DNA from: an uncultured Bacteroidota bacterium
Lineage (GTDB): Bacteria; Bacteroidota; Bacteroidia; Bacteroidales; 4484-276
Assembly: GCA_903944895.1 (NCBI GenBank)
Contig: CAJATL010000336.1
Location: 1-34,705 of the forward strand
Length of the DNA stretch: 34,705 nt
Direction of reading: 5' to 3'
In this document: positions 1 through 34,705 of the stretch, one piece after another
How the letters are laid out: every line of letters starts with the position of its first letter
Position numbering within the stretch: the stretch's first letter is position 1
The notes under the pieces: generated by a model
Databases searched by the model: none
The model's input: the letters and a program-made list of their open reading frames with translations, nothing else
What the model was told of the DNA's origin: nothing
Made by a program: the position numbers and the translations under genes

Positions 1-1
1 A

Positions 2-493
2 ATTATTGCCTGCGAAAATGTTGAAGACGTTTTACACCGGGCCGGTGGATCAATGTTTAACACGATCGAAAACGGTCAAGTGGGAACATCCGATTTAATC
101 GAAATACACATTTATTTTAACCCGGCTATCGACCGTAATCTCGTTGGCCCCGACGCCTATAATGTATTTCTTATTAAAAATCAGGAGCGTGATGTCGAAA
201 TTCATCTTTCTGATAGGGTTCCAACTGATAAAATGGACTTGTCGCTCCTTGGAACTGGTCAGGATGATTCTGATGTAAATGCAGGGCGATATTACAAAAC
301 TGAAACCGGCCTTCCATGGGGATTGCTGCTACTCGAACCTTTTGATTATCCTGTCGAAAAAAGTGAGGTTACTGAGGCTTATCTTCACTTTGCTGAATGG
401 GCCGAATCGGGTGGTGCCGATTTCCAGGATTGGTATTCAAACAAAACTACACCCGGTTATCGCGACAACAGTAAAATTTTTGGAGCTGAATAA
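2..493 (+). CDS. LruC domain-containing surface protein, C-terminal fragment
   Basis: The frame is open from base 2 with no start, so the 5' part of the gene lies outside the window; 163 residues are visible. The fragment matches the conserved C-terminal part of LruC-domain (DUF4842-like) proteins of Bacteroidota. It has an HLSDRVPTDKMD segment, a LGTGQDDSD motif, then RYYKTETGLPWGLLLLEPFDYP and a closing HFAEWAESGG block. Such proteins are usually exported and cell-surface associated; their biochemical role is not established. An ATG at 53 in the same frame is internal and is not taken as the start. A rho-independent terminator follows 24 bases after the stop. Family assignment is by recalled motif similarity. 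Confidence 0.8.
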   Translation: MIACENVEDVLHRAGGSMFNTIENGQVGTSDLIEIHIYFNPAIDRNLVGPDAYNVFLIKNQERDVEIHLSDRVPTDKMDLSLLGTGQDDSDVNAGRYYKTETGLPWGLLLLEPFDYPVEKSEVTEAYLHFAEWAESGGADFQDWYSNKTTPGYRDNSKIFGAE

Positions 494-517
494 TTGATTT
501 TGGTTAATAAAAAAAAT

Positions 518-547
518 GGGAAGTCGATTGGCTTCCCTTTTTCTTTT
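518..547 (+). terminator. Rho-independent terminator of the LruC gene
   Basis: A 6-bp stem GGGAAG/CTTCCC (518-523 with 532-537) encloses an 8-nt loop and runs straight into TTTTTCTTTT. An A-rich run before the stem suggests partial activity on the other strand too, where it could end the minus-strand gene at 602-1156. Confidence 0.8.
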
Positions 548-601
548 AGAACAACTTAGTTATTTGCATTCAACAGACTAATCGCTGTTTTCATCAAAAT
601 C

Positions 602-1156
602 TTAATTTCCTGTTGATATCGAATTCCCGTAAATAATGCGGTTGTCCGAATAAATCTTAATGTCAATCCGGTTAGCAAGCCGGTTTAGCGATTTTAACAG
701 AAACACATATTTTCCGGTTCCTTCGTTGCTGATGTTTACAAAACCCGGGCCTCCGTTAATGCTGCTGTTGCCTGATTGATCCAGTGGCCGTAGCGAGGCA
801 ACCGAAAAATCGGAGGTACTGAATTCGAAACTCAGATTTACCAAATCAACCGACTCAACTTCGATGATGGTTTGAAGATATTCATCCTGCAAAAAACCAG
901 TGGTAATGGTTGCATTCACTTCTTCAAGGTCAACTTCCAGATTTGAAGTTGTTGAATTTTTGCTGTACATGCTTCCTGCAAAGTCCGAAATTCCTGGCTT
1001 GTTACTGCCAGTTTCCGAAAAAAACAAGATAAAAAATACCAGACCAAAGCCTATTCCTGCGAAAAAAATTAACCATGACCTCAACAAACTATTTGGGATA
1101 ATCCGCTCAAAAGCCCCTGGTTTCATTGAATTTTGTGATGAATTTTTGGTGAACAT
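602..1156 (-). CDS. Single-pass membrane protein of unknown function
   Basis: This encodes 184 residues with no family I recognise. About 25 polar residues precede one strong transmembrane segment (roughly residues 29-46, WLIFFAGIGFGLVFFILFF). A predicted extracytoplasmic domain of about 135 residues follows, rich in Ser, Asn and beta-branched residues, so the orientation is probably N-in/C-out. Its valine/isoleucine alternation (for example LQTIIEVESVDLVNLSFEF) suggests a beta-sandwich. The first Met is used; Met11 at 1126 is also possible. The gene stands alone between the LruC gene and a T9SS-secreted protein. A TACCTTTG box lies about 130 bp upstream. Confidence 0.6.
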   Translation of the reverse strand: MFTKNSSQNSMKPGAFERIIPNSLLRSWLIFFAGIGFGLVFFILFFSETGSNKPGISDFAGSMYSKNSTTSNLEVDLEEVNATITTGFLQDEYLQTIIEVESVDLVNLSFEFSTSDFSVASLRPLDQSGNSSINGGPGFVNISNEGTGKYVFLLKSLNRLANRIDIKIYSDNRIIYGNSISTGN

Positions 1157-1285
1157 AATTGATGATTTTTCAGATGAATAACTAACTTTTTATAGAATTT
1201 CAGGCACGATGTTATTGTTTTGGATTTTTGTAAACTTCAAACTTTCAGCCAAAGTAAAGCCAACCGGAGTAGCATTAATCGACAG

Positions 1286-1293
1286 CAAAGGTA
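1286..1293 (-). promoter_or_regulatory. Candidate -7 box (TACCTTTG) for the 602-1156 gene
   Basis: On the minus strand the bases read TACCTTTG, matching the Bacteroidota -7 consensus TAnnTTTG. A TTTG at 1305-1308 is only 11 bp further upstream, too close for a normal -33 element. The implied leader would be about 120 nt. This is the only match to the consensus in the 155-bp spacer. Confidence 0.35.
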
Positions 1294-1311
1294 GATTTTA
1301 TAAACAAATTC

Positions 1312-2190
1312 TTAATGTTGAATAATTAATTTTTGAAAACTCCAGAATCCATCTCTTTTAATCCCAACCAGGTAAATCCCGTTATTTAAATCTTCAATGT
1401 TTATTTTTGTCTGATTATCGACAAGCGTTCCCTGCTTTACTAATCTTCCCGAAATATCATAAATGTCAACAATCACGCTTTTACCATTCATTTCATTTGC
1501 ATCAGGAAAAATATAATCTGATGCCGGGTTTGGATTAATGAAATTCGTATTATTTCCGGCAGAGGGATCATTAATGCCAGAAATGGGGATATCGAAACTC
1601 AAATTATCGACATAAAGCACCGAGTTTCCATGAACCATCAGGTTATCGCTGTAAAAAGCGGATAGGGTAATTCGTGCGCTGTCGGCCTCAGCATAAAGCG
1701 GATTACTAACCTGAATATTAAAAGACGTCCATTCCGAAAATGTGTTTGAGTTGAGAAATCCGCCACTGGTAATTTCAATGCCATTTTTATACAAAGCAAA
1801 ATGAATATCCATGGTATCGCCGTTTTGTGACGAAAATTTGAAGTACCCGCACAACGAAGTCGGGTGGCCGGTTACGGCGAAAAGTGGCCTGTCGCTTCCG
1901 TCCAAACGTGTTGTGAGTGCAATTCCAAAAGCTTTAAATCCGGGAAGTAACGCTGGTTGGTTTTCGAGCCGGATCGAATAATTCCCGATATTTTGTGGAA
2001 AATGGTCATCTGAGCGGGTAACCGGGAAATAATTACCGGTGGTATCGAAGCGGTTTGCGCTATACCAGCCGTCAGGTTCAAGGCAATTGCCCATGGTGGT
2101 CCAGTTTTCAAACCCGCTGTTTGGGATCTGAGGTTCTGCAAATTGCGCTGTGATACAAAGAATCGCCAGTGTCAATATAAAATTTTTCAT
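1312..2190 (-). CDS. T9SS-secreted protein with C-terminal sorting domain
   Basis: This encodes 292 residues from the ATG at 2190. That start puts a signal peptide (MKNFILTLAILCITAQFAEPQ) directly at the N terminus; an in-frame ATG at 2262 would add 24 unlikely residues. The body (about residues 23-215) begins IPNSGFENW and has the jelly-roll-like look of carbohydrate-binding or PCMD-type modules (GYFKF, YVDNLSF). The last 75 residues are a type A T9SS sorting domain: NPNPASDYIF, then VDIYDISGRLVKQG, then NGIYLVGIKRDG and a basic end. The product is expected to pass the outer membrane by T9SS and be anchored or released. The ligand is unknown. Confidence 0.8.
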   Translation of the reverse strand: MKNFILTLAILCITAQFAEPQIPNSGFENWTTMGNCLEPDGWYSANRFDTTGNYFPVTRSDDHFPQNIGNYSIRLENQPALLPGFKAFGIALTTRLDGSDRPLFAVTGHPTSLCGYFKFSSQNGDTMDIHFALYKNGIEITSGGFLNSNTFSEWTSFNIQVSNPLYAEADSARITLSAFYSDNLMVHGNSVLYVDNLSFDIPISGINDPSAGNNTNFINPNPASDYIFPDANEMNGKSVIVDIYDISGRLVKQGTLVDNQTKINIEDLNNGIYLVGIKRDGFWSFQKLIIQH

Positions 2191-2284
2191 TATGATCGGT
2201 TTTTGTTGTTGAATTTTGGTTATTTGCCTTGTAAAATTACAACACCGGAAAGCAAATTTCAAGTTAACTTTTATTCATGGGTTG

Positions 2285-2317
2285 TTGAAACTGCCAACCG
2301 AAATTATTATAATTTTG
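2285..2317 (+). promoter_or_regulatory. Candidate promoter of the sixA-ppk1 unit
   Basis: TAATTTTG at 2310-2317 matches TAnnTTTG. TTG at 2285-2287 sits 22 bp upstream as a possible -33 element. The expected start of transcription is about 15-20 nt before the ATG at 2342, which gives a short leader and supports that start. Confidence 0.5.
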
Positions 2318-2341
2318 AGCAGATCAAAAAAATCAGTAAAA

Positions 2342-2848
2342 ATGAAAACTATTTATGTAATTCGTCATGCCAAATCCTCATGGGATGCGCCAAATTTAAC
2401 GGATCACGAGCGCCCGCTGATCGACAAAGGAATACAACGAACCGCGCTCGTTACGGGCTTTTTGGTGAAGCACAATATTAAAATCGGACTGATAATTTCG
2501 AGTGATGCAGTGAGAGCCTTCGAAACAGCAAAGCTGATAGCCGCTGCAATTGGCTATCCTGTCGGGAATATTAAAACCGACAGGAGGATTTATCAGGAAA
2601 GCCTGGACTCTGTTTACAAAGTAATCAGTGAAGTTTCTCCTAAAATCGATAGTATCATGATTGTTGGGCATAATCCAACACTCACAAACTTTGTAAATGA
2701 TTTTCTTGAAGAAGAAATTGATGAGCTTCCGACTTCGGCAATTGTAAGCATTTCTTTTGAAACTGATGACTGGCAAGGAATTGAAGGGCAGAAGCCTGTA
2801 ATTAATTTTTTGATTACGCCAAAATCGTTAAAAAACGCAATCCTTTAA
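2342..2848 (+). CDS. sixA: SixA-like phosphohistidine phosphatase (histidine phosphatase family)
   Basis: This encodes 168 residues of the branch-2 histidine phosphatase (RHG) superfamily. The catalytic signature is VIRHAKSSW, with Arg8-His9 as the phosphate-accepting site. The second catalytic histidine is His110 in VGHNPTL, and LIISSDAVRAFETA is the conserved helix carrying a further phosphate-binding Arg. SixA enzymes remove phosphate from phosphohistidine in signalling proteins; related enzymes act on small phosphorylated substrates. The ATG at 2342 is chosen because the RHG strand must begin within a few residues of the start and because a -7 box lies just upstream; the frame remains open to 2216. 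ppk1 begins only 12 bp downstream, so they are almost certainly co-transcribed. Confidence 0.85.
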   Translation: MKTIYVIRHAKSSWDAPNLTDHERPLIDKGIQRTALVTGFLVKHNIKIGLIISSDAVRAFETAKLIAAAIGYPVGNIKTDRRIYQESLDSVYKVISEVSPKIDSIMIVGHNPTLTNFVNDFLEEEIDELPTSAIVSISFETDDWQGIEGQKPVINFLITPKSLKNAIL

Positions 2849-2860
2849 AAAATCAGGATT

Positions 2861-4927
2861 ATGGTAAAAATTAAAGATTTGACGCTTCATCGCGAAATCA
2901 GTTGGCTTCATTTTAACCACCGTGTGCTGCAGGAAGCCAGGGACGAAACCACGCCATTGATTGAACGAATGAAGTTTTTAGGAATTTTTTCGAACAACCG
3001 CGATGAGTTTTTCAGGGTGAGGGTAGCCACACTTAACCGCATGATTAATGTCGAAAAGCTCGATTACCGGATAAAAGCATCACCCAAAGAAATCTTAACC
3101 GAGATTTTCGATATTGTTTCGGAGCAGGAAAAAGTATTCACCGAAACTTACAATGAAATTGTCAGTAAGCTTAAAGAACGGAACGTTTTTATCATCAACG
3201 AAAACCAGCTTACTCAGCGGCAGGGCGAATTTGTAACCAACTATTTTCACAACAATGTGAGGCCGCTGCTTTTCCCGATCATGCTCGATAATCTTAAGGA
3301 CAGCAACAGTTTCGAAGACCGGTCCATTTACCTCGCTATCCAGCTTTTGTCGGGCCACGATCCCGACAAGGAGGAATTTGCCATCATACGCGTCCCTGTT
3401 CAGCAACTTTCGCGCTTTTTGATTTTGCCCAGGGAGGAGGGTAAAATCTTCATTATTCTGCTCGATGATGTAATTCGTTATTGCCTGCAATACATTTTTT
3501 CGATTTTTGGATACGACTCCTACAAGGCTTACACCATCAAAATTACCCGCGACGCCGAGCTTGATATTGATAATGATATTCAGAAAAGCTTCCTCGAAAT
3601 CATGAGCGAAAGCCTGAAGCAACGCGAATTGGGTGAGCCTGTGCGGTTTGTTTATGATAAAGCGATACCCAAAAATTTACTCAACATTATCCGCGAAAAA
3701 CTGCATCTTTCCGAAGAAGACCTTCAGCGTGGCGGGGGGAGGTATCACAACTTCAAAGATTTTATGAATTTCCCCAGGGTTGGCCCTGACGATTTGTGTT
3801 ATCCAGATTCACCACCCTTGCTTAACAGGGATTTGCCCATTAACAAAAGTATTTTCGAGGTAATCCGACAGCAGGACATCATGCTTCACTACCCGTATCA
3901 GTCGTTTCAATACATTATCGATCTGCTGCGCGAAGCTTCAATCGACCCAAAAGTTCGATCGATAAAAATGACATTTTACCGCGCTGCCAGCCACTCCAAC
4001 GTGATCAATGCTTTGATAAATGCCGCCAGAAACGGGAAGACTGTTACCGTATTTCTCGAGCTTCAGGCCAGATTTGATGAGGAGGCCAATATTTTTTGGG
4101 CAGAGCAATTGCAGAAAAACGGGGTTAGAATCTTACCGACTATTCCGGGTCTGAAGGTTCACAGCAAACTCATTCTGATTCGCCGGAAGGAAAATCAGAA
4201 AAATGTTTTTTATGCCAACATCAGCACCGGAAATTTTAACGAATCAACCGCCAGGGTTTATGCCGACGAAAGCTTGCTGACATCTCATCCCGGCATCACG
4301 GGTGATGTTTACAAAGTTTTTCAGCTTTTCGAAACCCGCTATTCTATTCCCCGGTTCAAAGAACTGATTGTTTCGCCATTCAGTACCCGCGATTTTTTTA
4401 TCCAGAAATTAAACCGTGAAATCAAAAATGCCAAAGAAGGAAAAGAAGCCTGGGCAATCATAAAGCTCAACAGCCTTTTGGATAAAAAAATTATCCGTAA
4501 ACTTTACAGTGCAAGCCGTGCAGGTGTAAAAATTACGATTATTGCCAGGGGAATGTGTGTGCTTATTCCCGGAATCCCGGGCAGCAGCGAAAATATTGAA
4601 GCCATCAGCATTGTTGATAAATTTCTTGAACATTCGCGGGTGTTTGTTTTTTGTAATGATGGCGACAACAAATTTTTTATTGGCTCTGCTGATTGGATGC
4701 AACGAAATCTGGATTACCGCATCGAAGTTACCTGCCCGATTTATGACAAAAAAATAAAGGAAGAACTTTGGACCATGCTTCAGATTCAAATGAACGACAA
4801 TTGCAAAGCACGCAATATCAGCCGGGATAATCCAAATCAATACCGTAAAACTACCTCAGAAGTACCCGTGCGATCACAAGTTGAAATCTACAAATACTTC
4901 AAAAATAAATATGACGAAAACAGCTAA
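2861..4927 (+). CDS. ppk1: Polyphosphate kinase 1
   Basis: This is a full-length PPK1 of 688 residues, close to the usual 690. It reversibly polymerises the gamma-phosphate of ATP into inorganic polyphosphate. The N-terminal domain opens with LHREISWLHFNHRVLQEA; the N-terminal and head (PPK_M) domains cover about residues 8-310. Two phospholipase-D-like catalytic domains follow. His434 in LKVHSK is the expected autophosphorylated histidine and His591 in LEHSRVFVF the second essential one, at almost the same numbers as in the E. coli enzyme (435 and 592). NISTGNFNESTARVYADE and RNLDYRIEV are other conserved motifs. It follows the SixA-like gene by 12 bp. A 7-bp repeat begins at the base after the stop codon. 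Confidence 0.97.
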   Translation: MVKIKDLTLHREISWLHFNHRVLQEARDETTPLIERMKFLGIFSNNRDEFFRVRVATLNRMINVEKLDYRIKASPKEILTEIFDIVSEQEKVFTETYNEIVSKLKERNVFIINENQLTQRQGEFVTNYFHNNVRPLLFPIMLDNLKDSNSFEDRSIYLAIQLLSGHDPDKEEFAIIRVPVQQLSRFLILPREEGKIFIILLDDVIRYCLQYIFSIFGYDSYKAYTIKITRDAELDIDNDIQKSFLEIMSESLKQRELGEPVRFVYDKAIPKNLLNIIREKLHLSEEDLQRGGGRYHNFKDFMNFPRVGPDDLCYPDSPPLLNRDLPINKSIFEVIRQQDIMLHYPYQSFQYIIDLLREASIDPKVRSIKMTFYRAASHSNVINALINAARNGKTVTVFLELQARFDEEANIFWAEQLQKNGVRILPTIPGLKVHSKLILIRRKENQKNVFYANISTGNFNESTARVYADESLLTSHPGITGDVYKVFQLFETRYSIPRFKELIVSPFSTRDFFIQKLNREIKNAKEGKEAWAIIKLNSLLDKKIIRKLYSASRAGVKITIIARGMCVLIPGIPGSSENIEAISIVDKFLEHSRVFVFCNDGDNKFFIGSADWMQRNLDYRIEVTCPIYDKKIKEELWTMLQIQMNDNCKARNISRDNPNQYRKTTSEVPVRSQVEIYKYFKNKYDENS

Positions 4928-4962
4928 AGCGCAGAGCGCAGAGCGCAAAGTGCAAAGAGCAG
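4928..4962. repeat. Five-unit 7-bp tandem array abutting the ppk1 stop
   Basis: Starting at the base after the ppk1 TAA, five heptamers follow in phase: AGCGCAG, AGCGCAG, AGCGCAA, AGTGCAA, AGAGCAG. The spacing is exact and the sequence drifts from left to right. It shares its period, but not its sequence, with the arrays at 9421, 20506, 22459 and 29482. Confidence 0.9.
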
Positions 4963-4988
4963 ACTACAACACCGATAACCCGGGGTTC

Positions 4989-5281
4989 CAAAATTCCATT
5001 CTTCCATATTTCTATTCCCGCCAAATCGGGCTTTCGGCTAACGCCTCAACATTCCCCCCGATAGCTATCGGGGTTCCAACATTCCATTCTTCCAACATTC
5101 CATTCTTCCATTGTCGCCCCGATAGCTATCGGGGGTCGAATTCTTCCACTATTCCATTCTTCTCCCGCCGAAGCGGGATTTCGGCTAACGCCACAACATT
5201 CCACTATTCCAACATTCCAACATTCCAACATTCCACTATTCCAACATTCCATTCTTCCACTATTCCATTTTTCCACTCCAA
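4989..5281. repeat. Composite repeat patch: 8-bp array with palindromes and paired hairpin elements
   Basis: This fills most of the 364-bp gap between ppk1 and ppx. Units of 8 bp with consensus CAnnnTTC (CAACATTC, CACTATTC, CATTCTTC) occur at 4989-5012, 5047-5054, 5077-5108 and 5147-5162, and run without a break from 5194 to about 5281. Two perfect 18-bp palindromes, CCCCGATAGCTATCGGGG, interrupt the array at 5056-5073 and 5117-5134. A 29-bp element with a CCCG/CGGG hairpin occurs at 5017-5045 and again at 5164-5192, with 3 mismatches. Frames that stay open across it only spell repeated IPFFHSK- or WNVGMLE-like peptides and are not genes. No promoter for ppx was recognised in it. Confidence 0.9.
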
Positions 5282-5291
5282 ATAAAAACTA

Positions 5292-6197
5292 ATGATATTT
5301 GCTGCTATTGATATTGGATCGAATGCCGTGAGGCTGATGTTTGCTAATGCAATTGGTGATATTGACCACATCAGGGTTGAAAAGGCTTCGCTGATCAGGA
5401 TTCCCATCAGGCTGGGAAAGGATGTTTATAAAAATAACACGATTTCGAAAACACGGGCTGCAAACCTGATAAAAACGCTGAAGGCCTTTAAATTGCTGAT
5501 CGACGTTTACAAACCCGAAAGCTATGTAGCCTGCGCCACGGCTGCCATGCGTGAAGCAACCAATGGCCCCGAAATCCTGAATAAAATTAAAAAGGAAGCA
5601 GGCCTTAAAATTAGAATTATCGACGGGCTTGAAGAAGCCGAAATCATCCGCTCTACAAACAACATTGGCTCGTTTACCAATAAAAACCTGACCATGTATG
5701 TTGACCTGGGTGGTGGAAGTACCGAAATTTCGGTGATTTCGAAAACTAATTTCATCGACGCTAATTCTTTCAAAATCGGGACACTCCGGATTTTAAGTAA
5801 AAAAGTTGATAAGGAAAGCTGGGACGATCTTGAAGTCTGGCTAAGCCGGTTTAAGGATAATTTTGGTAAGATGAATATTATTGGCTCCGGGGGAAACATA
5901 AACAAGCTGGCAAAACTTTATGGCAAAGCCGGTGAAAATGAAATTCCCGTAAAAAACCTGGAACAGGCCTACAAGCATTTAAAAAGTTTTACGCTTCACG
6001 AGCGAATCGAGGAAATGGGGCTTCGCCCTGACCGCGCCGATGTTATCGTTCCGGCTGCGAAGGTTTTTTTATTTATCGCCAAAACAGTAAATGCTGAGAC
6101 CATTATGGTTCCAAAAATCGGGCTTGCCGATGGATTAATCCATAATTTGTATGAAGATTATCTGATGAAAAAAAATCCAAAATCCGCCAAAAAGTAA
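5292..6197 (+). CDS. ppx: Ppx/GppA-family exopolyphosphatase
   Basis: This encodes 301 residues of the ASKHA (actin-like ATPase) fold. It would hydrolyse terminal phosphates from polyphosphate, and possibly pppGpp. Phosphate loop 1 is AIDIGSNAVRLMF (residues 5-17). Glu115 in DGLEEAEII fits the catalytic glutamate. VDLGGGSTEIS (137-147) is phosphate loop 2, and IIGSGGNINKLA a further nucleotide-site motif. The length is that of the short two-domain form; the C-terminal HD-like domains of E. coli Ppx are absent. It lies on the same strand as ppk1, so synthesis and breakdown of polyphosphate are encoded together, but the repeat patch separates them and may decouple expression. The start is the first ATG, placing the ATPase motif at residue 5. 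Confidence 0.92.
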   Translation: MIFAAIDIGSNAVRLMFANAIGDIDHIRVEKASLIRIPIRLGKDVYKNNTISKTRAANLIKTLKAFKLLIDVYKPESYVACATAAMREATNGPEILNKIKKEAGLKIRIIDGLEEAEIIRSTNNIGSFTNKNLTMYVDLGGGSTEISVISKTNFIDANSFKIGTLRILSKKVDKESWDDLEVWLSRFKDNFGKMNIIGSGGNINKLAKLYGKAGENEIPVKNLEQAYKHLKSFTLHERIEEMGLRPDRADVIVPAAKVFLFIAKTVNAETIMVPKIGLADGLIHNLYEDYLMKKNPKSAKK

Positions 6198-6273
6198 GTT
6201 GTCCCGATCATTTGAGGATAAATACTACTGCAACAAATTCGTATCACAAAATCATTTCGTATTAAAAAAAATA

Positions 6274-6281
6274 TACTTTTG
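6274..6281 (+). promoter_or_regulatory. -7 box (TACTTTTG) of gcvH
   Basis: TACTTTTG matches TAnnTTTG and ends 26 bp before the gcvH ATG at 6308. It overlaps the in-frame GTG at 6281, which argues against that GTG as the translation start. No clear TTG -33 element lies 17-23 bp upstream. Confidence 0.55.
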
Positions 6282-6307
6282 TGGGTAAATTTTTAAACGA
6301 TAAAAAA

Positions 6308-6682
6308 ATGAATATTCCGGATAATTTAAAGTACACCAAGGATCACGAATGGATTAAAACCAATGGTGATGAAGCCATTGTTGGAGTAACAGATTATGCC
6401 CAGAATGAGTTGGGCGATATTGTATTTATTGAAGTCGAAACAGTTGGCGAAACCCTGGATAAAGAAGAAACTTTTGGAACCATTGAAGCAGTAAAAACCG
6501 TGTCGGACATGTTTATGCCGGTTTCGGGTGAAGTGCTTGAGTTTAACGAGGACCTCGAACAAAATCCGGAAATTGTCAACAGCGATCCTTACGGAAAAGG
6601 ATGGATTATCAAAATAAAAATGTCCGATTTGAGCGAACTTGATGGGTTGCTTGATGCCGCAGCATACAAGGAATTGTTATAA
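6308..6682 (+). CDS. gcvH: Glycine cleavage system H protein
   Basis: This encodes 124 residues, the usual size for GcvH. The lipoyl carrier shuttles the aminomethyl group between GcvP, GcvT and GcvL in glycine cleavage. It starts [15 protein letters not shown], the typical family N terminus. The lipoylated lysine is Lys63 in [11 protein letters not shown]. The central [14 protein letters not shown] and late [11 protein letters not shown] blocks are conserved. The ATG at 6308 is preferred to the GTG at 6281 because the family begins here and because the GTG overlaps the -7 box. The partner genes gcvP and gcvT are not in the window. H proteins can also serve in lipoate transfer. Confidence 0.95.
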
Positions 6683-6829
6683 TCCTGTTAAAAGTATTAA
6701 ATACCGGCAGCTTGTTATTTAAAGGAGTTTTAGAAGCAAAAATTCTAAATACAATAAAGTAATAAAGTGTGCCGTTATGCTTGAAAACCACGAATTTAAA
6801 TTTTAGATTTATCAATAAAATCAAAGGAT

Positions 6830-7516
6830 ATGGAAGAGAAAAAAAGTAAAAAAGCTGACCTGGAAAGCAGAAGAACGCTTTTTTTGGAATTAGGCCTGGT
6901 CTTTACGCTGGCTTTTGTGTTGTTTGCTTTCAATTACAAGTCATACGACCGTTCAGAAGGTTCAAATATTCAACGTGTTGTTGACAATACGCCTGAGGAT
7001 ATCATCCCGATCACCAAGCAGGAAGTAAAACCACCACCTCCTCCTCCTCCAAGACAGGTAACGGTGATTAACATTGTTGAAGATAATGTTGAGGTTGATA
7101 CTGATCTTGAAATCGACATGGAAGCCGACCAGTCGACCGAAGTGCAGGATTATGCACCGATAGCTGAAAACAGGAAGGAAGAAGAAATTGTTGAAATGGA
7201 AATTTTCACCGTGGTTGAATCGATGCCCAGTTTCCCGGGAGGCGATGCTGCCCGGATGAAATTTCTGCAGGAAAATATCAAATACCCGCAAATGGCCCGT
7301 GAAAGCGGAATACAGGGAACTGTGTATGTAACTTTTGTTGTCGAGCCTAACGGTAAGGTTTCTGATGTAAGAGTATTGCGTGGTATTGGCGGTGGTTGCG
7401 ATGAAGAAGCAGTTCGCGTTATCCAGAGCATGCCTAAATGGGAAGCCGGAAAGCAGCGTGGTAAATCTGTAAGGGTTCAGTTTAACATGCCGATCAAATT
7501 TACGCTGCAGGGTTAA
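6830..7516 (+). CDS. tonB: TonB-family energy transducer
   Basis: This encodes 228 residues. A cytoplasmic head of about 15 residues precedes a transmembrane anchor (about 17-34, LFLELGLVFTLAFVLFAF). A periplasmic linker follows with seven consecutive prolines (68-74) and an acidic stretch. The C-terminal TonB domain (about 135-228) contains PSFPGGDAARMKFLQENIKYP, GIQGTVYVTFVVEPNGKVSDV, RVLRGIGGGCDEEAVRVI and the final MPIKFTLQG. It transmits proton-motive force from ExbBD to outer-membrane receptors. ExbB and ExbD are not in the window. It lies 147 bp after gcvH on the same strand, so it may have its own promoter, although I see no clear box. It is convergent with uvrC across a shared terminator. 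Confidence 0.93.
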   Translation: MEEKKSKKADLESRRTLFLELGLVFTLAFVLFAFNYKSYDRSEGSNIQRVVDNTPEDIIPITKQEVKPPPPPPPRQVTVINIVEDNVEVDTDLEIDMEADQSTEVQDYAPIAENRKEEEIVEMEIFTVVESMPSFPGGDAARMKFLQENIKYPQMARESGIQGTVYVTFVVEPNGKVSDVRVLRGIGGGCDEEAVRVIQSMPKWEAGKQRGKSVRVQFNMPIKFTLQG

Positions 7517-7540
7517 AATTGCAGATAATATTATTTAAGA

Positions 7541-7576
7541 AAAATCCCGGAAGTATTAACTTTCGGGATTTTTTTT
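7541..7576. terminator. Bidirectional terminator between tonB and uvrC
   Basis: AAAATCCCGGAAGT pairs with AACTTTCGGGATTTT across a 3-5 nt loop, followed by a long T run on the + strand and TTTTTC on the minus strand. It therefore serves both convergent genes. The right half overlaps the last codons and stop of uvrC (stop at 7556-7558), so the uvrC 3' end is part of the hairpin. Confidence 0.85.
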
Positions 7577-9379
7577 GAAATACTCAAAAACAACTTTTCC
7601 TTTTGACTCCCCGATTACTGCCTGTAATTCTTCAAGGCTAGCCTGCCTGATTTTCTTTACCGACTTTAATTTCAACAGTAATTTCCGCGCAAAAGTTTCG
7701 CCAATACCGGCAATGTTGGTAAGATCGGTTTTGATGGTTCCCTTTTCGCGTTTTTTGCGATGATGTGTTATGCCAAAACGATGCGCTTCGTCGCGTAAAT
7801 ACTGGATTACCCGCAAAGTTTCCGATTTTTTATCGAGATAAATGGGCACCGAATCATCTGGAAAATAGAGTTCTTCCAGTTTTTTGGCAATCCCGATGAT
7901 GGTGATTTTTCCTCTCAGATTTAATTTCTCAAGGCTGGTCACTGCCGAACTTAACTGTCCTTTTCCGCCGTCAACCACGATAAGTTGCGGCAATCCCTGG
8001 TTTTCGTCAAGCATTCGTTTGTATCTGCGGTAAATCACCTCCTCCATCGAGGCGAAATCGTTGGGGCCTTCCACAGTTTTGATGTTGAAATGACGATAAT
8101 CCTTTTTGCTGGGTTTTGCATCGCGGAAGCAAACCATGGCCGCCACCGGATAATCGCCCTGGATATTTGAATTATCGAAACACTCGATGTGTGCCGGAAG
8201 TTCCTTCATCCGGAGGTCTTTCATCATCGTGTTTAAAATCCGTTTGCTATGCCTGTCGGGATCAACCAGCTCGACCTGTTTGCGCTTTTCGAGCATGTAA
8301 TATTTTGCGTTGCGTTCCGAAAGGTCGAGCAATTGCTTCTTGTCGCCGATTTTTGGAATCGTAAAAGTTACTCCCGGAATTTCCAGGTCAAGGTCAAACG
8401 GGATGAGCGCCTCTTCGGAATTGCTGTCGAATCTTTGCCTGAAATCGGCAATGGCGAGTGAAAGCAATTCATCGTTGGGTTCGTCGAGTTTTTTCTTCAT
8501 CTCGACCGTATGCGCCTGAACGATGGCGCCATCAACAACTTTCAGGTAATTGGCATAACCGGCTTCGTCGTCGCTGATGATCGTAAAAACATCCACATTA
8601 TGGATTTTCGGATTCACCACCATCGATTTGCTCTGGAACCGTTCCAGCAGAATAATTTTCTCTTTCACAACCTGAGCCTTCTCAAATTCGAGGGTTTCGG
8701 CATATTTTTTCATCAGGTCCCGCAGGTTCGAAAGCACATTGTTGATGTTTCCCTTGAGGATTTCGGTGATATGCAAAATGGTCTGCATGTATTCTTCTTC
8801 AGCCTGAAAACCTTCGCACGGTCCTTTGCAGTTTCGAAGATGATATTCGAGACAGATTTTGAATTTCTTGTCTTTGATATTTTTTTCGGTAAGGTTAAGC
8901 GTGCAACTTCTGAGGGGATAAAGCTGGCGCGTGAGTTCGAGGAGGGTGTGCATCATCCGCACCGAAGCGTAAGGCCCGAAATAGGAAGATCCGTCGTGAA
9001 TGATATTTCGGGTAGGAAAAACCCGTGGAAACCGCTCCTTTTTGATGCAAATCCACGGGAAAGTCTTATCATCTTTAAGGTTGATATTATAGCGCGGCTG
9101 GTACTTTTTGATGAGATTGTTTTCGAGCAGAAGCGCATCCAACTCCGAACTAACAACGATGTGGCGGATATCAGCAATTTTGCGGACCATCACCGAAGTT
9201 TTTCCGCTTAAACTGCTGTCTTTATTAAAATAAGATAAAACACGCTTTTTCAGCGATTTTGCTTTCCCGACATAAATGATCTTCTCATGCTCATCAAAAA
9301 ACTGGTAAACTCCCGGATTGTCAGGAAGCGTTTTGAGAAGCAGTTCAAGTTTTTCGATATGTGGGTTGGTTTTTTGCAA
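7556..9379 (-). CDS. uvrC: Excinuclease ABC subunit C
   Basis: UvrC makes both incisions in nucleotide-excision repair within the UvrBC complex. This copy has 607 residues, the usual length. The GIY-YIG nuclease is at about 20-100, with GVYQF (23-27), IYVGKAK (35-41), Arg46 and Glu86. Four cysteines at 159, 176, 184 and 188 match the proposed iron-sulfur cluster ligands of UvrC. A UVR helix hairpin lies near 215-252 (LEFEKAQVVKEKI). The RNase-H-like nuclease carries ECFDNSNIQGDYPVA, IVVDGGKGQLS and DEAHRFGITHHR, and a C-terminal helix-hairpin-helix contains NIAGIGETFARKLL. The only workable start is TTG at 9379: the upstream frame meets TGA two codons earlier and there is no early ATG. Confidence 0.96.
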   Translation of the reverse strand: MQKTNPHIEKLELLLKTLPDNPGVYQFFDEHEKIIYVGKAKSLKKRVLSYFNKDSSLSGKTSVMVRKIADIRHIVVSSELDALLLENNLIKKYQPRYNINLKDDKTFPWICIKKERFPRVFPTRNIIHDGSSYFGPYASVRMMHTLLELTRQLYPLRSCTLNLTEKNIKDKKFKICLEYHLRNCKGPCEGFQAEEEYMQTILHITEILKGNINNVLSNLRDLMKKYAETLEFEKAQVVKEKIILLERFQSKSMVVNPKIHNVDVFTIISDDEAGYANYLKVVDGAIVQAHTVEMKKKLDEPNDELLSLAIADFRQRFDSNSEEALIPFDLDLEIPGVTFTIPKIGDKKQLLDLSERNAKYYMLEKRKQVELVDPDRHSKRILNTMMKDLRMKELPAHIECFDNSNIQGDYPVAAMVCFRDAKPSKKDYRHFNIKTVEGPNDFASMEEVIYRRYKRMLDENQGLPQLIVVDGGKGQLSSAVTSLEKLNLRGKITIIGIAKKLEELYFPDDSVPIYLDKKSETLRVIQYLRDEAHRFGITHHRKKREKGTIKTDLTNIAGIGETFARKLLLKLKSVKKIRQASLEELQAVIGESKGKVVFEYFKKNPES

Positions 9380-9416
9380 AGATCAGATGGATTTTTGTGA
9401 TTATGTTTTATTTAAA

Positions 9417-9504
<88 letters not shown>

Positions 9505-9518
9505 ACGAAAATCCCAAC

Positions 9519-9590
9519 TTTAGGCACTCTAAGTACTCTAAGTACTTTAGGCACTCCAAGTACTTTAGGCACTCCAAGTACTTTAGGCAC
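9519..9590. repeat. Eight-unit 9-bp tandem array containing the thiL stop codon
   Basis: Eight nonamers lie in exact phase with consensus TYYARGYAC: TTTAGGCAC alternating with TCTAAGTAC or TCCAAGTAC. It starts 14 bp after the 7-bp array. The rightmost unit (9582-9590) holds the thiL stop codon, read on the minus strand at 9585-9583, and encodes its last residue. Confidence 0.95.
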
Positions 9591-10638
9591 TTCTCTCTTT
9601 CATGTGATCCCATCCCTGTGCCTTTATTTCGACCTGCGACCCTGATTTTGTGATCAGGTTAACGCCCATACTTTTATCGGTCATGAATCCGATAATGGAG
9701 ATTTCGAGGATGTTCTTCATAATCTCGTAATCGGCCTGCCGGATGGTGAAAAGCAGTTCGTAATCTTCACCTCCATTGAGCGCATAAAGTGTGGGGTCCA
9801 TGTCGAAGCTCCGTGCTGCATCGTAAGTAAACTGCTCGATGGGAATTTTTTCTTCAAAAACGGTGCAGCCCAGGTTGGAGTGTTTGCAGATATGCTTGAT
9901 TTCGGAGGCCAGGCCATCAGAAATATCAATCATGGCGGTGGGTTTTATGCCTGTTTTTTCAAGAATTTCGATGATATCCATGCGGGCTTCGGGTTTTAGC
10001 TGTCGTTGGAGGATGTAATCGTAGCCGTGAAGTTCGGGCTGCATTTCCGGATTGGCTTTGTAAACCGCTTTTTCGCGCTCCAAAACCAACAAGCCGGCAT
10101 AAGCGCCACCAAGATCGCCCGAAACACACAACAGGTCGCCTTCGTTGGCCGGACCGCGGTAAACAACTTTATCTTTTGCAACTGTGCCAACAGCAGTCAC
10201 CGACAAAACCAGTCCCTGAACGCTGCTGCAGGTGTCGCCTCCAACAAGGTCAACTTTGTATTTTTCGCAGGCAAGATACATCCCGGCATACAATTCTTCG
10301 ACGGCTTCCAGCGAAAAACGGTTCGACATGCCCAGGCCGATAATCACCTGCTGCGGTGTTCCGTTCATGGCGTAAATATCCGAAAGATTTACCACGATGG
10401 CTTTATATCCCAAATGTTTGAGCGGCATGTAGGTAAGATCGAAATGGATGCCTTCGAGCAGCAGGTCTTTGGTGATGAGCGTGAATTTATCACCCGAATC
10501 AATCACTGCGGCATCGTCTCCAACGCCTTTCACGGTTTGTGGATGATGTATTTTAACCCCCGAAGTCAGGTGGTCGATCAGGCCAAATTCGCCCAACTCC
10601 GAAATTTCCATTCGCTTTGTTCCTCTTTTTTCAAACAT
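9583..10638 (-). CDS. thiL: Thiamine-monophosphate kinase
   Basis: ThiL phosphorylates thiamine monophosphate to the active cofactor thiamine diphosphate. The 351 residues are in the normal range. The PurM/AIRS-like fold is shown by LGEFGLIDHL near the N terminus, GVGDDAAVI (Mg-ATP binding), KDLLLEGIHFDL, NLSDIYAMNGTP, VGGDTCSS, SGDLGGAYAG, MIDISDGLASEI and LNGGEDYELLF. The start MFEKRGTKRMEISELGEFGLI looks like the N terminus of other Bacteroidota ThiL proteins, so the ATG at 10638 is used rather than Met10. The final codons and stop lie inside a 9-bp microsatellite, so the extreme C terminus (ERSA) is probably a product of repeat invasion. No other thi gene is nearby. Confidence 0.94.
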   Translation of the reverse strand: MFEKRGTKRMEISELGEFGLIDHLTSGVKIHHPQTVKGVGDDAAVIDSGDKFTLITKDLLLEGIHFDLTYMPLKHLGYKAIVVNLSDIYAMNGTPQQVIIGLGMSNRFSLEAVEELYAGMYLACEKYKVDLVGGDTCSSVQGLVLSVTAVGTVAKDKVVYRGPANEGDLLCVSGDLGGAYAGLLVLEREKAVYKANPEMQPELHGYDYILQRQLKPEARMDIIEILEKTGIKPTAMIDISDGLASEIKHICKHSNLGCTVFEEKIPIEQFTYDAARSFDMDPTLYALNGGEDYELLFTIRQADYEIMKNILEISIIGFMTDKSMGVNLITKSGSQVEIKAQGWDHMKERSA

Positions 10639-10665
10639 ATCTAACCAGAATTTTTATATGAACGG

Positions 10666-10685
10666 CAAAATTAGGCAATATTGCC
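10666..10685 (-). promoter_or_regulatory. Candidate -7 box and adjacent palindrome upstream of thiL
   Basis: On the minus strand, bases 10673 to 10666 read TAATTTTG, a TAnnTTTG match ending 27 bp before the thiL ATG. Directly upstream, at 10674-10685, is the perfect 12-bp palindrome GGCAATATTGCC, where a regulator could contact the polymerase. No TTG -33 element is visible at the usual distance. Confidence 0.45.
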
Positions 10686-11032
10686 GGAAGGCAGTTTCGA
10701 AAAATGTGTTTGTTGATTAAACCGTGGCAGGGTTTCGAACACTATCAGGGGATGGGATTAATAATAGAAGAACCTATTTTTTCATTGTCTGGTAAAATGC
10801 AATTATGTTCCTTAGGGACTTTAAAGTTAATTTGCAGCATGTTTTCTACCAATATTTTCTCCTCAGGGGCAGTCCGCCCATTGGATGGTTGAATATGGTT
10901 TGAAATTAAATGCTACTGCGAGAATCAATAAGTTCCATGGGACTTGAGAAGATCAAAGCTTTCAATAAATTGACTGATATCTGAAACGATTGTACTAAAT
11001 TATTTCAAGAATTCAATCCATGTTCAATATTT
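10686..11032. other. Gene-free spacer with a possible coding remnant
   Basis: No confident gene lies in this spacer of about 350 bp between thiL and the M14 peptidase. On the minus strand a frame open from 10905 to the stop at 10745-10747 encodes about 53 protein-like residues (including NGRTAPEEKILVENML and VPKEHNCILPDNEK) but has no good start, and I recognise no family. It may be a decayed gene end. On the + strand a 62-codon frame at 10704-10892 looks like its antisense shadow. No hairpin or promoter stands out. Confidence 0.3.
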
Positions 11033-14000
11033 TTATTGAATGATGATTTTCAATATCCGTTCTTTTTCTCCACTTATTCTCAGGAAATAAACCCCAGGCA
11101 GATTTCCGGTTAAAAGGATTTTATATGGTTTTCCTTTCGTAAAACAGATGTTTTTTGCTTTGAAAACTTCTTTTCCCAGGATGTTTGATACGCTGATATG
11201 ATGCGGTATAAAATCATTTTTAGCATACAAATAAAATGCGCCATTGCCCGGATTGGGCCTCAGGACAAAATCATCGTCAGGTTCTTCAATTCCAACACAT
11301 CCATCCACATAAACGAGTTGCTCCGAGAAGTTTTCACAACCATTTTCATCGGCGAAAGTGTAGGTCAGCGTATGTGTGCCGGTACCGGCTTCTGCCGGAT
11401 AAAAATACCCATTTGATACGCCGGGTCCTGAATATTCGCCACCCTCCGGAAAACCACCATTTAGTTCCTGTGCCGGCCAGTTGACGCACATATCTTCAAT
11501 TTCAGCAAAGGTAACTTCGGGTAAAGCCAAAACCGTCAGAAAATCATTATTCGTGATGGTCTGCGTGTTCTGTTCGTTGGAAATCGTAAGGCTTACATCA
11601 AAAACTCCCGGGTTTTCATAGGTGATTAAAGGGTTTTGTTCGTTGGATGTTGACGGATTTCCTCCGGGGAATTGCCAATCCCAGGCAGTGATGATTCCAG
11701 AAGAATTATCGGTAAATTGCACCTGGTTACCATCACAAACCTGTGTTGCACTGGCCGAAAAGGAGGGTAACAAATAACCTGGCGAAGAGATTACAACCGT
11801 GTAATCCTCGGTCTCTCCAAGAATGAAACTTGCGCATGGGTCTGTTGACACGTTCTGGTAACATGCCCTGATACGCATGCGTTTTACACCGGGAATCAGG
11901 ATTTCAGGAAGCGTAAAATCCTTGGTATAAACCTGACCGGAATAGGCCATTATGAAATTACCGATCAGCATCTCATCAGTCTCGAAATATTTGTCATTAT
12001 CTAAATCTATCCAAAGGGAGGCATTTTGATTGTTATGACCCGAACTCCATTCGACGGTGTAGGATTCGCCGGCGGTTAATTCAGTGCTCATATCGGTAAA
12101 ATCGCTATATCCGAAAAAATTGCAGCCATTATCCTGGTTTTCGATGGTGTTTAATGAAAATCCGGAAAATCCATCACCATTTGAGCAAACATCGCTGGGG
12201 AAACAATAATCGGGAAAAATAACCTCGAAATATCTGGTATTTGAGATTCCATTATCGCCGGCAATTTCCAGCGCAAAGATGCTTGTATGACCATTTGGCA
12301 CCTGGTCATTGGCGCTGACAATGAAGTTTGCTGATCCCATTTCGCCCAATCGAATTTCACCAAAATTCTGGGGTGAGATGGTTTGCACGTTAATCAATTC
12401 GTCTGAACTGGTGAGGGTTCCATTCACATTTGATGCATTTTCGATCCCAAGATTTTTAAGAATGATTTCAAAAACTACAATTTCACCAGGATCAATACGT
12501 CCATTGTTGTTTCCTGCGCTGTCGTTAATCACGATTTCATTCACCAGAATATTAGTCCCTGTAATGGAAGCAATGGACTGCACCGCATCCAGGTCAAAGC
12601 CGGCACCTGGTTCATTTTCCGGGCCATCTCCATCATCAACTATTTTAAAGAAACGTGCCTCCACCAACGTAGATGCAGCGAGATCAAATGCTGTGGTTCC
12701 ATTTCCGGTTCCCATCAAATTCCAGGGACCATCCATCGAACTGCCTGCAAATATTGTAAAACCTTCGGGTTCTCCGTTTTCTTCATAAACCAGAATATCA
12801 TTTCCTCCTCCATCTAAAATCGGTTCCTGCAAGTCAAAAATTATCCAGCCACTTTTTCCCAGAGAGAAATTCAGATTGTCCGGTTGACCAATTACATCCC
12901 AGGTATCACCAGTACTATTTGACAGCGGTACGGCACAAACCCGGTAAATATTCTGATGCGGTTCAGGTTCCAGTTCAATATCTACAACTGTCGAACTTAA
13001 TTCGTTAACATTGATATTACTAACAACTTTAGTTTGGTAGCCATTTGCCACAACCTTGATGGTGTGCAAGCCCGGCAATACATATTTATGAAAACCACCT
13101 ACCTCAGGATCGGAATAACAAGTTATAGTTTGGTCAACAAATATTGATGCTGCAACAGGGCTGCCGGTTTCTGCATTAGTAATAGTACCTTCAATACCAT
13201 AACCGGCATATTCGATTACTTTGACCATGGATTGCAGATTAATCTCGAAATAATATTCTGGATTAGAGGGCTGTTTGTTTGTTGAAATTTCAATAATGAG
13301 GCCATAAGAACCCATCACACCGTAAGCATATTCAGCTAAAGTTCCTGTGGTGAAAATGATTTCTGACCCCGGACCAACCCTCAGATCAGTGTAGCCCGAA
13401 TTGCTTTTATAAATATCAACAAGTTTCGTTATCCCCGCTTCATCGGGACAAGGATGGTCGTAAAAATACCAGGGATATAGCATAACTTCAATTCCACTGT
13501 GCATGCTCAGGTGGATCGAAAACTGATTTTCGTAATCCATCTGTCGCATGGCTTTTGTTTCGGGTTGCGAGTAAGGTTCGACACCATTTCCCCAACCAAT
13601 GTACCAACAATAGCCATAATCGCGGTTCAGGTCAACTCCTGCAGCATTCGTCCGTGTTATGGCCTGCCGTCCATCCGGGTTTACCATTGGATAAATCCAG
13701 ATTTCACGATTGTTTATCAGGTTAGTGATTTCGGTATTATTCCCGTATTGCTGGCATAACCAGCGCGCAAAGCGGATACAATTTTCGCTGCCTCCGATTT
13801 CATCACCATGAATGGTTCCATCAAAACCAACCTCGGCTTCATTTTCATCCAAAGTAACGTTGTCGCTGATCTTGAGGGCCGAAAGTTCACGCCCCTGAAT
13901 GGATTGTCCATATACTTTTTTCATCACCAGATCGGGCATTGCTGCCGCGAGGCTATCCATCAACGCAATTATTGCCTGGTTGGAATGGTAGCCATCACGA

Positions 14001-14293
14001 GACTCCCAGAAATCCTTATAATATTCGTTCAGGTTTTCTTTGGTTATCTTGTAATCAAAACCTGCGTCCTGGACAAGTTTCAGTTCATCCGGGATTACAT
14101 ACAAAAGCGCGTATTCAAAGTAGATATCGCCGTTAAGGTGCAAATCGCTCAGATTTTGAGCCTCCGTGCGGTCTTTAACTTCAACCCGGATTTCCATCTC
14201 GTTCATTCGCCAGCCCTGGGCTATTAGCTGGAAGGATTGAAGCGTGATTGCCAGGATAAATGTTAGTTTGAGAAAGTTTAGAGGGTTTTTCAT
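11033..14293 (-). CDS. T9SS-secreted M14 zinc carboxypeptidase with GEVED and PKD modules
   Basis: This encodes 1086 residues from the ATG at 14293, which starts the signal peptide (MKNPLNFLKLTFILAITLQS); an ATG at 14317 would add 8 residues. A short prodomain precedes the M14 peptidase domain (about 95-365). The zinc site is His162-x-x-Glu165 in TIHGDE, with His265 in SMHSG as third ligand. Substrate residues lie in NPDGR and DLNRDY, and the general base is Glu335 in GLIIEIS. Next come a carboxypeptidase-regulatory-like domain (about 367-440), a discoidin-like region (about 450-575), a CARDB-like domain (about 580-692), a GEVED domain (about 698-835), a PKD domain (about 842-922) and the T9SS sorting domain (about 1015-1086, LRPNPGNGAFYLY). 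It probably trims peptides outside the cell. The LVIVD gene lies 114 bp upstream on the same strand. Confidence 0.9.
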   Translation of the reverse strand: MKNPLNFLKLTFILAITLQSFQLIAQGWRMNEMEIRVEVKDRTEAQNLSDLHLNGDIYFEYALLYVIPDELKLVQDAGFDYKITKENLNEYYKDFWESRDGYHSNQAIIALMDSLAAAMPDLVMKKVYGQSIQGRELSALKISDNVTLDENEAEVGFDGTIHGDEIGGSENCIRFARWLCQQYGNNTEITNLINNREIWIYPMVNPDGRQAITRTNAAGVDLNRDYGYCWYIGWGNGVEPYSQPETKAMRQMDYENQFSIHLSMHSGIEVMLYPWYFYDHPCPDEAGITKLVDIYKSNSGYTDLRVGPGSEIIFTTGTLAEYAYGVMGSYGLIIEISTNKQPSNPEYYFEINLQSMVKVIEYAGYGIEGTITNAETGSPVAASIFVDQTITCYSDPEVGGFHKYVLPGLHTIKVVANGYQTKVVSNINVNELSSTVVDIELEPEPHQNIYRVCAVPLSNSTGDTWDVIGQPDNLNFSLGKSGWIIFDLQEPILDGGGNDILVYEENGEPEGFTIFAGSSMDGPWNLMGTGNGTTAFDLAASTLVEARFFKIVDDGDGPENEPGAGFDLDAVQSIASITGTNILVNEIVINDSAGNNNGRIDPGEIVVFEIILKNLGIENASNVNGTLTSSDELINVQTISPQNFGEIRLGEMGSANFIVSANDQVPNGHTSIFALEIAGDNGISNTRYFEVIFPDYCFPSDVCSNGDGFSGFSLNTIENQDNGCNFFGYSDFTDMSTELTAGESYTVEWSSGHNNQNASLWIDLDNDKYFETDEMLIGNFIMAYSGQVYTKDFTLPEILIPGVKRMRIRACYQNVSTDPCASFILGETEDYTVVISSPGYLLPSFSASATQVCDGNQVQFTDNSSGIITAWDWQFPGGNPSTSNEQNPLITYENPGVFDVSLTISNEQNTQTITNNDFLTVLALPEVTFAEIEDMCVNWPAQELNGGFPEGGEYSGPGVSNGYFYPAEAGTGTHTLTYTFADENGCENFSEQLVYVDGCVGIEEPDDDFVLRPNPGNGAFYLYAKNDFIPHHISVSNILGKEVFKAKNICFTKGKPYKILLTGNLPGVYFLRISGEKERILKIIIQ

Positions 14294-14314
14294 GATAAAT
14301 ATTTTAAATTGTTT

Positions 14315-14343
14315 CAAATTTATGTCAGCGTTTCAACTGCAAA
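14315..14343 (-). promoter_or_regulatory. Promoter of the M14 peptidase gene
   Basis: The minus strand reads TTTG (14343-14340), a 17-bp spacer, then TAAATTTG (14322-14315), a good match to the Bacteroidota -33/-7 pattern. It ends 21 bp before the chosen ATG at 14293, and supports it. The peptidase can thus be transcribed separately from the LVIVD gene upstream. Confidence 0.5.
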
Positions 14344-14407
14344 GTATTCCAGGTTAGGAAATTGAAATCCTGTTAAAGGCTTAGCCTTTGAATGTCAGCT
14401 ATTGTTG

Positions 14408-16561
14408 TCAATTGATCTTGATCATCTTTTTTCTGATCAATTGATGAATTGTCGAAAGTTCACAGATATAAATTCCGTTTTTGTATTTTTGAGAGCAAAC
14501 TTCATAGTATCTTCTATTTGTAACATCGGCTTTTTCGATTAAAATTCCTGATAAATCAAAGATTGTTAATGTAGCTTGCTGGTTGGATGGTAGATTTATT
14601 TCAATTGTTGTTGTTGTTGAAGAGGGGTTCGGATAAATATTCATTTCACCTAAATCGGTATCATTTTTACCTTCAGGGATATTTACCATTTGGTCGCCAT
14701 AAATTGAATAACCACTCCGCCGTTCAGCAGTAAAAACCATTTTTTGTTTTACAGCCAAATCAGTGCAGGATCGGTCAATACTCTTGATTATTTGCAGATT
14801 AAACGGATCCTTATAATCTACTACAAGTAACTTGTCGTGTCCACCATAATGACCTCCCAAATAAAAGTAATCATCATCAGAAGCCATTGAATTAGTGCAA
14901 CAACCAGTAAGAATCATTTCATCACAAACAGTAATATGATAAGAATCATCAACCTGTGCAACAACAGCCCCTGATCTTGTGCCGAGAAAAATAAAAGGAT
15001 AGTTGATTTCGATCAAATGTGGATTATAGACCAAATATTCGCCTAATATGACTTCATCGCATGGTATCAAATTATAATCAGAATCAAGTTTAAAAGTTTT
15101 AATAGCACTTATCCACGGGATACCGGAATAAGCATATGACATTACTATCATCGAATGATCAATTGCAATTTTAGCCCCGGGTTCGCTAAAATTGGCAATT
15201 TCAACCGGAACAACCGGATTTGTAACATCAAAAAGTTTCAACCCTTCACTACCCGTTGTTACAAAAAGAATTCCCTGATAAATTTTAAAATCATTCAGGC
15301 CTAAATCCATGTGTATTTGATTGACCATAGCCGGATTTAGCGAATCGGTTACATCAATTATTTTAATGGTTTTATAGTCTTGCTCACTTCTGCAAAAAAG
15401 ATAGTCCTTATAATACACGATTTCACTGATCGATTTTAAAGAGTCAATATTACCCATGTCAATTGGATTCATTGGGTCGGTAATATCTATTATTTGCAAA
15501 CCTTTTTCGGTCATTCCCATGTATGCAAAATTATCATTCAGTTCAATTGAAGAAACAGCATCTGTTTTTGTGTAATCATAAAATAGTGAAGGATTTGATA
15601 AATCTGAAATATCGGATAATTCAAAACCACCATAGCCCAAAGTTGTTAATAAAACAATATCCCGAACATTAAAATTCCAGATGTCGGAGGTTTCATTATA
15701 AATCCCCAAAATCTGAGGGTTGTAAATATCTGAAATATCAATTGAAAGAATGCCATAACCTTCACAATAAGCAAATAATTTATTTCCGTCTAATTGCAGT
15801 TTGTTAATTTGATAAAGGACGCCGAATGTACTCAGGAAAACAGTAGTGTCAGGCGAAGAAATGTCGTAAAAGTTTACAATGGTATCAGTTGCAACTAAAA
15901 GTTTGTCATTATAAACAACCATATCATCAGGATAAGCTTGATTTTCGAGATACAGGTCATTTAATAATAAAGGATTAGAAGGCTTAGAAACATCGAATGC
16001 GTAGATGTAGTTTAGATAAGTTGAACTTGTGGCTACTCCAAATCCATACAAAATATTTTTATACAAGGCATAGGCATCATTTTGATTAATTGGAAAATGT
16101 ATCCTCGACTGAAAAACCGGATTGTAGGGATCTCTAATATCAAAAAGAGATACTGATTCATAATCACCTTCATCAATAATTATTATCGAATCATTTATGA
16201 TTGTTTCCTTGGCATAGTCACAAACAGGCCAAAGAACATTACTAACAAAACGGGGTTGTAATGGATTGCTAACATCAAAAATTACAAACCCTTCTGTTCC
16301 TGACGAGATAAACAAATAACCATCAGCATAATTAATACTTTCCGGATAGTAGTAGCCGGTATGAAAAGTATTTACCAAAATAACTTCACCGGGATTACTA
16401 ATGTCGAGAATGTTAATATTGGGGCCGGAATTAAAATAGGCGTAATTTCCACTCATAGCCCCACTACCACAGATTCCTTCAAAATGTGCTTTAAAATCAA
16501 ATTGTTGAGAATAAGCACTGTAACTCAAGAGTAATAGGAAAATCGCAAATAGCTTTTTCAT
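14408..16561 (-). CDS. T9SS-secreted LVIVD-repeat beta-propeller protein
   Basis: This encodes 717 residues beginning with a signal peptide (MKKLFAIFLLLLSYSAYSQQ). At least ten LVIVD-type repeats fill the mature protein, each a beta strand followed by xDISxPxxP: NILDISNPGEV, FVIFDVSNPLQP, SLFDIRDPYNP, YAFDVSKPSNP, NFYDISSPDTT, SIDISDIYNP, LSDISDLSNP, IIDITDPMNP, IIDVTDSLNP and LFDVTNPVVP. These build one or two beta-propellers of a kind common in surface proteins of marine and gut Bacteroidota. The last 75 residues are a T9SS sorting domain (MNIYPNPSSTTTTIEINLP, then LTIFDLSGILIEKAD and NGIYICEL). The binding partner is unknown. It is encoded upstream of the M14 peptidase and shares its destination. 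Confidence 0.88.
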   Translation of the reverse strand: MKKLFAIFLLLLSYSAYSQQFDFKAHFEGICGSGAMSGNYAYFNSGPNINILDISNPGEVILVNTFHTGYYYPESINYADGYLFISSGTEGFVIFDVSNPLQPRFVSNVLWPVCDYAKETIINDSIIIIDEGDYESVSLFDIRDPYNPVFQSRIHFPINQNDAYALYKNILYGFGVATSSTYLNYIYAFDVSKPSNPLLLNDLYLENQAYPDDMVVYNDKLLVATDTIVNFYDISSPDTTVFLSTFGVLYQINKLQLDGNKLFAYCEGYGILSIDISDIYNPQILGIYNETSDIWNFNVRDIVLLTTLGYGGFELSDISDLSNPSLFYDYTKTDAVSSIELNDNFAYMGMTEKGLQIIDITDPMNPIDMGNIDSLKSISEIVYYKDYLFCRSEQDYKTIKIIDVTDSLNPAMVNQIHMDLGLNDFKIYQGILFVTTGSEGLKLFDVTNPVVPVEIANFSEPGAKIAIDHSMIVMSYAYSGIPWISAIKTFKLDSDYNLIPCDEVILGEYLVYNPHLIEINYPFIFLGTRSGAVVAQVDDSYHITVCDEMILTGCCTNSMASDDDYFYLGGHYGGHDKLLVVDYKDPFNLQIIKSIDRSCTDLAVKQKMVFTAERRSGYSIYGDQMVNIPEGKNDTDLGEMNIYPNPSSTTTTIEINLPSNQQATLTIFDLSGILIEKADVTNRRYYEVCSQKYKNGIYICELSTIHQLIRKKMIKIN

Positions 16562-16855
16562 AAAATAAGTTTTTAGGTGAGATTATTTTTCAAGATTCAT
16601 ATTCAGTTCATGGTTTCAGCCTTTGCTAAAACATCCGACGCCATAACCAGCTTCATTATAATAATGAAGGCGTAAAGTTAAGAAAGAAAATTTATTGTAT
16701 TGAAAACTTTTAAAATATCTACTACTAATGGGTTTTTCTTTTGTTGTAAACCCATTGAGCTGTCTTTTTAATTATTAGAAAAATTCAAAAAAATGAAACC
16801 CTTTTGCTTTTTTCCTGTCTGTATTAAAAAACAATAAATTTTAATTTTTATCATC
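16562..16855. other. Divergent intergenic region with one hairpin
   Basis: This 294-bp A+T-rich spacer must hold the promoters of the two divergent genes, but I found no exact TAnnTTTG box on either strand. A 9-bp perfect inverted repeat, AATGGGTTT/AAACCCATT (16728-16736 with 16749-16757, 12-nt loop), lies in its middle. It is not followed directly by a T run, so a terminator is unlikely; an operator or an mRNA leader structure fits better. Confidence 0.4.
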
Positions 16856-17587
16856 ATGAAAAAGCAAATTCTGTTATCACTCTTATTATTGGCCGTAATT
16901 GCTCAGTTTTGGGGATGCACAGCCGACGAAAATATCTGGGGACAAGTCAAAGGATCTGGCAACATCATTGAGGTAAACTATACGCTCACCGACTTTTCGA
17001 GGGTTGATGTGAGTCACGCTTTTGCGGTTACCGTGGTGCCTTCGGATTCGTTTTATGTTAAAATCGAGGTTGACGATAATATCGCCAGGTACTTAGATGT
17101 GTACAAATCGGGAAGCTGGTTGATGGTTGGCCTGGAGGAAAACCAGGATTACACCAACACACACCTTCATGCCGAGATTCACATGCCCGATATCACCGAA
17201 TTTCATGGCAGCGGGGCCATCGTTGCCGAAATGTCGGCATTTGATCTGGCACACGACCTGACGGTTGACTTATCAGGAGCCAGTGTTTTTTCCGGAAATT
17301 TCGACCTCGACGACCTCAACATCCATTTATCAGGAGCAAGTGTGGTAAATATTTCGGGCAGCGGAATCGGGATGAATATTAATGCCAGCGGGGCAAGCGT
17401 ACTGAATATGGGAAATTTTGTCTGTCAAAATGCAGATGTATTGCTAAGCGGCGCTACCTTTGCCACCATTCACGTAACGGAAACACTCAATGCCGAAGTT
17501 AGCGGCGCCTCAACCCTGAATTATTACGGTAACCCGACGCTGGGAAGTATCAACATTTCGGGAGCATCCGTTATCCACAAATTGTAG
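16856..17587 (+). CDS. GIN-domain (DUF2807) lipoprotein
   Basis: This encodes 243 residues. The signal peptide ends in a lipobox (AQFWGC), with Cys21 as the lipidated residue, so the protein is a membrane-anchored lipoprotein. The mature part opens with GSGNIIEVNYTLTDFSRVDVSHAFAV, the typical start of a head GIN (putative auto-transporter adhesin, DUF2807) domain. It continues as a right-handed beta-helix with repeating SGAS turns (DLSGASVFSGN, HLSGASVVNISG, NASGASVLNMG, EVSGASTLNYYG, NISGASVIHKL). The function of the family is not firmly known; adhesion and envelope-stress roles have been suggested. The acetyltransferase gene follows 11 bp downstream. Confidence 0.88.
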   Translation: MKKQILLSLLLLAVIAQFWGCTADENIWGQVKGSGNIIEVNYTLTDFSRVDVSHAFAVTVVPSDSFYVKIEVDDNIARYLDVYKSGSWLMVGLEENQDYTNTHLHAEIHMPDITEFHGSGAIVAEMSAFDLAHDLTVDLSGASVFSGNFDLDDLNIHLSGASVVNISGSGIGMNINASGASVLNMGNFVCQNADVLLSGATFATIHVTETLNAEVSGASTLNYYGNPTLGSINISGASVIHKL

Positions 17588-17598
17588 GATTGTTTTTT

Positions 17599-18153
17599 AT
17601 GGAAAATTTTATTGTCGATACCCCGCGGCTCGTGCTTATTGCTGCCGACCGGGAAATGGCGGAAGCCGGACTTACCGATTTGAGCCGGCTTTCGAAGCTG
17701 TTAAACGCCGGGATACCCAAAGGCTGGCCGCCTCCTTTAAATGATGAGGATGCTTTGCGGTGGTTTCTCGACAGAATTGTCATCAATCCTTTGGAGCTTG
17801 GCTGGCTGATGTGGCATATTATTTTGAAGGATAATGGCTCAGGGAAGCGCCTCGCTATCGGAAGTATTGGTTTTAAAGGTTTGCCCGACGAAAATGGAAT
17901 CACCGAAACCGGCTATTCGATCATGGAGGATTTTCAACGGCGGGGTTTTGCTTCTGAGGCGCTGGAAGGCCTGTTGAAATGGGCTTTTGCTTATGAAAAT
18001 GTGAAAATAGTGATCGCCGAAACTTATCCCGATCATGAAGCTTCAAAAGGTGTGATGCTTAAAAACGATTTCGTTTTTGCAGGTCAGGGTTCCGAAGATG
18101 GTGTTGTAAGATTTGAACTGACCAGAGAAAGATACTGTTCGCAGCGGATCTAA
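17599..18153 (+). CDS. GNAT-family N-acetyltransferase
   Basis: This encodes 184 residues of the Acetyltransf_3 (RimJ/RimL-like) type. The N terminus IVDTPRLVLIAADREMAEA is typical. Acetyl-CoA motif A is GYSIMEDFQRRGFASEALEGLL, with the Q/R-x-x-G-x-A loop as QRRGFA, followed by a beta strand IVIAETYPDHEASKGVMLKNDF. The acceptor cannot be deduced; relatives acetylate ribosomal proteins, amino acids or small amines. The ATG at 17599 is chosen over a TTG at 17590. It lies 11 bp after the DUF2807 gene and probably shares its transcript, ending in a terminator that spans the stop codon. Confidence 0.88.
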   Translation: MENFIVDTPRLVLIAADREMAEAGLTDLSRLSKLLNAGIPKGWPPPLNDEDALRWFLDRIVINPLELGWLMWHIILKDNGSGKRLAIGSIGFKGLPDENGITETGYSIMEDFQRRGFASEALEGLLKWAFAYENVKIVIAETYPDHEASKGVMLKNDFVFAGQGSEDGVVRFELTRERYCSQRI

Positions 18154-18162
18154 CCGCTTTTT
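18143..18162 (+). terminator. Short terminator spanning the acetyltransferase stop codon
   Basis: AGCGG (18143-18147) pairs with CCGCT (18154-18158) around the loop ATCTAA, directly followed by TTTT. The TAA stop codon forms part of the loop, so translating ribosomes could compete with hairpin formation. Confidence 0.55.
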
Positions 18163-18317
18163 AAAACCATTTGGTGTTTTTAGCTTCTGTTTCATTAAAA
18201 CTAATTACTTTTATAGCGGCAAAAGTGCGGCAAAAGTTTTTCATTACTTAAACTCCGGGTTTTAAAATGACTGACCAACTTGCGCCAAACTCACGTTAAA
18301 AGCAATATTAGCAAGCG

Positions 18318-20474
18318 ATGGATGGTTTTTTTAATACATTTTTACACGAGTTTAAAACACCCCTCACCAACCCGGTGCTCATATTTTCGTTAATCCTTTT
18401 CATCATCCTCATTTTCCCGCTTCTACTTAAAAAAATCAACATTCCCGGCATCATCGGATTAATTCTTGCCGGCGTTTTTATTGGCCCGCACGGATTGAAT
18501 ATCCTCGAAAAAAACTCGGCAGTTGATCTGTTCTCGACCATCGGACTGCTTTACATCATGTTTATTGCCGGCCTCGAACTCGACCTGAACGAGTTTAACA
18601 AGAACAAACACAAAAGTATCCTGTTTGGTTTTTTTACTTTCGCACTTCCATTAACTATTGGCTTTCCGATATGTTATTATTTCCTTGAATACGATTTTTT
18701 TGCCAGTCTGCTCACCGCAAGCATGTTTTCGACCCATACGCTGGTGGCTTACCCCATCGTGAGCAGAATGGGTGTTTCGAAAAACGAAGCGGTTGCCATT
18801 ACCGTCGGTGGAACCATTCTCACAGATACCGCTGTGCTGTTGCTTCTGGCTGTTATCATCGGCTCATACCAGGGAGGGCTTAACCAGGAATTCTGGATCA
18901 GACTGATTATTTCGTTAACGGTTTTTTTCGTTTTCATGTTCACCATTGCTCCCCGCATAGCCAAATGGTTTTTTAGTAAACTGGAGAGTGAAAAACATTC
19001 ACACTATATTTTCGTATTGGCCGTGGTATTTTTTGCTGCTTTTTTGGCGCAGGTTGCCGGTGTTGAACCGATCATAGGCGCTTTTGTGGCCGGACTTACC
19101 TTAAACAGGCTGATCCCGGCTTCTTCGGCATTGATGAACCGCATCGATTTTATCGGTAACTCTATTTTTATTCCTTTTTTCCTCATCAGCGTTGGAATGA
19201 TTGTAAACCTCGAGGTGATCAATAATGGCCCGACAGCCCTGATTGTTGCCGGAACGCTTACCATCGTTGCCCTTACGGGGAAATGGATTGCTGCATGGAT
19301 AACCCAGCTTGTCTTTAAATTTTCAGGAGCCCAGCGGCGCCTGATTTTTGGGTTAAGCAGCTCCCACGCTGCCGCAACCCTTGCTGTAATTCTGGTGGGA
19401 TATAAAAATGGTATCCTCGACGAAAACATCTTAAACGGAACAATTTTATTGATCCTGATAACCTGTGTTGTTGCTTCAATCGTTTCGGAAAAGGCCGCTA
19501 AAAGAATTGTTTTAACTTCCGACGAAGAAGGTTACGAGGAAAAAGATATCAACGGGATTAACAACGAACACATCCTTTTGCCGATAGCAAATATGATGAA
19601 TATCGGGAACCTGCTGGATTTTGCTGTTTTTATCAAAAACAAAAAAGCGCCAAACCCGATAACGCTGCTTTCGGTGGTTTCGAATAATGATGAAGCAGAG
19701 GCAAACATCCGGAAAGCCCGCATTAAACTTCAATCCATTGCCCAACTGGCTTCGGCTTCAGAAACCAAGGCCAACGTCATCACCACCATCGACCATAATA
19801 CAGCCAGCGGTATTGCGCGTACTTCACGTGAAATTCTCGCCGACATCATTATTCTGGGATGGCCGCAAAAAGAAGGAATGATTGATAAATTCCTTGGCGA
19901 AAAAACCAAGGGCATCCTTAACAGCACCAACAAAACCACCTTTATCTGTCATTTTGTAAAGCCTTTGATTGCTCACAAAAGGTTGGTGCTGATTATGCCT
20001 CCTCTGGCCGAAATGGAGAGCGGTTTTATGCAATGGCTTTCAAAAATTACGAAACTGGCTACCGAGTTAAGTCTTCCAATGGTGGCGTTTGGAACTAAAA
20101 AAAGTGAAGAAGCTGTTTTTAAATGTGCCAGGAAGTATAAGTTGAATTCGAAAATCGCTTTTAATTTGTTTGATGATTGGGACGATCTGGTGACCCTTTC
20201 GAAACAGGTAAGATCTGATGATATTTTGGTATTGGTTTCGGCACGATCTGGCTCGGTTTCGCATATCAGCGTGCTCGACAGGCTTCCTGCAAAGCTCGAA
20301 AAACACTGGGGCGAAAGCAGTAGGATTATCATTTATCCGCAGCAGTTCAGCGCACTTCATACCAACGAAAGATATGAAGACATTGATCCGGATTCATTGT
20401 CGAAAGGTTTCGAAAAAATCCAGAAAATCGGAAAAGAGTTTGGAAGTATTTTTACAAAGGGAAGCCACGAATAA
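18318..20474 (+). CDS. CPA2-family cation/proton antiporter with C-terminal USP-like region
   Basis: This encodes 718 residues. The first 405 or so form a sodium/hydrogen exchanger domain of about 12-13 membrane helices. It includes IPGIIGLILAGVFIGPHGLNIL, the family entry motif, and GLLYIMFIAGLELDL. TILTDTAVLLLL places Asp170 in the membrane as the expected ion-binding carboxylate, preceded by Thr169 rather than Asp or Asn. Residues from about 415 to 718 are cytoplasmic and resemble two tandem universal-stress-protein folds (HILLPIANMMNIGNLLDFAV, then RLVLIMPPLAEMESGFMQW). No TrkA-N domain is seen, unlike KefB/KefC. It probably exchanges Na+ or K+ for protons under nucleotide control. It stands alone and faces the asparaginase gene. 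Confidence 0.88.
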   Translation: MDGFFNTFLHEFKTPLTNPVLIFSLILFIILIFPLLLKKINIPGIIGLILAGVFIGPHGLNILEKNSAVDLFSTIGLLYIMFIAGLELDLNEFNKNKHKSILFGFFTFALPLTIGFPICYYFLEYDFFASLLTASMFSTHTLVAYPIVSRMGVSKNEAVAITVGGTILTDTAVLLLLAVIIGSYQGGLNQEFWIRLIISLTVFFVFMFTIAPRIAKWFFSKLESEKHSHYIFVLAVVFFAAFLAQVAGVEPIIGAFVAGLTLNRLIPASSALMNRIDFIGNSIFIPFFLISVGMIVNLEVINNGPTALIVAGTLTIVALTGKWIAAWITQLVFKFSGAQRRLIFGLSSSHAAATLAVILVGYKNGILDENILNGTILLILITCVVASIVSEKAAKRIVLTSDEEGYEEKDINGINNEHILLPIANMMNIGNLLDFAVFIKNKKAPNPITLLSVVSNNDEAEANIRKARIKLQSIAQLASASETKANVITTIDHNTASGIARTSREILADIIILGWPQKEGMIDKFLGEKTKGILNSTNKTTFICHFVKPLIAHKRLVLIMPPLAEMESGFMQWLSKITKLATELSLPMVAFGTKKSEEAVFKCARKYKLNSKIAFNLFDDWDDLVTLSKQVRSDDILVLVSARSGSVSHISVLDRLPAKLEKHWGESSRIIIYPQQFSALHTNERYEDIDPDSLSKGFEKIQKIGKEFGSIFTKGSHE

Positions 20475-20505
20475 CCCGCATTATCCTAATCTAGATAAAC
20501 CCGAA

Positions 20506-20582
20506 ATGACAAATAACAAAAAACAAAACTCAAATAATTCCTTGATCTAATTGGTGATTTGTGATTTGAATTTTGTGATTTC
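20506..20582. repeat. Degenerate 7-bp array between convergent genes
   Basis: Eleven heptamers can be read in one phase: ATGACAA, ATAACAA, AAAACAA, AACTCAA, ATAATTC, CTTGATC, TAATTGG, TGATTTG, TGATTTG, AATTTTG, TGATTTC. Neighbouring units resemble each other, but the two ends do not. It lies in the 158-bp gap between the antiporter and asparaginase stop codons, where no clear terminator was found. Confidence 0.6.
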
Positions 20583-20632
20583 TGCCAAAAAAAACATCAA
20601 ATTCAAAGAAAAGAGCCTATTGCCGGGGGTTT

Positions 20633-21655
20633 TTATTCTTCCTTAAAAATATAAACCTGCGGCTTTTCTTTAGCTTTTAAAAATCCACGAAACATTCCAT
20701 CCGAATTAAAAGGCATCGAAATATTGCCGTTTTTATCCATCGCAACCAGGCCACCACTTGCATTTTGAGATTTCAGTTTGGAATTAACCACGTAGTTTGC
20801 AGCGTTGTCGAGGCTTTCGCCGAGATATTGCATGCGTGCTGAGATGTCGTAGGCGACCACATTGGTGATGAAATATTCGCCATGCCCTGTTGCCGAAATG
20901 CCGCAGGTGGCGTTATTGGCGTAAGTTCCTGCTCCGATTATTGGCGAATCGCCAACACGGCCATATTTTTTATTGGTCATGCCGCCGGTTGAGGTTCCAG
21001 CGGCAAGGTTGCCGGATTTATCGAGGGCAACTGCACCAACGGTTCCACCTTTTTTGGTTTCGTCAGGTTTTTGCTCAAGTTCACGCAGTCTGGCTTTTTG
21101 CAAAGCATCCCAGCGTTCCTGAGTAAAAAACCAGGAAGGGTCAACAATTTCGAGGCCCTGTTCAGAAGCGAATTTCTCGGCACCTTCTTTTATCAGCATC
21201 ACATGCGGCGAATTTTCCATCACTTTCCGGGCTGCCGAAATGGGATTCTTGATGGTTTTAACATTCGCCACGGCACCGGCTTTCATGGTTTTGCCGTCCA
21301 TAATGGCTGCATCCAGCTCATTCTGGCCATCGGCATTAAAAACAGCGCCTTTCCCGGCATTAAACAGCGGGCTGTCCTCCAGGATTCGGATGGTTGCTTC
21401 GACAGCATCAAGGCTGGTTCCGCCGCTTTTCAGGATATTTCCGCCCGTTTCGAGGGCTTCGGTGAGCTTTTCGCGACAAGCTTTTTCTTTCTCAGCAGTA
21501 AAATCATCGGGATTAATTTTTCCGGCACCTCCGTGTATCACAATGGCCCATTCTGCCTTTGCAACGGCCTTTTCGACAGGTTTTTGATTTTGCTGAACAC
21601 ACGAAATCATCAATAATTCGAACAGAACAATAAAAATAAGGAAAGTATTTTTCAT
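20633..21655 (-). CDS. Lipoprotein isoaspartyl peptidase / L-asparaginase (Ntn hydrolase)
   Basis: This encodes 340 residues. A lipobox (LMISC, Cys19) makes it an envelope lipoprotein. The plant-type asparaginase fold opens with WAIVIHGGAG and continues with GGTSLDAVEATIRILEDSPLFNAGKGAVFN. The autoprocessing site is Gly204-Thr205 in KKGGTVGAVALD: cleavage frees Thr205 as the N-terminal nucleophile, giving alpha and beta subunits. STGGMTNKKYGRVGDSPIIGAG and SATGHGEYF carry the substrate pocket. It would hydrolyse isoaspartyl peptides and/or asparagine outside the cytoplasm. The TauE/SafE gene ends 5 bp before its start, so they form an operon. Activity towards free asparagine is uncertain. Confidence 0.92.
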   Translation of the reverse strand: MKNTFLIFIVLFELLMISCVQQNQKPVEKAVAKAEWAIVIHGGAGKINPDDFTAEKEKACREKLTEALETGGNILKSGGTSLDAVEATIRILEDSPLFNAGKGAVFNADGQNELDAAIMDGKTMKAGAVANVKTIKNPISAARKVMENSPHVMLIKEGAEKFASEQGLEIVDPSWFFTQERWDALQKARLRELEQKPDETKKGGTVGAVALDKSGNLAAGTSTGGMTNKKYGRVGDSPIIGAGTYANNATCGISATGHGEYFITNVVAYDISARMQYLGESLDNAANYVVNSKLKSQNASGGLVAMDKNGNISMPFNSDGMFRGFLKAKEKPQVYIFKEE

Positions 21656-21660
21656 TTGAG

Positions 21661-22443
21661 CTATTTTAAATTATGCATCATTTTACTAAAATCGATCAGA
21701 TCGAATAAATGTGCCGAGGTTACCAAAATTACCGCCACGATTACCCATTTTACAAAGCTGGCTCCGCGGCTTACAGCCATTCGCGCTGCAATAAATGCAC
21801 CAAGCACATTTCCCACAGTCATCACCAGGCCGTACGTCCAGTTTACGCTTCCGTTTAAGATGAATACGACCAGGGTAAAAGGTGTGTAAAGCAAAACGAT
21901 TAGAACCTTGATGGCGTTGGCTTTTACAAGTTCGTAACCGGCGCTGAGAACAATTGCTGCGAGCAAAAAATAGCCGATGCCCACATGAATAAAACCACCA
22001 TAAATGCCAATAACAAAAAACAACAAAACCTGCCAGATGGTGATTTTTTTTTCGATGAGGTGCTTTTGCTCTTTGATCCATTTTTCGGGATTATAAAGGA
22101 TTGCGAAAAGCATGAACAGCATCACAATGGCAACCGCCTTTTCGAATATTTCCTCGTTGATATCCACGGCTATCCAGGCTCCGAGTAACGAACCGATTGC
22201 GGCCGGAACTGCCAGCCAGAAGCCTTTTTTGGTGTCCAAAACTTTTTGATGCCTGAAGCTTGCGGTAGCTGTAAATGTCTGAATGGCGATGGCGATGCGG
22301 TTGGTGCCATTGGCCACGGTTGCCGGCAAACCCAAAAACATCAGCATGGCCAGCGAAATTACCGATCCGCCACCAGCAAGGGTGTTAATGAATCCGGCAA
22401 GAAATCCGGCAATTGTTAACGAAATTATTTCAAACCAACCCAT
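21661..22443 (-). CDS. TauE/SafE-family membrane transporter
   Basis: This encodes 260 residues, almost entirely hydrophobic, with about eight membrane helices. The family hallmark is the duplicated four-helix unit: the first opens FLAGFINTLAGGGSVISLAML with PATVANGTNRIAI, and the second carries GIYGGFIHVGIGYFLLAAI with KANAIKVLIVLLYTP. Members export sulfite, sulfoacetate or other organosulfur anions, or take up related anions; the substrate here is unknown. It is the first gene of a two-gene operon with the asparaginase-type lipoprotein, 5 bp apart. The long 7-bp array begins 15 bp upstream of its start codon, so its promoter must lie within or beyond that array. Confidence 0.88.
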   Translation of the reverse strand: MGWFEIISLTIAGFLAGFINTLAGGGSVISLAMLMFLGLPATVANGTNRIAIAIQTFTATASFRHQKVLDTKKGFWLAVPAAIGSLLGAWIAVDINEEIFEKAVAIVMLFMLFAILYNPEKWIKEQKHLIEKKITIWQVLLFFVIGIYGGFIHVGIGYFLLAAIVLSAGYELVKANAIKVLIVLLYTPFTLVVFILNGSVNWTYGLVMTVGNVLGAFIAARMAVSRGASFVKWVIVAVILVTSAHLFDLIDFSKMMHNLK

Positions 22444-22458
22444 AAGTTATTAAAATTA

Positions 22459-22689
22459 CAAAACTCAAAACTCAAAACTCAAAACTCAAATTTCAAATTG
22501 GCAGTTGCAAGTCGTTAGGCGTAAGTAGTGAGTAATTAGCCGGAAGTTGGCAGTTGGCAGTTGGCAGTTGCCAGTCGGCAGTCGGCAGTCAATCATAAAT
22601 CATAAATCATAAATCAATAGTAGCCAGTCGGCAGTTGCCAGTCGTAAGTCGTAAGGCGTAAGTCAATCAAAAATCAAAAATCTGAAATC
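22459..22689. repeat. Thirty-three-unit phase-coherent 7-bp array with drifting unit sequence
   Basis: The 231 bp can be cut into 33 consecutive heptamers without one indel. It begins with four CAAAACT, then CAAATTT, CAAATTG and GCAGTTG, passes through CAAGTCG, TTAGGCG, TAAGTAG and TGAGTAA, and returns to GCAGTTG three times. It goes on to CCAGTCG, GCAGTCG and GCAGTCA, three ATCATAA, GTCGGCA, GTTGCCA, two GTCGTAA, GGCGTAA, two AAAAATC and TGAAATC. Blocks of identical units alternate with gradual change. It fills most of the 312-bp gap between the hybrid kinase gene and the TauE/SafE gene. No gene or clear promoter is visible here. Confidence 0.9.
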
Positions 22690-22755
22690 CTCAATGAGAA
22701 GCGTTTTCGACGGTTTTGAATTGCATTTTGAGTTTTGATTTCTTGGTTTTTGAAA

Positions 22756-24561
22756 TCACCCTGGTTGTTGAACATTCCCAATCAAAATATTATGAAGCAA
22801 TTCGGCCAGTTCCTTTTGTTTAAATGGCTTGCTGATGTAGCCATCCATCCCGGCGGCAAGGCAGGCTTCGCGGTCGCCTTTCATGGCGTTGGCGGTGAGG
22901 GCAATTATTGGGACATGACGCATGAATTTTTTATTTTTTAAAATGCGGTATTGTTCGATGGCTCTGATTTTTTCGGTGGCCTTAAAACCATTCATCACAG
23001 GCATTAAAACATCCATCAGGATCATGTCGAATTTGCCACTCTTAAATTTCATCACCGCTTCATGCCCGTTTTCAGCCAGTTCGACTTTGTAGCCAGCTTG
23101 CCTGAGATTGTGTAACGCAATTTTCTGATTGATTTTGTTATCCTCTACCAAAAGCACCGACAAATCTTTATCGATACGGGAAATCAGTTCGAGTTTTTCC
23201 TTTTCGATAACCACGACTTCTTTATCTATTTTATCAACCTTGCCAAATTCGGCAGTAAACCAAAAGGTTGAACCTTTTCCGAATTTGCTGTCCATGCCAA
23301 TTTTGCCATTCATCATTTCGACCAGCTTTTTTGAAATGGACAAACCGAGTCCGGTTCCGCCATATTTGCGGGTTGTAGAGGCATCGACCTGCGAAAACTC
23401 CCTGAAGAGGCTTTTTCGGCCTTCTTTTGAAACGCCGATTCCGGTGTCGTTAACCTCAAAACGAAGAAGATGATGGTTTTGCTTGTTTTTTTCAAGTTTT
23501 ATTCTCACCTCAACATGGCCTTTGGCGGTAAATTTTATGGCGTTGGAGGCAAGATTTAGGATGATCTGTTTGAGCCGGTGTGGGTCGCCTTTAAGTATTT
23601 CCGGGATTATTTCGTCGTAATTAATCCTGAAATCCAACCCTTTTTCGTTGGCTTTGGTGACCAATATTCGCTCAACATCACCCAAAACATTTGGTAACGA
23701 AAACTCAATAATTTCAAAATCGAGTTTTCCGGCTTCAATTTTTGAAAAATCGAGCACATCGTTAATGAGACTCAAAAGACTGTTTGCCGAAACATCGATC
23801 GCATCGAGGAGCAAAACCTGTTCGCCGTTAAGCTCGGTTTGTTTAAGAATTTCGGCCATGCCAATGATGCCATTCATGGGTGTGCGTATTTCGTGGCTCA
23901 TGTTGGCGAGAAATTCACTTTTGGCTTTTGTCCCTGCCTCGGCTTGTTCTTTGGCTTTTTTTAATTCGATTTCATAATTCTTTCGGTCGGTGATATCGTA
24001 AGAAACGCCAACCAACCCAATAACCTGGCCTGATAAATTTTTTACAGGAGCAAGGTTTGTCGAAAGATAAATTTCTGAATTTTGTTTTTTTATAACCTCT
24101 TCAACATTATAAACCGGGAGGCCGCGACCGAGCACATCCCTTTCAATTTTTTCATAATCGGCATTATTGTATTCAGGAAGTAAAGCATTGTTTTTTTTGC
24201 CTGCGATGTTCGCCATTTTGACATTGAGAAAATCTTCAAAAGCATTGTTTACAAGCTGGTATTCTAAATCGACATTTTTAAAATATACCAGCGCCGGAAT
24301 TGCAGAGAGTAAGGTGGAAAGCTCTTCGGCTCTTATTTTGAGGCTATTGAGCGCAAGGTTGAGATCTTTGGACGTTTTGGCAAGCAATGAATAAATGATG
24401 TTTTTGTCTTTGTTGGCACGGTCGTACTTAAAATGCAAAGCTTCATTTTCCTTTTTGAGCACAGTAAACTGCTCAAATATTTGACTTTTTAAACTCTCAA
24501 ACTCTTCGAGAGATTTAATGGAATTAAGCTTTTCGGTGATTTCAGTAATCCGGTTCGACAT
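22756..24561 (-). CDS. Soluble PAS-containing hybrid histidine kinase
   Basis: This encodes 601 residues with no transmembrane segment, so it is a cytoplasmic sensor. Residues 1-85 are mostly coiled coil. A PAS domain lies at about 82-195 (IPALVYFKNVDLEYQLVN through VGVSYDITDRK). The HisKA dimerisation helix carries phospho-accepting His223 in FLANMSHEIRTPMNG. The ATPase domain has the N box (Asn340 in LNLASNAIKF), G1 (NDTGIGV), the F box (FREFSQVDAS) and G2 (GGTGLGLS). A C-terminal receiver domain at about 467-595 has Glu473/Asp474, phospho-accepting Asp517 in MILMDVLMP, and Lys578. No HPt or DNA-binding output is present, so signalling needs another protein. The FIST gene lies 32 bp upstream in the same direction and is its likely partner. 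Confidence 0.93.
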   Translation of the reverse strand: MSNRITEITEKLNSIKSLEEFESLKSQIFEQFTVLKKENEALHFKYDRANKDKNIIYSLLAKTSKDLNLALNSLKIRAEELSTLLSAIPALVYFKNVDLEYQLVNNAFEDFLNVKMANIAGKKNNALLPEYNNADYEKIERDVLGRGLPVYNVEEVIKKQNSEIYLSTNLAPVKNLSGQVIGLVGVSYDITDRKNYEIELKKAKEQAEAGTKAKSEFLANMSHEIRTPMNGIIGMAEILKQTELNGEQVLLLDAIDVSANSLLSLINDVLDFSKIEAGKLDFEIIEFSLPNVLGDVERILVTKANEKGLDFRINYDEIIPEILKGDPHRLKQIILNLASNAIKFTAKGHVEVRIKLEKNKQNHHLLRFEVNDTGIGVSKEGRKSLFREFSQVDASTTRKYGGTGLGLSISKKLVEMMNGKIGMDSKFGKGSTFWFTAEFGKVDKIDKEVVVIEKEKLELISRIDKDLSVLLVEDNKINQKIALHNLRQAGYKVELAENGHEAVMKFKSGKFDMILMDVLMPVMNGFKATEKIRAIEQYRILKNKKFMRHVPIIALTANAMKGDREACLAAGMDGYISKPFKQKELAELLHNILIGNVQQPG

Positions 24562-24593
24562 ATTATGACGGGCATTATCAGCTTTCCATAATG

Positions 24594-25721
24594 TTATTTT
24601 TCAGAGATCAGTGCCAGGGTGAAAGTTTCGTTGTAAAAATCGCAACGTGTGGGGCCATTATTTCCGATTTCGCCGTAAGTAAAAAATCCGTTGATCGGAA
24701 GTCCTGTCATTCGCGAGGCCTCAGTGATTTCTTCGGAAATAACCGGACCAAGTGCACGATGGCGCGCCATACACGAAAAAAGAAGCATCAAATCAACTTT
24801 ACCGGCATCTTTAAAAAATTCGACAATATCTTTTTTGGTATGATCAACAATTTCGAAACCAGGGGAAGTCGAAAAAGTCACAACAGCGCCTTGTGGCACA
24901 GTACCGGCGAAAATGAGCGACTGTTTTTCCTTATCAATTCCCACCACAGCTCTCAGTACTTCCCGTCCATCTTTTTTTACCAGCAGCGGATATTCAACAC
25001 CAATTTCTGGCAAATCTTCGTCGTTGATGCTGAGGTGTTCTTTGTAAACCTTTAAAGCCGGTTCGTTGTCGATGGTGTAAAGGATGTTTCCGGTAGCTTT
25101 TGTAACAATTTTATCAGATCCGATGCCAACCCAGCCGCTCGTTGCCAGCCCGCGAATATTTACAAAGTCGGTATCAAAGGCAATTACAACAGCTCCGTTG
25201 TTGTTGGTCTTATCGCCATTAAAAACAAAAGTTTCAACGAATTTTGCATCATCTCCGGCTAATCCCCCAAACATTTCGGTATCCAGGCCTGCAACTTCAA
25301 GAACTCCCTCTACAATCTCCTGTCCGTTGGCCATTAAGCCACTTACGGCAATGATAAATGCAGGTTTTTGAAAATGGCTTTTACCCCAGGCACCAACTTT
25401 TTTGCCAAGTTCCATCGAACTGATTTCATGCCCGTCAATAATTGTTCCTGCAAAATAACTCTGGTTAATCTCGACCAGCGAAACTGTAACCGAACCTTCA
25501 AAAATGCCGTCGTTAGAGCCATCATAGAATATTTCGCCACATGAACTTGCTCCAAGAATCATAATTCTGTACTTGTCAAATACTGACTTTACCTGCAAAA
25601 TATCCAATTCAACCGATGAAAAGACAAAGGCAAGGTTTGGATTAAAACTGTCGTTGATAAACTCCGCAAGTTTAGCTTCAAGAATAGTAAGATTTGAGGC
25701 TTTAAATGTTTTGACTTTCAT
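24594..25721 (-). CDS. FIST-domain sensory protein
   Basis: This encodes 375 residues: a FIST N domain (about 20-215) followed by a FIST C domain (about 220-355). Recognisable blocks are LAFVFSSVELD, ILGASSCGEIFYDG, FGGLAGDDAKF and GWVGIGSDKIVTKATGN, then EYPLLVKKDGREVLRAVVGID and the late LLFSCMARHRALG with GFFTYGEIG. FIST is a predicted small-ligand-binding sensory module, often fused to or encoded beside kinases and chemoreceptors; amino acids have been proposed as ligands. Here it is a stand-alone soluble protein with no signal peptide or membrane segment. The hybrid kinase follows 32 bp downstream, so the two probably form one signalling unit. A TATTTTTG box lies 23 bp upstream of the start. 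Confidence 0.9.
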   Translation of the reverse strand: MKVKTFKASNLTILEAKLAEFINDSFNPNLAFVFSSVELDILQVKSVFDKYRIMILGASSCGEIFYDGSNDGIFEGSVTVSLVEINQSYFAGTIIDGHEISSMELGKKVGAWGKSHFQKPAFIIAVSGLMANGQEIVEGVLEVAGLDTEMFGGLAGDDAKFVETFVFNGDKTNNNGAVVIAFDTDFVNIRGLATSGWVGIGSDKIVTKATGNILYTIDNEPALKVYKEHLSINDEDLPEIGVEYPLLVKKDGREVLRAVVGIDKEKQSLIFAGTVPQGAVVTFSTSPGFEIVDHTKKDIVEFFKDAGKVDLMLLFSCMARHRALGPVISEEITEASRMTGLPINGFFTYGEIGNNGPTRCDFYNETFTLALISEK

Positions 25722-25744
25722 TTTGGTACATTTTAATTTTTACC

Positions 25745-25752
25745 CAAAAATA
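25745..25752 (-). promoter_or_regulatory. Candidate -7 box (TATTTTTG) of the FIST-kinase unit
   Basis: The minus strand reads TATTTTTG, matching TAnnTTTG, 23 bp before the FIST start codon. A TTTG lies 28 bp further upstream, somewhat too far for a standard -33 element. Confidence 0.45.
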
Positions 25753-25851
25753 ATAAAATAATAGCACGGAGGTATTTTTTCAAAAATTATGCTACAATTA
25801 AAGCAGTTAAGACCTGGAAAGGTTATTTAAGGTTTTTTCAGGCAGAGAATT

Positions 25852-25880
25852 CCTGGAATAATTCCAAAGCCAGGTTTTTT
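25852..25880 (+). terminator. Terminator-like hairpin oriented against the flanking genes
   Basis: On the + strand, CCTGG (25852-25856) pairs with CCAGG (25870-25874) around a 13-nt loop and is followed by TTTTTT. Both neighbouring genes (FIST and dxs) run on the minus strand, where no T run follows. It would therefore stop only transcription antisense to them. The motif GGTTTTTTCAG also occurs twice in this spacer (25831 and 25873). Confidence 0.35.
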
Positions 25881-25893
25881 CAGTCTCTGATTT

Positions 25894-27795
25894 TTAGACA
25901 GAACTTTTTGTTTTGATTGTCTGGATAATTCCCTCTTTATCATACCCACATTCGTGATGAAGCTGTTCCTGCGTCCCCTGGCTGATAAATCGGTCGGGAA
26001 TTCCCAATCTGGTAATTATGGCGTGGTAATGGTTGTCGGTTTGAAATTCGGCCACTGCCGAACCAAGTCCACCGCTGATGACGCCATCTTCGACAGTGAT
26101 GATGAGTTTATGTTTCTTAAAAACCGAGTGTAATAATTCTTCATCGATGGGTTTTAAAAACCTCATGTCGTAAAGCGCCGCATCAATGTCGTCTTCCGAT
26201 AGGGTTTTGCAAGCTTCCAGGGCATCATTTCCGACGTGACCAATCGAGATTATCGCCACATCTTTTCCATCTTTGATCATTCTGCCTTTCCCGATTTCGA
26301 TTTCCTCAAACGGCGTTTTCCATTCAGGCATTACACCGCGGCCTCTGGGATAACGGATTACAAACGGGCCTTTGTTTCCGGTTTGAGCTGTAAACATCAT
26401 GTTTCGGAGTTCCTGCTCGTTCATTGGCGAACAAATAGTAAGATTTGGGATACTTCGCAAAAATGCCAGGTCGAAAGCTCCGTGATGGGTTGCGCCGTCT
26501 TCGCCAACAAGCCCGGCACGGTCGAGGCAAAATACCACATTGAGTTTTTGTAGTGCCACATCGTGGATAAGCTGGTCGTAAGCGCGCTGCATAAATGTCG
26601 AATAGATGTTGCAAAACGGGATAAATCCCTGTGTTGCCAGTCCGGCCGCAAAAGTAACGGCATGTTGTTCGGCAATGCCCACATCAAAAGCACGGTGGGG
26701 CATTTTATACATCATCATATCGAGCGAACTGCCTGATGGCATGGCTGGAGTAATGCCTATTATTTTTTCGTTTTGTTCCGCTAATTCGATAATTGTTTTG
26801 CCAAAAACAATCTGATATTTCGGCGCCTGCACGTGGTCGCAGGGTTTTTCTTTAAATAATACCCCGGTTTTTTTGTCGAAAGCACCCGGAGGAGCATGAA
26901 AAATGGTGGGTTCCTTTTCGGCCTGCGGCAATCCTTTTCCTTTGGTGGTGATGATATGAAGAAGTTTTGGCCCGCGAATATTTTTGAGGTCGTTCAATAA
27001 TTTAGTTAGTTGGACAATGTCGTTGCCATCAACAGGGCCAAAATATCTGAAATTAAAAGCTTCGAAAAGGTTGCTGCGGGTGAGAATACTTCCTTTAACA
27101 GCGTTTCCGACCTGTTTTACAATAGCTCTGGTGTGTTCGCCGTATTTTGTCCCGCCACCAAGCAATTTCCAGATTTTATCTCTCAGTTTGTTGTAAGCTT
27201 TGGAAGTAACAATGTGAGCCAGGTATTCCTTGATGGCACCAACATTTTTATCGATCGCGATGCCATTATCGTTGAGGATTACCAGTAAATTCGGATCACC
27301 GACTCCAGCGTTGTTGAGCGCTTCGATGGCAATTCCGCCAGTCATGGCGCCATCGCCGATTACTGCGATATGCTGCCTGTGAAAGTCGTTGCTCATTTTT
27401 GCTGCAACGGCCATCCCAAGTGCTGCCGAAATGGATGTTGACGAATGCCCGACGCCAAAAGCATCGTATTCGCTTTCGTCCATTTTTGGAAAACCACTGA
27501 TGCCTTTATATTTCCGGTTTTGATAGAAAATATCGCGGCGACCGGTAAGAATTTTATGACCATAAGCCTGGTGGCCTACGTCCCAGATGAGTTTGTCGTA
27601 AGGCGTATTAAAAACATAGTGCAAAGCTACCGTCAGCTCAACCACACCAAGGCTTGCGCCCAGATGCGCCGGATTATTGGAAACCGCGTCAATGATGAAT
27701 TCTCTTAACTCGGTACAAACCTGGGTAAGCTGGCTTTCGTCCAGTTTGCGCAGGTCGGCGGGTGAATTGATGTTATTTAAAAGATTCCCTTTCAT
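25894..27795 (-). CDS. dxs: 1-deoxy-D-xylulose-5-phosphate synthase
   Basis: Dxs condenses pyruvate and glyceraldehyde-3-phosphate, the first step of the MEP isoprenoid pathway; the product also feeds thiamine and pyridoxal synthesis. The copy is complete at 633 residues. His44 (PAHLGASLG) and His75 (DVGHQAYGHKILTGR) contact substrate and cofactor. GDGAMTGGIAIEALNNAG (147-164) is the thiamine-diphosphate/Mg motif. FGPVDGND begins the linker. Glu376 in FDVGIAEQHAVTFAAG activates the cofactor. DRAGLVGEDGATHHGAFDLAFL and the transketolase C domain (GHVGNDALEA, VEDGVISGGLGSAVAEF) follow. Aspartate kinase lies upstream on the same strand with a 167-bp gap. thiL, which needs the thiazole made from this product, is elsewhere in the window; this is probably coincidence. 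Confidence 0.97.
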   Translation of the reverse strand: MKGNLLNNINSPADLRKLDESQLTQVCTELREFIIDAVSNNPAHLGASLGVVELTVALHYVFNTPYDKLIWDVGHQAYGHKILTGRRDIFYQNRKYKGISGFPKMDESEYDAFGVGHSSTSISAALGMAVAAKMSNDFHRQHIAVIGDGAMTGGIAIEALNNAGVGDPNLLVILNDNGIAIDKNVGAIKEYLAHIVTSKAYNKLRDKIWKLLGGGTKYGEHTRAIVKQVGNAVKGSILTRSNLFEAFNFRYFGPVDGNDIVQLTKLLNDLKNIRGPKLLHIITTKGKGLPQAEKEPTIFHAPPGAFDKKTGVLFKEKPCDHVQAPKYQIVFGKTIIELAEQNEKIIGITPAMPSGSSLDMMMYKMPHRAFDVGIAEQHAVTFAAGLATQGFIPFCNIYSTFMQRAYDQLIHDVALQKLNVVFCLDRAGLVGEDGATHHGAFDLAFLRSIPNLTICSPMNEQELRNMMFTAQTGNKGPFVIRYPRGRGVMPEWKTPFEEIEIGKGRMIKDGKDVAIISIGHVGNDALEACKTLSEDDIDAALYDMRFLKPIDEELLHSVFKKHKLIITVEDGVISGGLGSAVAEFQTDNHYHAIITRLGIPDRFISQGTQEQLHHECGYDKEGIIQTIKTKSSV

Positions 27796-27962
27796 TTTTG
27801 TATTAACAATCTATTCTCGTTTTTGTCACTTTTAGTGAACTGTAATAAACAAATATTTTTACTGATAATTGTCTGCCGGCATTTGATTGATGCATAAAAA
27901 TGCCGTTACAGTCTGGCAGCAACATCCATCAAAGTGATAATCACAGGAAAACTTCTGTCTTT

Positions 27963-29273
27963 TCAGGTTTTATGCTGCATCTTTATTTTAGGTTCCTGAA
28001 ACTTTATGTAGGCTGCCTGGAAGGTTTTTCGGCTTCGCTGTTCCAGGAAAATATTGCATCCTTTCAGGTGTTTTTCGATAACATCGTTATTGAAATGCCT
28101 GATGGTGAGCAATTCGAGATTTTCGTTGTATTTAATATCAAAATCAACGCTAAGCGATTTTATCAAAAATTCAAGTTTGATTCCCGGGTGGTTCACGCAA
28201 ACGGTAAAACTGATTGCTGAATTCTGCATCAGGTTTACCTTGATGTTTTGCCGGGTAAATTCACCAAAGAGCCGGTACAGCTTTTCTTCAGTGATAAACG
28301 AAAAATCTTTGGTCGAAAACGAAATCAACATCTGATCCTTTTTGAGGATAAGAAAAGGAACGATTTGATCGGAGACATCACTTTCTTGGATGAGTGAGCC
28401 TTCGGATAAGGGATCAGCAAACGATTTGATACGCAGCGGGATGGATTTGTTTTGCAGCGGTTTGATGGTTTTTGGGTGCAGGATTTTGGCCCCAAAAAAC
28501 GACAATTCGATGGCTTCGCGATACGATAAACGTGGAATTCTGATGGTGTCGGAAAAATAAACCGGGTCGGCATTGAGCAGTCCGGCCACGTCTTTCCACA
28601 CAATTACCTCGCTGGCGTTGGTGCAAAACGCGAACACCGATGCGGTAAAGTCGGAACCCTCGCGGCCAAGCGTGGTTGGTTTGCCATCCTGCGTGTTTCC
28701 TATAAATCCCTGGGTAATGATAAGATTTTGAGGGTTTCCCGGGGATTCAAAAATCCCGGAAACGGTTTTTGATATTTTTCCGTCCGTGATTTTCCAATCC
28801 ACCGCTGCATCACGGAAGCGATCGTTGGTAATTATAACTTCACCGGCATTAAGCAGGTAATTTTTCAGGCCATTTTCGTCAAGATAGGCCGAGATAATAT
28901 TTGTCGAAAGTATTTCGCCGAAAGGCACAATCCTATCGTAAAACTCATCATAATTTCCGATGGGATGATGCGCTGATTTGCGGATATCCTCAAAAATCTG
29001 TGCAACAATTTCGAAAACCGGATGGCCCTTCTGAGGAAATAATCCTTCCAGAATCTGACCGTGAAAATCTTCGACGGTCATCATTTCAGCTTCAAGTGCG
29101 GGCTTTGAAAAAAACGCTGCATCAACAACCTTTTCGAGCGCATTGGTGATTTTCCCCATGGCCGAAATTACAACGATCAAATTTTCGTCCCTGTAAAGGC
29201 GAAGTATCGAGGTGACATTTTTTATGGCCCCGGCGCTGTTGACCGAGGCACCGCCAAATTTAAAGACTTTCAT
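27963..29273 (-). CDS. lysC: Aspartate kinase (monofunctional)
   Basis: This encodes 436 residues. It phosphorylates aspartate at the first step of lysine, threonine and methionine synthesis. The N-terminal KVFKFGGASVNSAGAIKNV motif (KFGGAS) and VVISAMGKITNALE are kinase-fold signatures. TTLGREGSDFTASVFAFCTNASEVIVWKDVAGLLNADP is the conserved aspartate/ATP site. LSYREAIELSFFGAKILHPKTI leads into two C-terminal ACT domains (about 295-420) expected to bind feedback inhibitors. It lacks the homoserine dehydrogenase domain of ThrA. A TATTTTTG -7 box lies just upstream. No other gene of the pathway is in view. Confidence 0.94.
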   Translation of the reverse strand: MKVFKFGGASVNSAGAIKNVTSILRLYRDENLIVVISAMGKITNALEKVVDAAFFSKPALEAEMMTVEDFHGQILEGLFPQKGHPVFEIVAQIFEDIRKSAHHPIGNYDEFYDRIVPFGEILSTNIISAYLDENGLKNYLLNAGEVIITNDRFRDAAVDWKITDGKISKTVSGIFESPGNPQNLIITQGFIGNTQDGKPTTLGREGSDFTASVFAFCTNASEVIVWKDVAGLLNADPVYFSDTIRIPRLSYREAIELSFFGAKILHPKTIKPLQNKSIPLRIKSFADPLSEGSLIQESDVSDQIVPFLILKKDQMLISFSTKDFSFITEEKLYRLFGEFTRQNIKVNLMQNSAISFTVCVNHPGIKLEFLIKSLSVDFDIKYNENLELLTIRHFNNDVIEKHLKGCNIFLEQRSRKTFQAAYIKFQEPKIKMQHKT

Positions 29274-29293
29274 TTTAATGTTTTTGAGCCTCG

Positions 29294-29301
29294 CAAAAAT
29301 A
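29294..29301 (-). promoter_or_regulatory. Candidate -7 box (TATTTTTG) of the aspartate kinase gene
   Basis: The minus strand reads TATTTTTG, a TAnnTTTG match ending 20 bp before the start codon at 29273. No TTG is found 17-23 bp further upstream. The rest of the spacer up to 29481 shows nothing else that I recognise. Confidence 0.45.
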
Positions 29302-29481
29302 CTGTAATTGATTCATGGGTGAACATGGAAAGCGAAATTTGCATATGTTTTGAAAACGCAAGGTTAAAATAACTGGTTTGTTGAAGCGTTTGCAACATAC
29401 ATTTTTAAAAATTTGAAAACCATCAGCAAGCTGCATCACAATTAACAGGAAATTCAAACCGACAAGTTTTCAGCCTTTTGT

Positions 29482-29530
29482 GTGCTTTGAGGTTTGTATT
29501 TTGTAGTTTGTGATTTACTTTGAACTGTTT
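29482..29530. repeat. Degenerate 7-bp array upstream of the TPR gene
   Basis: Seven heptamers lie in phase: GTGCTTT, GAGGTTT, GTATTTT, GTAGTTT, GTGATTT, ACTTTGA, ACTGTTT. The consensus is roughly GTnnTTT. The array ends about 30 bp before the ATG of the TPR protein, where its promoter would be expected. Near-matches to TAnnTTTG (TAGTTTG, TACTTTG), each one base short, lie in it. Confidence 0.5.
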
Positions 29531-29560
29531 GTCTGTTTAAGTTAATGTCTTCATAATAGT

Positions 29561-32500
29561 ATGAATATGAGATTTTCCTTCAGCCTGGGCTTTGTTTTCG
29601 TTTTGTTTTTTTTGCCGGCTTTTATCTGTGCGCAACAGACCGTAGTTTACGACAATCCGGATGCTTCTTTTAAAACCGGTCTCGACCTGATCGAAAAAAA
29701 ACAATTTGGCGCTGCTAGCCAGGTTTTCGAAAAAATGATCACCCAACTGCCTTCCGGCGAAACGGTGATGCTGCCCGAAGCCCGGTATTACGCCGCACTG
29801 TGCGATTATAAACTCGGCCATCCGCAAGCAAAAGAAAAATTCGGGACTTTTATAAGCGATTTCCCAAATCACACCAAAACCAACAGGGCTACCCTTAATC
29901 TTGGCATGTTGGAGTACGATAACCGGAAATACAAGGATGCCATTGTTACTTTCGAAAAAGTTGATAATTACCGCCTCAGCCCTGACCAGCGTCAGGAATA
30001 TCTTTATAAACTGGGCTTCAGTTACCTGAAAACCGATAATTTTTCAAAAGCCAGGGAAGCCTTTTTTCCGATTTTGAATACCCCCGGCCAATATCAGAAT
30101 CCTTCAATTTTCAACTACGCGCACCTGGCCTACATGGATAAAAATTACGACCAGGCCTTGCTCTATTTTAAGAAAGTCGAAAACGATCCGGCTTACAGCG
30201 AAATGGTGCCGTTTTATCTCATCCAGATTAATTACATCAACAAAAATTATGATGAGATTATAAAAATCGGACCGGATTTGCTTAAAAGTGACAAGATTAA
30301 GGATAAGAAAAAACTTGCCGAAGCTCACCGGATTGTTGGCAAGGCGTTTTATGAAAAAGCCGCTTACGCTGAAGCGCTTCCTTACTTTGAAAAATATGCG
30401 AAAACTTCGGGCAAATCGCTTACCAGAAGCGAATATTATGAGTTTGGCTATGCCAACTACAAAGCCGGGAATTTTGAAAAAGCTATCGATTTTTTCCAGA
30501 AAGCCATCAAAGATAAAGACCAGCTATCGCAAAGCGCCCAATATTATCTGAGCGACTGCTATTTGAAAACCGATCAGAAGCAGTTTGCTCAAAAAGCATT
30601 TTTTGCAGCTTACGAACTTACTTTTGACATGAAAATACGCGAAGATGCGCTATTTAACTATGCAAAACTTTCGTACGAACTTTCCTACGACCCTTATGAC
30701 CAAGCCATTGGAGCCTTAAAAAACTACATCAACGATTACCCTGAATCTCCTAGGATTGATGAAGCCTACGCTTATCTCTCCAAACTTTTTCTGTCAACAA
30801 AAAATTACCAGTCGGCCATCGATGCCATCGAAGGGATCAAAGGAAAAAGTAACGATTTGCGCGCTGCTTATCAAAAAATTACGTATTTGCGGGGCATTCA
30901 GCTATTTAACGGGAATAAGTTTGATGAGGCTTTGAAGAATTTCAAAAAATCGCTTTCGGTGAATGCTGATCAGAAGATTACGGCACTTGCAAAATTCTGG
31001 ATCGGCGAAACCCATTACAAAATGAAGGATAATTTTAAAGCCATCGATTATTACGAGGAGTTTATGACCACGCCGGGAGCATCGAAGTCCGACATTTTCC
31101 CGATGGTTAATTACAACCTCGGCTATGCCCATTTTAATCTGGAACATTATGATGAAGCCATTGTCGCTTTCAGGCAATTCATCAATAAATCAGGCGATAT
31201 CGGAATAAATTACGTCGCCGACGCCCAACTCCGGACTGGTGATTGTTTTTTTGTAACTCAGGATTATGCTGAAGCCATCCAGAATTACGACCGTGCCATC
31301 AGCCGCAATGCTGCCGGCAGCGATTATGCCACTTATCAGAAGGCGCTTTCGCAGGGTGCGCTTGGGCAAAGGGATAAAAAGATCGGAACGCTAAAGCAGA
31401 TTTCGACACTTTTTCCGCGCTCATCTTATCTCGACGATGCCAGCTTCGAAATTGCACAAACCTATTTGTTGATGGGCGATAATTCAAATGCCCTCGAATG
31501 GTTCAATCAAACCATCACAAATTTCCCGAACAGCAGTTATTTGCTCAGGTCGCAGCAAAAAACCGGACTGATTTATTACAATCAAAATCAATACGACCTG
31601 GCCCTGGATGCCCTCAAAAAGGTCGTAACCAAATACCCCGGAACTACCGAGTCGAAGGAAGCCCTGGCCACGATCAAAAATATTTACATGGATAAAAATG
31701 CCGTGGACGAATATTTTGCATTCGTGAAAAACGTCCCGAATGCCGGGGTTTCGGTTACCGAGCAGGATTCGCTGACTTACATCGCAGCCGAAAATCTTTA
31801 CATGAACAACAATTGCGAAGAGGCAACTGCCGGTTTCAGCAACTACATCAGCAATTTTCCTGCCGGCGCGTTTTCGCTACAGGCCAACTTTTACAAGGCC
31901 GAATGTGATTTTAATTCAGGAAAACCAGATGCAGCGCTCCCGGGTTACGAGTTTGTAATTGCAGGCTCAAAATCGCAGTTTACCGAAAAGGCTTTGCTGC
32001 GGGCTTCTGCGATCAATTTCGAAAAAGGAAAATATTCTGAGGCCCTCGGCCAGTACAAAGCGCTTCAGCTTAAGGCCGAATATGCTGCAAACATCACCAA
32101 AGCCATCGAAGGTGAGATGGAATGTAGTTTCAGACTTGGAGATGCTGCCGGGGCCATCGATGCTGCCTATCTTTTGCTGGACAGGGAAAATCTGGATAAC
32201 GAACAGGTTTTCAATGCCCGTTTTATCATCGCCAAATCGGCTATGGTTCTCGGGAAACTGGACGTGGCAACCAAAGAATTTGAAAAAACTGCCGCGCTTT
32301 CCGGTGACGAAAAAGGAGCTGAATCACAATACATGCTCGCCGAAATTCAATTTCAACAGAAAAATTACCCCAAAGCCGAAACCCTGGTTTTTGATCTGGC
32401 CAACCATTTTGCCGGTGAGGAATTCTGGAAGGCTAAAGGTTTTATCCTGCTGGCCGATATTTACAACGCCAGCGGCAATGTTTTCCAGGCCCGGCAAACC

Positions 32501-32584
32501 CTGCAAAGCATTATTGATAATTATGATGGTGCCGATCTGAAGGAAATCGCCACCCAAAAACTCGCTGCTCTGGAAAAGAATTGA
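29561..32584 (+). CDS. Periplasmic tetratricopeptide-repeat scaffold protein
   Basis: This encodes 1007 residues. A signal peptide (MNMRFSFSLGFVFVLFFLPAFICA, cleavage expected before QQ) sends it to the periplasm; Met3 is an alternative start. The mature protein is an almost unbroken solenoid of TPR or TPR-like helical pairs, probably more than 20, with the usual A/G-8, Y-11 and A-20 pattern. Examples are ALPYFEKYAKTSGKSL, KAIDFFQKAIKDKDQLSQSA, EAIQNYDRAISRNAAGSDYA and LALDALKKVVTKYPGT. There is no membrane segment or enzymatic domain. Such proteins organise envelope complexes. An outer-membrane beta-barrel gene follows 206 bp downstream on the same strand, and I infer that the two act together. 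The exact role is unknown. Confidence 0.88.
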   Translation: MNMRFSFSLGFVFVLFFLPAFICAQQTVVYDNPDASFKTGLDLIEKKQFGAASQVFEKMITQLPSGETVMLPEARYYAALCDYKLGHPQAKEKFGTFISDFPNHTKTNRATLNLGMLEYDNRKYKDAIVTFEKVDNYRLSPDQRQEYLYKLGFSYLKTDNFSKAREAFFPILNTPGQYQNPSIFNYAHLAYMDKNYDQALLYFKKVENDPAYSEMVPFYLIQINYINKNYDEIIKIGPDLLKSDKIKDKKKLAEAHRIVGKAFYEKAAYAEALPYFEKYAKTSGKSLTRSEYYEFGYANYKAGNFEKAIDFFQKAIKDKDQLSQSAQYYLSDCYLKTDQKQFAQKAFFAAYELTFDMKIREDALFNYAKLSYELSYDPYDQAIGALKNYINDYPESPRIDEAYAYLSKLFLSTKNYQSAIDAIEGIKGKSNDLRAAYQKITYLRGIQLFNGNKFDEALKNFKKSLSVNADQKITALAKFWIGETHYKMKDNFKAIDYYEEFMTTPGASKSDIFPMVNYNLGYAHFNLEHYDEAIVAFRQFINKSGDIGINYVADAQLRTGDCFFVTQDYAEAIQNYDRAISRNAAGSDYATYQKALSQGALGQRDKKIGTLKQISTLFPRSSYLDDASFEIAQTYLLMGDNSNALEWFNQTITNFPNSSYLLRSQQKTGLIYYNQNQYDLALDALKKVVTKYPGTTESKEALATIKNIYMDKNAVDEYFAFVKNVPNAGVSVTEQDSLTYIAAENLYMNNNCEEATAGFSNYISNFPAGAFSLQANFYKAECDFNSGKPDAALPGYEFVIAGSKSQFTEKALLRASAINFEKGKYSEALGQYKALQLKAEYAANITKAIEGEMECSFRLGDAAGAIDAAYLLLDRENLDNEQVFNARFIIAKSAMVLGKLDVATKEFEKTAALSGDEKGAESQYMLAEIQFQQKNYPKAETLVFDLANHFAGEEFWKAKGFILLADIYNASGNVFQARQTLQSIIDNYDGADLKEIATQKLAALEKN

Positions 32585-32585
32585 A

Positions 32586-32772
32586 ACACGGAGAACACGG
32601 AAGAATATTTCAAAAAACAAAAAACAAACACGGAGGCACGGAGAGAATGGAGGATCACAGAGGAAGATTACGAAAACGCACGAAACCTACCAGGTTTTTA
32701 AAACCTGTGAGGTTTTAATATCGAAAAACTTGTTTAAAAAATAATTCTCCGTGTACTCCGTATCTCCGTGGT
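32586..32772. repeat. Inverted-repeat element between the TPR and beta-barrel genes
   Basis: The left arm (32586-32646) carries repeated ACACGGAG-type motifs, and the right arm (32747-32772, CTCCGTGTACTCCGTATCTC) carries their reverse complement. Between them, 32683-32715 forms an imperfect hairpin with a perfect core palindrome CAGGTTTTTAAAACCTG at 32691-32707. The whole fills nearly all of the spacer and looks like a small REP/MITE-like element. No open frame of interest is inside it. If transcribed it could attenuate or stabilise the TPR/beta-barrel mRNA. Confidence 0.65.
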
Positions 32773-32790
32773 AAAATTAAATAGAAAAGC

Positions 32791-34500
32791 ATGAAAAAAG
32801 GTTTTGAAAACAGTTCGGTAATTTTCCTGGTTTTTCTTGGATTGATTTCGTTGTTTCCTTCGCTAATCAAGGCACAGGGACGCAACCAGGAAGTCACCAT
32901 TGTGGCTCCTTACCAGCCCACCATTTCGGATGCCAGTAAAATCGACTTCAAGCCGGTTTTAAAAGATACTTTGCAGCAAATACCTCCGCTCGATTATGCT
33001 GTTTTGCAGGTTGCCCCGCTGCCTCAGACATTCACACCTGAGTCAATCAGCGCGGTTTACACCGAAATCGAAACTGTCGATACTCTTCGCCGGAATTATC
33101 TCAGAGCGGGTTTTGGAAATTATACCACACCTTACGCCGAACTTTTCACCAATACCTTGAAATCGGACGAATTTTCACTCGGGTTTCATGCAAAACATCT
33201 TTCTTCTTCTGGTCAGATCGACGATTATGCCACCAGCAAATTCAGTCAGAACAGGATTTCGCTTTTCGGAAAACGGTATTTGCGGGATAAAACACTCTCC
33301 GGAAATCTTTTTTATAAAAGAGATGTGGTTCATTATTACGGCTTCAAACCCGACGATTACGTAGGTTTAGATTTTACCGATGAAGACCTGAAGCAAAGGT
33401 TCTCGCTGATTGGAGCCGAAGCCGGCCTGGTGAGTAATTTTAAAAGTAACGGAAATCTGAACTATTCGGTAAAAGCGGATTTTTACAACCTTACCGACCT
33501 GTTCGAAATCCATGAAACCAGGGTTGGGCTGGGTGGAAACATAAACTCGAAAAATGAATTTATGGATTTTGTGGATGAACAGGAACTTGGCGCCGATGGC
33601 CAACTCGATTATTACCGCAATGCCGACAGCATCAACAGCCAGGGAACAACCGTTTTCAGCGTTCAGCCTTACATCCGCCTCAATTTTGATGAATTGAATA
33701 TTTACGTTGGTTTGAGAGGAACTTTGGCTGCTGATTCGACTTCGGAATTTCATGTTTACCCGGCAATAAACCTTACGTACCAGGTTATTCCAGATTATCT
33801 GCAGTTTTACGCAGGAATCAGCGGAGGGCTTCAACGAAATTCATTTCGTTCGGTGAGCGACGAAAATCCCTGGATTAATCCGGTTTTTCCGTTGGGTTTC
33901 ACCAATACAAAGTACCAGTTTAAAGGTGGTTTTACCGGAAAAATTGATATGGTGCTCGATTATAACTTTAGTGTTGCTTATGCTGATGTGGAAGATATGC
34001 TGTTTTGCGCCAACATTTTCTCCGACCCATTGAGTTCGGCAATTCCTGAAAATTTAGGCAACAAATTTACCGGTATTTATGATGATGTGCAGCATACAAC
34101 GGTCAAGGCCGAATTTACCTGGCAGCAAAGTTATAATCTCACCGTTTCACTGGCCGCCGAATACAACGATTATAAAATGGCCGATGAGCTTAAGCCCTGG
34201 CACAAACCTGCTTTCAATACGAAGTTAGGAGCGAAATACCAGCTTAATCCCAGGATTTCGCTTTCAGGAGAAATTTTTTATCGTGCCAAAGTTTACGCCA
34301 AACTTTTTGAGAGCGATCCGCAAATGTTTAGTGAAGTGAATTCCTTTGCCGATCTTAGCCTGGGCGGCGAATACCAGTTTAACGACAGGGTTTCGGCATT
34401 CCTCAAACTCAACAATCTTACCGGCACCCAGTATTACCGGTGGTACAATTATCCGATGCAAAGGTTTAATGCGATGGCCGGATTAACTTTTTCGTTTTAG
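32791..34500 (+). CDS. Outer-membrane beta-barrel protein, TonB-receptor-like without a plug
   Basis: This encodes 569 residues. A signal peptide (cleavage near residue 28, LIKAQG) leads to a short N-terminal region, NQEVTIVAPYQPTISDASKI, seen in a family of Bacteroidota envelope proteins usually annotated as TonB-dependent receptors. The rest alternates polar and hydrophobic residues in amphipathic strands with aromatic girdles (YLRAGFGNYTTPYAELFTNT, LSLGGEYQFNDRVSAFLKL). It ends in phenylalanine (AGLTFSF), the usual signal for BAM insertion. At this length there is room for roughly 18-22 strands but not for a 150-residue plug domain or a TonB box, so TonB-driven transport is doubtful. It follows the TPR protein gene and is probably its partner. 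Confidence 0.82.
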   Translation: MKKGFENSSVIFLVFLGLISLFPSLIKAQGRNQEVTIVAPYQPTISDASKIDFKPVLKDTLQQIPPLDYAVLQVAPLPQTFTPESISAVYTEIETVDTLRRNYLRAGFGNYTTPYAELFTNTLKSDEFSLGFHAKHLSSSGQIDDYATSKFSQNRISLFGKRYLRDKTLSGNLFYKRDVVHYYGFKPDDYVGLDFTDEDLKQRFSLIGAEAGLVSNFKSNGNLNYSVKADFYNLTDLFEIHETRVGLGGNINSKNEFMDFVDEQELGADGQLDYYRNADSINSQGTTVFSVQPYIRLNFDELNIYVGLRGTLAADSTSEFHVYPAINLTYQVIPDYLQFYAGISGGLQRNSFRSVSDENPWINPVFPLGFTNTKYQFKGGFTGKIDMVLDYNFSVAYADVEDMLFCANIFSDPLSSAIPENLGNKFTGIYDDVQHTTVKAEFTWQQSYNLTVSLAAEYNDYKMADELKPWHKPAFNTKLGAKYQLNPRISLSGEIFYRAKVYAKLFESDPQMFSEVNSFADLSLGGEYQFNDRVSAFLKLNNLTGTQYYRWYNYPMQRFNAMAGLTFSF

Positions 34501-34587
34501 ATCTCCCTGAAGTCCGTTTTACAGTAATTTTCAGCACGCTGAATGCGATTGTTCACCGATTTTCAGGTAAGAAATGGTAAGGCGTTT

Positions 34588-34665
34588 TTAACAATTTTTG
34601 TTAATAAAATACCTGCCTCCGAAACTGTAAAACCATTATTATTAGGACAATAATTAGTATTTTTG
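34588..34665 (+). promoter_or_regulatory. Candidate promoter region of the next gene, with an inverted repeat
   Basis: TATTTTTG at 34658-34665 matches TAnnTTTG. An ATG at 34701-34703, five bases from the window edge, is the likely start codon, which would leave a leader of about 30 nt. Upstream, TTAACAA-TTT-TTGTTAA (34588-34604) is a 7-bp inverted repeat that could be an operator or a weak terminator of the beta-barrel gene. Confidence 0.45.
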
Positions 34666-34705
34666 CCAATCTTTACTAATTTACTATCAAGTAATTGAAT
34701 ATGAC

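Follow-up and report, generated by a model that had tools for sequence, protein, structure and literature searches.

The intergenic array at positions 22459 to 22689 of the window (the whole stretch of 34,705 nucleotides analysed, from an uncultured bacterium of the Bacteroidales) is probably a noncoding heptanucleotide tandem array that is renewed by replication slippage in 7-nt steps, a reading to which a probability of about 0.6 is given. Slippage is inferred here from the sequence pattern. The array is one of many in its genome and not a singular locus. It appears to be a variant of known heptamer arrays, from which it differs in that it is not G-rich, its word drifts, and several word families are joined in one array. 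It may be regarded as a natural record of slippage, with no evident new device in it.

The 231 bp tile into 33 heptamers, as the original prediction had proposed; 23 of these are distinct and neighbours lie at Hamming distances of 0 to 5, so near-identity of the units is not found along the array. The predicted runs of identical units (CAAAACT x4, GCAGTTG x3, ATCATAA x3, GTCGTAA x2, and AAAAATC x2) were all present. Compared with 5000 dinucleotide-preserving shuffles, lag-7 identity was 164/224 (0.732) versus 0.264±0.032, and no shuffle was as high. A lag-7 autocorrelation no higher than that of shuffled controls had been named beforehand as a possible refutation, and the value found lies far above the shuffles. 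Identity was also elevated at lag 14 (0.618) and lag 21 (0.495), with 0/5000 shuffles as high at each, and a weak excess occurred at lags 11 and 18 (84/5000 and 50/5000 shuffles as high); the remaining lags, among 3-20, were near or under expectation. When 49-bp sub-windows were used, lag 7 exceeded all others among lags 4-12 from 22440 to the end of the array. The earlier claim that the period outlives the sequence is supported.

The array lies between a TauE/SafE-family transporter gene (PF01925; 21661..22443, minus strand, supported by an open reading frame and a family match), whose start codon at 22443 is 16 bp away, and a gene for a PAS-HisKA-HATPase-response-regulator hybrid histidine kinase (22756..24561, minus strand). 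The position had been described as just upstream of the transporter; this is accurate for the TauE/SafE start, and the same gap is just as much the 3' flank of the kinase gene. On the plus strand, the array begins with CAAA-type heptamers (CAAAACT x4, CAAATTT, and CAAATTG; 22459..22500), recognized by the heptamer tiling and a pattern count in the genome. A first block of AGT-type heptamers (GCAGTTG, CAAGTCG ... GCAGTCA; 22501..22591), identified by tiling, similarity search, and AGT spacing, is followed by AATC-type heptamers (ATCATAA x3 and ATCAATA; 22592..22619) from the tiling. Also on this strand are a second AGT-type block (AGTAGCC, AGTCGGC, AGTTGCC, AGTCGTA x2, and others; 22619..22661), supported by Tandem Repeats Finder, tiling, and spacing, and a second AATC-type block (GTCAATC, AAAAATC x2, and TGAAATC; 22662..22689), again from the tiling. 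The exact 7-bp phase claimed originally holds for the lag-7 periodicity, which is unbroken, but not for the AGT core, which shifts inside the 7-bp frame: its register moves by 4 across the AATC-type block at 22592..22619, and the successive AGT at 22587 and 22619 are 32 bp apart. The 7-bp periodicity runs on through this shift (22587-22619), and Tandem Repeats Finder reported a 74-bp repeat with 0% indel over 22551-22689.

On the minus strand, a TTTG-type (inverted CAAA-type) stretch at about 22715..22755 adjoins the kinase stop codon and is complementary to 22455-22497. It is only weakly 7-periodic (lag-7 identity 0.39-0.48), and its complementarity to the CAAAACT-bearing part extends over 43 bp at 80% and is weak when taken alone (E 0.165 in the genome search). 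The fold of the tauE-kinase gap had a z of -2.73, with 1/100 shuffles as good. A known structured RNA family was rejected, since Rfam gave no match at the gathering threshold across the whole window.

Arrays of this kind are abundant in the source genome (G000), a 7.17-Mb draft of 424 contigs with an estimated contamination of 4.21%. A genome search with the array gave at least 91 matches up to E 10, the target included; this is a lower bound, because 40 of 252 candidates were scored. Three consecutive CAAANNN heptamers had 408 (overlapping) matches, versus 39 for the reversed control pattern. In an array-blind sample of 48 stretches ordered by contig number (L063-L071 and L073-L111; 550,915 bases), 19 segments had period 7, two had period 8, and two had period 12; none had periods 2-6 or 9-11 in the same 551 kb. 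Within the parts of the genome covered, 7 is the prevailing period among short-period arrays. The 19 segments lay on nine contigs, and 17 were left once duplicates were removed. Contigs C3, C9, C60, and C100 are absent from this series, and the array density is if anything underestimated because C60 and C100 had already been picked as array-rich. Noncoding DNA accounted for 1695 of the 1799 array bases in this sample. Among gaps of at least 40 bp, arrays occurred in 8/122 co-directional, 2/37 convergent, and 2/37 divergent ones, and seven of the eight co-directional gap arrays sit no more than 67 bp from the upstream stop codon. A gene-context rule was dropped, as array-bearing gaps are too few for any bias to show. 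Thus the features of heptanucleotide repeats known as LSSR, namely 7-nt units beyond chance that are mostly noncoding and occupy many loci per genome, are found here. A larger catalogue of 96 arrays was mostly chosen by likeness to the array at 22459-22689 or by heptamer pattern, and counts on it are biased for that reason. The stretch L053, on another contig, contains about 1.5 kb of nearly unbroken heptamer DNA between divergent ORFs (7354-8870), in which phrases recur and the GCGCAGA-type ends appear complementary by eye; its longest array spans 1.3 kb (7473-8800).

The distance over which units resemble each other points to their mode of origin. Across the 30 arrays that reach 112 bp or more, identity in phase fell from 0.737 at lag 7 through 0.681 and 0.625 to 0.471 at lag 84, and off-phase identity was flat at 0.23-0.25; the fall was from 0.733 to 0.518 when the 1.3-kb array was left out. 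Because in-phase identity falls with distance and the off-phase curve is flat, units seem to be copied mainly from their neighbours. With a fixed binding motif the curve should be flat, so the steady decay speaks against one. The original prediction had offered repeated slippage or copying at 7 bp alongside selection for spacing; slippage in 7-bp steps is the best reading, and selection purely for spacing is unneeded for the decay pattern. In such a process, strands would slip during replication and pair again with an offset of one or more units. Mismatched heptamers could still pair, so that substitutions would be tolerated and amplified, while a 6- or 8-nt unit would pair badly and be amplified less often; length would be filtered in this way and sequence would not. 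The words would drift over time, and identical runs may be fresh duplications linked by intermediate forms. The AG core may move within the unit while the 7-bp frame stays, and a second influence on word choice is likely. The mismatches are uneven over the seven positions, with a median dispersion of 1.41 (above 2 in 24/96 arrays) and of 1.79 in the 30 longer arrays, and neutral simulations with multi-unit slippage gave median dispersions of 1.4-2.2. Because these simulations give a like dispersion, it was no longer maintained that constancy of the core excludes neutral slippage.

The protection of length can be judged from the spacing of the AGT core. In 54 AGT-type arrays, AGT-AGT spacing was a multiple of 7 in 657/709 cases and exactly 7 in 582. 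Forty of the 52 off-spacings were congruent to 3 or 4 modulo 7, and 12 to 1, 2, 5, or 6; to judge from the listed sequences, those congruent to 3 or 4 mostly reflect an extra AGT within a unit or a core shifted in an unbroken frame. Eleven spacings below 45 bp resemble indels of ±1/2 bp (one further exception at 58 bp was set aside), versus 1207 mismatches in 5327 lag-7 comparisons. The deficit of indels is partly a matter of ascertainment because an indel would break up a called array in about one case in three (684/1040 artificial indels remained inside one called segment), and since substitutions can also count twice, there may in truth be 35-70 substitutions for each indel. For comparison, seven other copies of the element found at 20485-20624 (taken from eight rows, with shorter partial rows omitted) showed 138 mismatches and 14 gap openings in BLAST, about 1 to 11; two of the 14 gap openings were exactly 7, which is one unit. 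The indel deficit in the arrays is of several-fold order, measured against rough controls.

Word families recur between contigs. In the 551-kb sample, 11 word classes occurred on at least two contigs, compared with a null mean of 4.2, and 0/1000 permutations were as high. This recurrence is more than independent slippage alone would give. Recent block copying among arrays is not supported as its source: a non-homogeneous exact block of at least 35 bp was shared between contigs by 2/96 arrays, no more than the means of 5-13 given by Markov models fitted to these arrays. Words shared without recent copying suggest a bias or constraint on words, or old copying that has since been shuffled. In five array-blind arrays (43 disjoint pairs), A and G mismatched at 0.05 and 0.12, versus 0.26-0.51, and 0/2000 rotations did as well. 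A and G were also the quietest positions in the 41 arrays of the full set (0/2000), in 10 arrays of G001, a sister species in the same genus (2/2000), and in two arrays of G432 (0/2000); in the three arrays of G058, the quiet positions were not A and G. Since the AG-core arrays were picked and framed by AG content, the result is partly built in. A choice-free split-half test gave 0.196 for the quieter dinucleotide versus 0.326, with the former lower in 57/76 arrays, including 9/12 array-blind arrays; in G001 it was lower in 12/14. Neutral simulations of the same test (20 units, 400 steps, with no setting matching all observed lag identities) gave ratios of 0.80-1.03 and a lower value in 32-37 of 60. 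A constant AG or CAAA core in each heptamer is thus suggested, and only suggested, by these data.

The genome of G001 carries heptamer arrays at two sites that correspond to sites in the window, with different words at one. Between uvrC and a gene resembling AIR synthase lies a second array with period 7 (9399..9521 of the window, plus strand), made of GAAGTCC / GAAGCCC words. Some twelve GAAGTCC-like units stand here in G000, and G001 has a shorter array at the site, AGTCGGC, AGTCGC, AGTCGGC, AGTGTCC, AGTTGGA, in which one unit has 6 bp. A short period-7 array (GCGCAGA / GCGCAAA) occupies 4915..4968 on the plus strand, and G001 has GCGCAGA-type units at the matching site; in both genomes TTCCANNN-type octamers adjoin these units. 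Beside the kinase gene, which G001 retains, a short tract by the stop codon has AGCCAAA-like units (lag-7 identity 0.47). The likeness suggests only tentatively that this tract may be a counterpart of the array at 22459-22689. The tauE gene was not found in the G001 genome, which is 84% complete.

More distant genomes were searched with three consecutive AGTNGNC heptamers. The pattern occurred in 14/59 relatives, own genome included, and in 85/395 genomes drawn from the phylum. Matches numbered 258 versus 3 for the control in G000, 52 versus 0 in G001, 156 versus 0 in G058, which belongs to another family of the same order, and 415 versus 2 in G432. A single phylum-wide vocabulary was rejected because the reversed control is the commoner pattern in some genomes (263 in G350 and 173 in G237). 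In small samples from genomes picked for their AGTNGNC or control counts, period-7 segments were the most numerous in G058 (4), G432 (6), and G350 (3), and in G237 period 7 tied with period 6, at one each. Period 8 had two segments in G058, yet covered more bases than period 7 (406 versus 306).

The window also contains an interspersed hairpin-like element of about 140 bp (20485..20624, plus strand), identified by similarity search and alignment with G001 and composed of a CAAANNN arm, a loop, and an NNNTTTG arm. It is absent at the G001 site, where 14 bp instead of 145 lie between the aligned blocks, and copies occur elsewhere in G001 at 69-88% identity. One copy used as a query had 32 matches in G000, itself included, and seven in G001. 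Recognizable ends and a loop, dispersed copies, and one empty site are seen for this element; among the arrays, long blocks are not shared beyond the Markov expectation. Left arms measured 28, 35, 28, 38, 28, 21, and 21 in seven copies, and right arms 21 in six copies and 49 in one. Whole multiples of 7 were found for 13/14 arms in eight copies, with anchors set by hand after the sequences were seen and with the right arm of L072 (interrupted by a palindrome) and the left arm of L147 (anchor not found) omitted. The pattern rests on these eight hand-anchored copies, since net whole-element lengths relative to the query were multiples of 7 in 4/23 fuller copies, with about 3 expected by chance, and most right arms are merely equal. 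Loops and ends of the element also vary in length. As the closest stand-in for a comparison of strains in 7-bp steps, named beforehand as a second possible refutation, these lengths give a mixed picture. A palindrome around CCCGATAGCTATCGGG was observed, as if inserted, within octamer DNA of the window (5060-5140) and in one element copy (L072 near 9480).

Alternatives to slippage in 7-nt steps differ in what they take to maintain the period. Selection could keep the spacing and a short core, either through a protein or RNA reader that makes contact every 7 nt or through pairing of CAAA and TTTG arms in register; this is unlikely. The low variability of A and G would fit such selection, but it was seen in arrays chosen by AG content and is partly due to the choice of frame and array, the three arrays of G058 have other quiet positions, and the uneven mismatches per array fit neutral multi-unit slippage. 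Identity also decays steadily with distance, unlike that of a fixed motif. Selection is favoured by word families common to unrelated contigs without long shared blocks and by the two matching sites at which G001 also has an array; sporadic presence across relatives and the lack, by eye, of a strand rule relative to genes count against it. An inverted partner within 250 bp was found for 20/96 arrays (7/17 array-blind ones), where about 1 in 41 would be expected, which agrees with arm pairing, yet most arrays have no such partner. A universal hairpin design was rejected, as those 20/96 arrays with an inverted partner compare with 43/96 that have a direct one; in G058, G432, G350, and G237 together, inverted partners accompanied 2/14 arrays and direct partners 7/14. 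A broader proposal, quite unlikely as it stands, is that a process fixed at 7 nt rewrites intergenic DNA in these Bacteroidota with a restricted vocabulary, driven by sequence-biased slippage or copying by the replication machinery or by a reader that counts cores. Each unit would hold a core of two to four bases and free positions, its length but not its sequence would be policed, and the core could jump in the frame; the reader would be a protein or RNA that meets cores at 7-nt intervals near the ends of many genes.

A patchwork origin, in which dispersed, mobile, or gene-converted hairpin elements were inserted and their heptamer arms then expanded, is decidedly improbable for the array at 22459-22689. 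It would account for an element that is missing at its G001 site yet copied elsewhere there, for the 32 and seven matches of one copy in the two genomes, for the complementary CAAA and TTTG stretches that flank the array, and for a 30-bp phrase over the AGT-AATC junction common to contigs C336 and C344. Nevertheless, the element query matches its own place alone in the window and not the array, and the long blocks shared between contigs are not above the Markov means. An assembly artefact of the metagenome bin is barely credible: repeats are hard to assemble and the genome is a fragmented draft with some estimated contamination, but like arrays occur in G001 (at two same sites), G058, G432, G350, and the Bacteroidales MAG JAGOPY010000004.1, and the units vary too much for a looped repeat. 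The array might also be a contingency locus, in which the number of heptamers sets the distance between promoter parts and switches the transporter gene; in Haemophilus influenzae, 7-bp repeats that precede the hmw genes act as such a contingency switch. The 16 bp between the array and the tauE start codon would suit this, as would the AAGTTCA heptamers that another Bacteroidales MAG has (L052 4882-4949) some 50 bp ahead of its tauE homologue. TTTG, which is the CAAA core read on the tauE strand, belongs to the Bacteroidetes promoter consensus. Such a switch is nonetheless very improbable, given that a period-7 segment was present at 1/29 other tauE loci (L022-L050, read with up to 1.5 kb of flank and several cut by contig ends), and there at a remote paralogue, that many other gaps of the same genome also carry arrays, and that adjacent units are mostly unlike except in the CAAAACT x4 part. 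Any influence of the array on tauE is taken to be slight or absent.

Heptamer repeats have precedents in several bacteria. The notion, raised after the fact, that the known bacterial heptamers have four core bases in common was dropped. The short tandemly repeated repetitive (STRR) heptamers of heterocystous cyanobacteria are intergenic 7-mers at many places per genome, and the present arrays are like them in being intergenic 7-mers at many loci of one genome; three STRR words were not found in 22459-22689. The 2007 survey by Mrazek et al. reportedly concerns perfect or nearly perfect repeats (LSSR). The present array likewise has period 7, but most of its adjacent units differ. As reported in the available text of later papers, period 7 was the commonest long class in most genomes of that survey, and a slippage hypothesis was tied to the polymerase contact of about 7 nt (PMC4692102, PMC4679880). 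A later survey, in the part available, described tandem repeats of longer oligomers as generally normal or weakly over-represented (PMC4060949). The heterogeneous heptamers GGGANTN / GGGGA(C/T)T of Xanthomonas and Nostoc are described in the available text as intergenic, with 2-26 units, often near stop codons, and mostly flanked by the same genes in two related species while length and sequence vary; slippage is cited there as a hypothesis (PMC4692102). As far as that text goes, the likeness is close, with intergenic 7-bp units, constant and free positions, and same-gene sites with changed words. Those heptamers are, by the same partial account, G-rich and can form G-quadruplexes, whereas the present array joins several word families, and GGG is absent from both strands of 22459-22689, which thus lacks the G-tract of the GGGANTN / GGGGAYT heptamers. 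The TAACTGA direct repeats of Beggiatoaceae, Cyanobacteria, and some Bacteroidetes are, in the portion available, intergenic and sporadic, with up to 43 copies; two Bacteroidetes have other heptamer repeats in the same gaps, and variants that differ by one base seldom occur as repeats in the Beggiatoa genome (PMC4679880). On that partial description, they consist of one fixed word, whereas the word drifts in the present array, in which TAACTGA is absent from both strands. In the literature covered (titles and abstract openings, with few subscription papers), none was found on drifting heptamer arrays of Bacteroidales.

For the bacterial preference for long repeats of 7 nt, the polymerase-contact hypothesis is the sole explanation in the available text of PMC4692102 and PMC4679880. 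Arrays of diverged units may be a better test bed for it than perfect repeats because their junctions record which copy made which. Step size, mismatch tolerance, and length filtering could be read from diverged arrays and compared across species. If the shared vocabulary survives a whole-genome census, slippage alone would not be the whole story.

Other periodic DNA was observed near these arrays and in other genomes. In the window at 5173-5286 and in L052 at 1409-1509, 1989-2142, and 7507-7571 there are arrays of octamers in which TTCCA is constant and the other three bases are mostly free; this form was also seen in the MAG JAGOPY010000004.1 and in G001, there both at the matching site and elsewhere. 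A 9/18-bp array of ACTTTAGGC / ACTCCAAGT at 9526-9591 directly adjoins the GAAGTCC heptamers, and the genome G005 has a 43-bp match to it at 98%, with weaker ones elsewhere. At 32590-32770, CACGGAG-type words form an inverted pair; G001 has CACTAAG-type words at the same site, and word and complement seem, by eye, to have changed together. Short arrays of G350 (L261 11306-11377, L261 17703-17792, and L262 13611-13700) resemble, by eye, back-to-back inverted arms, and the AGT arrays of G000 are mostly one-sided, unlike these hairpin-like arrays.
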